From Planctomycetota bacterium (lineage in GTDB: Bacteria > Planctomycetota > Phycisphaerae > UBA1845 > UTPLA1): a stretch of DNA of 58,132 nt. The stretch is from the NCBI GenBank assembly GCA_015654675.1, contig JAATGM010000025.1:1-58132 (forward strand), given 5' to 3'. The stretch's first letter is position 1. Each line of letters opens with the position of its first letter. Below are positions 1 to 58,132 of this stretch, piece by piece. The translations under genes and the position numbers were made by a program. The notes under the pieces are model-generated. The model saw only the letters and a list, made by a program, of their open reading frames with translations. It did no database searches and was not told where the DNA came from.

Positions 1-357
1 ACCACCGTAGCCGCCTCCCCCACCACCGCCGCCGCCGTATCCGCCCCTGCCACCGCGACCGCCGCCTCCCCCGCCGCCGCCAAAGCCGCCACGTCCGCCA
101 CCACCACCTTCGGTCTTCGGCCGTGCTTCATTTACGGTCAGGGTCCGACCGTCGAGCTGCTGCCCGTTCGTGCCGTCGATGGCGGCCTGGGCCTCGTTGT
201 CGTCGTCCATCTCAACAAATCCGAATCCGCGCGACTGGCCGCTGAACCGGTCGCGGATAATGGCAACGCTGCGAACCGCGCCGAACGGCGCGAACATCGC
301 CTGGAGCTTGTCCTCGACGGTGGCATGCGCCAAATTGCCTACGTAGATCTTCTTCAC
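1..357 (-). CDS. Glycine-rich RRM RNA-binding protein (3' end outside window)
   Basis: Read on the minus strand from a GTG start at 357, this encodes one RNA recognition motif followed by a long Gly/Arg tail that runs off the window edge (119 codons visible). RNP-2 is seen as IYVGNL at residues 4-9 and RNP-1 as RGFGFVEM near residue 45, both close to consensus. Family knowledge: such small bacterial RRM proteins with Gly-rich tails bind single-stranded RNA and are often cold-induced, acting in the cytoplasm. The GTG start is chosen because an AGGAG ribosome site lies six bases upstream and the RRM would otherwise lose its first strand. The ribosome site is inside a small hairpin (see 362-376), which may control translation. 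The C-terminal length is unknown. Family is sure; the RNA target cannot be told. Confidence 0.9.
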   Translation of the reverse strand, partial: MKKIYVGNLAHATVEDKLQAMFAPFGAVRSVAIIRDRFSGQSRGFGFVEMDDDNEAQAAIDGTNGQQLDGRTLTVNEARPKTEGGGGGRGGFGGGGGGGGRGGRGGYGGGGGGGGGYGG

Positions 358-361
358 GTCT

Positions 362-376
362 GACTCCTGTTGAGTC
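362..376 (-). promoter_or_regulatory. Small hairpin overlapping the ribosome site of the RRM gene
   Basis: On the minus-strand transcript a 5-bp stem (GACTC / GAGTC) with a 5-base loop covers the AGGAG ribosome site just upstream of the GTG start. The arms are seen directly; that they hide the ribosome site in a temperature- or protein-dependent way is inference. A 5-bp stem is weak and could be chance. Confidence 0.3.
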
Positions 377-570
377 GGAATGCCCGTCGATCGGAGCCGC
401 GGTCCATTACCGCGAAGATGTCTGGCCGATGACGCTGCGGACCGATAGGAAAGGCCAGACCAGGAGGCAGGGACGATTCGGATCGGTCAGAACAGACGAT
501 AATCGGGCTGTTGGCCATATTCAACGTTACCCCCCTCGGAAGCCACTCGTGGCGACATTGCAGCGCCGCG

Positions 571-582
571 TTAATCGATTAA
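571..582. promoter_or_regulatory. Perfect 12-bp palindrome upstream of yceI-like gene, possible operator
   Basis: TTAATCGATTAA is a perfect inverted repeat in the 332-bp non-coding stretch (358-689) between two divergent genes, 107 bases before the YceI-like start. It stands out as AT-rich in GC-rich DNA. It could be an operator or part of a promoter. I see nothing else convincing in this stretch apart from the hairpin at 362-376; the open frame from 429 is only a read-through extension of the YceI frame. Confidence 0.3.
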
Positions 583-689
583 GAATGCGGAAGTTAGACG
601 TGCGACCGTGGCGATCACGCCGCCGCGCCGTCGCAAGGATCACAGTTGGGATTGCCGCAGCGAGCCGGCGGCAATCACCGGAGAGAATC

Positions 690-1265
690 ATGCTGAACCG
701 TACCCTGAAGTTTGGAGTTCTCATCGTCGCCTTCTGCTCTGTCGCATCGGCGTTGGCGGCCGAGAAATACGAAGTCGACCCCAGCCACTCCACCGCCATG
801 TTCCGGATCAAGCATTTGAATGTCAGTTGGTTCTACGGGCGCTTCGTGGATGTCTCCGGAACCATCAACTACGACGCCAAGAAGCCGGAGGACTCTTCGT
901 TCGACATCACGGTCAAGACCGAGAGCGTCAACACTGACAACGTAAAGCGCGACAAGCACCTCAGGACGCCCGATTTCTTCTCCGCCAAGCAATACCCGAC
1001 GCTCACCTTCAAGAGCACGTCGGTCAAATCGGCCGGCGATAACGTTCTCGAAGTCACCGGGCAGTTCACCTGCCACGGCGTCACCAAGCCCCTGACCGTC
1101 AAGATGGACGTGGTTGGGCAGGGCAAGGATCCGTTTGGCGGCTTTCGGGCTGGTTTCGAGACCAAGTTCAAGATCAAGCGAAGCGACTTCGGCATGAACT
1201 ACATGCCCGAAGGCCTCGGCGATGACGTCGAGATTCTCGTGTCGCTCGAAGGCGCGCGCAAGTAA
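690..1265 (+). CDS. YceI-family periplasmic lipid-binding-like protein
   Basis: A 191-residue protein with a signal peptide (hydrophobic run about residues 7-20, cleavage near ALAA) followed by a YceI-type lipocalin-like beta barrel. Family hallmarks are the start YEVDPSHSTAMFRIKH, the KRDKHLRTPDFFSAKQYP block and the VTGQFTCHGVTKPL block. Family knowledge: YceI proteins bind polyisoprenoid or similar amphiphilic ligands in the periplasm; some respond to pH or stress. The in-frame reading continues upstream to 429, but the ATG at 690 with a GGAGAG ribosome site directly precedes a proper signal peptide. It stands alone, 21 bases before a membrane protein gene that may be co-transcribed. The ligand cannot be deduced. 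Confidence 0.9.
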   Translation: MLNRTLKFGVLIVAFCSVASALAAEKYEVDPSHSTAMFRIKHLNVSWFYGRFVDVSGTINYDAKKPEDSSFDITVKTESVNTDNVKRDKHLRTPDFFSAKQYPTLTFKSTSVKSAGDNVLEVTGQFTCHGVTKPLTVKMDVVGQGKDPFGGFRAGFETKFKIKRSDFGMNYMPEGLGDDVEILVSLEGARK

Positions 1266-1286
1266 TCCGACACTCGCCATCAACTC

Positions 1287-2135
1287 ATGCAACAGACCCT
1301 CATTCTTTACGGCGCTGTTCTACCGGCCCTGGTCGCGGCCATTGTGCTGCTCGTCGCATGGCGGCCATGGAACAGGTCAAGCTCGATCAATGGCGCGTGG
1401 GGCGGCGGCCTCCTGCTTGCCGCGGCCTTTGCCGTCACGCAATTCGGGCTGGTCGGGTGGCCCCCCTGCCCGCCGCGCGAGCCGGCACAGTGGACCGTGT
1501 GGCTGGTCCTGCTCGCGGCTGCGGCGGAGGCAATTCTTCGCATCCTGCGTCCTCCGTGTTGGATTCGCTGCATCGTCCACGCTGCCTTTGCGGTTGCCGT
1601 CGGGTCGCTGGCTGTTCCTGATTTTCACCAGCATCCGAATCGCGCTGCGTGGTGCGTTGGCGTGTCGGTGATAGTTCTCTGGTCCACCCTTGAATCGCTG
1701 GCCACTCGACTGCGTGGCGCGACCCTGCCGGTTGCATGGTTGCTGGCTGTGATCGGCGTGGCCGTAGTCCTCGAGCGATCGGCCAACGCCAAGCTCGCTC
1801 AACTGGCCGGCGCGCTCGCGGCCGGGCTGGGCGTGGCAGTCCTCGTCGGACTCTGGCGGCCGAAGCTCCCCATCGCCGCGGGCTTCGCGTCCGTGCTCGC
1901 CATCGCCCTGCCCGCCCTGCTCGTCAACGGACACGCCACAACTGAAGACATCCCGGCCGTCGCATTTATTCTGGCCGGCCTCGCACCGCTTGGCGCATGG
2001 CTTGCGGCCGGTCACGAAATTATCCGCCAAAAATCTTGGAAGCGCGCCCTCACCGCGGTAATCGGTGTTCTGATCCCCGCCGCAGTCGCCGTCGCGATTG
2101 CAGTTCAGTCCGCGCTCTCAGAATCCTACCCCTGA
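1287..2135 (+). CDS. Polytopic membrane protein of unknown function
   Basis: A 282-residue, very hydrophobic protein rich in Ala, Leu and Val, with about eight likely membrane segments spread evenly over the chain and almost no soluble domain. The ATG at 1287 lies 21 bases after the YceI-like gene, so the two may form one transcript. It converges on the NAD kinase gene with a gap of only four bases. I recognise no family motif; there are no conserved charged residues inside the membrane segments that would suggest a transporter class. Real gene status is supported by length, strong coding bias and clean spacing. Confidence 0.75.
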   Translation: MQQTLILYGAVLPALVAAIVLLVAWRPWNRSSSINGAWGGGLLLAAAFAVTQFGLVGWPPCPPREPAQWTVWLVLLAAAAEAILRILRPPCWIRCIVHAAFAVAVGSLAVPDFHQHPNRAAWCVGVSVIVLWSTLESLATRLRGATLPVAWLLAVIGVAVVLERSANAKLAQLAGALAAGLGVAVLVGLWRPKLPIAAGFASVLAIALPALLVNGHATTEDIPAVAFILAGLAPLGAWLAAGHEIIRQKSWKRALTAVIGVLIPAAVAVAIAVQSALSESYP

Positions 2136-2139
2136 GAAC

Positions 2140-2994
2140 TTAGCGCCCCGGAGGCGTGCCCCATCCAAGCTTCCGAATGAGGGTCTTCCAGGCCGGGCGA
2201 TCGGGGTGCCGCACGAGCTTGAAAGGATCGCCCGCGCGTCGAATCAGAATGCGTGACTTGGCCGGTAGCGCGATGCTCTGCTGCCCGTCGATCACGGCCG
2301 TCGTCCCTTCGTTCGATCGGACGGCAATGATCTCGACTGTCGCGTCCGGCCCGACCACCACCGGTCGGACCGTCAGCGAATGCGGGCAAATCGGCGTGAC
2401 GATGATGGCTCGCACGTCAGGTTGAAGAATGGGTCCGCCGCTCGACAGGTTATGCGCGGTCGAACCTGTCGGTGTGGCGATGATCAGGCCGTCCCCGGCG
2501 ATTCGCGTGACGTCCTGTCCGTCAAGGCGGAGCAACAGCTCCAGCATGCGAAACGGTGCTCCCGCATGTACCACACAATCGTTACAAGCCCACCCGTGCC
2601 GGACCTCGCCGCCGGCGACATGGACTTCAACCCGCAGCATCATTCGCTCGCTGACGAGCGATGCGTCCCCAACCGCCTTGTCGAAATGCTGTTCTAAATC
2701 CTCGACCGAGTACTCAGCCAGATAGCCAAGCTTCCCCATATTCACGCCGATGATCGCTGATTGCCGCGCGCCCATCTGGCCCGCCGTCGCGAGAATCGTT
2801 CCATCTCCGCCGAGCACGACGACGCGATCGTGGCTGCCGCCGCCGATGATTCCCGGATCGCCGTCCAGCGTCCCTGATATTCGGACGTTGCGATCGGCCA
2901 TCCACTGACGCAGCCGCTCAAACGCCGCCGGAACATCCGGTTTCTGCCGATTGCCAACCAGGAGCACGGAGCGGTGGTGGGGTGAGGAGGTCAT
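2140..2994 (-). CDS. nadK: NAD kinase
   Basis: A 284-residue ATP-NAD kinase that phosphorylates NAD to NADP in the cytoplasm. The defining GGDGT motif is at residues 62-66, followed by the conserved NMGKLGYLAEY stretch, the ATPTGSTAHNLSSGGP loop that binds the nicotinamide nucleotide, and PICPHSLTVRPVV, all in the usual order. Length matches the family (about 290). The start is the ATG at 2994; the first 15 residues (MTSSPHHRSVLLVGN) are typical. It is transcribed alone, opposite to the neighbours on both sides. The 259-bp gap to the pseudopilus operon (2995-3253) should carry both promoters, but I see no clear -35/-10 pair there. Confidence 0.95.
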   Translation of the reverse strand: MTSSPHHRSVLLVGNRQKPDVPAAFERLRQWMADRNVRISGTLDGDPGIIGGGSHDRVVVLGGDGTILATAGQMGARQSAIIGVNMGKLGYLAEYSVEDLEQHFDKAVGDASLVSERMMLRVEVHVAGGEVRHGWACNDCVVHAGAPFRMLELLLRLDGQDVTRIAGDGLIIATPTGSTAHNLSSGGPILQPDVRAIIVTPICPHSLTVRPVVVGPDATVEIIAVRSNEGTTAVIDGQQSIALPAKSRILIRRAGDPFKLVRHPDRPAWKTLIRKLGWGTPPGR

Positions 2995-3253
2995 GTCTGT
3001 TGCCGGCCGATTATATTGCCCGTGCGGCCCTCAGAGGCCGCTTTCACCCTCATTCTATCGACGCAGCCCGGCCGATCTAACCAATTACCCTGTCGTAAAT
3101 TACCGCGACCAATTGAGATCGGATTTCTCGCCCGACACCTAGAGAATGCGAACAATACCCACGTACGGCAGACCCCACCGTCTGTGGTAGAGTGCGCATA
3201 CCATCATGGGCGTCCCTGACGTTAGACGTTGTTTCTGAGCCGGAGGACTGGCA

Positions 3254-4558
3254 ATGCCTACTTTCCAATATGAAGCAATGAACTCCGCCGGCCAGGAAAT
3301 AAAGGACGAAATCGACGCCGCCTCAGCCGAAGACGCCATCACCCGCATCCGCCAGCAGGGGTACTTTCCGACCAAAGTTAAGCAAAAGGGAGGCGGAAAG
3401 AAGGGCGGGGGCGGCGCGGCCCAAGGCCTCGGCGGCGCGAAGAAGAAGCCCGCCGGTTCGGGCGGCAAGGTCGGCCGAAAGCAGCTCACGACATTCACAC
3501 GCCAGCTCTCAACCCTGATGGACGCCGGTCTTCCGATCCTTCGTTCGCTTCGCATTCTCGAACAACAGCAAAAGCCCGGCACGCTCCGCGTCGTGCTGCG
3601 AAACGTCGCCGAGCAGGTCGAAGGCGGCGCCACGCTCTCCGAAGCCATGAACGCCTTCCCCAAAACCTTTGACAAGCTCTACGTCAACATGGTCGCCGCC
3701 GGCGAAACGGGCGGTGTGCTCGACGTCATCCTCCAGCGTCTCGCCGAATTCATGGAAAAGGCCCAGAAGCTCAAGCGCAAGGTCAAGGGCGCGATGGTCT
3801 ATCCGCTGTGCGTCATCAGCTTCGCGTTCCTCATCGTGACCGGCATCATGAAATTCGTCGTTCCCAAGTTCAAGGAAATCTTCGGCGACTTCGGCGCCAA
3901 GCTGCCCGGGCCGACCCAGCTTCTGCTCGATATTTCAGACTTCGTCGTCGGTGTCACGAAGGATGCCGCCGGAAAGCCGGCCGATATGCTCGTCCCCGGC
4001 TGGGTCCTCATCGCCCTGTCTCCCGTGGCGATCTTCGCGTTCTTCAAACTCATTAATCACTTTGAGGCCACACGTTTTGGTCGCGATGCGGTGGTACTCA
4101 AGGTCCCCGTGCTGGGCCAGATCATCAGCAAAACCGTCGTCGCCCGCTTCACGCGAACGCTCGGCACGTTGATCTCGGCCGGCGTGCCCATCCTCGAGGC
4201 CATCAACATCACGCGCGAAACTTCGGGCAACATGGTCTTTGCCAAGGCCCTCTATCAGGTCCACGACTCGATCCGCGAGGGAGAGTCCTTCGCCAATCCG
4301 CTCCGCACCGCCAAAATCGTCGACAGCATCGTCGTCAACATGGTCGACGTCGGCGAGGAAACCGGCGAGCTCGACAAGATGCTCATCAAGGTCGCCGACA
4401 ACTACGACGACGAAGTCGAAACCCTCGTCGGCTCGCTCGTCAGCTTGCTCGAGCCGATCCTGGTCGTCGTCCTCGGATTGATCGTCGGCTTTATCGTCAT
4501 CGCCCTGTTCCTTCCGCTTGTGTCGCTGATCAACAACCTGACGGGTGGCTCTAACTGA
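3254..4558 (+). CDS. Type II secretion / type IV pilus inner membrane protein, GspF/PilC family
   Basis: A 434-residue inner membrane platform protein. It has the short N-terminal domain (PTFQYEAMNSAGQEI), then an unusual Gly/Lys-rich linker (residues about 38-78), then two repeated T2SSF domains seen as FTRQLSTLMDAGLPILRSL and FTRTLGTLISAGVPILEAI, with three membrane segments, the last near the C-terminus. Family knowledge: it sits in the inner membrane and couples the assembly ATPase to pseudopilus growth. A GGAGG ribosome site lies 7 bases before the ATG. It is first in the operon and its TGA overlaps the next ATG. No GspE ATPase is in the window. The Gly/Lys linker is longer than usual. 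Confidence 0.93.
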   Translation: MPTFQYEAMNSAGQEIKDEIDAASAEDAITRIRQQGYFPTKVKQKGGGKKGGGGAAQGLGGAKKKPAGSGGKVGRKQLTTFTRQLSTLMDAGLPILRSLRILEQQQKPGTLRVVLRNVAEQVEGGATLSEAMNAFPKTFDKLYVNMVAAGETGGVLDVILQRLAEFMEKAQKLKRKVKGAMVYPLCVISFAFLIVTGIMKFVVPKFKEIFGDFGAKLPGPTQLLLDISDFVVGVTKDAAGKPADMLVPGWVLIALSPVAIFAFFKLINHFEATRFGRDAVVLKVPVLGQIISKTVVARFTRTLGTLISAGVPILEAINITRETSGNMVFAKALYQVHDSIREGESFANPLRTAKIVDSIVVNMVDVGEETGELDKMLIKVADNYDDEVETLVGSLVSLLEPILVVVLGLIVGFIVIALFLPLVSLINNLTGGSN

Positions 4559-5412
4559 TGTCCGACGTCGCGCACGAGGCCGAGCATTCTTCCGGAGCGC
4601 CGCTCCGCACGGCCTCGCGCGCCATGACGCTCCCCGAACTTCTCGTCGTGATGGCGATCATTCTGCTCATCTTCAGTCTGGTGTTTCTGACCGCGCGAAC
4701 CGTGTTGGGCTCGTCGCGCCGCACACGCGCCCAGGCGCAACTCCAGCTCCTGGCCGCCGCCATCGATCGCTATGCCGCCGCATGGCCCCTGTGGCGCGAT
4801 GCCACCGGCAATCCGGTCGCCGACAAGGCCTGGCCGCATTGGAGTCCGTGGGCGCTCTTTCCGCTGCCGCCCTACGACTACTCCTCGGCCAATTGCGGAA
4901 TGCTGTTCCCCTCGCCGCCTAATCCGTCACCCGTCTTTACGCCATCAGACGACGACGCCATCGACGCCGTCGGCCAGTTCACCGGCCGCAACGACGTCGG
5001 CCAGAGTTCGGCCTGCCTGGCCTACTCCCTGACGACCCCCGCGCTCGGCCAAACCATCATGAAAGATGACGACGGCGTCTTCAAAATGATCGCCGACCGC
5101 GAGTATCCGGCCCTCGGCGGGCGGACCACCGCCATCCGCGTCACGCTCGACCCGTGGGGCCATCCGCTCCGCTACCTCTGGGTCATCCGCGACGCCGACC
5201 CCGCCAATACCTCCGGCTGGCGCGCCATCAGCTGCGCCGATCCAACCATGGCTGGCGTCAACGACCCGAACAACGACCCGTTCTTCGCCCGCGCCCAGGG
5301 CTTCGTGCTCGAATCCGCCGGGCCCGACGGGCGATTTGGTTATCAATGGAAACGCAATGCCACCCAGCAAGAGCTGACCGACGCGGCCGACAATCTCGTC
5401 GTCCGGCCCTGA
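4558..5412 (+). CDS. GspG-like pseudopilin
   Basis: A 284-residue prepilin-like protein. After a basic leader comes RAMTLPELL and a long hydrophobic helix; the expected cleavage is after Ala22, giving Met+1 and Glu+5 (E27). The C-terminal half carries the GspG hallmarks DPWGHPLRY and SAGPDG, which in GspG build the calcium-binding end of the major pseudopilin. It is twice the usual GspG length because of an insert around residues 60-160 rich in Pro and Asp. The start overlaps the GspF stop (TGATG), so translation is coupled. Inferred role: a subunit of the pseudopilus. Ala rather than Gly before the cleavage site is atypical. Confidence 0.85.
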   Translation: MSDVAHEAEHSSGAPLRTASRAMTLPELLVVMAIILLIFSLVFLTARTVLGSSRRTRAQAQLQLLAAAIDRYAAAWPLWRDATGNPVADKAWPHWSPWALFPLPPYDYSSANCGMLFPSPPNPSPVFTPSDDDAIDAVGQFTGRNDVGQSSACLAYSLTTPALGQTIMKDDDGVFKMIADREYPALGGRTTAIRVTLDPWGHPLRYLWVIRDADPANTSGWRAISCADPTMAGVNDPNNDPFFARAQGFVLESAGPDGRFGYQWKRNATQQELTDAADNLVVRP

Positions 5413-5421
5413 CGAGGAACC

Positions 5422-6273
5422 ATGCAGCGCCACGGCACCACAATTCGAACGCGATCACGAGGAGCATTCACGCTCATCGAGGTGCTGCTGGTCTGCGCCA
5501 TCGTCGCCGTCGCGCTGGGCATCGTCACCCTCGCCTTCCGCAAGCTTGGCGAATCCAACCGTCTGAGTGTCGCCGCCGGCACGCTCACCCAGTTCGCAGC
5601 CGTAGCCCGTGCTTATGCCATCGAAAACGGCGTTGAAACCATGCTCGTCGTCAACAACGTCAACGGTCGAATGGAAATCTGGCACTCAAACCCCAATCTC
5701 GCCGGCGGCGGCTGGGATCCGCTCTCTAACTCCCTTCCCGATGGCTACGTCTTCGCCCCCATCCTCGAAAACTCAGCCGCGCTGCCGATCGGGACGGACA
5801 ACCGCCCGCTGGTCGTCGTCCATCCGCTCGACTTTGACGCCGTGGTCGACAGCACCGGCACCCGTCTGCGCGACATCGCCGCCACTCAGGAAAACTACGA
5901 CAACCTCCAGTGGCCGGCCGTCTGCTTCGCGCCAGATGGCCGGCTGGTGCAGGTCGTGCGGCGTTTCGCCACGCGACTGCAGACGGATTTCACGGGCGCG
6001 GCGACACCCACCCCCAATCGTCGTCCGGATGGAACACCCATCAACACGGCCTTGTTGCCATCGCAGGTAAATGGTTCCGACTCGCGCGTCACATCCACGC
6101 GCGGCTTCATCATTTCCGATCGCAGCAAAGCGGCGGACGTCCTCGTAACGCCGTATCCCACGCCGGCCGACATCGTCAACGTCTGGCTCGCGCGGACTCG
6201 CAATTTTCCAGAATCAGTGCGAACCGTGGTCATCAGTCCATGGTCCGGAAGGGAATTGGCGACCGTCCAATGA
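5422..6273 (+). CDS. Prepilin-type pseudopilin, GspH-like
   Basis: A 283-residue protein with leader RTRSRGA and helix start FTLIEVLLV; cleavage is expected after Ala15 with Glu+5 at residue 20. The rest is a soluble, beta-rich domain with no GspG signature, which fits a minor pseudopilin of the GspH type by operon position rather than by clear similarity. It begins nine bases after the previous stop and overlaps the next gene by four bases (ATGA). A late stretch, RGFIISDRSKAADVLVTP, resembles nothing I know. Role in the pseudopilus is inferred from the N-terminus and the operon. Confidence 0.8.
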   Translation: MQRHGTTIRTRSRGAFTLIEVLLVCAIVAVALGIVTLAFRKLGESNRLSVAAGTLTQFAAVARAYAIENGVETMLVVNNVNGRMEIWHSNPNLAGGGWDPLSNSLPDGYVFAPILENSAALPIGTDNRPLVVVHPLDFDAVVDSTGTRLRDIAATQENYDNLQWPAVCFAPDGRLVQVVRRFATRLQTDFTGAATPTPNRRPDGTPINTALLPSQVNGSDSRVTSTRGFIISDRSKAADVLVTPYPTPADIVNVWLARTRNFPESVRTVVISPWSGRELATVQ

Positions 6274-7301
6274 TGTTCCGACGCGTACATTTTGGTCGCT
6301 CGCCGGCACGCACCGCCTTCTCCCTTCAGGAGGTCATGGTCGCCGTCGGCATCCTCGGAATCGGTCTGATTCTGGTGGCCTCAGTCTTTCCGGTCGCGCT
6401 CTCACAGCACCGCGAAGCCGTCGAGGGCGCTCAAACGCTCACCCTCGCCCATCGCGCCCAAACCGTCATGGAAACGCGCGTCAATCGCAACTTGCCCCTG
6501 CCCGCCGGCGCCGCCGGCCTGCTCTGGCAACCCTCCGCCAACGGCTCGCTGGTCGCGGGCGACAACAATCCCTGGTTCGTGCTGCCCGATGCAAACATCG
6601 ACGTCGTCACGGGCAACTGGATTCCGCTCGGCGGTCCGGGTGGCTATCAGTGCCTGCTCAACAATCTGTTCCTGCCGCTTCCACCCCTCGGCTCGCCGCA
6701 ACGCTGCGAAAATCCGCTCTTCTGGGGCGCCGACGACGAGACGACCGACGCCCGCCTACCCGTCAACGACCTCGAAGCGTCCGAAAGACCCTACCGCCTC
6801 GCCTGGACCGGTTTTTATCGCGAGCTGACTGACGGCCGCATTCAATTTGCTGCCGCCGTCTGCCGTCAGAAACGCGCTGACGCGTTCGTCGCTCAAAATC
6901 TCGGCGACCTGTCGACCGCCTTTTCGTCACCGACCGTCGATTCATCGCTCGTCTGCCGCATGCCGCTCCCTTGGCGCATCACAGCCGTCTATAGCGGCGG
7001 TCGCACGTTAAGCGCTCCCACGCTGCCGGTCGTGCCGCCCACCGTCTTTGGCGAGCTTATGCCCGCGGGTTCGAAGGTCGTCATCATGGGTACGGTCTAT
7101 GGTCCTGCGCCGCAGCCGGCGATTCCCGTCGGACGCCCGCTTACCGTCTCGAAAAGCGCTGCTGGCGAAGTCGATGTTCTTGAAAACATCAGCGACTTGC
7201 CAGGCGCGCCGTACACATTGGATCTGTGGGTCTTTCCGCCCCCGTACGCGGGCGGACAGTTCGGAGCAAAGTCACCGGTCCTCGATTGGGTCTTCTTCTG
7301 A
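6270..7301 (+). CDS. Prepilin-type pseudopilin, GspI-like
   Basis: A 343-residue protein whose N-terminus ARTAFSLQEVMVAVGILGIG is a typical minor pseudopilin helix; cleavage after Ala16 gives Phe+1 and Glu+5 (E21). The body is a large soluble domain with several Cys (for instance near YQCLL and QRCEN). The open frame reaches back to 5910, but the double ATG at 6270/6273 overlapping the previous stop as ATGA is the sensible start. Inferred to be the second minor pseudopilin of the tip complex from its order in the operon (H-I-J-K). Confidence 0.8.
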   Translation: MMFRRVHFGRSPARTAFSLQEVMVAVGILGIGLILVASVFPVALSQHREAVEGAQTLTLAHRAQTVMETRVNRNLPLPAGAAGLLWQPSANGSLVAGDNNPWFVLPDANIDVVTGNWIPLGGPGGYQCLLNNLFLPLPPLGSPQRCENPLFWGADDETTDARLPVNDLEASERPYRLAWTGFYRELTDGRIQFAAAVCRQKRADAFVAQNLGDLSTAFSSPTVDSSLVCRMPLPWRITAVYSGGRTLSAPTLPVVPPTVFGELMPAGSKVVIMGTVYGPAPQPAIPVGRPLTVSKSAAGEVDVLENISDLPGAPYTLDLWVFPPPYAGGQFGAKSPVLDWVFF

Positions 7302-8701
7302 TGTGCCTGACGCCGCCATACGAGTCTGATCGCCGAGTTCGCCGGATGGCGCGGCCGCGCGGCTTCACGCTCATCGAGGCCCTGGTCGCCGTCGCGCTCA
7401 TGCTGGCAGTCATGCTCGCCATCGCGCGCGTCTTCGAGATGACCTCGCTCGCCTCCGGCCGCACCATCGGACAATCCGAGACTGTCGAGGCCGCCGCCGC
7501 TTTTGAGCAGGCCGTGCGGACGCAGATCTCCCGCATAAAGTCCGACTCCCCCGACTCGCTCCTTCTGATCGAGAGTCCGACGCCACTGATCGATATGCCC
7601 GAGACGCTCGACGGCGCGCCGGTCTTTTCACTACGCCACGACCGCATCGTCTTCATCGCGCAGCACAACGAGGCCGAGGGGTTCCGCTCCCTGACCGACC
7701 GCTCGATCCCCTCAAACAATCCGCCAATCGGGCCGGGCGCCGGCCAGAACCGACAGGCCTATTCGTCCCCCGAAGCCCTGATCTACTTCGGCCCCGGCGA
7801 CCCCGATGGTCGCGGCCTGCCAAACGCTCCAGCAAAAGATTGGCTTCTCTCGCAACGCATCGTCCTGCTCGGAGCGCGCCCCCTCGCGCTGGCCACCCCG
7901 CGCTTCACATCGTTCAGCAACGATGTCCCGCCACCGCAATATCCAATCTTTCCCGGCCTCAGCGTCTATCCGGCCCTGCTCCGTTGCGGTGTCGATGCCG
8001 TACAGGAGACGTCCGACGAGCTGGTCACCCGCATCGCCTTCAACCCCATCAATAGCAGTCCCGGCCTCTGGGACCTGACCGTCTGCCCGTCCTCTGTAAC
8101 AGTTACGGACCCAGCCGACCCGATCTATTACGGCCGCGCCGCATTCAACCTGCTGCCGCGCATCGCCGACCTGCGCATCGAATGGACCGACGGTTCGGCC
8201 GTCGATCCGCGACCGGCCGCCGGCGGGGGGCTGCTGAACCCTTCAACCCAGTGGTTTGGCCAGAATCGCGATACCGTTGGCGTCCGCGGCTTCCTTCGAC
8301 CGCGCGATCCTGCCGGACCGAGTGGAGACGTCTGCAGCAAGCGCGAGTGGCTCTGGGAGTTCGACCCCGTGCCACCAGGCCCAATCCTGCCGGATTCAGC
8401 CCCCACGGCCTATGGACACCCGGTCGTGGGAACCGTCGGCGAGATCGAAACCGAGGGCGTGAACGCCTATCGTGCCGTCTGGAATCGCGCCACCTGGGCG
8501 TTCCGGCCGAAGGCCTTGCGCTTTACTTTCCGCGTCTACGACTCCCAGAACCACCTTTCTGAGTCGGACGCCTATAACCAGGCCCCCTGGGCCCCGGTAC
8601 CCACCTGGCTCAATAGCTCCGATCCACGCACCCCGGGCGGACGCGTCCGCCGATACGGATTGGAGTATTCCTTCGTGGTCAACCTGCCCGGAGCATCCTA
8701 A
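7301..8701 (+). CDS. Prepilin-type pseudopilin, GspJ-like
   Basis: A 466-residue protein with the only classical prepilin site in this cluster: PRGFTLIEAL, cleavage after Gly21, Glu+5 at E26, followed by a hydrophobic helix to about residue 45. The remainder is a large soluble domain ending in a Thr/Pro-rich tail. It is more than twice the length of standard GspJ (about 200). Its ATG overlaps the previous TGA (TGATG), so I prefer it to the internal ATG 15 codons later, although the leader is then long. Position just before the GspK-like gene supports the GspJ assignment. Confidence 0.8.
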   Translation: MCLTPPYESDRRVRRMARPRGFTLIEALVAVALMLAVMLAIARVFEMTSLASGRTIGQSETVEAAAAFEQAVRTQISRIKSDSPDSLLLIESPTPLIDMPETLDGAPVFSLRHDRIVFIAQHNEAEGFRSLTDRSIPSNNPPIGPGAGQNRQAYSSPEALIYFGPGDPDGRGLPNAPAKDWLLSQRIVLLGARPLALATPRFTSFSNDVPPPQYPIFPGLSVYPALLRCGVDAVQETSDELVTRIAFNPINSSPGLWDLTVCPSSVTVTDPADPIYYGRAAFNLLPRIADLRIEWTDGSAVDPRPAAGGGLLNPSTQWFGQNRDTVGVRGFLRPRDPAGPSGDVCSKREWLWEFDPVPPGPILPDSAPTAYGHPVVGTVGEIETEGVNAYRAVWNRATWAFRPKALRFTFRVYDSQNHLSESDAYNQAPWAPVPTWLNSSDPRTPGGRVRRYGLEYSFVVNLPGAS

Positions 8702-8788
8702 AACCGCCTCGCTCCAAAACTTAGCCGACATTCACCAGTGGTCGGCACTTGGGTTAACCGTAGGATAACAAGGGCAATTTGGTTCGTT

Positions 8789-11700
8789 ATGCTGGATCGA
8801 ATGCAACGATCGCCGGGGAGATTATTGTCGCGTCGCAAACGTCGCGCGACGATTCTCATCTTCGCAATGGGTGTGCTCACGCTGCTCGCTCTTGTCGGCG
8901 TCGGCGTGCTGGCAAACGTGCGCACGCAGCGCACGCGCGTCGAGCGCATCCGCGTCGGCGTTACGCCCGCGAAGCTCATCGACGGCGTTCAGCAAACCGT
9001 ACTCGAACGCCTTCGCGCCGATATCTGGGGCGAGCCGTCTTCGCCGGGCGGATACCTCACCGGTTCAACCGCCGCCGCGCCGGGCGGAGCCCGTGAATCC
9101 AACGAGCCGTTCGACGCGCCCGGCCCGTTCGACCGCTGGCTTGCTTCGACGGTTCCTTATCGCTTCGACCCGAACGCCGTCGTCGCCAACGACGAGTACC
9201 TCGTCTGGCCGCACGTCAGCTATCTCGGCAGCGATCTGATGCAAACGAGTGGTTTGCACAACTGGCCCGACAACTCGCGCACCGCCGCCGTCAACGACCC
9301 AACCGACTTCAATTCCGCGGCGACCAACGATGTAAAGCTCGCCAATGTCCCGGTCGCTATCTGGGCTCCCGCTAATTACAACCCGACGTACTATCCGTTC
9401 AATCCTGCCGTCTACCCGATGACTGCGCAGCCGCCGCCGATCCCCGGTTCAACTACCAATGTCACGATCGAGCTGGCGCGGCGCGTCTGGCAGTCTTTGC
9501 CCAGCGCATGGCGCGACGCGCACCGCTTCCCCTATTTCGATACCGATCAGGATGGCATCGTCGACCTCTACGACGCCGATGGTGACGGCGTCCCCGATTC
9601 TCCCATCAGCTTCGCACTGCCTTATTCAGGCACACGCAACGACGAGCCTCGCGAGGTCTATGCCGTCATTCGCATTGTCGACAACAGCTCCATGCTGAAT
9701 CTCGCCACCGCCGGCGCCCGCGACACCGATGGCGACGGACTCGGCGACGGGACTGACAACGGCGACCTCTTCTTCGCGATCGGCGCCGACCCCGACCGCC
9801 AGCTTCGCGGCCGCCGCACATGGGAAATCGGCCTCGACGCCCCGGCTAACGGTCCGGCTCTCGGCCTCGACATCGCGCCGATTCTCGACGCCGACCGCGG
9901 TGCGACCTTGGGCCAGCTCATCAACTATCGCTTCACCGGAAACTTATTCACGGTCGCAAGCCCGGGTTCGACTAACTTTTATTCCGATGTCGTCCGCCGA
10001 ATTCTTACCGGCGGCGCAAATCGCTCCGGCGACAACTATGGCCACTTCCGCGCGGCCGACGAACTCGCGTTGCATAATCGCAACGGCATCTGCAACTACG
10101 TCGGCGGCGGTTCCGGCGCACGCACCGACCTCGAATCCGCTCTTCCCGACACCCTCGGCGCTGCCGGCGGTTCGCCCGGACGCTGGGTCCGCTTCGTCGT
10201 CGATCAGTCCAACCCGTACTTCGCCGGCGGTCTCGGCCCCTACGGTGCGTCCGGCTACATCGCCAGTTTCGACACCGAAAATGTCGTCAATCGCGCCGCC
10301 ATCTTCGGCACCGACGCCTCCGGCAACGCCGTCCCGGCCCTTCGCCGTCCGTTGCTCACCACCATCAGTCGCGTCTGCGATCGTACGCCTGCGCCTTCTG
10401 CTCCTGCCAATCCGCTCTGGTCAACACTCTCGTCCGGCGGCCTGCTCGTCCCCGTCGCCCCGATGCAGCTTTCCAGCGTGGCCCCGGGTTCTCCGCTCTG
10501 GGAAAAGATCGACCTCAACGCCACTTCCGTGCTTGACGCGTATACTGTTACGGCACCCGCCCCGCCCGTCTCCCGCCCGCTCATCGACACCGACAACACC
10601 TCTCGCGCTATCTACCTCGGCAACCTGATTTGGGCCTTCAACCAGGCCGGTGGTGCCAACGGCCTAACCGTTCTGTCCGACCCGACCAATACGAGTACCG
10701 CCATTTCGCGCGAGAAGCTCGCTGCACAGCTCGCCGCCAACGTCTGTGATTTCCGCGATTTCGATTCCGCGCCCGTCGTCGTCGAAGGCGGCCCGCTCGT
10801 CGTGCCGGTTGCCGGCATGGAGTCCCAGCCCTTCATCACCGAGGTCTACGCCAAGTGCGTCATCGACGACACCGGCAGCACCATCCTCAGCCGCTACGCC
10901 GTCGAGATTTGGAATCCCTACAACCACGACATGCTCAATTACCAGCTTCGCGTTGAGGGAACCGGCGGCCTGAACTGGTCCGTCGCGATCGGAAATATCC
11001 CTGCCGGCCAGCGGATCACGCTACTCTCGCAGCCGCAGGCCCAGTTCGCTCTTGACCCCGGCATCTTCATTTCCGGCAACGTCCAGGACGACGCCGCTAC
11101 CAACGGCGTCATCGATCAGATCGCGTACAACGACGGCGGCCGCGTCAAGCCCCGACGAATCTACCTCATCCGCAACGATGCCGTTCGCTATGACAACACC
11201 GGCTCGCCCTTCATCGCCCCCTGGCTTTGCGACGCCTTCATCCTCGATCGCACCGAGGCCGTTGATAGCGCATGGCAAGAGGCCCTGCAGCCCCCCAATC
11301 CCGGCGATCCGCCCGACACGAAACGAAACTTCTACCAGCGTCAGGAGCTGCTCGATCCCGCCGACGCCACAACGATCAACTGGAAGTTCACTATTGGCCG
11401 CAGCCACGGCGAGCACCCCGCGACTGACACCGCCGCCCAGACCCTTGGCGCCACCAACACCGCGACCGTCTCGCCTTCGGCCGATTTGGTTCCTTCGATC
11501 TGGAATTTCCGCGACATCGGCTTGACGCCCGGGAACCCAGCAAGCCGTGCCTTTGAGTCTCCGATTGAGCTCTCGCGCGTCCTCGCCTTAGGAAATGATT
11601 ATCGCGATCTGGCCGCCGCCATCCCCGACGAGCCTCTTACTGTCCCTGAAAAGCTCGCCCTCTATCAATACCGCGCCATTGTCGCGCCGCTCCCGTCCAC

Positions 11701-12514
11701 GCTCACCGCTGCCGGCGTCAATCGTGCCGCTGGCCGCCTCGACTTCGCCGACCTCGTCACGCCCGGCGGCCAGCCGCGGACCGGCCTCATCCTTAACTAC
11801 GTCACCTGCAGCGGCGGCCAATTCGACGTCGATTGCCTTAATGGCGCTTGCAACACGGTCGACAATGACGGCGACGGCACCGCCAACACTCCCGGCGAGT
11901 TCGCCCGCGTCGCCTTCCGCCAGGCCGGTCTCATCAACGTCAATACCGCCCCGGCCGCCGTACTTCGAGCTGTGCCCTGGATGACCCGCGCCGAATCGAC
12001 GCCGAACCCATTCTGGGACTTCGGCCCGGCCATCGTCTCGCTCCGCGAACAGCGACCCGTCAACAGCATCTTTGGCTACCCCGCCGATCTCTCGGCCAAC
12101 GCTCGCGCCGGTCAGCCGTTCCAAACGGTTGCCGACGTGATCCACGCCAGCTCGGGCCTGCCCGAGTTTGACGTCGCCCGCCTCGTCGCGGGTGGCGTCG
12201 CACCCGCCGACAACACCGCCGCACCCGATTTGTCGCCTGACTACGATCGCACCTTCGACGGTTGCGCCTCGGCCGCCGCCGACCTTCGCGCCCGCGACCT
12301 CTTCCTCGCCCGCTGGGGCAACATCCTCACCACCCGCAGCGATGTCTTTACTGTTTATGTGGCCCTCATTGACGAAAACGGACGTTACATCCGCCGCAGC
12401 CGCTTCGTCGTCGACCGCACCAATACCGCCGTCGAAGACCTGGTCAGCCGGCGGCCGACCCTGCCGATCGTCATCGGCCGGTCCGATTCCGACTACTACG
12501 ATGATATGAGGTGA
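8789..12514 (+). CDS. Giant GspK-like minor pseudopilin
   Basis: A 1241-residue protein, about four times normal GspK. After a basic stretch (RRKRRATILIF) comes a hydrophobic helix to about residue 45 lacking Glu+5, as in GspK. Near residues 1045-1060 it has LINVNTAPAAVLRAVPWM, the helix-hairpin-helix signature of GspK. Inserts include acidic repeats of thrombospondin type 3/dockerin look at about 250-272 (DTDQDGIVDLYDADGDGVPD), about 311 (DTDGDGLGDG) and about 1024 (DNDGDG), likely calcium sites, and a lamin-tail-like stretch near 680-760 (VEIWNPYNH ... IPAGQRITLLS). Family knowledge: GspK caps the pseudopilus tip and binds calcium. The start is uncertain: ATG 8789 or 8801; ribosome sites are weak. 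It ends the H-I-J-K order. Confidence 0.82.
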   Translation: MLDRMQRSPGRLLSRRKRRATILIFAMGVLTLLALVGVGVLANVRTQRTRVERIRVGVTPAKLIDGVQQTVLERLRADIWGEPSSPGGYLTGSTAAAPGGARESNEPFDAPGPFDRWLASTVPYRFDPNAVVANDEYLVWPHVSYLGSDLMQTSGLHNWPDNSRTAAVNDPTDFNSAATNDVKLANVPVAIWAPANYNPTYYPFNPAVYPMTAQPPPIPGSTTNVTIELARRVWQSLPSAWRDAHRFPYFDTDQDGIVDLYDADGDGVPDSPISFALPYSGTRNDEPREVYAVIRIVDNSSMLNLATAGARDTDGDGLGDGTDNGDLFFAIGADPDRQLRGRRTWEIGLDAPANGPALGLDIAPILDADRGATLGQLINYRFTGNLFTVASPGSTNFYSDVVRRILTGGANRSGDNYGHFRAADELALHNRNGICNYVGGGSGARTDLESALPDTLGAAGGSPGRWVRFVVDQSNPYFAGGLGPYGASGYIASFDTENVVNRAAIFGTDASGNAVPALRRPLLTTISRVCDRTPAPSAPANPLWSTLSSGGLLVPVAPMQLSSVAPGSPLWEKIDLNATSVLDAYTVTAPAPPVSRPLIDTDNTSRAIYLGNLIWAFNQAGGANGLTVLSDPTNTSTAISREKLAAQLAANVCDFRDFDSAPVVVEGGPLVVPVAGMESQPFITEVYAKCVIDDTGSTILSRYAVEIWNPYNHDMLNYQLRVEGTGGLNWSVAIGNIPAGQRITLLSQPQAQFALDPGIFISGNVQDDAATNGVIDQIAYNDGGRVKPRRIYLIRNDAVRYDNTGSPFIAPWLCDAFILDRTEAVDSAWQEALQPPNPGDPPDTKRNFYQRQELLDPADATTINWKFTIGRSHGEHPATDTAAQTLGATNTATVSPSADLVPSIWNFRDIGLTPGNPASRAFESPIELSRVLALGNDYRDLAAAIPDEPLTVPEKLALYQYRAIVAPLPSTLTAAGVNRAAGRLDFADLVTPGGQPRTGLILNYVTCSGGQFDVDCLNGACNTVDNDGDGTANTPGEFARVAFRQAGLINVNTAPAAVLRAVPWMTRAESTPNPFWDFGPAIVSLREQRPVNSIFGYPADLSANARAGQPFQTVADVIHASSGLPEFDVARLVAGGVAPADNTAAPDLSPDYDRTFDGCASAAADLRARDLFLARWGNILTTRSDVFTVYVALIDENGRYIRRSRFVVDRTNTAVEDLVSRRPTLPIVIGRSDSDYYDDMR

Positions 12515-12731
12515 CCGAATTCGGCCCTCAAGGCCGCCCTAAATGCGTTTTTCTCTGGCGTGCGGTCAAGGCGACGTTCGCTTTACCCGGGCACGCGGAA
12601 AGGATAGGATTTATATGATTCGTCATGCCCCCAACCCTCACGCCCCGGGCCGGCTCGTGCCGGCTGCCGCCGCGCTGGAACACCGGCGGGATCTCGTCGC
12701 ACGGACGCGACACAACCAGCGGAGCCGAACC

Positions 12732-13739
12732 ATGAATGCCCCAGCACCCACCCGACGTCAGGCCTTCACGCTCGTCGAAATGCTGACCGTGATCGCCATC
12801 ATCACCCTGCTGATCGGGATTCTCGTCCCGTCCCTCAGCGCCGCCCGCACCGCCGCCATGAAGACGGCCGTCCAGGCCCAGCTCACCTCCATCAGCACGG
12901 GCAACGAAATGTTCCGCAACGACGAAGGCGAGTACGCCAAGTCGAATCCCTACACGTTTGGCCCCTACGGACAGCCTACGGCCCAAACTACGGCCATGAC
13001 CAACTGGGAGGTCGACAACCTCAACGGCGCGCACCTGATCGTCGACGCCATGATCGGCCGCGATTCGCTCGGCTACGACCCCAAGCCCGGTACCGGTCCC
13101 GGCGGCACCGTCGATAGTCGCTGGTCGACTGCCGCGGGCACGCCTCCGACGACCTACCCGCGTGCTCGTCGCAACCCGTACATCAAGCCCGAAGGCATTT
13201 CGGTCGCGACGGCTGCCAAGCCCCCGCAGGACGCCTTCGGCCCTTACAGCGTTACGACTCCGAATTCCTACTTGCCGCAACCTGATCCGGCCGACTCCAA
13301 CGCGACCGTCTTCGTCGACAAGTTCGGCTTCCCGATCCTCTACTACCGCGCCCGGCCGAACTCGACCCAGCGAACCGAAATCATTCAAACCAACAACGGC
13401 ACGGCCACCGACGCCAACATCAGCGACGGCGTCTATGACGGCCGCGATAACGCGCTCTTTACGTCACCACTCGGTCGCCAGCATCGCATCGCCGATGCCA
13501 CCGCGACGATCAACTACGCTTATCCGCTGACGGCGACGCAAACCCTCAGCAACAACTTCGCCGAGTTCATCCGCTCGTTCCGCGCGACCAGCTACATCCC
13601 GGCCACCAACCCGCCGCAGATCGACTTCCCGCGGCCGGTCAACGGCGAGACCTTCCTGCTGCTGACGCCGGGCAAAGACGGCATCTACGGCAATCTCGAC
13701 GACGTCGGGAACTGGACCGTCCTCTCCGAAGAGCGCTAA
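12732..13739 (+). CDS. GspG-like pseudopilin (prepilin-type protein)
   Basis: A 335-residue protein starting MNAPAPTRRQAFTLVEML: cleavage after Ala11, Glu+5 at E16, then a hydrophobic helix to about residue 35. The C-terminus has a TPGKDGIYGN...DDVGNW ending that matches the GspG calcium-loop pattern. The reading frame extends upstream to 12543, but the upstream part codes no recognisable leader and ATG 12732 gives a normal one. The 217-bp gap to the GspK-like gene holds only a small GC hairpin (12522-12536) with no run of T directly after it. It is followed by a strong terminator, so it closes the operon. Likely a further pilin-like subunit. Confidence 0.8.
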   Translation: MNAPAPTRRQAFTLVEMLTVIAIITLLIGILVPSLSAARTAAMKTAVQAQLTSISTGNEMFRNDEGEYAKSNPYTFGPYGQPTAQTTAMTNWEVDNLNGAHLIVDAMIGRDSLGYDPKPGTGPGGTVDSRWSTAAGTPPTTYPRARRNPYIKPEGISVATAAKPPQDAFGPYSVTTPNSYLPQPDPADSNATVFVDKFGFPILYYRARPNSTQRTEIIQTNNGTATDANISDGVYDGRDNALFTSPLGRQHRIADATATINYAYPLTATQTLSNNFAEFIRSFRATSYIPATNPPQIDFPRPVNGETFLLLTPGKDGIYGNLDDVGNWTVLSEER

Positions 13740-13768
13740 TCGCTCGCTCGGATGAGCCAAGAACAAGA

Positions 13769-13800
13769 ACGCCCGCGACATGACCTGTCGCGGGCGTTTT
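13769..13800. terminator. Strong rho-independent terminator after the pseudopilus operon
   Basis: A perfect 12-bp stem (13769-13780 with 13786-13797, GC-rich core CGCCCGCGAC) with a 5-base loop, followed by T residues on the + strand and preceded by A residues, so it could also serve the convergent gene ending at 13834. Confidence 0.9.
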
Positions 13801-13833
13801 CATTTCGGTGGAACGGAAACCGGATTGCGACTG

Positions 13834-14574
13834 TCAACCGCCCCCGCCGACGGCCTTCTCCAATTGCTCCTTCAACGCTTTGTAGCGAAAGTTGTTCTTG
13901 CGGTAGGGCTGCGCCCGAATAATGTCTTCAAGACAATCGCGCACGCGGCTCCAGTTGCCGCCCTTGGCCGCTTTTTCGGCATCGACGTACAGCTTTTCAA
14001 TTCCGGCATCGTCGATTTTCTCGACGCTGGTTGCCTCATGCGTCGCCGACATGATCCGTTTGATGAAAAGCGTGCTCCCCGTGGCGCCGCCGACGATGAA
14101 CAGCGTCAGCAGGGTAATCTTGGCCGCCGCCGAGCCCTTGATCATTCCAAAGACATCCGCGATGCGCATCATCGCGGTGACTTTTTTCGGCTTCTCGCCG
14201 ATCTTCTCGGGCGGGCCTTCCTTTTTCCCCTTCTTTTCGGCTTCTTTCGCTTCCTTCGACTTCGGTGAGACTTTGTCAAACTCCTCGGCGATCTTCAGGA
14301 CCTCTTCCTTCTTCGCCTCACTCTCCGATTGCACGGCCGCGCGCTTCTGGCGGGCCGCTTCGACCTTCGCCAGCGCCGCCTCGATGGCCGCGTCCGACGA
14401 GGATTTTGCGGATGAAGCCGGACCGGCCGACGACTTCGCCATCGCCGGTGCCGCCGCAGCGGCCGGAATCTTCAGCGGCGCCTGGCACCCGGGACAGCGC
14501 ACCGCCTTCCCGGCCAGCTCATCCTTGGCCTTGAACGTCTTGCCGCATTGCTTGCAACTGACCGCGATCGCCAT
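13834..14574 (-). CDS. Zinc-ribbon protein with coiled coil and one membrane segment, function unknown
   Basis: A 246-residue protein. Residues 1-35 form a zinc ribbon with CKQC (C7, C10) and CPGC (C27, C30), the layout of the MJ0042-type ribbon often found at the N-terminus of planctomycete and myxobacterial proteins. Then come an Ala/Ser-rich linker, a charged Lys/Glu-rich helix likely to be a coiled coil (about residues 75-140), a membrane segment (ITLLTLFIVGGATGSTLFI, near 170-190) and a C-terminal helical part that may be a TPR-like helix pair. The ATG at 14574 is chosen because the ribbon begins there; the frame is open to 14706 without a sensible sequence. It lies between two pseudopilin genes on the opposite strand. 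Role unknown. Confidence 0.75.
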   Translation of the reverse strand: MAIAVSCKQCGKTFKAKDELAGKAVRCPGCQAPLKIPAAAAAPAMAKSSAGPASSAKSSSDAAIEAALAKVEAARQKRAAVQSESEAKKEEVLKIAEEFDKVSPKSKEAKEAEKKGKKEGPPEKIGEKPKKVTAMMRIADVFGMIKGSAAAKITLLTLFIVGGATGSTLFIKRIMSATHEATSVEKIDDAGIEKLYVDAEKAAKGGNWSRVRDCLEDIIRAQPYRKNNFRYKALKEQLEKAVGGGG

Positions 14575-14653
14575 CGTTTTGCCCGGATTATCGCGAACTT
14601 CGGCGCGGCTCCACTTTGCTGCGCAACCCTGATGGATTATCGTTCCGTGCGGG

Positions 14654-15244
14654 ATGCGAGGCAAACTTCCCCTCGGATTATACGCGTCCAGAAACGTCGG
14701 CCCCATCAGCCGTTCGGCCGGTTATTGCGCGAGTTCTCGGTCGCTCCGGCCACGGGCCATGACGCTGGTCGAAATGGTCGTTGCCGTCACGGTGGTCGGC
14801 ATCGCTCTCTTCTTGCTGGTCGGGTCGGCCCGCCTCATCCGCGAAGACGCCCGCAGTCAGCTCGCTCGCCAACTGCTCACCACGCTCGATCGCGCCCTGA
14901 TCGCCTACCAGATTGCCGAAAACGCCTACCCAGTCGCGCCCGACGAGGATGCTGATTTCGCCGTCGCAGCCCTGCTCGCCTCGCCGGCCACTCACGGTCT
15001 CGCCGCCGAACTCCCCGATTCCCTCTGGAATGCCGCCCGCCCGCACACGCTGGTCGACCCGTGGGGCCGGCCGCTCCGCTATCTGTCCGATCCGCTCCGT
15101 CATCCGTACGTCCGCACCAACGAAAACCGGCCGGTCTTCGTCTCGGCCGGGCGCGATGGCGACTTCTCCGAGGCCGCCGAGGGCGACAACCTTCGCAGCG
15201 ACGACCCCGACGATGCCGGCTTCCGCCGCTCCGTCCGCAATTGA
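14654..15244 (+). CDS. GspG-like pseudopilin next to pgk
   Basis: A 196-residue prepilin-like protein. RPRAMTLVEMVVAV gives cleavage after Ala35, Met+1 and Glu+5 (E40); the leader of 35 residues is long, so a later start is possible though no good internal one is seen before the cleavage site. The C-terminus has DPWGRPLRY and SAGRDGDF, the GspG calcium-end hallmarks, and lies closer to normal GspG length than the paralogue at 4558. It is 61 bases upstream of pgk and may be co-transcribed with it, an odd pairing of a surface fibre subunit with a glycolytic enzyme. Confidence 0.8.
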   Translation: MRGKLPLGLYASRNVGPISRSAGYCASSRSLRPRAMTLVEMVVAVTVVGIALFLLVGSARLIREDARSQLARQLLTTLDRALIAYQIAENAYPVAPDEDADFAVAALLASPATHGLAAELPDSLWNAARPHTLVDPWGRPLRYLSDPLRHPYVRTNENRPVFVSAGRDGDFSEAAEGDNLRSDDPDDAGFRRSVRN

Positions 15245-15305
15245 CGGACACGGGCCCGCCTCGCATCATGGTCGTCCGGGAAAGATCCTGCGGGAGATTC
15301 CGGTC

Positions 15306-16550
15306 ATGCCCAAAAGAACCATCGATCAGGTCGACGTCACCGGACGCCGCGTCCTGATGCGCGTCGATTTCAACGTCCCCATCGAAGATGGCCGAATCAC
15401 CGACGATCGCCGAATTGTCCAGGCCCTGCCGTCCATCCGTAGCGTCCTCGATCGCGGTGGCCGGCTGATCCTCATGAGCCACCTGGGCCGCCCGGAAGGA
15501 AAGGGCTTCGAGGAGGCCTACTCCCTGGAACCCGTCGGCCGCCGCCTCGGCGAGTTGCTCAACCGCGAAGTAGCCCTGGCCGCCGACTGCATCGGCACCG
15601 CCGTCGCAGAGCGTGCCGCAGCCCTCAAGAACGAAGAGTGCTTCCTTCTCGAAAACCTCCGCTTTCACGCCGAGGAAACCCTGATCGACAAGGCGAAAAA
15701 GAACCCCGACAAGCGCCTCACCCCGGAACAGGCCTCCCGGGTTGACGCCTTTGCGAACGCCCTCGCTTCCCTGGGCGCGCTCTACTGCAACGACGCCTTC
15801 GGAACCTGCCACCGCCGGCATGTCAGCATGTACGACGTCCCCATGAAAATCGGCGCCGGCCGTCGCGTCTGCGGCTTCCTCCTCAAAAAGGAATTGCAAT
15901 TCCTGGGCGATGCCCTGCATGCCCCGCGCCGGCCGTTCGTGGCCATCCTCGGCGGCGCAAAGGTCAGTGACAAAATCGGCGTTATCGAAAGTCTCCTCCC
16001 CAAGGTCGACCGCCTCATTGTCGGCGGCGCCATGGCTTACACCTTTTTCGCCGCCCGCGGAGCCGACATCGGCAAGAGTCTCTGTGAGCAGGATAAGGTC
16101 GAACTAGCCCGCAAGCTCATTGACAAGGCCGGCGACAAGCTCGTCCTCCCGCTCGACAGCGTCTGTGCCGCAGAATTGCGCGCCGGCGTCGAAACGCGCG
16201 TCTGTGACAGCTCGATTCCCGCCGACCTGATGGGCCTCGATATCGGCCCGCGCTCGATCGAGCGCTTCAGCGAAGTCGTAAAGGCCGCCAAAACTGTCGT
16301 CTGGAACGGCCCAATGGGCGCGTTCGAGACCAAGCCGTTTCACGTTGGCACCGCCGCAATCGCGGCCGCCCTCGCCGAAGCGACCAAGAAGGGCGCAACC
16401 ACCATCATCGGCGGCGGCGACTCGGCCGCAGCCGTCGAACAGGCCGGCCTGGCCGATAGCATGACCCACATCTCCACCGGCGGCGGCGCCAGTCTCGAAT
16501 TCCTTGAAGGCAAGCCCTTCGCCACAATCGATATCCTCGACGAGGCCTGA
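15306..16550 (+). CDS. pgk: Phosphoglycerate kinase
   Basis: A 414-residue glycolytic enzyme that transfers phosphate from 1,3-bisphosphoglycerate to ADP. Family landmarks are [12 protein letters not shown] at the N-terminus, [22 protein letters not shown] (usually NDAFGTAHRAH), [24 protein letters not shown] and [11 protein letters not shown], in the expected order across both lobes. The frame is open upstream to 14913, but the ATG at 15306 with a GGGAGA ribosome site starts exactly at the family N-terminus. It is followed 11 bases later by rpe, forming a sugar-phosphate operon. Slightly longer than the usual 395-400 residues because of an insert near residues 120-140. Confidence 0.96.
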
Positions 16551-16561
16551 TCGCTGCTCCG

Positions 16562-17257
16562 ATGCCGACTAACCCGCTCGCACAGCCCCGCATCCGCATC
16601 GCGCCGTCGCTGCTTGCGTCCGATTTTTCGCAACTTCGCGACGAACTACAGCGCATCGAAACCGGCGGCGCGGACGTCGTCCACCTCGACATCATGGACG
16701 GCCACTACGTCAGCAACATCAGCTTCGGTATTCCCGTCATTGAAAAAATCCGCCCCGTCACGAAGCTCTTCTTCGACACCCACCTGATGATCGACCAGCC
16801 CCATCGCTACGCCGAGGCCTTCGTCAAAGCCGGCTCCAATGGAATCACTTTTCATACCGAAGTCGTGACGGAGCCGTTTGAGCTGATCGAATACCTCCGC
16901 AAGCTCGGCGCGACGGTCGGCGTCAGCCTCAACCCCAAGACCCCGGCCATCGACATCGAGCAATATCTGTCGCACGTCGATCTCGTAAACGTCATGACCG
17001 TCGAGCCCGGTTTCGGCGGTCAGAAGTTTCTGTCCGACATGCTCGACAAAGTCACCGAGCTGGCCAAACGCCTCCGTCCCGAGCAGCGCCTCGAAGTTGA
17101 TGGCGGCATCAATGAAGAAACGGTTCAACGCGCCGTAACCGCCGGGGCCGACATGCTCGTCGCCGGAACGGCCGTCTTTCGCGCACCCAGACCGGCCGAT
17201 GCGATCGCGACGCTTCGCCGGCAGGCGGAGGCAGTGTGGAAACACAAGACGGCGTAA
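16562..17257 (+). CDS. rpe: Ribulose-phosphate 3-epimerase
   Basis: A 231-residue TIM-barrel enzyme interconverting ribulose 5-phosphate and xylulose 5-phosphate. Visible signatures are [23 protein letters not shown] (metal ligands H41 and D43), [22 protein letters not shown] and [10 protein letters not shown], the last two lining the phosphate site. Length is normal. It begins 11 bases after pgk and its last 22 bases overlap the next gene, so the three are probably co-translated. Links glycolysis to the pentose phosphate pathway. Confidence 0.96.
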
Positions 17258-17862
17258 GGCAGATCATCCTCGTTCCCTGGGGCCGCACCGAGTGGGATGC
17301 CCAGGATCGCCTCGTCGGCCATACCGATGTCCCCCTCAGTGATGAAGGCAAGCTCGAAGCCCGCCACATCGCCGCCGCCGTCGCCAGTCTTCGGCCCGCA
17401 GCGCTTTACGCCGGCCCGGACGAGCCGGCGAAGCAGACCGCCGAAATCCTTTCCGAGCACCTGCGTCTGAAGGTGCGGGAAAAAGAGGAGCTGCATGAGG
17501 TCAATCTCGGTCACTGGTCAGGACTGACCGAGGCCGAGTTCCGCGAACGATTCCCAAGCGTGCACCAGATGTGGCGCGACGATCCGACCGCGATTCAGCC
17601 GCCGGAAGGCGAGTCGCTCGACGAGGCCGCGCTACGTCTCGACGCGGCCGTCGCTGCCCTGCTGAAACGATCCCGCACCCTGCAGCCCGTCATTCTCATC
17701 ACCGGCCCGTTCGCCATCGCCGCCATGTCGCTCCGCTTGACTGGTCAGCCCCTTTCAATGTTTTGGCAGCAACTCGAGGACCAGCAACGTTGGATCGTCG
17801 TGCCGCTGCCCCCGGCAGGGGGGCGCGGTGGGGGCCGGCCGCCGCGCCGCGCCGCGGGCTAG
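17236..17862 (+). CDS. Histidine-phosphatase (phosphoglycerate mutase) superfamily protein lacking catalytic residues
   Basis: A 208-residue protein that follows the phosphoglycerate mutase/histidine phosphatase layout: strand then GRTEWDAQDRLVGHTDVPLSDEGKLEA, the QTAEIL helix, LHEVNLGHWSGL and a late strand-helix unit. However the RHG motif is PWG (P14-W15-G16), the second catalytic Arg in the SSxLxRAxQTA segment is Pro (AGPDEPAKQTA), and the second His of the late motif is missing (LITGPFAI). Only the acid Glu88 remains. By family knowledge R-H-R-H is required for phosphohistidine chemistry, so I infer a pseudoenzyme with a binding or regulatory role. It overlaps rpe by 22 bases. The Gly/Arg-rich C-terminus is also odd. 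Confidence 0.82.
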   Translation: METQDGVRQIILVPWGRTEWDAQDRLVGHTDVPLSDEGKLEARHIAAAVASLRPAALYAGPDEPAKQTAEILSEHLRLKVREKEELHEVNLGHWSGLTEAEFRERFPSVHQMWRDDPTAIQPPEGESLDEAALRLDAAVAALLKRSRTLQPVILITGPFAIAAMSLRLTGQPLSMFWQQLEDQQRWIVVPLPPAGGRGGGRPPRRAAG

Positions 17863-17894
17863 CAAACCGACTTCGCCACGCTTCCAAAAAACGC

Positions 17895-17923
17895 TTGACT
17901 CTCGACCCTTACCATTGTGAAAT
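17895..17923 (+). promoter_or_regulatory. Possible sigma-70 type promoter before the aldolase gene
   Basis: TTGACT at 17895-17900 and TGAAAT at 17918-17923, 17 bases apart, lie about 90 bases upstream of the aldolase start in a 148-bp gap. The -35 matches 5 of 6 and the -10 matches 4 of 6 consensus positions. Consensus use in this organism is not known. Confidence 0.4.
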
Positions 17924-18010
17924 AGCCCTCGTCGAGCCGCCGATCATCACAGCTTTTCACAGAGCGGTTTTCACAAATACAGACTCTCTAAAAACCAGGA
18001 GCGATCAGAA

Positions 18011-18937
18011 ATGACCGAACGCGTCCGCGAAATCCTCAGTTGGTACGGAAGCGACAACCCGGGCTCCCTGACGAACCTCGCCCGGATGTTGAATCACGGC
18101 CGATTGGGGGGGACCGGACGGATGGTCATCCTCCCCGTCGATCAGGGCTGGGAGCACGGCCCGGCCCGTAGTTTCGCCCCGAATCCCGACGGCTACGATC
18201 CGCGTTACCACTTCAAGCTCGCCCTCGAGGCCGGCTGCAGCGCCTACGCCGCTCCCCTCGGCTTTCTCGAGGCCGGCGCCCGCGACTTCGCCGGGGAAAT
18301 CCCGCTGATCCTGAAAGCCAACAACCACGATCTGCTCGCCGACGAAAAGGACTCGTGGCAGGCACTGACCGCCTCGGTCGACGACGCCCTCCGCATCGGC
18401 GCCTGCGCCGTCGGCCTGACGATCTATCCCGGTTCGGCCCTCCGCAAGGAAATGTACGAAAACCTCCGCCGCTACGCCGAGCAGGCCAAGGAAGCCGGGC
18501 TGGCCGTGGTCGTCTGGTCCTATCCGCGCGGCAGCCAACTATCCAAAGAAGGCGAAACCGCCGTCGATGTCTGCGGCTACGCGGTACACATCGCGGCCGA
18601 GATGGGGGCGCACATCCTCAAGGTCAAACTTCCGACAGACCACATCGAGCAGGACGCTGCCCGTAAGGTCTACGAAAAAGAAAAAATTCCCATTGGCACG
18701 CTCACCGAACGCGTCAGGCATGTCATGCAGTGCGCGTTCGCCGGACGAAGAATCGTGGTGTTTTCCGGAGGAGCGAAGAAGGACGACGAGTCGGCCATCT
18801 TTGACGAGGCCCGCGCCATCCGCGACGGCGGCGGCATGGGCTCGATCATTGGGAGGAACTCGTTCCAGCGAAAGAAGGCCGATGCACTCAAGATGCTCGA
18901 CTCGATCATGAGCATCTATGAGGGGAAGACAAAGTAA
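18011..18937 (+). CDS. Class I fructose-bisphosphate aldolase (DhnA/FbaB type)
   Basis: A 308-residue TIM-barrel aldolase of the archaeal/FbaB type, cleaving fructose 1,6-bisphosphate by a Schiff base. Signatures are ILPVDQGWEHGP, the SAYAAPLGFLE and LKANNHDLL strands, HILKVKLPTD with the likely Schiff-base lysine (K204 or K206), VVFSGGAKKDD and the phosphate-binding GGGMGSIIGRNSFQR. Start ATG 18011 follows an AGGAG-like ribosome site (ccaggagcgatcagaa). It follows the pgk-rpe block after a 148-bp gap with its own possible promoter and is closed by a terminator. I leave the symbol empty because fbaB is the likely but not proven name. Confidence 0.93.
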   Translation: MTERVREILSWYGSDNPGSLTNLARMLNHGRLGGTGRMVILPVDQGWEHGPARSFAPNPDGYDPRYHFKLALEAGCSAYAAPLGFLEAGARDFAGEIPLILKANNHDLLADEKDSWQALTASVDDALRIGACAVGLTIYPGSALRKEMYENLRRYAEQAKEAGLAVVVWSYPRGSQLSKEGETAVDVCGYAVHIAAEMGAHILKVKLPTDHIEQDAARKVYEKEKIPIGTLTERVRHVMQCAFAGRRIVVFSGGAKKDDESAIFDEARAIRDGGGMGSIIGRNSFQRKKADALKMLDSIMSIYEGKTK

Positions 18938-18968
18938 GTCGGCTCGTCGTCCCGGCAGACTCAAAAAG

Positions 18969-18996
18969 AACCCCCGGCTAGTTCGGGGGTTTTTTA
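18969..18996 (+). terminator. Rho-independent terminator after the aldolase gene
   Basis: An 8-bp stem AACCCCCG/CGGGGGTT (18969-18976 with 18984-18991), 7-base loop, then a run of T. It sits about 30 bases after the stop codon. The 351-bp stretch 18938-19288 otherwise holds only the inverted repeats described at 19195-19267. Confidence 0.88.
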
Positions 18997-19194
18997 TTTG
19001 CGCAGCTCAGTTGCAGCAAATCGAATCGCGGCGACGAAGGACTGAACGGGGCGCGACACGGGATTGCCAAAGCGGAGTCGCTGGCCCGTCTCATCCGGAG
19101 CCTAGGGATTTCCCTAACAAGTCGATGCGAATCGGACCGAATTGAGTGATCGCGGGGGTCTCGGCAACCCGCTCAGTTCGGTGACATTCCGACC

Positions 19195-19267
19195 GGGAAA
19201 CGTTACAATTTCCGCCTGTGGGTTGGCCGGTTTGGTCCACCGCGTTCGGCCCCGCGAAACGTTTCCC
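19195..19267 (+). promoter_or_regulatory. Inverted repeat with GAAACGTTTC palindrome upstream of DUF1579 gene
   Basis: GGGAAACGTT (19195-19204) and AACGTTTCCC (19258-19267) are exact inverted copies about 53 bases apart, and the second copy contains the perfect palindrome GAAACGTTTC (19256-19265), 23 bases before the ATG at 19289. This looks like a two-site operator for a dimeric regulator, by inference. Confidence 0.4.
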
Positions 19268-19288
19268 CTTTTTCTGTGGAGGAGTTTT

Positions 19289-19948
19289 ATGAATCGTACG
19301 AATCGTCGAGCGGTGTTGGTTTGTCTCTGTCTGGCCGGCGCGGGCGCTGCTGCATTGATTGGGACGCGCGCGATCGCGGAGCCGGGCAAGGATGCGAAGC
19401 CGGGTCAGCCGGAGATGAAGCTGCCTCCGGGCTGGACGCAGGAAGACATGAATGCGTGCATGACGGCGGGAATGCCGGGCAAGATGCACGAGCACCTGGC
19501 GAAGAGCGTCGGGACGTGGCAGGGCAAGAACACGATGTGGATGGCGCCGGGTACGGAGCCGACCAAGAGCGACTGCACGTCGACCATCAAGTCGATCATG
19601 GACGGGCGGTTCACGATATGCGAGGCGTCGGGCGACATGCCGGGCATGGGGCCGTTCAAGGGCTTCGGCATCTATGGCTATGACAACGCCGGGAAGCAGT
19701 TCCAGTCGACCTGGCTCGACAACTGCGGGACCGGCATGATGATGGGCACGGGCGAGCTGTCGGCCGATGGCAAGGTAATGACCTGGAATTACAAGTACAA
19801 CTGCCCAGTCGCCAAGAAGCAGGTCATCATGCGAGAAGTTGAGACGTGGACTGGTCCGAGCTCCATGACGCTCGAGATGTTCGGGCCTGATCCGAAGACG
19901 GGCAAAGAGTACAAGGTCATGCAGATCGACTACACGAAGAAGTCGTAA
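19289..19948 (+). CDS. Secreted DUF1579 family protein
   Basis: A 219-residue protein with a signal peptide (MNRTNRRAVLVCLCLAGAGA, cleavage near residue 31) and a DUF1579 domain: MHEHLAKSVGTWQGKNTMWM, then ICEASGDMPGMGPFKGFGIYGYDNAGKQ and YKYNCPVAKKQVIMREVETW. Family knowledge: DUF1579 proteins are calycin-like beta barrels of unknown ligand, common in planctomycetes. The ATG at 19289 has a strong GGAGGAG site; the frame upstream to 19142 is non-coding. The many Met residues (MPGK, DMPGMG, GMMMG) might bind metal, but this is only a guess. It is flanked by terminators on both sides, so it is a single-gene unit. Confidence 0.85.
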   Translation: MNRTNRRAVLVCLCLAGAGAAALIGTRAIAEPGKDAKPGQPEMKLPPGWTQEDMNACMTAGMPGKMHEHLAKSVGTWQGKNTMWMAPGTEPTKSDCTSTIKSIMDGRFTICEASGDMPGMGPFKGFGIYGYDNAGKQFQSTWLDNCGTGMMMGTGELSADGKVMTWNYKYNCPVAKKQVIMREVETWTGPSSMTLEMFGPDPKTGKEYKVMQIDYTKKS

Positions 19949-19976
19949 GCCGCTTGCAATGATTGAAGCATGATTC

Positions 19977-20014
19977 GAACGCCCGCGGGCACCGGCTCGC
20001 GGGCGTTCTTTTTT
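19977..20014 (+). terminator. Rho-independent terminator after the DUF1579 gene
   Basis: An 11-bp stem GAACGCCCGCG/CGCGGGCGTTC (19977-19987 with 19998-20008) around a 10-base loop, followed by six T. The stem core AACGCCCGCG is the same as in the terminator at 13769. Confidence 0.92.
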
Positions 20015-20098
20015 CACTCGAAACTCGAATCTGAGCGGAATTGGGGTCTTTTTGGTACTATTCGCGGCGGGGTGGGCTGGCGCGCAGGTGAGTGGACC

Positions 20099-20968
20099 AT
20101 GATCGAAATTGTCTATCAGTACGATCCGAAGACCAGCCGGCCGGTTCCGCCGCCGGCGACGCCGGCCGAGGCGCGGCAGCGGCTGTGCGACGGAAACCGG
20201 GACTTTGTCGCTATGTTCGGGGATCTGTCGGCGTCGAAGGACTCGCGGCAGGTGGTGACGTTCGACCTGGCCGACCTCGGCGTGAACCAGGTGAAGGGCG
20301 CGGCGCCGCGGCAGCGACCTTTCGCGGTGGTAATGGGCTGTTCGGACGCCCGGGCCCCTACCGAGTTGATCTTCCATCAGGCGAGTAATGCACTGTTCGT
20401 CGTGCGCGTGGCCGGGAACGTGCTCGGCAATGAATGCCTTGGAAGCATCGAGTACGCGGTTCGCAATCTTGGGAGCGACCTGAAGCTGCTGGTGGTGATG
20501 GGTCACAGCGGCTGCGGGGCGGTGACGGCGGCGGTGGATGCGTTTCTCGATCCGTCGCGCTACCTCACGGTGGCGAGCAGCCAGGCGCTGCGAGCGATCG
20601 TGGATCGGATTGTGGTACCCGTCCGGGCGGCGGCGGACGCCCTGGAGCGGGTTCGCGGGCTGCGCGTGACGAAGGCGCCGGGATATCGGCGGGCACTGAT
20701 CGAGTCGGCGGTGGTGCTCAACTCGGCCATCACGGCGCGAACGTTGAAGCATGAGTTCCGCGAGGTGTCGGCCGAAAACATCGACGTGGTCTACGGCGTG
20801 TACGACCTTGTAACGCGGGGAGTAAACCTGCCGGACGGCGTCGGGACGAAGTCTGGGGCGGCGCTGTTCAATCCGCCGTTGAGCGACAGCGGATTTGAAG
20901 AGCTGAGCGAGAAGCTGGCGAGCAGCGCGGCGGTGACGCGGATTCTGGACGACGAACGCCTGGAGTAG
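20099..20968 (+). CDS. Beta-class carbonic anhydrase
   Basis: A 289-residue zinc enzyme interconverting CO2 and bicarbonate. The zinc ligands are Cys81 in GCSDAR (with the Asp83-Arg85 dyad), His136 and Cys139 in MGHSGCGAV; the VVRVAGN strand is also typical. It has about 60 extra residues between the N-terminal helix and the first zinc ligand and no signal peptide, so it is cytoplasmic. The ATG at 20099 has AGGTGAG eight bases upstream. The next gene, a bestrophin-like channel, starts four bases after the stop, which suggests joint work on bicarbonate. Confidence 0.93.
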   Translation: MIEIVYQYDPKTSRPVPPPATPAEARQRLCDGNRDFVAMFGDLSASKDSRQVVTFDLADLGVNQVKGAAPRQRPFAVVMGCSDARAPTELIFHQASNALFVVRVAGNVLGNECLGSIEYAVRNLGSDLKLLVVMGHSGCGAVTAAVDAFLDPSRYLTVASSQALRAIVDRIVVPVRAAADALERVRGLRVTKAPGYRRALIESAVVLNSAITARTLKHEFREVSAENIDVVYGVYDLVTRGVNLPDGVGTKSGAALFNPPLSDSGFEELSEKLASSAAVTRILDDERLE

Positions 20969-20972
20969 CGGC

Positions 20973-21863
20973 TTGTTTCCGAAGCTATTTGTCGCGCGAA
21001 AGCTTGCGATCTGGACCACGATCACGCTGCTGTATGCGGCGGTGGTGACGGTGCTGGTGAAGGCCAAGCTGATTCCAAACTGGGATCTGGCCGACGACCT
21101 GGTGGGCGGTCTGACGGCGCTGCTCGGCTTCCAGGTGATGTTCCGCAACAACGCGGCGAACGACCGGTGGTGGGAGGCGCGGAAGCTGTGGGGACAGCTC
21201 ATCAACGACTCGCGCAATCTGGCGCTGAAGGCCCGGAGCTATGTCGCGCTGGAGCCCGGCGAACGGGCCGAGTTCGGGCGGCTGTTGATCGGGTTTGCCC
21301 ATGCGCTGCGGATGCATCTGCGCGGTCCGTGCGCGGTTCGGGCGGTGCCGGGGTTTGAGCGCGACGCGAGCACCTTTCCGCACGCGCCGGGGTACGTGGC
21401 GGGGCTCGTGTTTGACTCGCTGGAGCGATGGGAGCGCGAAGGAAAGCTACACACGAGCGTTTGGCTGTTGGATCGGCACGCGGGGGCGTTCATGGATATC
21501 AGCGGGGCGTGCGAGCGGATCAAGAATACACCGCTGGCGTCGTCGTACCGGTCGCTGCTGCGGTGGGCGATCGCGATCGATCTGGCACTGGTTCCGCTGG
21601 CGGCGGCACAGTGGGCGGGCTGGCTGAGTCTTCCGATCGTCGCGGCGGGGTGCATCTTTTTGCTGGGGGTTGAGCTTGCGGCGGAGGAGGTCGAGGAGCC
21701 ATTCGGAACGACCGGGGACGATCTGCCGCTGGAGAAATATTGCGAAACGATCGAGACCTTTGTACGCGCGGCGCTGTGCGGTAACGACGACGTGGCCGCA
21801 CGCGGCACGCCGGTACGACGCGTCGAGGTGGGCGCGACATCGGGCCAGGCGGATGGTCTGTGA
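20973..21863 (+). CDS. Bestrophin-like (UPF0187) anion channel
   Basis: A 296-residue membrane protein starting at TTG 20973, with GGAG eight bases upstream inside the end of the carbonic anhydrase gene. Bestrophin-family features: first membrane segment followed by LTALLGFQVMFRNNAANDRWWEARKLWG, then ISGACERIKNTPLASSYR, paired C-terminal membrane segments, and the ending VELAAEEVEEPFGTTGDDLPLEKYC. Family knowledge: bacterial bestrophins form pentameric ion channels in the inner membrane, and algal relatives are thought to pass bicarbonate. The tight coupling with carbonic anhydrase supports a bicarbonate or chloride channel. No ion selectivity can be read from the sequence. Confidence 0.88.
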   Translation: MFPKLFVARKLAIWTTITLLYAAVVTVLVKAKLIPNWDLADDLVGGLTALLGFQVMFRNNAANDRWWEARKLWGQLINDSRNLALKARSYVALEPGERAEFGRLLIGFAHALRMHLRGPCAVRAVPGFERDASTFPHAPGYVAGLVFDSLERWEREGKLHTSVWLLDRHAGAFMDISGACERIKNTPLASSYRSLLRWAIAIDLALVPLAAAQWAGWLSLPIVAAGCIFLLGVELAAEEVEEPFGTTGDDLPLEKYCETIETFVRAALCGNDDVAARGTPVRRVEVGATSGQADGL

Positions 21864-21869
21864 CGGGCG

Positions 21870-24437
21870 CTAGCGCAGCGACCAGTTGATCCGGTGCGCG
21901 CCGGACATTTTGGGGATTGTGACCACCATCGCGGTCGGCACGGGGGCGTGCTTCCAGGCGGCGGGCGGCAATGTCGCTGACGTCAGCGAATTGGCGCTTG
22001 AGTGCATGAGCCAGATTTCGAGCGGCCGGATCTGCGACGACTCAACCGAAAGTTCCGCTTGATTGGCTCGTAGCGCAACGCTTGCGGTCAAGCCGTCGGA
22101 GGTCGCCAGCTTGGACTCGGCTCCCGGCCAGATCTGAAGAATGCGTCGTTCGTCGATCGGGACGACGGACTTGTCCAATGCGGGGTTTGCGGACACCAGC
22201 GTGTCAACGTCGGCCGGGAGCATTTCGATGATGGCACCGGCGCGAACGTAGAGCGGAATGCGGTCGAGCGGGGCGTCGGCCTCGATGACGGCTGGGCCGG
22301 TGGTCGGCTGGCCGGTCCAATAGTCGATCCAAACTCCAACTGGCAGATAGACTTCGCGCCGAGTGGAGCCGCGATAGATCGGGGCGACAAGCAGATCGGG
22401 GCCGAAGAGGTATTGATCGATGCGATTGGCGGCCTGCGGATCGTCCTGAAAGGCCAGCGCCATGGGGCGAATGATGGGCATGCCCGTGTGAGACGCTTCG
22501 ATCGCGGCGTCGCGTAGATAGGGATAGAGCTGCGTGTGCAGCTTGGCATAGCGGCGATAGACGTCGAGGGCCTGATCGCCAAAGTCCCACGGGCCCTTGT
22601 TGCAGGTCATGTGGACCTGCATGAGCGGCGAGAACGCGCCGAACTGCGTCCAGCGGATGAAGACTTCCGGCGTTGGTTCGCCGATGTATCCGGCGATGTC
22701 GTGGCCCCACATGGATAGGCCGCTCAAGGCGGCGGTCTGGCCGGCGATGATGGCGGCGGGCAGACCGTTCTCGAACGACAGATTGGTTTCGAGGTCGCCG
22801 CACCAGCAGAACGGGAACTTCTGCGTGCCGGTGAATCCGCAGCGCGCGAGGAGAACTCCGTCGCCGCCCAGTCGCGTGTCAATATAGGCCTGCATTGCTT
22901 TGAGATATTCGTAGGCGTAGCGGTTCTTCATCGCGGCGGCGGTGGAGTGGTCAGCGAAGACGGCATCGCTAATAAAGTTGCCTTCGCCGTCGTCGCACTT
23001 GAAGGCGCGGACGCCCCACTGTCGAGTGCGGTCGAGTTGTTCGTGCCACCAGGTCACGGCCTTCGGGTTGGTGAAGTCGACCAGCGCGCCTTCGCCCTTC
23101 CACCAATGTGCGAGCATGGGCGAGCGGTCGGGCTTTTGAACGAGGAAGCCGCGCTCGAGGGCCTCGCGATAGGTCGAGGTCGGGCCGGGGTCGATTCCGG
23201 GCATGTCGATCTTGTTGCGCTTGTTGACGAACGGCGTGAGCCAGAGGCAGGTCTGGAAGCCGAGTTGTTCGAGGCGCTCGAACATCGCGGCCGGACGCGC
23301 GAATTGCTCGTCGTTGAGTCGAAAGTCGTTGTAGCCGGTCTCCCACGGGCTATCGATGACGATGACCGAACCGGGCAGGTCATGCTGGCGCGTGAGTTCG
23401 GCGTCTTCGAGCACTTCTTCGCGCGAGCGATGCACATCGCGGCTCTTCCACGGTGCGAACGACCACGCCGGCGGCAGCGGCGGCCGGCCGGTGAGGGCGG
23501 TGAACTCGCGGAGGATGTCGGCAAAGCGCGGGCCGGCGAAGAGGACGACGCGGAGCGAGCGGACCGGATAGCTGATGACGACGTTGTCACGCTGGGTGGC
23601 GTTGAAATCGATCTGGCCGGGAGTGGGGTTGTCGATCCAGAGGCCGTAGCCGCGGCTGCTCATAAAAAAGGGGACGGGTTTGTAGGAGACGGTGCCTTTG
23701 GCTTCCGGGCGGTCGATGCTGGCCATCGGCAGGATAAAGCCCTTCTGATTGAGGGCGTTGAAGCGTTCGCCGGTGCCGAAGTAAGCGCTGTTGTCGTGGA
23801 CTGCGAGCGCGATGTCGCGGTCGGTAGGGTCTGGACGTGTCCAGGTCAGCGCGATGGCGGCGGGCCCGAGCGGTTCGGCTTTGAAATCTGCGCCGGTGTC
23901 TGTGGCTGCGATCGGGACGGAGCAGACGAACTTGCGCTGCCCACCGACGTTGGCGCTGACGAAGCAGCAGGCCCGCCCGGATTCGGAATCGTGGATCACG
24001 GTGAGGTTTTCGCTCCGCCAGGTTCGGACGGCGCTGCCTTCCGGAGCAAGCAGCGCGACGGAATGGCCGGCCGTGTCGGTCCATTCGGCATACGGGTCCT
24101 TGCGCCAGTCGAGGACGCCGGGCTTGGTTTCGACGACAAACTGATACGCGGCGGAGAAGGCCTCGATGGGGGTGATTTTTTCCCAAACGCCGTCGGGGCC
24201 GCGCGTCATGGCGTAGCGCGAATCGAGAATGCGGCCGGCGGAACTCTCGGCCCAGTCGTTGAAATCTCCGGCGAGGTAGACAGTCTTGGCGTCGGGGGCC
24301 GAGTATTGAAACACAGCGCCTGCCGGCGTTCGATGAGGTGCCAGCGGCGAAGCGGCGCCGGCGCTGGCAGGGACGAGCAACGCGGAGACGCAGAGCAGTG
24401 CGCGAAGGGTCGCGTGAGTGGGAATGAAAAGATTCAT
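21870..24437 (-). CDS. Secreted glycoside hydrolase family 31 enzyme with glycogen-binding-like N-terminus
   Basis: An 855-residue protein with a signal peptide (residues 1-28, cleavage at AGAA). Residues about 35-110 (AVFQYSAPDAKTVYLAGDFNDW) resemble a CBM48/AMPK-type glycogen-binding fold. The rest is a GH31 domain: PPAWSFAPWKSRD, the nucleophile in AFKCDDGEGNF, the acid/base in GTQKFPFCWCGDLETN, and SGLSMWGHDIAGY. The KxDxGE-like nucleophile is nearer to alpha-xylosidases and sulfoquinovosidases (YicI/YihQ side) than to maltases, so the substrate is open. It works outside the cytoplasm. It is divergent from the gene at 24533 and convergent with the bestrophin gene (six-base gap). Confidence 0.9.
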   Translation of the reverse strand: MNLFIPTHATLRALLCVSALLVPASAGAASPLAPHRTPAGAVFQYSAPDAKTVYLAGDFNDWAESSAGRILDSRYAMTRGPDGVWEKITPIEAFSAAYQFVVETKPGVLDWRKDPYAEWTDTAGHSVALLAPEGSAVRTWRSENLTVIHDSESGRACCFVSANVGGQRKFVCSVPIAATDTGADFKAEPLGPAAIALTWTRPDPTDRDIALAVHDNSAYFGTGERFNALNQKGFILPMASIDRPEAKGTVSYKPVPFFMSSRGYGLWIDNPTPGQIDFNATQRDNVVISYPVRSLRVVLFAGPRFADILREFTALTGRPPLPPAWSFAPWKSRDVHRSREEVLEDAELTRQHDLPGSVIVIDSPWETGYNDFRLNDEQFARPAAMFERLEQLGFQTCLWLTPFVNKRNKIDMPGIDPGPTSTYREALERGFLVQKPDRSPMLAHWWKGEGALVDFTNPKAVTWWHEQLDRTRQWGVRAFKCDDGEGNFISDAVFADHSTAAAMKNRYAYEYLKAMQAYIDTRLGGDGVLLARCGFTGTQKFPFCWCGDLETNLSFENGLPAAIIAGQTAALSGLSMWGHDIAGYIGEPTPEVFIRWTQFGAFSPLMQVHMTCNKGPWDFGDQALDVYRRYAKLHTQLYPYLRDAAIEASHTGMPIIRPMALAFQDDPQAANRIDQYLFGPDLLVAPIYRGSTRREVYLPVGVWIDYWTGQPTTGPAVIEADAPLDRIPLYVRAGAIIEMLPADVDTLVSANPALDKSVVPIDERRILQIWPGAESKLATSDGLTASVALRANQAELSVESSQIRPLEIWLMHSSANSLTSATLPPAAWKHAPVPTAMVVTIPKMSGAHRINWSLR

Positions 24438-24532
24438 GGCGGGATTGTGGCGGAGAATGCGCGCGGACGCACGGTTGTGTTGTGCGAGTGGCTTTGCCCT
24501 CGGCGATGTCGCCGCGTAGTTTGTTCGGCCTT

Positions 24533-25327
24533 ATGGACCCCAGAGTAATTCTTGGCATCGTGGCGATGGTCGCGCTTGGCGGCGGGGTAATTTATCTCAT
24601 CATCCTGGCGGCTCGGCGGGCGGCGGAGCGCGAGCGGGCGCGAAAAGCAGCACTGGTGGCATGGGCGGAAGCCGCGGGGTTTGAAGTTCATGATGATCTG
24701 ACGGCCGAGGTCGAATCGCGTTTCAAGGGATTGGTCGACATCGGCCGCGGGCATGATCGGGCGGCCACCGATGTGCTGGTGCGGCGGGCGGGGCTGGTCG
24801 TCCACTTTTTTCGTTACTTCTACAAAACATGGGAGACGCGCGTCGTCACCTACACGGATTCCAATGGAAGCTTGCAGACGCGGACCGAAACCTACGAGGA
24901 GAGCCACCATCAGCGATATCTGATCATCGATTTGTCGGCGGCGTTTCCGGATCTAGTGGTCCGGCCGGAGAGCTGGATTGAAAAGCTGGCGGCGCTGGTG
25001 GGGTTCGACGATATCGACTTCGAGTCGGAGGAATTCTCGCGAAAGTATTACGTAAAGTGCAAGCAACGGGAGTTCGCGTACGCGGTGATCCATCCGCAGA
25101 TGATGGAGTATCTGCTGGCGAACGTGGGCAGTCTGGATCTGGTCGGTGGGCGAATGCTGCTCTCGGCGCCGTGGAACGATCACACGGCGGAGGATTGCTG
25201 GCGGACGCTGAACTTTGCGACGGGATTCGTCGATCGAATCCCGGTGTTTGTATGGAATGACTATGCGAAGTCGGAGCCGCTGGTGCTGGCGGCGGCCCCG
25301 GCGCCGGCCCGTCCGCCGAGCACGTAA
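24533..25327 (+). CDS. Membrane-anchored protein of unknown function
   Basis: A 264-residue protein with one N-terminal membrane helix (residues 5-27) followed by a charged segment RRAAERERARK and a soluble domain of about 215 residues. The body has a Tyr/His-rich YEESHHQRYLIIDL strand and RKYYVKCKQREFAYAVIHPQMMEYLLAN. I do not recognise the family with certainty; the layout (N-terminal anchor, cytoplasmic soluble domain measuring a property, short Pro tail) resembles several DUF proteins that have no known role. Alternative starts exist at 24482 and 24506; none has a clear ribosome site, and the anchor begins best at 24533. Confidence 0.7.
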   Translation: MDPRVILGIVAMVALGGGVIYLIILAARRAAERERARKAALVAWAEAAGFEVHDDLTAEVESRFKGLVDIGRGHDRAATDVLVRRAGLVVHFFRYFYKTWETRVVTYTDSNGSLQTRTETYEESHHQRYLIIDLSAAFPDLVVRPESWIEKLAALVGFDDIDFESEEFSRKYYVKCKQREFAYAVIHPQMMEYLLANVGSLDLVGGRMLLSAPWNDHTAEDCWRTLNFATGFVDRIPVFVWNDYAKSEPLVLAAAPAPARPPST

Positions 25328-25390
25328 ATCGGTTCGCGGGCAGACGCCGGGTACGGAGTGCGGAGCGCGCACCCGGCGTCGGCTTGAGAA

Positions 25391-27025
25391 TCATTCCGAT
25401 TGTGGCTCGGTCAGCGCCGGCTGGTCATCCGCGACGGCAACCACCAGATGCCGCTTGAACCAACTGATCAGCGCGCCGGCGGCGAGCGTTGCGAATCCGC
25501 CCAGTAGAAGAAGACCGGCGGCCGGTCGGGGGCTGCGCGTGGCGCCACCGATTGCCACGGCAACGGCATGTCCGGCCAGCAGGACGAGGGCGAGTCCGCG
25601 ATATCGCGTCCACGGCCAGATCGAGCCGAGGACGAACAATATCAAGATGAGTCCGGCGGCGTGCGCGGCGAGCAAATAGCGATGGGGTGTCGCCGAGTCG
25701 AGCATCCAGGGGACGATGGCGAGGAATACTACCGGCGCAGTGCGCCACAGCAGACGTGGGCGGCGAGCGAGCAGATGGATCGCGAACCAGGCGCTCCAGC
25801 CAGCGACCAGACAGATAACCAGGTTGGCTGCCGGTGATCGGTCGGCGAAGAGCCAGACGACGGCGGCGAGATTCGCCGTTAGCGCGGCGACCGCGTCACG
25901 GCGCGAACGGCAGAGCAGCGCCATCAGGCCGAGATAGGCCGTTGCGCCGAACAGCACTGTCGGGCCGATGGCTGCCCGGACGGCGACCGGCGCCATCAGC
26001 GGCGGGGGCATTACGCGGAGAGCCACAAAGATGAGCGCGGCGAATGCGGCGTGGAGAAGAATTGTGGAACCGTGGCCGCGGAATCCGTACCACCAGGCGG
26101 CGGCCGAGAAAATGAACGTGGCGATCAGTGGGTCGCGGAGCCAGAGAGCGAGTGGCTTCATCGGCACGTCGGAATCGAATCCCTGCAAGGCGAGAATCAT
26201 CGCGACGCCGGGCAGAAGTGCGATCGTGAGCAACCCCGGCCGAGACCAGGTGGCCCCCGGCCGGATAGCGGCGAAGCCGACAAAGGTAAGCGCGACGATC
26301 GCAGGCGATGCATAAAACGGACGGGCGTGGCAGAAGAAACCATAGTTCATGCCGATCAGGTGGACAGTTGTTGCAATCAGGGTGATGGCCAGAAAAAGAT
26401 AGTCTTGTCCCGGGGCCAGAATTGCGCCAGCGGCCTCCGAGCGGTGGCCGCGGACGACGGTGACGACTCCCAGAACGAGCGCGGCGAAGGCCCACCATGT
26501 CGCGTAGAGATAGAGCTCGTTCAGGCCATTGTTTGCATCGGAGGTCTTGAGCAATCGGGCGGCGACGGCCAGCAGCACGACGCAACCCATTCCGATGATT
26601 TGCGCGGTCGGCGCGAGACGAAGGCCGAGCGTGCGGCAGGCGAGCCGCAGTTCGCCGATTGCAATCACGCACACGCCCGCTGCCAGGGCGATTCCCAGAT
26701 TCGGGTTTAGCGCCATCAGCTCGATCGTGGCCGCGATGGGACCGGTCCAGAAGACGGCTGCGACGAGAAGCAACGACGGGCGGTCTTCGGGGGAGCGATT
26801 GGCTCGATGAAGTGTGAGCAAAATGGCGGCCACCGCCCATTCATAGAGCTGCAACAGGCAAAGCGTGGCGAAGATGAGCCGGAGATCGCCTGTGACGTCG
26901 GACGGCCCGACCAGGAGCAAGCGGGTTCCGGCGGCGGTGAGACAGGCGCTGATGAGGTACGTCGGATTCTTCTGAATGATCCAGTGGAGAAACCCCTGCA
27001 ACTGCGGGCGCGCGTTGGGCGTCAT
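25391..27025 (-). CDS. Large polytopic membrane protein of unknown function
   Basis: A 544-residue protein with at least a dozen hydrophobic segments and short loops; the final 25 residues (LISWFKRHLVVAVADDQPALTEPQSE) are soluble. The ATG at 27025 is chosen for its perfect AGGAGG site seven bases upstream, rather than the frame-open 27091. No transporter signature or conserved charged motif stands out, and it does not look like a glycosyltransferase with a periplasmic domain. It stands alone: opposite-strand neighbour before it and a 257-bp gap upstream. Confidence 0.75.
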   Translation of the reverse strand: MTPNARPQLQGFLHWIIQKNPTYLISACLTAAGTRLLLVGPSDVTGDLRLIFATLCLLQLYEWAVAAILLTLHRANRSPEDRPSLLLVAAVFWTGPIAATIELMALNPNLGIALAAGVCVIAIGELRLACRTLGLRLAPTAQIIGMGCVVLLAVAARLLKTSDANNGLNELYLYATWWAFAALVLGVVTVVRGHRSEAAGAILAPGQDYLFLAITLIATTVHLIGMNYGFFCHARPFYASPAIVALTFVGFAAIRPGATWSRPGLLTIALLPGVAMILALQGFDSDVPMKPLALWLRDPLIATFIFSAAAWWYGFRGHGSTILLHAAFAALIFVALRVMPPPLMAPVAVRAAIGPTVLFGATAYLGLMALLCRSRRDAVAALTANLAAVVWLFADRSPAANLVICLVAGWSAWFAIHLLARRPRLLWRTAPVVFLAIVPWMLDSATPHRYLLAAHAAGLILILFVLGSIWPWTRYRGLALVLLAGHAVAVAIGGATRSPRPAAGLLLLGGFATLAAGALISWFKRHLVVAVADDQPALTEPQSE

Positions 27026-27282
27026 CGTCTGACCTCCTGCAAGGCAAGACCGCTTCTGAATGCGCACGGACGGTCCGAGCGCATGAATCAACGCGTGAAG
27101 TTGTCGGGAAGGCGTGTGTTGGATTCGACCCGGCGGCAGGAAAACGGATGGAATGATGGCGTGATTATGATGGCGTCGGGTCCGACTCCGTCATTTCGCC
27201 TTGCCAGATTAGTAGAACGTGGCGATTGGAATTTCCACACGCATAGCCAGGAAAATTTGCGTCTGCGTGTGTTATGTGTTGC

Positions 27283-27420
27283 TCATTGACTGCTCCAGGA
27301 CTGGAGCAATTCGGAAGTTTGCTCGGCGGCCTGGGTGGTGGCGGTTTGGATGAACTGCGTCGCGGCCTGCTGGACGGCGAGTTGGAGCGCGGCGGCGGTT
27401 TGTTCGACGGCCTGGCTGGT
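27283..27420 (-). pseudogene. In-frame continuation of the small lipoprotein after an amber stop
   Basis: Directly after the TAG at 27421 the same frame runs for 45 more codons (TSQAVEQTAAALQLAVQQ ... SELLQSWSSQ) to a TGA at 27283. The codons keep a C/G third position, and the sequence is an Ala/Gln/Thr-rich amphipathic helix that fits as a natural extension of the KKAVVEEIKT helix before the stop. Together the two parts would make an 88- or 89-residue lipoprotein with a long helix. I infer a single nonsense change, a read-through signal or a sequencing error; no start codon or ribosome site is visible for the second half alone. Confidence 0.6.
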
Positions 27421-27552
27421 CTATGTCTTGATCTCTTCGACAACGGCTTTCTTGATGTTGCTGAAGAGAAACTCGGCGGCGGTTCCGCAGCCGCTGAGGG
27501 CGAGGAGTGCGGCGATGGCCGCGAGCGGGAGCATGCCGTGCATGCGTTTCAT
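27421..27552 (-). CDS. Small lipoprotein, 43 residues, ended by an amber codon
   Basis: From ATG 27552 with a GGAGG ribosome site, a lipoprotein signal MKRMHGMLPLAAIAALLALSGCG is followed by TAAEFLFSNIKKAVVEEIKT and a TAG stop at 27421-27423. The lipobox is LSGC, with the lipidated Cys at residue 22. The mature part is only 22 residues, too short for an obvious job. The frame continues as strong coding sequence after the stop (see 27283-27420), so this is probably the first half of a longer gene that was broken, or is read through. Confidence 0.65.
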   Translation of the reverse strand: MKRMHGMLPLAAIAALLALSGCGTAAEFLFSNIKKAVVEEIKT

Positions 27553-27750
27553 GGGTGGACCTCCAGAGCAGCGGCCGTGCGGGGATGTGGTTCGGCGGGC
27601 TGAATCATTATAGCGCGGCCCGGCGGCACGGTTGCGGGGAACGACCCGTCGCTGGCGCTCCGGGCTCTGACAGGGGCGCGGCAGTTGCTCAATGGGGAGA
27701 GCGTTGGAGGGTGCCCTGCCGGGCGGAGAATCTCGCTGTTTGCGGGATTT

Positions 27751-27788
27751 GCCCTCACCCCAACCCTCTCCCGAGGGGAGAGGGGGGC
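27751..27788. repeat. Palindromic CCCTCACCC-type intergenic repeat
   Basis: A hairpin with arms CCCTCTCC and GGAGAGGG (27764-27771 with 27777-27784), preceded by CCCTCACCCCAA. This is the wording of a widespread environmental intergenic repeat, present again at 27821-27867 and, degenerate, near 29793. The stretch 27553-27987 has no gene. Confidence 0.6.
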
Positions 27789-27820
27789 GCTGCCTGGTGT
27801 GGAGTTTCGCTGTTGAGTTG

Positions 27821-27895
27821 GTCTCACCCCTCACCCTAGCCCTCTCCCCTCGACGGGGAGAAGGAAAAGCTCAGCCCCAGAGGACGAGGCCGGTG
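27821..27895. repeat. Second intergenic repeat, ending in a 25-bp block also found in glgP
   Basis: Arms CTCCCC and GGGGAG (27844-27849 with 27855-27860) follow CTCACCCCTCACCCTAGCC. The tail 27871-27895 matches 29853-29877, the last codons of glgP, at 23 of 25 positions. Confidence 0.55.
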
Positions 27896-27987
27896 AAGCG
27901 GCCCGGCCGGCCGGAGAGAGAGATGTAATCCCTCCTCGATGCCGGCCTCTCTGGACAAAATTTGCCGCGGCCCTACTGTCGTCCCGC

Positions 27988-29739
27988 ATGTTGCATTCCT
28001 CGGCATTCCGCGTACGGACTTTTCTTCTCGCTATCTTCCTGCCGTCACTTGCGGCGGGCCTGCAGATCGCCCCTGCCCAGCCGCTGCGATTTGAGGTTTC
28101 GGTCGCCGAGAAGCTTGGCGCGGGGCCGATTGACGGGCGCGTGCTGCTGCTCATCTCGACCTCCGACGAGAAGGAGCCGAGATTTCAGATATCCGAAGGG
28201 GTTCAATCGCAGCAGGTCTTCGGGGTCGATGCCGACGGGTTGCGGCCGGGAAACTCTGTGACCATCGATCGGGCGGCGCTGGGCTACCCGCTCGAGTCGC
28301 TGAGCGGCGTTCCCGCGGGCGACTACTTCGTGCAGGCCGTGCTGCACCGATATGAGACGTTTCATCGCGCCGACGGCCACGTCGTCAAGCTGCCGATGGA
28401 CCGCGGCGAAGGGCAGCACTGGAACCTCGCCCCCGGCAATCTCTACAGTACGCCGCGCAAGATGCATGTCGATCCGGCCGCGTCTGAGCCGATCCGGATC
28501 GTGCTCGATCAGCAGATCCCGCCGATCGTGCCGCCGAAGGACACTCAATATGTCCGGCACGTGCGCGTGGAAAGCAAGCTGCTGACGAAGTTCTGGGGCC
28601 GGCCGGTTTCCCTTGGCGCTGTGGTGCTGCTGCCCAAGGGCTTTGATGAGCATCCCGAATCGCGCTATCCGCTGATGCTGAATCACGGCCACTTCGAGGA
28701 GGGCTTCAGTGAATTCCGCGAGGATCCGCTGGACCCCGACCTCAAGCCCGACTACAGCGATCGATTCCACATGGCCGGCTACAACCGCGTCCAACAGAAG
28801 GTCGCGCACGAGTTCTACCAGGACTGGACCAAGCCGGATTTTCCGCGATTCGTCGTCGTCAAGGTTCAACATGCAAATCCGTTCTACGACGACTCCTACG
28901 CGGTGAACTCCGCGAACCTGGGGCCGTATGGCGATGCGATCATGACCGAGCTGCTGCCGGCCATTGAGAAACAGTTCCGCTGCATCGGCCAGGGGTGGGC
29001 GCGGTTCACCTACGGCGGATCGACGGGCGGGTGGGAAGCGCTGGCGGTGCAGATGTTCTATCCCGACGCGTTCAACGGCTGCTTCGCCGCCTGCCCGGAC
29101 CCGATCGACTTCCGCTCGTATGGCGCGGTGAACATCTACTCGGACAAGAACGCCTATTTCGCGCAGGGGCCCTGGGAGCGGGTCCCGCGGCCGGCCACGC
29201 GCGACGGGCGCGGAATCATGACAGCGACGCTGGAAGAGTCCAATCGCCGCGAACTTGTCATCGGAACACACAGCCGATCGGGAGAGCAGTGGGATATCTG
29301 GGAGGCGGTCTTCAGTCCGGTCGGGGCGGACGGCTACCCCGCCCGCATCTGGGACAAGCGGACCGGGGCGATCGACCCGGCCATTGCCGCCTACTGGCGC
29401 GAGCACTACGACCTGCGCCATATCCTGCAGCGCGACTGGCCGACGCTCGGGCCGAAACTCGCGGGCAAGATTCATATCTACTGCGGCACGATGGATAACT
29501 TCTTTCTGAATAACGCGGTCGTCCTGATGGAGGACTTCCTGCGAACCACGACGAATCCGCCGTATGGCGGAGTGGTGGATTACGGATGCGGCGCGGAACA
29601 TTGCTGGAACGGTGACCATTCGCGGCCCATCGCGATCAGTCGGTTGCGGTACCACCAGATGTATCTCGACCAGATTCTGAAGCGGATCGCCGCGACGGCG
29701 CCGCCGGGGGCGGATGTCACGAGTTGGCGCTACAAGTAG
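27988..29739 (+). CDS. Secreted alpha/beta-hydrolase (esterase-like) protein
   Basis: A 583-residue protein with a signal peptide (MLHSSAFRVRTFLLAIFLP). Residues about 30-170 form a beta-rich N-terminal domain; the rest is an esterase-D-like alpha/beta hydrolase: the nucleophile is in YGGSTGGWEAL (serine near 345), followed by the PDAFNGCFAACPDPIDFR segment, and the likely catalytic His is in CGAEHCWNGDH. The second acid is not certain. Family knowledge: such enzymes are feruloyl/acetyl esterases or trehalose-ester-type enzymes, but the substrate cannot be told. The ATG at 27988 begins the signal peptide. It is followed by repeat DNA and the end of glgP on the other strand. Confidence 0.82.
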   Translation: MLHSSAFRVRTFLLAIFLPSLAAGLQIAPAQPLRFEVSVAEKLGAGPIDGRVLLLISTSDEKEPRFQISEGVQSQQVFGVDADGLRPGNSVTIDRAALGYPLESLSGVPAGDYFVQAVLHRYETFHRADGHVVKLPMDRGEGQHWNLAPGNLYSTPRKMHVDPAASEPIRIVLDQQIPPIVPPKDTQYVRHVRVESKLLTKFWGRPVSLGAVVLLPKGFDEHPESRYPLMLNHGHFEEGFSEFREDPLDPDLKPDYSDRFHMAGYNRVQQKVAHEFYQDWTKPDFPRFVVVKVQHANPFYDDSYAVNSANLGPYGDAIMTELLPAIEKQFRCIGQGWARFTYGGSTGGWEALAVQMFYPDAFNGCFAACPDPIDFRSYGAVNIYSDKNAYFAQGPWERVPRPATRDGRGIMTATLEESNRRELVIGTHSRSGEQWDIWEAVFSPVGADGYPARIWDKRTGAIDPAIAAYWREHYDLRHILQRDWPTLGPKLAGKIHIYCGTMDNFFLNNAVVLMEDFLRTTTNPPYGGVVDYGCGAEHCWNGDHSRPIAISRLRYHQMYLDQILKRIAATAPPGADVTSWRYK

Positions 29740-29784
29740 ATGGCGGCGGATCGGCGCCGCTGGCTCGAAGATGTCCGCACTGCT

Positions 29785-29877
29785 CGCAGAGCTCTCTCCC
29801 ACGGGGAAAGGGGGTTAGCCGTCACCCTTCGCTCTCGCAAGGTGAGAGGGCGTCAGCCCCAGAGAACGAGACCGGTG
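29785..29877. repeat. Degenerate intergenic repeat at the end of glgP
   Basis: CTCTCTCCCACGGGGAAAGG followed by CTCTC...GAGAG (29832-29836 with 29844-29848) and then a 25-bp block (29853-29877) that is the coding end of glgP and is repeated at 27871. It lies in the 113-bp gap 29740-29852 plus the last codons of glgP. Confidence 0.45.
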
Positions 29878-32420
29878 TCGTAGCGGTGGGCGAGGTGGTC
29901 GTGTTTCGGGACTACTCGGACGGCGAAGCCGTGGCGGCCGGAGCGCTGGCAGGCGAAGAGGCCTTTGAACCAGGCGCGGCCTTCAACGATGGAGCCTTCG
30001 ACCGTCATCTGGTCGCTGCGGCCGGCGACGATGTTGCCGGAAGTGTCGAGATTGCCCTGGTAGAGTTCGACGGCGACTTCCTCGGGGCGGACCTGATCAA
30101 GGCGGACGAGGGCGCGGACGTGCATCTGCGAGCCGACGGCTAGCTCGCCGTGTTCGGCGGTTTCGACCTGCTCGACGCGGACGTTGGTCCAGCGCTTGCC
30201 CATCGACTCCTTCCAGGCGGAGAGTTCTTTCGCGGCGGCAAACTCATTCTTTGAGAGCTCAATCCAGCGGTCGGCGGCGCGGGCGTAAAGCTTCGTTGCG
30301 TACTCCTCGATCATGCGGGCGGTGTTAAAGAGCGGGGTGATGGTGCGCATCGACGCCTTCATGCGGGCGATCCAGCGGCGCGGGAGACCGTCGGCCGTGC
30401 GGTCGTAGAACATGGGGACGATTTCTTTTTCGAGCAGCTCGTAGATGGCCTCGCCTTCGACGTAGTTCTGATATTCGGGGTCTTCGTAGATCTGGCCGTC
30501 ACCGATGGCCCAGCCGTTGCCGCCGTCGTAGGCCTCGGGCCACCAGCCGTCGAGGACGGACATGTTGAGCCCGCCGTTGGGGGCGACCTTCATGCCGCTG
30601 GTGCCGGAGGCCTCCTGGGGTTTGACGGGATTATTGAGCCAGATGTCGCAGCCCTGAACGAGGTAGCGGGCGGTGTTCATGTCGTGATTTTCGAGAAAGA
30701 CGAGGCGACGCCGGAACTCGGGGCGGCGCGTGGCGGCGAGGATGTTCTTGATGATGTCTTTGCCGCGTTCGTCGCGCGGGTGGGCCTTGCCGGCGATGAC
30801 GATCTGAACGGGGCGATCACGATCGGCGAGGATGCGGAGCAGGCGTTCCGGGTCGCGGAAGATGAGAGCGCCGCGCTTGTAGGGAGCGAAGCGGCGGGCG
30901 AAGCCGATGGTGAGGGCTTCGGGGTCGAGGCATTCGTCGGCCTGCTTGATTTCGGCGGGCGGCGCGCCGCGGCGGCGGAGCTGCTCTTTCAAGTGGAAGC
31001 GGGTGAACTCGACGAGGCGTTCGCGACAGCGTTCGTGGGCGCGGTAGACCTCGGCGTCGGGGATTTCAGCGACTTTTTGCCAGATGGAGTGGTCGGCGGC
31101 GTTGTCGGACCAGCCGGGGCCGAGATACCGCTCGAGCAGGGTCTGCATTTCGACGGAGATCCAGGTCTTGGTGTGGACGCCATTGGTGATGGAGAGGATC
31201 GGGACTTCGTCTTTGGGTGCGCCGGGCCAGACATTGCAGAACATGTTGCGCGAGACGGAGCCGTGGAGCTCACTGACGCCATTGGCGTTGCCGGCCAGGC
31301 GCAGGGCCATGACGGCCATGTTGAACTTCTTTTCGGCCGGGTTGGAGGCATCCACCTTCCCGAGGTTGATGAACTCGACCAGGTTGAGGCCGATCGATTT
31401 CACGTACTTGCCAAAGTATTTTTCGATGAGCTCGGGCTCGAAGCGGTCGATGCCGGCGGGGACGGGGGTGTGGGTGGTGAAGACGTGGCTGGGGGCGACG
31501 GCTTCGCGGGCTTCGCCGAAGTGGAGCTTGCGGCGGTCCATGACCTGACGGATGCGCTCGACGGAGAGGAAGGCGGCGTGGCCTTCGTTCATGTGGCAGA
31601 CGGCGGGCGTGATGCCGAGGGCGTCGAGGGCGCGGACGCCGCCGATGCCGAGGACGATTTCCTGGCGGATGCGCTGCTCGGTATCGCCGCCATAGAGGCG
31701 CGCGGTGATTTCGCGGTCGAGCGGGTCGTTGTCGGCGAGGTCGGTGTCGAGCAGGTAAAGTGGGACGCGGCCGACCTGGACTTTCCAGACGGCAGCGTGG
31801 ACGACGCGCGGGCCGACTTCGACGTCGATGACGAGCTGACGGTCGTCGTCCTTCGTGACGCGCGAGAGCGGCATCTGGTAGAAGTCGAGCGGCGGGTATT
31901 CCTCGATCTGCATGCCGTCGACGGCGAGACGCTGGTGGAAGTAGCCCTGACGATAGAGGAGACCGATGCCGACGAGCGGGAGGCCGAGGTCGCTGGCGCT
32001 CTTAAGATGGTCGCCGGCGAGTACGCCGAGGCCACCGGAGTAGATTGGGAGACTTTCGTGAACGCCGAACTCCATGGAGAAGTAGGCGATGGTGAGAGCG
32101 CCGTCGAGTTTGGCGAGGTGGGGAAACTTTTCCTGGAACCAGGCATTGCGTTTCTGATAGACGTGGAGCTTGTCGAGGACTCTGTCCATTTGAGCGAGGA
32201 GGGCTGTGTCGGCCGCGACTTGTTCGAGTCGCTTGGCGCCGAGGAGCGAGAGGAGCTTAACGGGGTTATGTTCGACTTCGTCCCAGAGGTCAGGATCGAG
32301 CTGGCGGAAGAGGTCGGTGGCGTCGGCGTTCCAGCTCCACCAGAGGTTGAGGGCTAGTTCGCGAAGTCGCTGAAGGGGTTTGGGAAGCGACGGGACGACA
32401 GTAAAGGTCCGAATCTGCAT
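29853..32420 (-). CDS. glgP: Alpha-glucan phosphorylase (GlgP, DUF3417 type)
   Basis: An 855-residue PLP enzyme that releases glucose 1-phosphate from glycogen or maltodextrin in the cytoplasm. The N-terminal DUF3417 region (LPKPLQRLRELALNLWWSWN) marks the shorter bacterial/archaeal form. Further signs are IAYFSMEFGVHESLPIYSGGLGVLAGDHLK, FTTHTPVPAGIDRF, the RFAPYKRG segment, and the PLP lysine in EASGTSGMKVAPNGG. The chain ends in TGLVLWG. The ATG at 32420 begins the typical MQIRTFTVVP. It is a single gene, divergent from the membrane protein at 32577. With the GH31 enzyme at 21870 it suggests alpha-glucan use. Confidence 0.95.
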   Translation of the reverse strand: MQIRTFTVVPSLPKPLQRLRELALNLWWSWNADATDLFRQLDPDLWDEVEHNPVKLLSLLGAKRLEQVAADTALLAQMDRVLDKLHVYQKRNAWFQEKFPHLAKLDGALTIAYFSMEFGVHESLPIYSGGLGVLAGDHLKSASDLGLPLVGIGLLYRQGYFHQRLAVDGMQIEEYPPLDFYQMPLSRVTKDDDRQLVIDVEVGPRVVHAAVWKVQVGRVPLYLLDTDLADNDPLDREITARLYGGDTEQRIRQEIVLGIGGVRALDALGITPAVCHMNEGHAAFLSVERIRQVMDRRKLHFGEAREAVAPSHVFTTHTPVPAGIDRFEPELIEKYFGKYVKSIGLNLVEFINLGKVDASNPAEKKFNMAVMALRLAGNANGVSELHGSVSRNMFCNVWPGAPKDEVPILSITNGVHTKTWISVEMQTLLERYLGPGWSDNAADHSIWQKVAEIPDAEVYRAHERCRERLVEFTRFHLKEQLRRRGAPPAEIKQADECLDPEALTIGFARRFAPYKRGALIFRDPERLLRILADRDRPVQIVIAGKAHPRDERGKDIIKNILAATRRPEFRRRLVFLENHDMNTARYLVQGCDIWLNNPVKPQEASGTSGMKVAPNGGLNMSVLDGWWPEAYDGGNGWAIGDGQIYEDPEYQNYVEGEAIYELLEKEIVPMFYDRTADGLPRRWIARMKASMRTITPLFNTARMIEEYATKLYARAADRWIELSKNEFAAAKELSAWKESMGKRWTNVRVEQVETAEHGELAVGSQMHVRALVRLDQVRPEEVAVELYQGNLDTSGNIVAGRSDQMTVEGSIVEGRAWFKGLFACQRSGRHGFAVRVVPKHDHLAHRYDTGLVLWG

Positions 32421-32576
32421 TATCTGTACTCGGGGTATCGTCGATTTCGGGCCTGCGAAAACGTTTTCGCAAGTTTGGGAACCCCTAGCGTGCGGCCGAG
32501 GGCGAGGTTCGTCAAGTCGGGGTGACGGCGATTAGCATGGGGTATTACTTACTGGCGCGCGGCGTGGTGTGGCGGA

Positions 32577-33482
32577 ATGACGACGAAGCTGGACAACGAG
32601 GCGACGGCTGAACGGCGCGACGGCGCAACAATGCCGACTCGATGGCGCGCGATGGCGGATGCGGCGCGCTTCATGCTCTCGTTTCATGTCGGGCTGACGA
32701 GCGACGATCGGCGCTACTTAGGTCGCGTCATCTTCTGGGTGGCGCCGCTGGGCCTCGCAATCGGGTTGGCGTGGGCTGGCGCGTTTCGCGGAGCGTGGCG
32801 GCTGTTCGGCGAGACGGAAGGCCGCGATCGCGTGATCCCGGCGCTGGTGGTCGTCTTGCTGGAGGCGCTCGTAACCGGCCGATATTTGCCGCTGGCGTTG
32901 TGCCGCGTGGTGGATGTGCTGGAAACCGGTGGCGGCGCGGTCACGGCGCGGGCCGTGGATGACCTTTCGACGCCGCCGCGATTTCGCGGAACGCTGCTGC
33001 TCGTCCTGCTGGTGCTGACGCAGTGGGTGCTTATTCTCAGCGTGCCGCGCTGGAACGCGTGGTGGCCGACCGATTGGCGGCGGTATTTCAACTTCCTCTA
33101 CCCGGAACCCATCTATCGTCCGTTGTTGCTCGCGCCATTGTGGGGGCGATGGGCGATTTTGCTGGCGGCGTGCGTCGGGCGAACGGCGCGCGGGGCCGAT
33201 GCGGCGACGGCGGCGATGTGCGCCGAGATGACGCCGGCGCGGCTGCTACGACACTCGATCCTGCCGCTCACGCTGTCGTGCATCTATTTCAGCCGGGAGC
33301 AGAACTTTTTGATCGGGGCGGTGATCGGTTTGGCGGTTTTCGCGATTAGCTATCTGTCGAGTGTGTTCATGGCGCGAGGCGTGGGCGGCCAGACGCGATC
33401 GACGCTCCTGGCGACCGGGCAGGTGGCGCAGATCGTGTTTCTGATCGTGTATCGGGCGCTTTGGCCGAAAATTCACCTTTGA
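32577..33482 (+). CDS. CobS-like membrane protein lacking the catalytic motif
   Basis: A 301-residue membrane protein with six or seven hydrophobic segments. Its C-terminal GVGGQTRSTLLATGQVAQIVFLI and a middle LLAPLWGRWAILLAA follow the pattern of CobS (adenosylcobinamide-GDP ribazoletransferase), as does VTGRYLPLALCRVVDVLE against the family's TGGFHLDGLADTCDG. But the first two aspartates of that motif are replaced, and GGQTGDT is GGQTRST, so I infer a CobS-fold protein without this catalysis. It could also be an unrelated membrane protein with chance resemblance. It lies 45 bases before comEC and may be co-transcribed with it. No other cobalamin genes are near. Confidence 0.5.
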   Translation: MTTKLDNEATAERRDGATMPTRWRAMADAARFMLSFHVGLTSDDRRYLGRVIFWVAPLGLAIGLAWAGAFRGAWRLFGETEGRDRVIPALVVVLLEALVTGRYLPLALCRVVDVLETGGGAVTARAVDDLSTPPRFRGTLLLVLLVLTQWVLILSVPRWNAWWPTDWRRYFNFLYPEPIYRPLLLAPLWGRWAILLAACVGRTARGADAATAAMCAEMTPARLLRHSILPLTLSCIYFSREQNFLIGAVIGLAVFAISYLSSVFMARGVGGQTRSTLLATGQVAQIVFLIVYRALWPKIHL

Positions 33483-33527
33483 TGAGAGCTTGGCGAGTCA
33501 GTCAGCGGCAAGGTCTAATGGGCGGGG

Positions 33528-36113
33528 ATGAAACCGGTCGCACTCGACGCCGCGCGGCGGACGCCTGAACGCAAATCGCTGCCTGCGCCGCTGCTTTTGC
33601 CGGCAATCGGGTTCGTCACGGGGATTGCACTCGATAATCTGATCGTGGTTCCACGAATTGTCTGCGTTGGAATGTTGGCTGTTGCCGGACTGTTCTGGTT
33701 GCGGCGGCGGAATCGCGTCTGGCTCGGCGCAGCGGTCGCATTGGCTGCGGCGGGCCTGGGAGCGGCGCGACACGATCTGGCGTTTCGACGCTGGCCGGCG
33801 AATCACCTTGCTCGGCGGGTCGGCGACGAGCCGATTCTGGCGACGATTCGCGGGACAATCGTCGATGGTCCGACGATCTATTCGCGCGAATCGGAGCACG
33901 GGCTACCGCCGTACGCGGCCGGGCAGCAGATGCGGTTCGTCGTCGATTCGGATGCGGTGATCGATACGACGGGCGCGGCGCACGCGGCATCCGGTCGCGT
34001 GGCGGTGCATGTCGGCACGGCGGCCGCGGGATTGCAGCCGGGCGACACGGTCGAAGTATTCGGAATGCTTGGGCGGGTTTCCGGACCGGCCAACCCCGGC
34101 GAATTCGATCGGCGTCTGGCGCTGCGACGCGACGGGATTCTGGTACAGCTATCGGCAAACACGGGCGAGGCGGTACGAGTTCTCGCGCGACCGGCGTCGG
34201 CGGGACCACGGCGCTGGCTGGCGGCGGCGCGGCGGGTGCTGTCGGCCGCGCTGCGCGAGACGGGAAACGGAGCGGCCGACGAGAGCGCGGGCAGCGTGGC
34301 GGATGCCATGGTCCTGGCGCAGCGGAGCCGGGTTGATCGGACGATTAACGAGGCCTACCAGCGCACGGGGAACTCGCATCTGCTGGCGGCGAGCGGCTTG
34401 AATGTCGTTTGGTTGGCCCTATTCGTTGGATCGATTGGCTTCTGCCTGAGTCTTCACTATCGCACCACGACGCTGCTGGTACTCGCGACGCTGGTGCTAT
34501 ACGGCATCGTGTCGGAGCCCAATCCTCCAATCTTAAGGGCTGTGATCATGGGCGTGGCCGCGTGCGCGGCAATACTGATGCGCCGCAAAGTAAACGCCAT
34601 AAACTGGCTTGCGGCGGCGGCAATCGTACTACTGCTGTTCAATCCTTGCGTTTTGTTTGCCGCAAGTTTTCAGCTCACGTTTGCGGTGGTCATCGGATTG
34701 ATCGTTCTGTCACGGCGAATTCCAGATCCGGCAGAACGGTTGCGCCTTGCTGCCACAGGCCTATCACCCACACCCGAAGATATCGGCGGGTCCGTGGGCA
34801 ATCGCGCACTCCACGCCGCGGGACTGTGGCAGATCGGAATCGATCTTCTTGGGGCAGGGAGTGTCTGCTCGGTAGCTGCGTGGGTCAGCGGATTGCCACT
34901 CGCGGCGTATTGGTTCGGGGCCGTTGCCCCGTGGGGGTTTATCACATCGTTCATCCTCGCGCCGCTGGCCGGACTGGTGACGATTCTTGGGTTCATCAAG
35001 CTCGTGCTGGCGTTCGTCATTCCGCCATCGGTGACGATCACCGGACCAACGCTGAACGGCGTCATCTGGCTCATGAACTGGCTGGTCAAGCGGTTTGCTG
35101 CGATTCCGGGCACTTACATTCAGATCGGCCGGTTGAACGTGGTCTGGGTGAGCGGGTGCTACCTGTTGCTCGGCGTCGTCGTGGCCTGGAACCATCCGCT
35201 GGTGAAGCAGTGGCGAGAGCGACTGCGCTTTGGGCGCGGCGCGGCGACGGTGGTCGCACTTGCACTTCTCGCATGGCCGTTTGTTCCGGTCCGGCGCTGG
35301 CTGCGGCCGGCCGATGCCGTGACCGTCTGGACTCTGGCAGTGGGAAATGGGACGGCGACCGTCGTGGAACTGCCGGACGGGCGCACGCTGCTCTACGACT
35401 GCGGCTCACGGTCGCCGGTGGATGTGGCCGAGCGGACGGTGTTACCCTTCCTGCGTGAGCGCGGAATCGGTGCGATCGACGTAGCGTTCGTCTCGCATCC
35501 GGATTCGGATCACTTCTCGGGAATTGAGGGTGTGGCGCGGGCGATCCCGATTCGACGCCTGATGATCAACCAGCACTTCGAGAGCTTCGGCGCCGATCAG
35601 CCGGCCGCGATGAATGTGCTCAAGCGGGCCGGAGAGCTGGGAATTCCGATCGAGCGAATCGCGGCGGGATGGAAGCTCTCAGGCAGCGGGGCCGAAGTTG
35701 CGTGTATCTGGCCGCCGCCGGCCGGTGCGTTCATGACGAGCGACAATAGCAGCTCGACGGTGCTGCGTGTGTCGTTTGGCGGGCGGCGGATGCTGTTGCC
35801 GGGAGACATCGATAATTACTCGCTCGATCAGCTTGCGGCGGGCGGGAGCGCGCGGTGCGACGTGCTCCAGCTTCCGCACCACGGAAGCGTGACGGATTCG
35901 ACCGAGACCTTTATCGCGAAGGCGAATCCGGGCGTGTGCATTCGATCGAGCGGGCAGCACGAGCGCGAGACGGTGAACGGCATCCGTCGACTGGTCGGAG
36001 GACGAAGCTATTTCAGCACGGCTGAGGATGGGTGCGTGGAGGTCACATTGCGGGAGAAGGGTATGAGTGTCGATGGTTTTCGATGCTATGAAGAGACCCT
36101 TAGCAAACCCTAA
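33528..36113 (+). CDS. comEC: ComEC/Rec2-family DNA uptake protein
   Basis: An 861-residue membrane protein for the passage of single-stranded DNA across the inner membrane. Order: membrane helices and an OB-like soluble part (about residues 90-230), the competence domain with NSHLLAASGLNVVWLAL and many helices, then a C-terminal metallo-beta-lactamase domain from about residue 600 with the metal motif SHPDSDHFSGIEG, LPGDIDNYS and LQLPHHGSVTDS. Length is normal for full-length ComEC. The metal-binding residues are intact, so a nuclease-like activity is possible. The ATG at 33528 follows GGGG; the preceding CobS-like gene is 45 bases away. Possible partner of the pseudopilus cluster at 3-13.7 kb, by inference. 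Confidence 0.93.
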   Translation: MKPVALDAARRTPERKSLPAPLLLPAIGFVTGIALDNLIVVPRIVCVGMLAVAGLFWLRRRNRVWLGAAVALAAAGLGAARHDLAFRRWPANHLARRVGDEPILATIRGTIVDGPTIYSRESEHGLPPYAAGQQMRFVVDSDAVIDTTGAAHAASGRVAVHVGTAAAGLQPGDTVEVFGMLGRVSGPANPGEFDRRLALRRDGILVQLSANTGEAVRVLARPASAGPRRWLAAARRVLSAALRETGNGAADESAGSVADAMVLAQRSRVDRTINEAYQRTGNSHLLAASGLNVVWLALFVGSIGFCLSLHYRTTTLLVLATLVLYGIVSEPNPPILRAVIMGVAACAAILMRRKVNAINWLAAAAIVLLLFNPCVLFAASFQLTFAVVIGLIVLSRRIPDPAERLRLAATGLSPTPEDIGGSVGNRALHAAGLWQIGIDLLGAGSVCSVAAWVSGLPLAAYWFGAVAPWGFITSFILAPLAGLVTILGFIKLVLAFVIPPSVTITGPTLNGVIWLMNWLVKRFAAIPGTYIQIGRLNVVWVSGCYLLLGVVVAWNHPLVKQWRERLRFGRGAATVVALALLAWPFVPVRRWLRPADAVTVWTLAVGNGTATVVELPDGRTLLYDCGSRSPVDVAERTVLPFLRERGIGAIDVAFVSHPDSDHFSGIEGVARAIPIRRLMINQHFESFGADQPAAMNVLKRAGELGIPIERIAAGWKLSGSGAEVACIWPPPAGAFMTSDNSSSTVLRVSFGGRRMLLPGDIDNYSLDQLAAGGSARCDVLQLPHHGSVTDSTETFIAKANPGVCIRSSGQHERETVNGIRRLVGGRSYFSTAEDGCVEVTLREKGMSVDGFRCYEETLSKP

Positions 36114-36163
36114 GGAAAAGGTGAATGGTTGGCAGTCGTTTACACACGAACCGCCAACGCGTT

Positions 36164-37354
36164 TCAATTCGCTTCTTGAACAGTCGATCGTGTCGTGGAG
36201 TTTTCCTTGATTGATTCGAGAACCACGACCGGTCCCCGACCACGAGTGAGCACGGCAAGTCGCCGGGTAGGGGCATCGATAAGCACGATCTCATCGTCGA
36301 GTTGAAACACTCCCTGTTTCTTCGAGTACATCGCGGCGTTGCGAAAGATCCAACCGCCAGGAGAAAACGGCTGCTCAAAGCTGAGTGAGTAGGCCTCGCG
36401 AGATCCATTTGCGACCATGATCCCCGAACCCGGCCAGAAGCCGCAGCGAATGTACCACTGGTCGGGCGGCGGGTTGATCCACGAATTGCGAAACTCAACA
36501 TTCGACCAAGTGTCCGGCTCCCGACTAAATCTTTCATTTCGAAGCGGTATCGCAGCCCGGGCAAATGCGGGGATTGCCACTACAGGCGGAGTATTCTTCT
36601 CCGGCATGACGCAACAGAGATCCAACGAACCGAAATCGTTGCGATTTGCGAAGAGCCGGGCATCCCGATCTGAATAGGTGGTTGTTGCGACGGATTCGCG
36701 CTGGCTACCATCGAGGCGAATTCGAAATAATTGGCCGCTGTCTGGATCAATAAAATAGACCCATGCGCTTGCCGGAGTGGCAAACGTCGGAGCCGGTTCA
36801 ATATGGGCGTTCATCGCGAGACTGACCGATCCGGTCATGAGATAAACCGGGACGAGCATGGCGTAGGAGATCAATTGAACGCCGACGCAGGGTGGGAACG
36901 AACGGCTCACCGCCCGCGGTGACTTGCGAATCAGGAACCAGACGAACGGCCATTCGATCAGAATAGTGACGATGATGAAGACTGCGAAGCACGCGATAAG
37001 TATCCAGACCATCGCCCTGAGCGCAGGAGCGCCGAGCCAGCCGGGGACATGTGCGCTGATCTCCGCGGCGATCGGAAAACCGGCCCAACAAGAGGCGTAG
37101 TTCGCGAGGATCATCACCACAATGGCCCGAGTCGGATGGAGCTTCAGCCATTTGGCGAGGATCAGGCCTTCGAGGAGCCCGATGAGCAGATTGCCGAGGA
37201 ACAAATGGCCCATCGTAAGCCACATGAGCGGCGTGCCGGCATTGGCCCAAGCGGGAACCGCCATCAACAGAATTGCGGCGACCAGAACGAATGCGCAATT
37301 GCAAGCCGGGCCGAATGCCATCGGACGATCAAGGGGCGGTTTTCGAGTGTGCAT
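36164..37354 (-). CDS. Membrane protein with soluble C-terminal beta domain, unknown
   Basis: A 396-residue protein. Residues about 12-190 hold five or six membrane segments (first one MAFGPACNCAFVLVAAILLM); the last 200 residues are soluble and beta-rich with YFIDPDSGQLFRIRLDG, a blade-like motif that suggests a beta-propeller-type domain facing the periplasm. The ATG at 37354 overlaps the end of the bd-like gene by 26 bases, so it is probably translated in one operon with it; a second ATG at 37321 is possible. I recognise no family. The base composition is slightly less GC-biased than its neighbours. Confidence 0.65.
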   Translation of the reverse strand: MHTRKPPLDRPMAFGPACNCAFVLVAAILLMAVPAWANAGTPLMWLTMGHLFLGNLLIGLLEGLILAKWLKLHPTRAIVVMILANYASCWAGFPIAAEISAHVPGWLGAPALRAMVWILIACFAVFIIVTILIEWPFVWFLIRKSPRAVSRSFPPCVGVQLISYAMLVPVYLMTGSVSLAMNAHIEPAPTFATPASAWVYFIDPDSGQLFRIRLDGSQRESVATTTYSDRDARLFANRNDFGSLDLCCVMPEKNTPPVVAIPAFARAAIPLRNERFSREPDTWSNVEFRNSWINPPPDQWYIRCGFWPGSGIMVANGSREAYSLSFEQPFSPGGWIFRNAAMYSKKQGVFQLDDEIVLIDAPTRRLAVLTRGRGPVVVLESIKENSTTRSTVQEAN

Positions 37355-38489
37355 GACTGGGCTCGAATCTTGGAAACATCCATCTTAAGAGCATGGCGAC
37401 GACCCCCAGCCCCAGCACCAGCGCGATGAGGAACATCGCGAGCGGCGTGCTCTGGAGCCGGACATCGCTGGGCTGATAGAGGGCATTCGGGATTTGCGCG
37501 AGTGCGTGGATGCGAACGGCTTCGCGGCCGGCTGACATGCCGACAAGAACAAAGCCGAGAAGACCCACGGGGAGCCAGACCGATCGCGGGCGATCAGGCG
37601 TTTGAACAGATTGCCACAGCACGGCGATGACGACGATGCCTCCGACCGCGGCCAGCGCCCAAAGCATGGAGCGCGGATCTGAGAACGAAAACGTCAGCAA
37701 GGAACGCTGCAATGACGAATCGAGCGAAACAAAGAACCACAATCCAACGGCAACCTGAAACACTGTCGCGATCAGTGCGATCCAAAGTCCGGTGACGACG
37801 GCAGCGCGGCGGGCGGCCTCGTGAAGGGTATGCGAGCAGCGACCGAGAACGGCCAGCCAAAGACCGGTGACGGACACGCTGCCGACGATGCTGTGCAGAT
37901 AGCGCGGCGTCCACATCGGGTCGCGGGCGTGCTTGCTGCCGCCGTCGTGCATGGCACGCCACAGATTCGGCCGGATGGAGAGGACGGCGTTGTTGCTGAA
38001 GATATGCGCGACCATCAGAAGCGACGCCGCAACAACCACCAGTGCGACGAGCGCGGGGGCAGCGCGGCCGGCGCGCATGAGCTTTTGCGATGCGTAGATG
38101 AGATAAAACGCGACGCACAAATAGGCGAGCAGCGAGAGCCACTGCCAACCAAGAAGAATGTTCGCGGTATAGAAGAAATGCCCGTAGACGACCTGCACGA
38201 ATAGCAGAACGGCAACACCGGTCGTGATAGTGAAGGAGACGGCGATGGGAAGGAACCCCATTCCGGTCATGGCAACGTCGACAAGGTCTCTTCGGTCGCG
38301 ACGGCGTCCGACGGCCCAGATCGAGGGCAGCACGAGGGCTCCGCCCAGCGCGAAGTTCATGAAAATGACGTGCAGCACGAACGTGAATGGGAGCAGGATG
38401 TGAAAGAGCCAGAGCGGCCCGGGCAGGCCGAACTCATCGCGCGGCGGAATGAGCGCGTTGGCGGCTTGCGCGAAAAGGGCGGAGGTCAT
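37329..38489 (-). CDS. Cytochrome bd-like (CydA-related) membrane subunit
   Basis: A 386-residue protein with nine or ten membrane segments. The N-terminus LLPFTFVLHVIFMNFALGGAL has the His-x(n)-phe/gly pattern of the first CydA helices (H40), and GWQWLSLLAYLCVAFYLIYASQKL resembles the next CydA helix group. It overlaps the cytochrome-c-bearing subunit gene (38486) by four bases and is therefore its coupled partner. I find no quinol-loop motif (GRQPW) and no haem c motif. Family knowledge: bd-type enzymes pair CydA with CydB; here the second subunit looks CydA-derived too. Function as oxidase or other reductase is not proven. Confidence 0.6.
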   Translation of the reverse strand: MTSALFAQAANALIPPRDEFGLPGPLWLFHILLPFTFVLHVIFMNFALGGALVLPSIWAVGRRRDRRDLVDVAMTGMGFLPIAVSFTITTGVAVLLFVQVVYGHFFYTANILLGWQWLSLLAYLCVAFYLIYASQKLMRAGRAAPALVALVVVAASLLMVAHIFSNNAVLSIRPNLWRAMHDGGSKHARDPMWTPRYLHSIVGSVSVTGLWLAVLGRCSHTLHEAARRAAVVTGLWIALIATVFQVAVGLWFFVSLDSSLQRSLLTFSFSDPRSMLWALAAVGGIVVIAVLWQSVQTPDRPRSVWLPVGLLGFVLVGMSAGREAVRIHALAQIPNALYQPSDVRLQSTPLAMFLIALVLGLGVVAMLLRWMFPRFEPSHAHSKTAP

Positions 38490-39856
38490 GGCCGGCCCCC
38501 CGGCTGAACGGCTGCGACGGGAATGGCGATGGGCGGGTCTTCATGATGCGTCGGACTAAGACTGAAGAGATACTCAGCCAGCGCGTCGCGCTCGGCGTCG
38601 GTGCCGATGAAAGGCGGCATAAACCCCTTAAGCCGATGCAGGTAACGGATATTGATGTCGAGCATCTCGCGATTCCAGCCATAAACGAGCGGGGTAACGC
38701 CGTTGACGCCGTCTACCGTGTGGCACTGAATGCACTCGGCTTTGAAGACCCATTCCCCGCGCGTGCGAAGATCGGCGCGAGCCAAACGATCCGCCGGGGC
38801 GATCCACGGAGAATGAGTGAGGATGCCTTCGCCGTTGAGGCGAGCGAGTTCGGCGGGCTGGTCGGCAATGCCGCTCGACCAGAGATAGCCACGGATGACA
38901 TAGGGCTTGCGGATGCCTTCGCGGACATATTCCATGGAGCCGGTCGCGACGAATGCCATGCTAAGCAGCATCAGTGCCGAACCGAGACTGACGTGTTCGT
39001 GACGGCGAATCACACCCAGGGCATAGAGAAAGATGAGGGCACTGCAAACGCCGCCGAACAGGAAGAACATCGTCATGGCGATAGAGCCGCCGAACGGCAG
39101 ATCGCGCGGGAAGCGCGGCACCTGGAAAAAGTACCAGACAGCGACGGGAGGCATGAGCAGCAGCGGGAGCATGAAGTAAGAGGCAAGGCGAATGATCCCG
39201 ATGCGGTCGTCGCGCGTGTAGGACTTCAGGAAATGGACCAGGACGCATGCGGCGATGCCGGCAATCGCGAGCGCCGAGACGGTTCGCAGGACCAGACTCG
39301 GCCAATAGGTCGGGTTGAGAATGGCATACCAGAAGGCGGCGTCCCAACGCCCCTCGGCGCGGAGCGACTGCCACCGTCCGGTCGTGAGCATGAATGTAAT
39401 GATGCCGTTAATGACCACCAGACTCATCCAGGCGGCGCCCGCGTAGATCCAGCCGACGATGAGATGCCGCCGCGGCGAAAGCTTGTCCCAGCTGTAGTAA
39501 TAGACATAGCCGGCGGCGATCTCGACAAAGAAGAAGACCCATTCCGTGGCCCAGCCCCAGACGAAGTTGTGGATGAGCATCGACGTGGCGCGCGGGGCGA
39601 CGACCGCGATGGTGAACCAAATGCCGACGCCGGTGACGGCCCCGAGGACGAAGGGAATGAGTATCAGAACCTTGCTCGAATCCCGGACGAATCGCAGGAG
39701 CAGCGCGTCGCCGCGCCGGCGGGCCAAAGTCTCCGCGACCGCGTTGAGAATTCCGGCGCCGACGGCGAAATGCGCGATGAAAACGTGAACGATTGCGACG
39801 ATGGCAATGAGGGAACCACCGCCGATCTGGGGAACACTTAAGGCAGGGTAATGCAC
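38486..39856 (-). CDS. Cytochrome bd-like subunit with fused cytochrome c domain
   Basis: A 456-residue protein. Residues 1-340 form a CydA-like membrane domain: VHVFIAHFAVGAGI (H24, H29), ATEWVFFFVEIAAGYVYYYSWDKLSP, and DRIGIIRLASYFMLPLLLMP. The last part carries a haem c motif CIQCH at residues 375-379 with an axial Met in FMPPF (near 413) and an ALAEYLFSLSP tail typical of small c-type cytochromes. The quinol-loop GRQPW motif is absent. Inference: electrons enter or leave through cytochrome c rather than quinol. Start ATG 39856. No cydB gene is near; the coupled partner is the CydA-like gene at 37329. Confidence 0.75.
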   Translation of the reverse strand: MHYPALSVPQIGGGSLIAIVAIVHVFIAHFAVGAGILNAVAETLARRRGDALLLRFVRDSSKVLILIPFVLGAVTGVGIWFTIAVVAPRATSMLIHNFVWGWATEWVFFFVEIAAGYVYYYSWDKLSPRRHLIVGWIYAGAAWMSLVVINGIITFMLTTGRWQSLRAEGRWDAAFWYAILNPTYWPSLVLRTVSALAIAGIAACVLVHFLKSYTRDDRIGIIRLASYFMLPLLLMPPVAVWYFFQVPRFPRDLPFGGSIAMTMFFLFGGVCSALIFLYALGVIRRHEHVSLGSALMLLSMAFVATGSMEYVREGIRKPYVIRGYLWSSGIADQPAELARLNGEGILTHSPWIAPADRLARADLRTRGEWVFKAECIQCHTVDGVNGVTPLVYGWNREMLDINIRYLHRLKGFMPPFIGTDAERDALAEYLFSLSPTHHEDPPIAIPVAAVQPGGRP

Positions 39857-39986
39857 GATCCGGCTCCATCGTGGTCGAAAAACAATGCGGTCCGATTATA
39901 CGTGCATTGAGTTGATCGGAACGAGGGGAGCTTGTCTTCACCGGATCGATCTCGCTAAAATGATGTGTGGAGAGGGAAAATCAAAT

Positions 39987-40634
39987 ATGTATTCACGTCG
40001 CCTATTCGCAATTACAGCACTGCTTTGTGTGACGACTTCCGCCGCCTTTGCGGCCGTCCCCGGATATGTGGTGGACTTCAACGAGGGATCGACTGATCCG
40101 TTCTACAGTGGGGCAACGATGGATTGGCACGCCAGCGGCGGAGTTGGCGGAGCCGACGATGGCTGGATTTCGGTCGTCCGGGAGACCCCCGGGAATCTGG
40201 GTGCGGCAACCTCCGATCTCAATATCGTTGGAAATCTCACGGCAGACGGCGTTACGGGCTACTCCTTCTGGCTGCGCGATCTGGGAAGCCCGCAGCCGTT
40301 GAACATTCATGTGCTGATCGGCGATCCGTTTATCAGCTTTTGGCAGACGAACTTCTCGTTCACACCCGTCAGCGGCGAATGGCGCGAGTATTCGATCGAT
40401 TTCTCGGATCCGTCGCAGTGGTCGCGGACGCAGGGGGACGGAACGTTTGCTGAAGCCCTCGCAAACTCGGGCCGACTCCTCTTCCGGTACGATCAGCCGC
40501 CCTATCAGAACAATCCGGATCCAGTGGTGGGCGGATTCGGTCTGGATCGGATCACTGTATTGCCCGAGCCGGCGTCGCTCATCCTGATGGGCGCTGGAGC
40601 ACTCGTCGCGGCGCGGCGCCGCCGTCCAGCCTGA
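39987..40634 (+). CDS. PEP-CTERM protein
   Basis: A 215-residue exported protein. Signal peptide MYSRRLFAITALLCVTTSAA (cleavage near residue 21). The body (residues about 25-190) is a beta-sandwich-like domain (VVDFNEGSTDPFYSGATMDW ... SGEWREYSIDFSD), perhaps a carbohydrate-binding fold. The C-terminus LPEPASLILMGAGALVAARRRR is the tripartite PEP-CTERM signal: PEP motif, membrane helix and basic tail, which directs the protein to the exosortase system. No exosortase gene is in the window. The ATG at 39987 is preferred to 39960 because it starts the signal peptide. It is a single gene in a short gap between two units. Confidence 0.85.
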   Translation: MYSRRLFAITALLCVTTSAAFAAVPGYVVDFNEGSTDPFYSGATMDWHASGGVGGADDGWISVVRETPGNLGAATSDLNIVGNLTADGVTGYSFWLRDLGSPQPLNIHVLIGDPFISFWQTNFSFTPVSGEWREYSIDFSDPSQWSRTQGDGTFAEALANSGRLLFRYDQPPYQNNPDPVVGGFGLDRITVLPEPASLILMGAGALVAARRRRPA

Positions 40635-40688
40635 CACGGCGCCTCTTAACCTTGCCTAGTTTAGCCCCAACGATTATCTCATTGAGCC

Positions 40689-42830
40689 ATGCTGATCTCC
40701 GTCAACTGGCTGCGTGATTTCGTCGACATTCCGGCCACCCTCGATCCCAAGGCGCTGGCGGATCGGTTCACCATTACCACGGCTGAAGTCGAGGGCGTCG
40801 AGCACGTGACGCGCCTTCCGGAGGGCGTGCGTTTGCCGCCCGGCGGAGCGCTGCCGGAGCGCGAGCGGGAAGACTGGATCATCGAGGTCGACAACAAGTC
40901 GATTACGCATCGCCCAGACCTCTGGGGGCACTACGGCGTCGCGCGGGAAGTGGCGGCCATGCTGGACCTGCCGCTTCGGCCCTATCCGGCCAAGGCCGAG
41001 GATGCGGTGGGCGATTCCAAAGCGCCGGCAATACCAATCGAAATAGACGATCCGGCAAAGTGCCCCAGATATACCGCGCTGCTAATGACAGGCCTGAAGA
41101 CGGCCATGTCGCCAGCCGTGATGCAGGTCCGGCTGGGGCGCTGCGGGATGCGGCCGATCAGCTTTCTGGTCGACCTGACGAACTACATCATGCTTGAGAT
41201 CGGCCAGCCGATGCACGCGTTTGATGGCGGGCTGCTCAAGCAAATCGAAGTGGCGACGGCCGCTGCAGGCGAAAAGTTCCGGACGCTGGATGGCACGGAT
41301 CGCGTCATGCCGGCTGGCACGCTGATGATCAAGTCAGGCCGCAAGTCGGTGGCGATCGCGGGGATCATGGGCGGTGCCGAAACGGAGGTCTCGTCGGCGA
41401 CGACAACGGTGCTGCTGGAGTCGGCCAACTTTGACGCGGCAACGGTGCGGCGCGCCGCGGCGGCGATGTCGCTACGGACCGAAGCGAGCGCGCGATTTGA
41501 AAAGTCGCTGGACCCGAACAACACGGTGCTGGGAATCGCCCGGTTTGTGCACCTCGCGCGGGAGCAATTCCCGAGTCTGGGATTCGCCAGCCGGCTGAGC
41601 GACGCCTATCCGCGTCCGCTCGCGCCAAAGCCGATCGACGTGGATGCGGGTTTCGCGGCGCGATTCATCGGAAAAGACGTCTCGGCGAGCGAGATGTCGC
41701 GAATCCTGACCGCGCTCTCGTTCGGCGTCGAGGCACACGGCGAAAAACTGCGCGTGACGCCGCCCAGCTTCCGCGCAACGAAGGACATTTCGATTGAGGC
41801 GGACATCATCGAGGAGGTTTCGCGGAGCGTCGGCTACGACCGGATCGAGCCGACACTTCCCGCCGTGACGACCAGGTACATCGGTCTCAACCCTGCCCTG
41901 CGGCTGGAGCGACTGACACTGGAGCACTTCTGCCGATCCGGACCGTTTTTTGAGATACACGGATACATCTGGTACGACGACGCGTGGCTGGCTCGCATCG
42001 GATTCGATCCCGGCAAGTGCATCACGTTACGAAACCCGGCGGCGGCGGATTGCAGCAAGCTGCGACAGTCGCTCATACCCGGTCTACTCGCGGCGGTGGA
42101 GAAAAACCGACATCAGTTGCAGCAATTCGATCTGCTTGAGGTCGGATCGGTTTTTCGACCGGTGGGAACCGCCGGCGCGAGCGATTCGGACGACGTAACG
42201 CGGGCGCAGGAACGGCACGTCGGCCTCGCCGTCGCGGCTTCTGGCGCGAAGGAGACGGACGCCGTCTGGAGCCGCCTCAAAGGCGCGCTCGAAGCATACG
42301 CTGTCGAGATTCTGGATGGCTCGATTCGCTTCGCCGAAGCCGAAGCCATCGCACCATGGGAAGACGCCGGCCGGCTGGCGGATGTGACCTTGGATGGGCA
42401 ATCCATCGGGCGAATCGGGGTATTGTCGCTGGCTTGCAAACAGCGAATCGATGAACGGCTGCGCGGATGGTCGGTCGCGTTGGGAGAGCTCAATCTGGCC
42501 GGACTGGGTGGTCGTCTCGGTCGCCGAATGAAGCTCGGGAAGGTCCCCGAGTTCCCGCGTGTACGGTTGGACTTCAGCTTTCTGGCGGACGGGCGACGGC
42601 GCTACGCACAGATCGCGGATGATCTGCGGACATTCGGAAATGCGCTCCTGGAACGAATGAGCTATGTCGGAAGCTATGAGGGCGGGTCGGTGCCGGTTGG
42701 CAAGCGGAGCTTCACCGTACGGGCGGAACTAGGGCTGGCCGATCGGACCCTGACAGAAGCGGATCTGCAGAAATTTCGCGATGAGTTCACGACCTTCCTG
42801 GGGCGGCTGGGTCTGGAGCTGCGGACATGA
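40689..42830 (+). CDS. pheT: Phenylalanyl-tRNA synthetase beta subunit, short form
   Basis: A 713-residue PheT, about 90 shorter than the common 800-residue bacterial form. After the start [12 protein letters not shown] ... [14 protein letters not shown] the chain passes almost directly to [20 protein letters not shown], so the tRNA-binding OB (EMAP-II-like) domain is missing. The B3/B4 core, the B5 domain (about residues 315-395, [17 protein letters not shown]) and the C-terminal ferredoxin-fold anticodon-binding domain ([20 protein letters not shown]) are intact. It joins phenylalanine to its tRNA with PheS, which is not in the window. Four-base ATGA overlap with the next gene. Start ATG 40689. 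Confidence 0.93.
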
Positions 42831-44353
42831 TGGGCCGGGTTTCGGTGTTGGCATGGCTGGTGGCGTGTGCGACGGCGCTGGGGCAGAACGCCGGCGCCAT
42901 GCGAGTCAGCGGCCCGATTACAGAGGACGCGACGTGGCGCGGGATGGTGTTCATTACCGGTGACGTCCAAATCGCAAGCGGCACGGTGACGGTCGAGGCC
43001 GGAAGCACCATTGAGTTTGTCGCCGGCAGCACGGACTCAAATCCGCTGCTGGCGGTTGGGACAGCCGACAAGGGTGGTCGACTCCTGCTAAAGGGAACGA
43101 AGGAAGCGCCCGTCACGCTCAGGAGCCGGTCTGGAATGAAGCCGGGATGCGTACGGGTGTTTGTGCAGGCCGGCCAGGGCGTCGAATGGGCGAACGTCCT
43201 GATTGACGGTCTGGGCTATCGCACGAACGTGAAGCTCGACGACCGGCTGACGGGCAATCGGAAGCCGGGCGAACAGAACTCGGTTGTACCGGCGGTGTCG
43301 ATCACTGCCGAAACCGGCAAAACGCAGGTACGCCTGGAATCCGTGAGTTTTCGACGCTGCGCGCGACTCTCATTGCGCGTCGGCGCGGAGACCGTCGGCG
43401 GCGTCAAGGCATGCGCATTTGAAGACGGTATGGAGCGGGTTGACGTCGAAATCAGTTCACTGGTCGGGGGCATCTACACGATTTTGGGAAGCCGGTTCAG
43501 CGGCGTCTTGGACGTCACCGGATGCGGCGTCCACGCCGAAGGGAATATCTTCACCGGTCCGCGTGCGGCGCTGGCGGTGAATTCGGCGACAACGCCCGCT
43601 TCGCGGATCATCGAAAACTACATTCACAACAGCACGACCGCGGACGACGGAAGTTACTGTTTGAAGTGCGCGGACGGGGCCGCGGAAATCCGCGACAACG
43701 TGTTCCGCGGCGGCACCTATGTGGTGCTGGATGGCTCACGCAGCATGACCGGCAACGTGCTCGTGTCGGGCGGCCGGCTTTCAAGCCGGGTCAGCAAAGC
43801 AGCAAAGACGCACTACGTGGTGGCTGATTTGCCGGGCGGGGCTAAGTTTGAGCGAAATGTTCTGATCGGCCCGGCCTATGCACTGCTGGCAACGCAGGCG
43901 GCAGGCACCGGCGAAACCGCGCCCGGAGCCGCGCGCGAGCAAATGACCATCCGCCAGAATGTGTTCGACGGTCTGGGCGACACGTCGCAGGCAATTCGCC
44001 TGAACGTCGGCGCGCGTGAACGGCTCGAGGCCAGCATCATCGAGAACACGTTTCTGCGCCTGCCGACGCTCGTCATGGATGAAGCAAAAATGGACGGCAC
44101 GATTGCCGCGATCGATCGAAACATCATCGCGCCGAAACCGGCGCGGCCGTGGGAAGGCGTGATGATCGCCGGCAAACAACTCGGGCCGACTGACTTCGGA
44201 ACAGGTGATCGCGTGTTTGCGAGCGTTTCCGAACTGGGGGTCGCCGGCTTGCCATCGGGGCTGCCGGAAGACTGGGATGCGGCCCTGTTGGCCGGGCGCA
44301 CCTCGATCGAGCAGATACGCGAGAAAGTGCGGACGGCCTACCGAGCCAGATAG
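42827..44353 (+). CDS. Secreted right-handed beta-helix protein
   Basis: A 508-residue protein with a signal peptide ([19 protein letters not shown], cleavage near residue 20) and a long run of short beta-strands with Asn/Gly turns typical of pectin-lyase-like parallel beta-helices ([47 protein letters not shown]). No catalytic residues of a known lyase or hydrolase are evident. It overlaps pheT by ATGA, so it is translationally coupled with a housekeeping tRNA synthetase. Function unknown; a surface or extracellular binding protein is likely. Confidence 0.75.
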
Positions 44354-45567
44354 TCAGGGGCGCTTCGATAGAATTCCATCGAGCAAAGCTGTCCATGCTT
44401 GCGCGGCGCGCGCGGCGGTGAACTCGATCGGCGTTTTGAGCTTTGCCAAACTATCGCCGCGTAGTTTCTGAATGGCCGCGATGAGCGCCATCGAATCGCC
44501 CTGCTCTACATGCAAGCCGCGATCTGCATCGCGAAACCAATCGACGATTTCCGAGCGGGCATTTCCGATAAAGATCGCCCGCCGACGAGCCGCGAGTGCC
44601 GCATAGATCTTGTGCGGCAGGGCATGGTCAAAGAGCGCGGCGTGCTGCGACACAAGGCACACATCCGCGGCGGCAAGCATGTCGGCGAGTTGGTCGGCGG
44701 GCTGGAAATCGAGCAGTTGAATGGGAAGGTGCTTTTCGCGAATGGCGCGTTCAACAACGGCCCGGCCCGGGCCCGCGCCGACAAACTGAAAAACGACAGC
44801 GGCGTCGTCTTTGAGGGCTTCGGCGGCGGCGAGAATCGATTCGAACGGATGGCTGAGGCCCATGTTGCCGGCGTATTGGATGACGAATTTGCCGGTGAGC
44901 CCGTGGCGATGTCGGAAGGCGTCGCCATTGCCGCCAGCGACGCGGGCGGGATCGATGCCGTCGTGAATGGCGCGCACGCGGGCTGCGTCGATGCCGCGCG
45001 TGACAACAATCCGCTCGGCGATCCGCGTTGCGATCGGGACGACCACGGACGACTTGCGCATGACTGAAGTGTCCGCGGCACGCCAGATTCGAGCGATAAC
45101 ACCGTTCGGTCGAATGACGCCCAGGGCCTCCGCGCAATCCGGGTAGAGGTCCAGGACTTTATAGACGAGCGCGGCGCCATGTCGCTGCGCGATGGCAACA
45201 CCGATTCCACCACCCAACGGCGGCGCCGTGGACGAAACAACGACGTCCGGACGATCAAGAACGCGGCCGGCGGTGATGGCGGCGCGATGGAAACGCGCGA
45301 AACCCCAGGCGCGGCCGGGGAGTGAGCGGCGGACCGGACCGCGCGGGACACGGACGATATTGATTCCGCGCCAGGTTTCGGCGGGCGGCCAGCGCGTGCC
45401 GGGCTTGTCCCAGGCGCGGTCGCCGGCCAGGACGGTAATTCGCCAGTTCGGACGGGCCTCGGCGATGAGCGGTAGATGGTCGGTCAGCACGGCAGCGCTA
45501 GCGCAGACGTCGGGCCAGAAGAACTCGTTGATGAAGAGGATATGCGCGCTTCGCCGATCGTCTTTGC

Positions 45568-45571
<4 letters not shown>
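44354..45571 (-). CDS. Glycosyltransferase family 4 protein (WbuB-like)
   Basis: A 405-residue GT-B fold glycosyltransferase. N-terminal domain: HILFINEFFWPD, VYKVLDLYPDCAEALG; C-terminal domain: KFVIQYAGNMGLSHPFE, QFVGAGPGR and LVSQHAALFDHALPHKIYAALAARR, where the donor nucleotide sugar binds. It resembles WbuB-type enzymes that add a fucose or N-acetylhexosamine-type sugar in polysaccharide synthesis. The start is a TTG at 45571 that overlaps the stop of the upstream WecA-like gene (TTGA), with GGAG seven bases before; the frame-open ATG at 45637 would give a nonsense N-terminus. Coupled with the lipid-linked sugar transferase before it. Confidence 0.85.
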
Positions 45572-47037
<1,466 letters not shown>

Positions 47038-47138
47038 GGGTTGGTCCTGTGGCTGGCCGGATATTACCGCGCGGGATAAGATTCGTCGCGCTACGCGGTT
47101 CAGAATGAGGCGGTTTGCACCGCCGACGGAGCATGCTC

Positions 47139-50100
47139 ATGGCCGTTCGGTTTGTTCTGGGGCGCGCGGGGACGGGGAAGACTCACCACTGCCTGTCGGA
47201 GATTCGCGGCGAACTGAGCGAGCGACTGGTCGGGACGCCGTCTCTGGTTCTGCTCGTTCCTGAGCAGGCGGCGCTGCAGATGGAGCGACAGCTTCTGTCG
47301 GGCGGCGAGCTACCGGGATTGGGGCGATGTGAGGTTCTCAGTTTTCGACGGTTGGCGCACCGCGTGTTGAACGCGGCGGGCGGTCCGTTGCCGGTCGTGC
47401 TGACGCCGATCGGGCGCGAAATGGTGCTGCGCGATCTGTTGGCGCGCAATCGGGCGGGCCTGCGCGAGTTTGACGGTGTGGCGCTGCGGCCGGGGTTTGT
47501 GGCGTCATTGGGGCGGACGATTGTTGAGCTGCTACAGGAATCGGTGTCGCCGGATCGGATGCTCGAGCAGGCGGAGGCGTGCAGGGCGGCGGGAAATCCG
47601 TCGGGCGACCGGCTGCACGACGTGGGGGTCATGTATCAACGATATATGCAGTTTCTCGGATCGGAGCGGGTAGACCCGGAGGGCGTTCTGGACCTGGCAC
47701 GCCGGCATCTTGATCGGGTTGGGTGGCTGAAGGACTGCCGGCTCTGGGTGGACGGATTCGCCGGATTCACCCAGGAACAGGTGCGGCTTCTGGTCGATCT
47801 GTGCGGGCGGGCGGCGGATGCGACGGTTTCGTTCCTGGTTGATCCGGCGGACTCCGCGGCGGCGCGGGTCGGTGCGCGAGTCGATCCGATCGGTCTGTTT
47901 GCGAGGACGGAGCGCACGGCGATCGGCCTGCACGACGCGCTTAGGGACGCGGGAGTTGAACTGGCGTCGCCCATCGTGCTGAGGTCCGCGCATCCGCCGC
48001 GATTTCGAGCAGCGGAGCTCATCCAACTGGAAGCGGGCTTGTTCGGTCCGGTGGCCGGTGCCCAGGTAAGGACGAGCGACTCGGTACGGTTTTTCGCGGC
48101 GCCTGATCGCCGCGCGGAGGCGCGTGCGGTTGCGGCGGAGATTCGCCGCCTGGTGCGGCGCGAACAGGCGCCGCTGCGCTATCGCGACATCGCGATCATC
48201 GTCCGCGATCTGGAGCCCTACCACGACTTGCTCTCGGCGGAATTGGGCGAACATGGCGTGCCATTCTTCATCGATCGGCGGCGGCCGACCAGCCATCATC
48301 CGCTGGTCGAGGCCGTGCGGGCGTTGTTGCGGCTGCGCGGCGGACGGCCCGGGCGGGCGTCGGCCCTTCCGCTGTTGCTCAAGACCGGATTGACGCCCCT
48401 CGACGACGATGCGGCCGATCTGCTCGAGAACTACCAATTGATGCACGGTCTGGACGAGGTAGCCGCCCGGACCGGCGGTGACTGGACCTATCCGTCCCTC
48501 GATTCGGACTCGAGCGGGCGCGTCAGCGACTTAGAGTCGCAAACGCTGGCGCGCGTCAACGCAGCGCGGCAGCGCTTGGTTACTGCACTGGGCGAATGGT
48601 GGATCGCCGACGCGAACGAGCGCTCTACAAGTTGCCGCGAATTGGCGGCCGGGCTGGTCGTGGCGCTGGTACGCCTCGGCGCGCCGGCCACGCTCTCGTC
48701 GTGGTCACTCACGGCGTCGCAATCCGGCGATCTGGATCAAGCTCAGGAGCATGCGCAAGTCTGGACCGATTTGAGCGAGCTACTGGATGAACTCGTCAGC
48801 GCCCTCGGCGACACGCAAATGTCGATGAGCGAGTTTCGTGAGGTACTCGAGGCGGGCCTGGCCGATTTTTCGCTCGGGCTGGTGCCGCCGACTCTGGACC
48901 AGACCCTGGTCAGTTCGATCGAGCGGAGCCGGCATCCGCCGGTGCGGGCGGCGTTCGTACTGGGCTTTTCGGACGGCGAATTCCCGCATCGTCATCGGAG
49001 CGTTGAACTGATCGATGACGCGGAGCGCGAATGGCTCGAACGGGGCGGCGTCAAACTCGGGCCATCGCGGCGGTCGCGATCGCTGGATGAGCGGATGCTG
49101 GCCTACATCGCCGTGACGCGTCCGAGCGAACGGCTGTGGGTGAGCTATCCGGCCGCGGACGATCAGGGTCGCGCGATACAGCCGTCGCCCTACCTGGCGG
49201 ACTGTCTGCGGGCGCTGGGATGGGACTCGTCGTCGGTTGAGACATTGCGCGGCACAGCGGAGCTGCCGCGCGTCGCGGATGTATCCACGGTCGGCGATCT
49301 CTCGGCCGGACTCGCGGTCGCAATGCGTTCACTGGCCGAGCGGCCCAGCCGGACGATCATCGATGCGGAAGCGTGGCTGGCAGTGTATGAGGAGGTGCGC
49401 GCGAAACGGTGTCCGGGAGCTGAAGGGGCGCTGCGGGCGCTAGCGCCGACCCGGAAAGCCGCGTTGAGCGCCGATGCAATATTGGCACTGCATGGCCAAA
49501 CGCTGGCAACCAGTGTGACGCGACTGGAGGCGTTTGCGAAGTGCCCGTTTCAGCATTTCGCGAAATACGAACTTCGGCTGACGCCGCGCCGCGTGAATGA
49601 AGTCGGGGCCCTGCATTGGGGCCGGCTCTATCACGCGATGCTGGAAGAGTTCGTCAATGTGCTGGCGTACAACGGCGAGTCACTGGCTGCGCTGACGGAC
49701 CAGCAGATCACGGACCGACTTGCGCAGATCGCGGATTCGGCCGTCAGTGCGCTGAATGACGCGAGCCCGCTGGACGCGGCAGCGAAGAAAATCCTACGTT
49801 CGCGCGGAGCGCGCGACCTGGCGGTCTCTATTCGCGCTCAACAGCTTCGCGCCGCTCCCGGATTGCGGCCGAGGTTCACTGAGCGGGCATTTGGGTCCGA
49901 CGCGACCGGATCGCTGCCGGCCATCGTGCTGAAGACGCCGAAGGGCCGGACCGTTCGCCTGCGCGGACGCATCGATCGAATCGACCTGGTCCAGGAACCG
50001 CAGCGCGGCGAAACGCTGGCAGTCGTGTTCGACTACAAACGATTGGACAAAAATCGCCTGCGACTGGATGAGGCGCTGCACGGTCTGGCGCTGCAGTTGC

Positions 50101-50633
50101 TCGCCTACTTGTTGGTGCTGAAGGACCACGGCGAACAATTGGCCGGCGGTGGCGTGCGGCCGGCTGGGGCCTTTTATCTGCCGCTGGTGACGGGATTTCA
50201 GACCGTCGAGCATCCTTCCAAAGCGAAACCGGCGTTACGACCGTTCATGCCGCGCGGATTATTCGACTTCGATGCATTGTCGGCGTTGGACCCTGGCCTC
50301 GCGGAGGGCGCCAGTTCGCTGTTCAGCGCGCGGCGGAACAAGGACGGGACGATGGGAAAGGCGCGCTCGCTCGATACCGCGTCGCGGCCAGCATTTGAGC
50401 GAATCCTTGAAGGCGTTCGCGAGAAGCTGGGGGAATTGGCGGATCGAATCATTGATGGCGAGATTCGCGTCGCACCGGCGATTTATCGCAACCGGCTGCC
50501 GTGTGAGCAGTGCGAATATCGAGCGGTCTGCCGCTTTGAATATTCGTCGGGGTTTGCGGTTCGGCTTCCGGTCATCGAACGGGGCGAGATGCTACGACGG
50601 TTCGGCGAGGGCGAGGGCAACGACGAGCCATGA
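47139..50633 (+). CDS. addB: AddB-like helicase-nuclease subunit
   Basis: A 1164-residue subunit of a double-strand break processing complex. Features: Walker A GRAGTGKTH at residues 8-16 at the very N-terminus, helicase-like core, and a C-terminal PD-(D/E)XK nuclease with RLRGRIDRIDL and VFDYKRLDK. Four cysteines for an iron-sulfur cluster are in place: Cys802 in KCPFQHFAK and Cys1122, 1125 and 1131 in CEQCEYRAVC, the layout of AddB. The start at ATG 47139 has GGAG seven bases upstream; TTG 47115 and ATG 47133 are alternatives. ATGA overlap with addA. Family knowledge: AddAB unwinds and trims DNA ends and loads RecA. Confidence 0.9.
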   Translation: MAVRFVLGRAGTGKTHHCLSEIRGELSERLVGTPSLVLLVPEQAALQMERQLLSGGELPGLGRCEVLSFRRLAHRVLNAAGGPLPVVLTPIGREMVLRDLLARNRAGLREFDGVALRPGFVASLGRTIVELLQESVSPDRMLEQAEACRAAGNPSGDRLHDVGVMYQRYMQFLGSERVDPEGVLDLARRHLDRVGWLKDCRLWVDGFAGFTQEQVRLLVDLCGRAADATVSFLVDPADSAAARVGARVDPIGLFARTERTAIGLHDALRDAGVELASPIVLRSAHPPRFRAAELIQLEAGLFGPVAGAQVRTSDSVRFFAAPDRRAEARAVAAEIRRLVRREQAPLRYRDIAIIVRDLEPYHDLLSAELGEHGVPFFIDRRRPTSHHPLVEAVRALLRLRGGRPGRASALPLLLKTGLTPLDDDAADLLENYQLMHGLDEVAARTGGDWTYPSLDSDSSGRVSDLESQTLARVNAARQRLVTALGEWWIADANERSTSCRELAAGLVVALVRLGAPATLSSWSLTASQSGDLDQAQEHAQVWTDLSELLDELVSALGDTQMSMSEFREVLEAGLADFSLGLVPPTLDQTLVSSIERSRHPPVRAAFVLGFSDGEFPHRHRSVELIDDAEREWLERGGVKLGPSRRSRSLDERMLAYIAVTRPSERLWVSYPAADDQGRAIQPSPYLADCLRALGWDSSSVETLRGTAELPRVADVSTVGDLSAGLAVAMRSLAERPSRTIIDAEAWLAVYEEVRAKRCPGAEGALRALAPTRKAALSADAILALHGQTLATSVTRLEAFAKCPFQHFAKYELRLTPRRVNEVGALHWGRLYHAMLEEFVNVLAYNGESLAALTDQQITDRLAQIADSAVSALNDASPLDAAAKKILRSRGARDLAVSIRAQQLRAAPGLRPRFTERAFGSDATGSLPAIVLKTPKGRTVRLRGRIDRIDLVQEPQRGETLAVVFDYKRLDKNRLRLDEALHGLALQLLAYLLVLKDHGEQLAGGGVRPAGAFYLPLVTGFQTVEHPSKAKPALRPFMPRGLFDFDALSALDPGLAEGASSLFSARRNKDGTMGKARSLDTASRPAFERILEGVREKLGELADRIIDGEIRVAPAIYRNRLPCEQCEYRAVCRFEYSSGFAVRLPVIERGEMLRRFGEGEGNDEP

Positions 50634-53600
50634 GTTCGCGGGCGTGGACGAAAGAGCAGCGCGAGGCGATCGGCGAAGTCGGCCGAAACGTCCTCGTGTC
50701 GGCGGGCGCTGGCAGCGGGAAGACGTCGGTGCTGGCGGAACGTTGCGCGTTTCTGGTGGCCGACGCGCGGCCGGCCTGCGACGTGGATCGCTTGCTGGTG
50801 GTGACGTTTACCGACGCCGCGGCCGCGGAGATGCGGCACCGGATTATTGAAACACTGCGGCGTCGGCAATCGGCACGGCCCTCGGATGCGCGGCTGACGG
50901 AGCAGATCGCGCTGGTTGATACCGCCGCAATCTCGACGATGCACTCGTTTTGCCGGCGCGTGCTGGGGCGGTTCTTCGCGAAGGTGGGCCTCGATCCCGG
51001 ATTTCGGACGCTTGATGCGCACGAGGCGCGGCTGCTGCGGCGGGATGTACTGGACGATCTGATGCGCGAGTTGCACTCGGACGAGTCGCCGCTTGCGAAA
51101 CGATTGGATGCGCTGGTGGCGGAAATTGGACAGGGGCGAGACGAAACGATTCGAGGCACGATTGACGAATTGGCGGCATTTCTCGAATCGGTGGTCGATG
51201 CGGATGAATGGCTGGCGAAATTGCAGGCAACATACGCGGCGGCCAAGCCGGGGGAATTGAGCGCAGCATGGTCTGAGGAATTGCGCAGGACGATTCTCGA
51301 AGACCTGGTCGGACTGATCGACGAAGCCCAGGCGGGCATTGCTGAGATGGCCGCGCGCGGCATGGCCGTATTAGCGTTACTGAGCAAACCCCTGGATGCA
51401 TATCGGCAACAGCTTGAGGAATGGCATGCGACGCTGGATCGCGATCGGGTGAAGGGGGTCGAGCGCGTACGCGAGAAGCTGATAGAGTTTGCGTTTCCCA
51501 AGATGCCACGAAAAGACGCAACCGAAGTGAAGCGGGCAGAGGCGCATGAGCGCGAAGAGTTTGAGCGGCGACAAGGGCAATTCACGGCGATTCGCGAAGG
51601 ATTCAAGAAGTTTCAAGCTCGGTACGGATTATTCAGTATCGCTGAGTATGCCGAAGGGATCGCCATGACAGCGCCACACGTGGCGACGATGCTCGATCTG
51701 GTGCAGGAATTCCGCCGGCGCTATGTTGCGGCGAAGCGCGAGTTGGTGGCCGTGGATTTTTCCGATCTCGAACGACTCACGTTGCACTTGCTGCGCGACC
51801 CGCAGGCCCCCGACGGACTCACGCTCATCGCGAAATGGCTGCGAAGCCAGTACGAGCATTTGCTGGTTGACGAATATCAGGACATCAACCCGGTTCAGGC
51901 CGAGATTCTGCGACGCGTATCCCGGCAAAACGAGACTGGCAGGACGGGTAATCAGTTCGCGGTGGGCGATGTGAAGCAATCAATTTACCGCTTCCGACTG
52001 GCCGAGCCGGGGTTGTTCATCGCGCGTCAGCAGTCGGCGCGCGACCCGCGAAACGCCGGCCGCGAGACGGCCATCGACCTCAACGCCAACTTCCGCAGCG
52101 GCAGCGGAGTGCTGCGGCTAGTGAACGCGATGTTCTCGCGATTAATGGCGGCTGATCTGGGCGGGATTGTGTATGACGATCGCGCGGCGCTGCGGCCCGG
52201 AACTGCGGCGCAGGAATCTGTAGCGGGGCCGGCGGTTGAGTTGGCGGTGTTGGCGGAGGAGCGCGGGCCTGAGCCGGACGAGATAGAGGAAACGGGCGAC
52301 GACAACGCCCCGGAAACCGGTGCTGGAGAATGGGAGCGGATCGAGCGCGAGGCGTGGTGGGTGGCACGACGGATCGACGAGCTGCGGCGAGCCGACCCGA
52401 TGCTGAAGTTTGGCGACATCGCGATTCTCATGCGCTCTCCCCAAATTCATGCCACACAACTCGTGCGAACACTGGAGCGGCAGGGCGTGCCGGTGTTCGC
52501 CGAGTTGACGGGGGGATTCTTCGACTCGCTGGAAATCCGCGACGTCCTGGCATTCCTGTCGGTGCTGGACAACGCCCAGCAGAACATTCCGTTGGCGGCG
52601 TGGCTCCGCTCGCCGCTCTGTCCGACGCCTCTGAACGATTCCCAGCTTGTGGCGATTCGAGCCGCGGCGGAACACGGCGAGCCCTTCTGCTTTGCAGTAT
52701 CGCGATATGCGGAGCAAGGCGCGGACGTGGAGTTGCGCCGATTGCTCCGCGACGCGCTCGGCGAAATCGAACGCCGTCGGGCAGATATTCGCCAGCGACC
52801 GCTGCCCGACGTGCTGGCGGAGATTCTTCGCGAGACGGGTTACGCGGCATACGCGGCCGCCCTTCCAGAGGGCCCGCAGCGGACCGCGAATCTCACTCGG
52901 CTGCACGAGCATGCACGAGATTTCGGCGAGTTCTCCCGGCAGGGTCTGCACCGGTTTCTCGCCTTTCTCGATCAATTGCGCGACGAGGAGGCCGACCTAG
53001 GCGCCGCGCCGGCGCTGGCGGCGTCGGCCGACGTGGTTCGCGTGATGTCAATTCACCGGTCGAAGGGGTTGGAATTCCCAGTTGTGTTCGTCGTGGAGCT
53101 GGGAAAGCGATTCAATCTGCGCGATTCGCAGGCCGCGATTCTGGTGGACCGGCGATTGGGGCTTGGGATGCGCGCGGCCGACGTCGAAAGGCGAATCTCG
53201 TATCCAACCCTGCCGCATCAAATGATCGCTCGGGAGGTTCGGCGCCAGTCGCTCGCGGAAGAAATTCGCACGCTTTACGTGGCGATGACGCGCGCGAAGA
53301 ATCGCCTCGTGCTGGTTGGGAGCGGTTCGCTCGAGGAGCTTGCCGCAGCGCGGGCGGGCGCCGTGCCGGCCGGCGGGCCGCTGCCGCTGCATCAGCGCGC
53401 GGCGGCGGTGTGCTATCTGGACTGGTTGCTGGCGGTGCTTCGGACGCTGCGCGCCGGGGAGGCCGTCTGGCCGGACCAAACGCCGGGAGCAGACGCGCTG
53501 CTCACGGTTTCGATGATCTCGAGCGAGGAGATGCGCTCGTGGACGCAGGGGCAGACGTTTGAGCCCGACGTACGGGCCCGACTGGAGGCCTTTGCGGCGC

Positions 53601-54367
53601 TCGGACCACCGGACAAGGCATTCGCGCGGATCTCGCTCGACACGGTCGCGGCGCGTGCGGCAATGGCGCGGTTGACTGCTCGATACGGCTTCGAGCGATT
53701 GACCCAGCTTCCGGCCGTCGTCGCGGCCAGCGCGTTGAAACAGCGGTTCGACACGACGCGCGATCCCGAAAATCCGGCGGCTGGCGATCGGCTCTCGTTC
53801 GCGCCCCGACTGGCCATGCCGATGTTCATCGAGACAGCACGACACGCGTCGCCGACTCAGCGCGGTGTTGCGGTACATGCCTTCCTGCAGCGCGTCGACC
53901 TGTCGCGGATATGCGACGAACAGGATCTGGGCGCGCAGCGCGAAGGATTCGTACATACTGGGCAATTGGCGCCCGAAGAAGCAGCTGAACTCGATCTCGC
54001 CGCGCTGGCCTGGTTCTTCAGCACCGAAGTGGGCGGCGAGCTTCGCGAGCGCCGCGCGACGGCACGCCGCGAAGAAGCATTTGTCTTTGGCATGCTGCCG
54101 ACGACTTACGACGCAGACGCCGGCGCGGCGGGCGACGATCGGATCATCGTTCGCGGCGTAATCGACTGTTTCTTCGAAACGCCGAGCGGAGTCGTGCTCC
54201 TGGATTACAAGACGGACGGCGTGGCCGAGTCGGAAGTCGCGGCGCGGACGAAAGTATATGGTCCGCAGCTTCGAGTCTACGCCGAGGCGCTGGCGGCCAT
54301 CTGGAAGAAAAACGTAACGCGGCGCGTGTTGGTTTTCCTGGGGCCGCGACGTATCGTCATCGTTTGA
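50630..54367 (+). CDS. addA: AddA-like UvrD-type helicase-nuclease subunit
   Basis: A 1245-residue superfamily 1A helicase with nuclease. Walker A SAGAGSGKT is at residues 24-32, the Q motif before it (WTKEQREAI), motif II in LLVDEYQDINPVQ, motif III GDVKQSIYRFR, motif V VMSIHRSKGLEFPVVFV, motif VI TLYVAMTRAKNRLVLVG. The C-terminal nuclease has VRGVIDCFFET...VVLLDYKTDG (about residues 1170-1195). It begins at ATG 50630 overlapping the addB stop. All ATPase and nuclease residues appear intact. Both subunits are full length, so the complex is probably functional and takes the place of RecBCD. Confidence 0.93.
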   Translation: MSSRAWTKEQREAIGEVGRNVLVSAGAGSGKTSVLAERCAFLVADARPACDVDRLLVVTFTDAAAAEMRHRIIETLRRRQSARPSDARLTEQIALVDTAAISTMHSFCRRVLGRFFAKVGLDPGFRTLDAHEARLLRRDVLDDLMRELHSDESPLAKRLDALVAEIGQGRDETIRGTIDELAAFLESVVDADEWLAKLQATYAAAKPGELSAAWSEELRRTILEDLVGLIDEAQAGIAEMAARGMAVLALLSKPLDAYRQQLEEWHATLDRDRVKGVERVREKLIEFAFPKMPRKDATEVKRAEAHEREEFERRQGQFTAIREGFKKFQARYGLFSIAEYAEGIAMTAPHVATMLDLVQEFRRRYVAAKRELVAVDFSDLERLTLHLLRDPQAPDGLTLIAKWLRSQYEHLLVDEYQDINPVQAEILRRVSRQNETGRTGNQFAVGDVKQSIYRFRLAEPGLFIARQQSARDPRNAGRETAIDLNANFRSGSGVLRLVNAMFSRLMAADLGGIVYDDRAALRPGTAAQESVAGPAVELAVLAEERGPEPDEIEETGDDNAPETGAGEWERIEREAWWVARRIDELRRADPMLKFGDIAILMRSPQIHATQLVRTLERQGVPVFAELTGGFFDSLEIRDVLAFLSVLDNAQQNIPLAAWLRSPLCPTPLNDSQLVAIRAAAEHGEPFCFAVSRYAEQGADVELRRLLRDALGEIERRRADIRQRPLPDVLAEILRETGYAAYAAALPEGPQRTANLTRLHEHARDFGEFSRQGLHRFLAFLDQLRDEEADLGAAPALAASADVVRVMSIHRSKGLEFPVVFVVELGKRFNLRDSQAAILVDRRLGLGMRAADVERRISYPTLPHQMIAREVRRQSLAEEIRTLYVAMTRAKNRLVLVGSGSLEELAAARAGAVPAGGPLPLHQRAAAVCYLDWLLAVLRTLRAGEAVWPDQTPGADALLTVSMISSEEMRSWTQGQTFEPDVRARLEAFAALGPPDKAFARISLDTVAARAAMARLTARYGFERLTQLPAVVAASALKQRFDTTRDPENPAAGDRLSFAPRLAMPMFIETARHASPTQRGVAVHAFLQRVDLSRICDEQDLGAQREGFVHTGQLAPEEAAELDLAALAWFFSTEVGGELRERRATARREEAFVFGMLPTTYDADAGAAGDDRIIVRGVIDCFFETPSGVVLLDYKTDGVAESEVAARTKVYGPQLRVYAEALAAIWKKNVTRRVLVFLGPRRIVIV

Positions 54368-54371
54368 GAAA

Positions 54372-55856
54372 CTATTCGAAGCGCACCGCAGAGTCGCGCG
54401 ATTTCGTGACGGCGCGAAGCGGGAGCCGGATAGTCATGGTTGTCCCGCGATCGACGACCGATGCCACACTGATCGTGCCGTCAAGCTCTTTGACGAGACC
54501 ATGCACAGCCGACAGACCGAGTCCGACATTGGCTCCATCGCCGCCGCCCAACTGACCCTTCGTGGTGAAAAATGGTTCGAACACCCGTTCGAGAATCTCA
54601 GGGCTGATTCCCGAACCAGTATCGGCGATCTGGATCACGGCATGATCGCCGTCGGCGGTCAGTCGAATGCAAAGCCGGCCGCCGGGCTTCATCGCGTCGA
54701 CGGCGTTCTGAGAGAGCCCCTCCAATATGGGGAAAATACGGTGCGACTCAAACGTGGCGGGAGGCAGCGCGTCGATCGTCGCATCCAGCGCGAGGCCTTT
54801 TTTCTCGACCTCGGGCCGAAACGTGTCTACGAAGCGGCGCACCGCCTCGGTCAGATCGATGGCATGGCCGATGGAATGCTCGCTCTGCGAGAAGGCCAAT
54901 AGCTGCTGCGTGATGCGCGAGGCGCGGCCGATCGAGTTGGCGGCGCGTTCGAGCGTCTTGCGATATTCGCGCGGACTGTCGCTTGAGAGGGCGGCGTCAA
55001 TGCTCGTCAGAACGCCGCCAAGAATGTTATTGAAGTGATGCGAGACGCCCTCGGCCATGGTTCCGAGCGAGGCCATCCGGCGGCTGGACGCGACTTCGGC
55101 GGCAAGTTTCTTTCGTTCGGTCATGTCGCGGATGATGCCGGTGAAGATGTGCGTGCGGCCGAGGTGAACATCGCTGACGGCCAGATCCATGGGAAATGTC
55201 TCGCCGTTCTTTCGAAGGCCGACCACCTCGCGGCCGATGCCGATGATGTGTTTCTCGCCGGTTTCGAGGTATCGGCGAATATGGTCGCCGTGCTTCGATC
55301 GATCGGGCTCGGGCATGAGCATGGCCAGATCTTTGCCGATGACTTCGTCGGCGCGCCAGCCAAAAATGCGTTCCGCCGCCGGATTGAATGACTCGATTCG
55401 TCCCGTTTCGTCGGCCGTAACGATGCCTTCGGCGGCGGTGTCGAACACGGCCTTGAGCCGGGCGGCTGTGTTCCGGACGGCCTGCGCGGCCACGCGGCGC
55501 GGCGTGATGTCGCGGATGGCGATCGATACGCCCAGCGCATCGCCCACTGCGGGAACGATCGGAGAGACGACCGCGACAAAGACGCGTTCGACTTCGACGG
55601 GATCGACCCACGTATATTCGACATCGTTGCTGATCCCACGCTCGATCGCCTCGCGTACGAGGACTTCGATCTGCGGCCGCAGCGATTCGGGAAAGGCCTC
55701 GGCGAGCGGCCGGCCAAGCATGGCATCGGCGCCCCGCGAAAAAAGCAGCGCGGCGCGGTCGTTCCAGATTCGAATGATCCGCTCGCGATCAGCACCGATG
55801 AGCGCAAAGCCGGCGGTTCGGCAAAGGGCTTCGTAGAAGGCATCGTCATCGGGCAT
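54372..55856 (-). CDS. PAS-domain sensor histidine kinase, NtrB-like, cytoplasmic
   Basis: A 494-residue kinase. Two PAS domains: about residues 10-120 (FALIGADRERIIRIWNDRAALL) and about 130-250 (GIVTADETGRIESFNPAAERIFGW), the second followed by a PAC segment. Then the phospho-acceptor H-box GVSHHFNNILGGVL, the N box LSQNAVDAM, G1 ADTGSGISPEI and G2 GANVGLGLSAVHGLVKE. No membrane segment is seen, so it should sense an internal signal. The ATG at 55856 is chosen because the upstream frame (to 56138) encodes no recognisable domain. It follows the lipoprotein gene by 14 bases. No response regulator gene is in the window. Confidence 0.9.
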   Translation of the reverse strand: MPDDDAFYEALCRTAGFALIGADRERIIRIWNDRAALLFSRGADAMLGRPLAEAFPESLRPQIEVLVREAIERGISNDVEYTWVDPVEVERVFVAVVSPIVPAVGDALGVSIAIRDITPRRVAAQAVRNTAARLKAVFDTAAEGIVTADETGRIESFNPAAERIFGWRADEVIGKDLAMLMPEPDRSKHGDHIRRYLETGEKHIIGIGREVVGLRKNGETFPMDLAVSDVHLGRTHIFTGIIRDMTERKKLAAEVASSRRMASLGTMAEGVSHHFNNILGGVLTSIDAALSSDSPREYRKTLERAANSIGRASRITQQLLAFSQSEHSIGHAIDLTEAVRRFVDTFRPEVEKKGLALDATIDALPPATFESHRIFPILEGLSQNAVDAMKPGGRLCIRLTADGDHAVIQIADTGSGISPEILERVFEPFFTTKGQLGGGDGANVGLGLSAVHGLVKELDGTISVASVVDRGTTMTIRLPLRAVTKSRDSAVRFE

Positions 55857-55870
55857 CGTGGCTACCGGGG

Positions 55871-56800
55871 TCAGTCGGGGGCCGGCGCCGAAGCCGGCGG
55901 GGCGACCGAGTCGGCCGAGATCGCCGGGGCGGGCCCCCATCTTACAATGGGACTGATGACATAGAGACTCTCGCGTTGCCCGGTCCCGGACGGCTCGACG
56001 AAAAACGGCCGCCCAAGCTTCGGGGAGCCGGCCAGATCGTCCGTCGGCCCCAGCATCAGAAATCCGCCCTCCGGAATCACGACACTGAATGCGAGTTCCT
56101 TGAAAACACGTCCCTGGTATTCGGGCCGCAACTGCCACATGTCGTCAAGTCGTTGATAACGAACGCGGCCCGGCGGCTCGCGAATCTCCGGCTCGACCCG
56201 CACGATCACGTCGCTGAGCCGCGGCGGTTCGATGGCCCAGCCAAATCGAAGCACCGGTCGCGCCGCGTTGAACGAAAGCCCCGAGAGCCCGCCCCCGGGG
56301 CTGAACCACATTAACTCCATGTCGCGTTGCGCGTCGGTGATGAAAACCTCGACCGTCTTGTTCACGCCGGGCAGGACCTGATCATCGCGCGAGCGGACGT
56401 CCGGCAGCGTGTCGATGGCGGCGCGGATCGGCGCGCGAGCCGAGTCGTGACCGACGCCGATCCGAAATCCGTTATCGCGCATGGTTGCGGCCACGTCGCG
56501 CGGAATCACGTTGGTGTCAACCATAGACCAGATTTTGTCGATGCGCTGGAGGCCGCCGCCGGGAACCTCCACGCGCAAGACGCTGAAACGGACCGTGCAG
56601 GTGCGTATTCCGGGTGTGTCGGATGCAGGTTGAGACTCGGCGACCTTGAAGGGATTTTCCCCGGCCGTGTTGTCGCGCGATTTCCAGTTGAATGCGCCGT
56701 CCTTGAAGAAATTGCAGCCGGCGATCAACACGCTCGCGCAGGCGACGAGCCCGATGCAGCACCGGGCGTCAGTTTGTGGTCGGCGCGGTTTGAAGGTCAT
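55871..56800 (-). CDS. Lipoprotein of unknown function
   Basis: A 309-residue protein with a lipoprotein signal: MTFKPRRPQTDARCCIGLVA then VLIAGC with the lipid Cys near residue 29. The mature chain is a soluble, beta-rich domain (TCTVRFSVLRVEVPGG ... LELMWFSPGGGL) with a Pro/Ala-rich tail. I recognise no family. It lies 21 bases after the aminotransferase and 14 bases before the kinase, so all three may form one operon. Whether it is a sensor partner for the kinase is unknown. Confidence 0.75.
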   Translation of the reverse strand: MTFKPRRPQTDARCCIGLVACASVLIAGCNFFKDGAFNWKSRDNTAGENPFKVAESQPASDTPGIRTCTVRFSVLRVEVPGGGLQRIDKIWSMVDTNVIPRDVAATMRDNGFRIGVGHDSARAPIRAAIDTLPDVRSRDDQVLPGVNKTVEVFITDAQRDMELMWFSPGGGLSGLSFNAARPVLRFGWAIEPPRLSDVIVRVEPEIREPPGRVRYQRLDDMWQLRPEYQGRVFKELAFSVVIPEGGFLMLGPTDDLAGSPKLGRPFFVEPSGTGQRESLYVISPIVRWGPAPAISADSVAPPASAPAPD

Positions 56801-56821
56801 TCGGAATTCATCGAGTGCTCG

Positions 56822-57949
56822 TTAGCCCGGTCCGCGGCGAGCGAGCTCGCAAAGGCGTTTGCAGCCCTCGCGCAGCTTGGCGTCGGTGGTCGCAAAGCTG
56901 ATGCGGAAATGCGTGTCGCGATCGGAAAAGACGTTACCGGGAATGATGAGGACGTTTCTTTCGACGGCCGCGTTGCAGAAGGCCGCGCCGCAATCAAACG
57001 TGGCCGGGACGCGCGGAAAAACGTAGAAGCCGCCACCCGGCCGGACGAACTCAAACGTGCCGGCCAGCGACTCGCACACCAGATCGCGTTTGCGTTTGTA
57101 TTCCGCGCAGATGTCAGTGACGTCGACATCGAGGGCGGTCAGCATGGCTACCTGCGACATGCTCGGGGCACAAACGTAGGTGTACTGTTGCAGCTTGGTG
57201 ATTTCATCGACGAACGAGCCCGACGCGGCCAGATAGCCCAGCCGCCAGCCCGTCACGCTGTACGTCTTGCCAAAGCCGCGAAGAACGATCGTGTGCTGCG
57301 GGGCATACCGCGCAGGCGAGGTGCTCGGGCCGTCCAGCGAGAGATCGCAATAAATCTCGTCGGAAATCAGGGCGAGATCGTGCTTCTCGGCGATTTCAGC
57401 GGCGCGGCGGATGTCGGCGTCGGACATGACCGTTCCCGTCGGATTGCCGGGCGAGTTGATCATGATCGCGCGGGTCTTCGGCGTGATCGCCGCCTCGACG
57501 GCAGCCGCCGGAAAACCAAAATCGGGATACGACGGGACCGCGACCGGCACGCCGTTCACCATTCGCACAAGCTGGCGATACGACACGAAATAGGGATCGG
57601 GAAAGATGATCTCGTCCCCGGGATCGAGCAGCGCCAGCAGGGCCACCATCAGGCCACCCGAGACGCCGCTGGTGATCATCACGTTCGCGTCCCAACCCAA
57701 TTCCGCGTTAACGGCAAGCTGCGTCTTGCGTCGAAGTTCGGGCATGCCGGCGGTGAGCGTGTAGCGATTCTGTCCGGACTCGATGGCCCGCATCGCGGCC
57801 AAGGCGACGGCATGAGGCACGGCGTGGTCGGGCTGGCCGATCGAAAGGTCGATCGGATCCTTGAGCTTGGCCGCGAGTTCGTAGACCTTGCGAATCCCGG
57901 AGAACTCGATCGATCGTGCTCGATTGGAGAGGCGCTCGCCGAGATTCAT
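56822..57949 (-). CDS. Class I/II PLP-dependent aminotransferase
   Basis: A 375-residue aminotransferase of the aspartate-aminotransferase fold. Motifs: LSIGQPDHAVP, the NSPGNPTGTV segment that contacts PLP, ALISDEIYCDL, and the Schiff-base lysine K228 in GFGKTYSVTGWRLGY. The N-terminus (LSNRARSIEFSGIRKVYELA) and the length suit the I-gamma or related group; the amino acid substrate cannot be assigned. Start ATG 57949. It begins a likely three-gene operon with the lipoprotein and kinase. Confidence 0.9.
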   Translation of the reverse strand: MNLGERLSNRARSIEFSGIRKVYELAAKLKDPIDLSIGQPDHAVPHAVALAAMRAIESGQNRYTLTAGMPELRRKTQLAVNAELGWDANVMITSGVSGGLMVALLALLDPGDEIIFPDPYFVSYRQLVRMVNGVPVAVPSYPDFGFPAAAVEAAITPKTRAIMINSPGNPTGTVMSDADIRRAAEIAEKHDLALISDEIYCDLSLDGPSTSPARYAPQHTIVLRGFGKTYSVTGWRLGYLAASGSFVDEITKLQQYTYVCAPSMSQVAMLTALDVDVTDICAEYKRKRDLVCESLAGTFEFVRPGGGFYVFPRVPATFDCGAAFCNAAVERNVLIIPGNVFSDRDTHFRISFATTDAKLREGCKRLCELARRGPG

Positions 57950-58037
57950 CGGGATCCTCGTTGCGATGCGGCCCGGTGGTGGCGAGGCGACCGGGGGCTC
58001 GGCGCGTTACGCCGGCGGTCGGCTCAACGAAGGCCGG

Positions 58038-58132
58038 CTACTTCTTCTTGTCGGCTTTGGCAGCGGGCTTCGCACCGGCTGCGGGCTTGGCCGCGGCGGC
58101 GGGCTTCGCGCCGGCCTTGCCGGCTGGGGCGG
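58038..58132 (-). CDS. C-terminus of an Ala/Lys/Pro-rich protein (start outside window)
   Basis: Only the last 31 residues and stop (TAG at 58038-58040) are visible, ending AKPAAKADKKK after repeats of the form AAGAKPAA and GAKPAAAAKPA. Such basic, low-complexity tails occur on several ribosomal proteins, histone-H1-like proteins and DNA-binding proteins. The 5' part is off the window edge, so I cannot name it. The 87-bp gap to the aminotransferase holds nothing I recognise. Confidence 0.5.
   Translation of the reverse strand, partial: APAGKAGAKPAAAAKPAAGAKPAAKADKKK

Follow-up and report, generated by a model that had tools for sequence, protein, structure and literature searches.

Enzymes of the histidine phosphatase superfamily use a covalent phosphohistidine mechanism, and both the mycobacterial glucosyl-3-phosphoglycerate phosphatase Rv2419c and PhoE of Bacillus stearothermophilus are active enzymes of this superfamily. 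The best structural match of the protein studied here, referred to as X, was PspA of Hydrogenobacter thermophilus (PDB 4ij5; H9A mutant 4ij6) with a Z score of 25; the model of X and PspA superimposed with an rmsd of 1.7 over 186 residues at 27% identity. The fold of X is also similar to those of Rv2419c and PhoE (Z 22-25). Unlike PspA, X lacks the His of the RHG motif, the second Arg and the second His, and with the PspA model NF045917, its best NCBIfam equivalog match, it reached 91.6 bits compared with a cut-off of 350. X differs in the same way from Rv2419c and PhoE, of whose phosphoryl-transfer residues the Glu alone is kept.

A different case is presented by the flea XcAP proteins. According to the respective study (PMC10728186), both catalytic His residues are replaced in these salivary acid-phosphatase-like proteins, which are now non-catalytic ligand binders, and the change is recent and restricted to fleas. 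The XcAP proteins resemble X in being superfamily members without the catalytic His and show by example that a dead member can take on a binding function, whereas X is bacterial, occurs phylum-wide and is encoded in a carbon-metabolism cluster, and a ligand role of X is putative. A description of the X family was not found in the open-licence literature searched, a scope outside which most subscription journals lie. X represents a pseudoenzyme lineage within a known superfamily and occurs in several classes of one phylum.

The rpe-overlapping gene and the fold of its product

X is encoded in the window, i.e. the whole stretch of 58,132 nucleotides that was analysed (Planctomycetota bacterium, assembly GCA_015654675.1, contig JAATGM010000025.1). 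Its features are listed in Table 1. A spacing of 4 nt separates the GGAGG from the GTG start of X, and the reading frame of X overlaps the last 22 nt of rpe. With pgk upstream of rpe and the start of an aldolase gene 148 nt past the stop codon of X, the arrangement is the one described in the sequence-only reading. accD is absent at this locus and sits elsewhere in the same genome (C61).

Table 1. Features at and around the gene for X (positions in the window)
Feature	Position	Strand	Details
pgk, phosphoglycerate kinase	15306..16550	+	Pfam PGK E 7e-149; start chosen by homology
rpe, ribulose-phosphate 3-epimerase	16562..17257	+	NCBIfam TIGR01163 E 2e-72, above cut-off
GGAGG, likely ribosome-binding site of X, within 3' end of rpe	17227..17231	+	read from sequence
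X, catalytically dead branch-1 histidine-phosphatase-fold protein	17236..17862	+	208 aa, GTG start, stop 17860-17862
Pro-Trp-Gly, X codons 14-16, instead of Arg-His-Gly of active enzymes	17275..17283	+	PDB sequence alignment, homologue alignment
Pro, X codon 64, at second catalytic Arg position	17425..17427	+	PDB sequence alignment, homologue alignment
Glu, X codon 88, catalytic-site Glu retained	17497..17499	+	PDB sequence alignment, homologue alignment
Gly, X codon 157, at second catalytic His position	17704..17706	+	PDB sequence alignment, homologue alignment
class I fructose-bisphosphate aldolase	18011..18937	+	NCBIfam NF006704 E 1e-153, above cut-off

X matched the Pfam family His_Phos_1 (E 3.4e-36) and no second Pfam family up to E 1. 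His_Phos_1 was also matched by 82 of 82 members of the set A2, which comprises 82 of the 84 listed members (the truncated L136 and L052 were left out). By this match and by its fold, which gave Z 25 with 4ij6, X belongs by descent to branch 1 of the histidine phosphatase superfamily. Matches to NCBIfam models (PspA, CobC, GpmB) were partial and all far under the cut-offs. Among the models of cofactor-dependent phosphoglycerate mutase (dPGM), TIGR01258 gave 31.5 bits against a cut-off of 81.7, and the other listed dPGM models also stayed below their cut-offs. The AF2 model of X, calculated from a 30-row alignment, had a pLDDT of 92.5 and a pTM of 0.87, and the model of the distant member L179 had a pLDDT of 95.9. 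All 50 listed structural matches of the X model were, judged by title, superfamily phosphatases, mutases or fructose-2,6-bisphosphatases. The profile match, the model and the similarity to PspA bear out the phosphoglycerate mutase-like layout that had been read from the translation.

Sequence alignment with PDB entry 1ebb (PhoE) placed P14-W15-G16 at the RHG motif, P64 at the second Arg, E88 at the Glu and G157 at the second His, in agreement with the residue calls previously read from the letters. Among the residues characteristic of branch-1 enzymes, X has Trp instead of the RHG His, Pro instead of the second Arg and Gly instead of the second His, and retains the proton-donor Glu/Asp (E88). 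As the catalytic residues are gone, X is unable to use the covalent phosphohistidine mechanism. The same losses are common to homologues located beside the same genes and are therefore not due to a sequencing error. For a rat fructose-2,6-bisphosphatase, PMC10728186 cites a His-to-Ala change that lowered activity less than tenfold, so a protein that has lost the His may still be active.

The genome carrying X also has a 552-aa open frame that matches iPGM_N, as well as a SixA-like phosphatase whose RHA is kept, so X need not provide these chemistries. A role of X as the sole phosphoglycerate mutase of the organism was rejected because of the iPGM_N match; in 15 of the 61 genomes searched no such match was found.

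Dead and active homologues in Planctomycetota

Matches to X were found in 42 of 61 related genomes. At the best 30 loci of this search (L001-L030), pgk and/or rpe lay directly upstream in every case, and RHG occurred in none. In a class-wide search 212 of 397 genomes had a match (E 1e-3), in a phylum-wide search 146 of 392 (E 1e-20); both counts include active paralogues. We extracted 60 class/order loci and 59 usable phylum loci, which represent part of all matches (those of the phylum chosen among the matches listed), together with 58 named loci. Loci were picked by similarity to X and not by their neighbours; L238, a sequence of 100 bases, was left out. Removal of identical sequences reduced 207 sequences to 191, of which 188 were scored, as L058, L084 and L085 lack key positions.

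Sequences with H15 and R64 were assigned to the active set and those with any other residue at position 15 to the dead set. The second His and, in the dead set, R64 were not used in the grouping and therefore confirm it independently. The 73 active homologues all have R14, H15, R64 and H157, with Glu (64) or Asp (9) at position 88. Among the 115 dead homologues, H15 and R64 occur in none, H157 in four and R14 in 48, while position 88 is Glu in 80 and Asp in two. No sequence with the first His but without the second Arg was present among the 188 scored. In the class sample the E-value separated the two kinds: 35 of 60 loci fell below 1e-34 and were all dead, and the 25 loci above 1e-32 were without exception active. 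Phylum-wide, separation by similarity alone failed, with an active row at 3e-42 and dead rows up to 2e-37; the dead/active split rests on residues and neighbours.

Active copies among the 58 named loci came from Planctomycetota, Firmicutes, Chloroflexi and others. Dead copies came from Phycisphaerae and other Planctomycetota MAGs with the one exception of L058, the scan of genome contigs having used a Phycisphaerae-type motif poorly suited to copies outside Planctomycetota. L058 is a truncated copy resembling the dead type on a MAG contig labelled Polyangia, and its place outside Planctomycetota may be a binning error.

In a tree calculated with the catalytic columns blanked, dead and active copies were split on one branch by a single change (SH-aLRT 80; quick search on a subsample of 55 of the 115 dead and 45 of the 73 active rows). 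The result speaks for a single ancient loss, without being strong proof at such modest support. Dead copies L153, L155, L157 and L158 (family f24) still have a His at the position of the second His and are perhaps an intermediate stage of loss.

Could X be a decaying pseudogene or an annotation artefact? Its catalytic residues are gone, and a few homologue matches cross stop codons; in L015, the one examined individually, the stop coincides with the natural end of its close relative L016. NG86 dN/dS values, on the other hand, were between 0.05 and 0.27 in ten close pairs, some with a member in common (an eleventh gave no value), full-length open reading frames occur in many genomes across the phylum, and the scaffold is as conserved as in the active enzymes (mean column information 1.86 bits in dead and 1.95 bits in active copies). 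On the basis of dN/dS and conservation we rejected this explanation, which is almost certainly wrong. X is an enzyme fold without catalytic residues that is under selection, as is characteristic of a pseudoenzyme.

Conservation in the dead copies was lost most strongly at, among others, positions 14, 15, 64 and 157; some C-terminal columns rank equally high but align poorly. We considered whether the catalytic His had migrated to another conserved position. A conserved His column does not exist in the 115 dead sequences, the richest column having 27.7% His, and the nucleophile has therefore not simply shifted to another conserved His.

X might still be an enzyme, of new specificity, with a site rebuilt in the old cleft from, for example, Glu126, Glu88 or Asn88, Arg14 in the copies that retain it and further conserved polar residues. 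In the 30 dead copies from other classes (L179-L205, L212, L216, L217), RPG replaces RHG in 18 and Asn occupies position 88 in 25, leaving Arg14 often as the sole remnant of the catalytic set. Judged by the residues, selection on a rebuilt site would account for this pattern better than drift. Together with R14 in the 48 dead copies, the frequent RPG indicates that part of the old site may still be selected. E126, R25 and R134 are conserved to 99-100% and T18, W94, P122, P123 and G125 to at least 90% in dead copies (weighted). However, active enzymes conserve E126, R134 and G125 to the same degree, so that these residues probably serve the structure. Among the 115 sequences, conservation above 75% is not reached by any column of His, Cys, Asp, Ser, Tyr or Lys, and the residues replacing RHG, the second Arg and the second His vary between dead lineages. 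We therefore regard a rebuilt catalytic site as unlikely.

Lys or Arg was gained in dead compared with active copies at positions 79 (68% versus 21%), 81 (93% versus 8%) and 105 (97% versus 56%) and further at 108, 111, 141, 144, 145 and 165. Overall net charge was ruled out as the cause, dead copies being on average more acidic. These nine positions form a candidate contact surface; judged from the fold topology rather than from coordinates, several of them are expected on the side that faces away from the old active site. Acidic residues were gained at positions 62/63, beside the lost Arg64. The sequence-only reading put forward a possible regulator or substrate-binding subunit of sugar-phosphate metabolism; a role in binding a sugar phosphate through the old pocket is weakened by these acidic gains in the family and by the loss of both pocket Arg and both His residues in X itself.

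Gene neighbourhood of the dead copies

Dead and active copies differ clearly in their genomic surroundings. A same-strand rpe or pgk was located upstream within 5.5 kb at 105 of the 114 dead loci that had sufficient flanking sequence (at 99 of 114 within 250 nt) and at none of 73 active loci. The start of accD was found within 1.5 kb downstream at 87 of 109 dead and 0 of 70 active loci. At least one of these links, rpe/pgk upstream or accD downstream, was present at all 115 dead loci. The same dead copy beside pgk/rpe was thus found when searched for in relatives, and the link to a pgk-rpe block claimed in the sequence-only reading is real; as a description of the cluster the block is incomplete, since accD is also linked. 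The proposal of a pseudoenzyme is well supported by homologue residues, tree, neighbours and dN/dS, and widens to a selected gene family across Planctomycetota.

The fullest order was gap-pgk-rpe-X-accD (e.g. L135), followed in some lineages by lnt; gap, accD and lnt were named by eye, and a match to TIGR00515 confirmed accD next to X in relatives including G018 and G024. We infer that this order is the ancestral one. Where grouped (32 of 72 loci), accD began at a median distance of 16 nt relative to the X end, as far as the rough ORF starts can tell. No match to rpe, pgk or accD overlapped X by more than 60 nt in 115 loci, a test that detects C-terminal but not N-terminal fusions.

In the family to which the window belongs (f1, 16 rows), pgk was upstream in 16 of 16, rpe at the locus in three and the aldolase gene downstream in seven. 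accD was found downstream in none, with 131 nt of downstream sequence in L003 and about 1.5 kb in most others. In the 13 rows without a local rpe, pgk is directly adjacent to X. Eleven of these 13 genomes (G001, G002, G005, G007-G010, G012-G015) encode elsewhere a full-length Rpe that is only 31-35% identical; of the other two, G006 has an Rpe fragment and G004 (75% complete) none. The rpe located in the pgk operon in the rest of the order is missing from them while a divergent Rpe is encoded at another place, an apparent gene displacement. X has thus outlasted the replacement of its neighbour, and pgk stays beside it.

In genomes that lack a dead copy, 17 rpe loci were inspected, and none had such a copy beside rpe. 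pgk was upstream in 15 of these loci and accD no more than 200 nt after rpe in nine, lying at 1.6 kb in a tenth; L255, with only 266 nt after rpe, is too short to show accD. These genomes keep the order of rpe, pgk and accD, so X is dispensable there, and the lineages without X appear to have lost the gene. By these comparisons, X looks to be under selection where present but dispensable over long time scales.

These data bear on two further explanations. X might be the allosteric or scaffold partner of one specific neighbour, Pgk, Rpe or AccD. At least one of the three genes is near X at every dead locus, pgk is upstream throughout f1, and accD often starts very close to the end of X, as far as the rough starts allow. 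Yet none of the neighbours is constant: within f1 rpe and accD mostly or entirely fail (with the short downstream sequence of L003 noted above), accD of the window's genome is elsewhere, a divergent Rpe is used in most genomes without the local gene, and rpe stays next to pgk or accD where a genome lacks X. This reading is doubtful. The lack of a constant neighbour also argues against X as an obligate subunit; for Rpe in particular, such a role is weakened by the f1 rows without local rpe, by the divergent Rpe and by the 17 rpe loci without X.

Gene order can persist without a functional link, and X might have a function unrelated to carbon metabolism and ride in a stable housekeeping operon for co-expression. 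Unrelated genes occur in the cluster of some lineages (lnt, named by eye, after accD), and X is missing from several lineages. Against this, pgk is still upstream in all f1 rows though the accD link and 13 of 16 rpe links are gone, which is weak evidence. We consider a mere passenger quite improbable.

Possible role of X and other genes of the window

X is a widespread pseudoenzyme of Planctomycetota, predicted from its residues to be without activity. The dead copies in similar neighbourhoods across the phylum suggest an old, still useful non-enzymatic protein. With slightly better than an even chance, in our estimate, X is a selected non-catalytic accessory or regulatory pseudoenzyme of a central-carbon cluster and not an obligate subunit. 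The branch-1 histidine-phosphatase fold would have lost its phosphoryl-transfer chemistry early in Planctomycetota, probably once, and would afterwards have been retained in the central-carbon gene cluster. As a soluble non-catalytic protein with a presumed regulatory role, X could adjust flux by binding to a partner among the enzymes of the pgk/rpe/accD pathways or to one of their non-phosphorylated ligands. More specifically, and only tentatively, X may be a non-enzymatic regulator, specific to Planctomycetota, in which the histidine-phosphatase fold has become a binding module that links Pgk and Rpe of lower glycolysis and the pentose-phosphate pathway with AccD of fatty-acid synthesis. If this is so, X would represent a type of carbon-flux control protein that is new, and it would have become fixed close to the base of a bacterial phylum.

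Since family tools score X as a histidine phosphatase, with a Pfam match far above cut-off and partial matches to mutase and phosphatase equivalogs, automatic annotation probably treats it as an enzyme, and a false reaction may have entered metabolic models of Planctomycetota. Lineages without X are natural knockouts and offer an unusually clean system for studying what bacterial pseudoenzymes do.

Other genes of the window were recorded along with X. Just upstream of pgk, at 12543-15244 (+), are two pilin/type II secretion-like genes (N_methyl; T2SSG), the second of which ends about 60 nt before the pgk start. Between them, on the opposite strand (13834-14706, -), a 290-aa protein is encoded that had no Pfam match at E 0.001 and shows, by eye, a CxxC...CxxC zinc-ribbon-like pattern. 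Farther downstream, at 47115-54367 (+), two large open reading frames overlapping by 4 nt putatively encode, judged by eye, an AddB/AddA-type helicase-nuclease pair. At 19970-21863 (+), only 4 nt separate a carbonic anhydrase gene (Pro_CA, E 3e-23) from the bestrophin-type channel gene after it (Bestrophin_2, E 3e-46), and the two are possibly a bicarbonate-handling pair.
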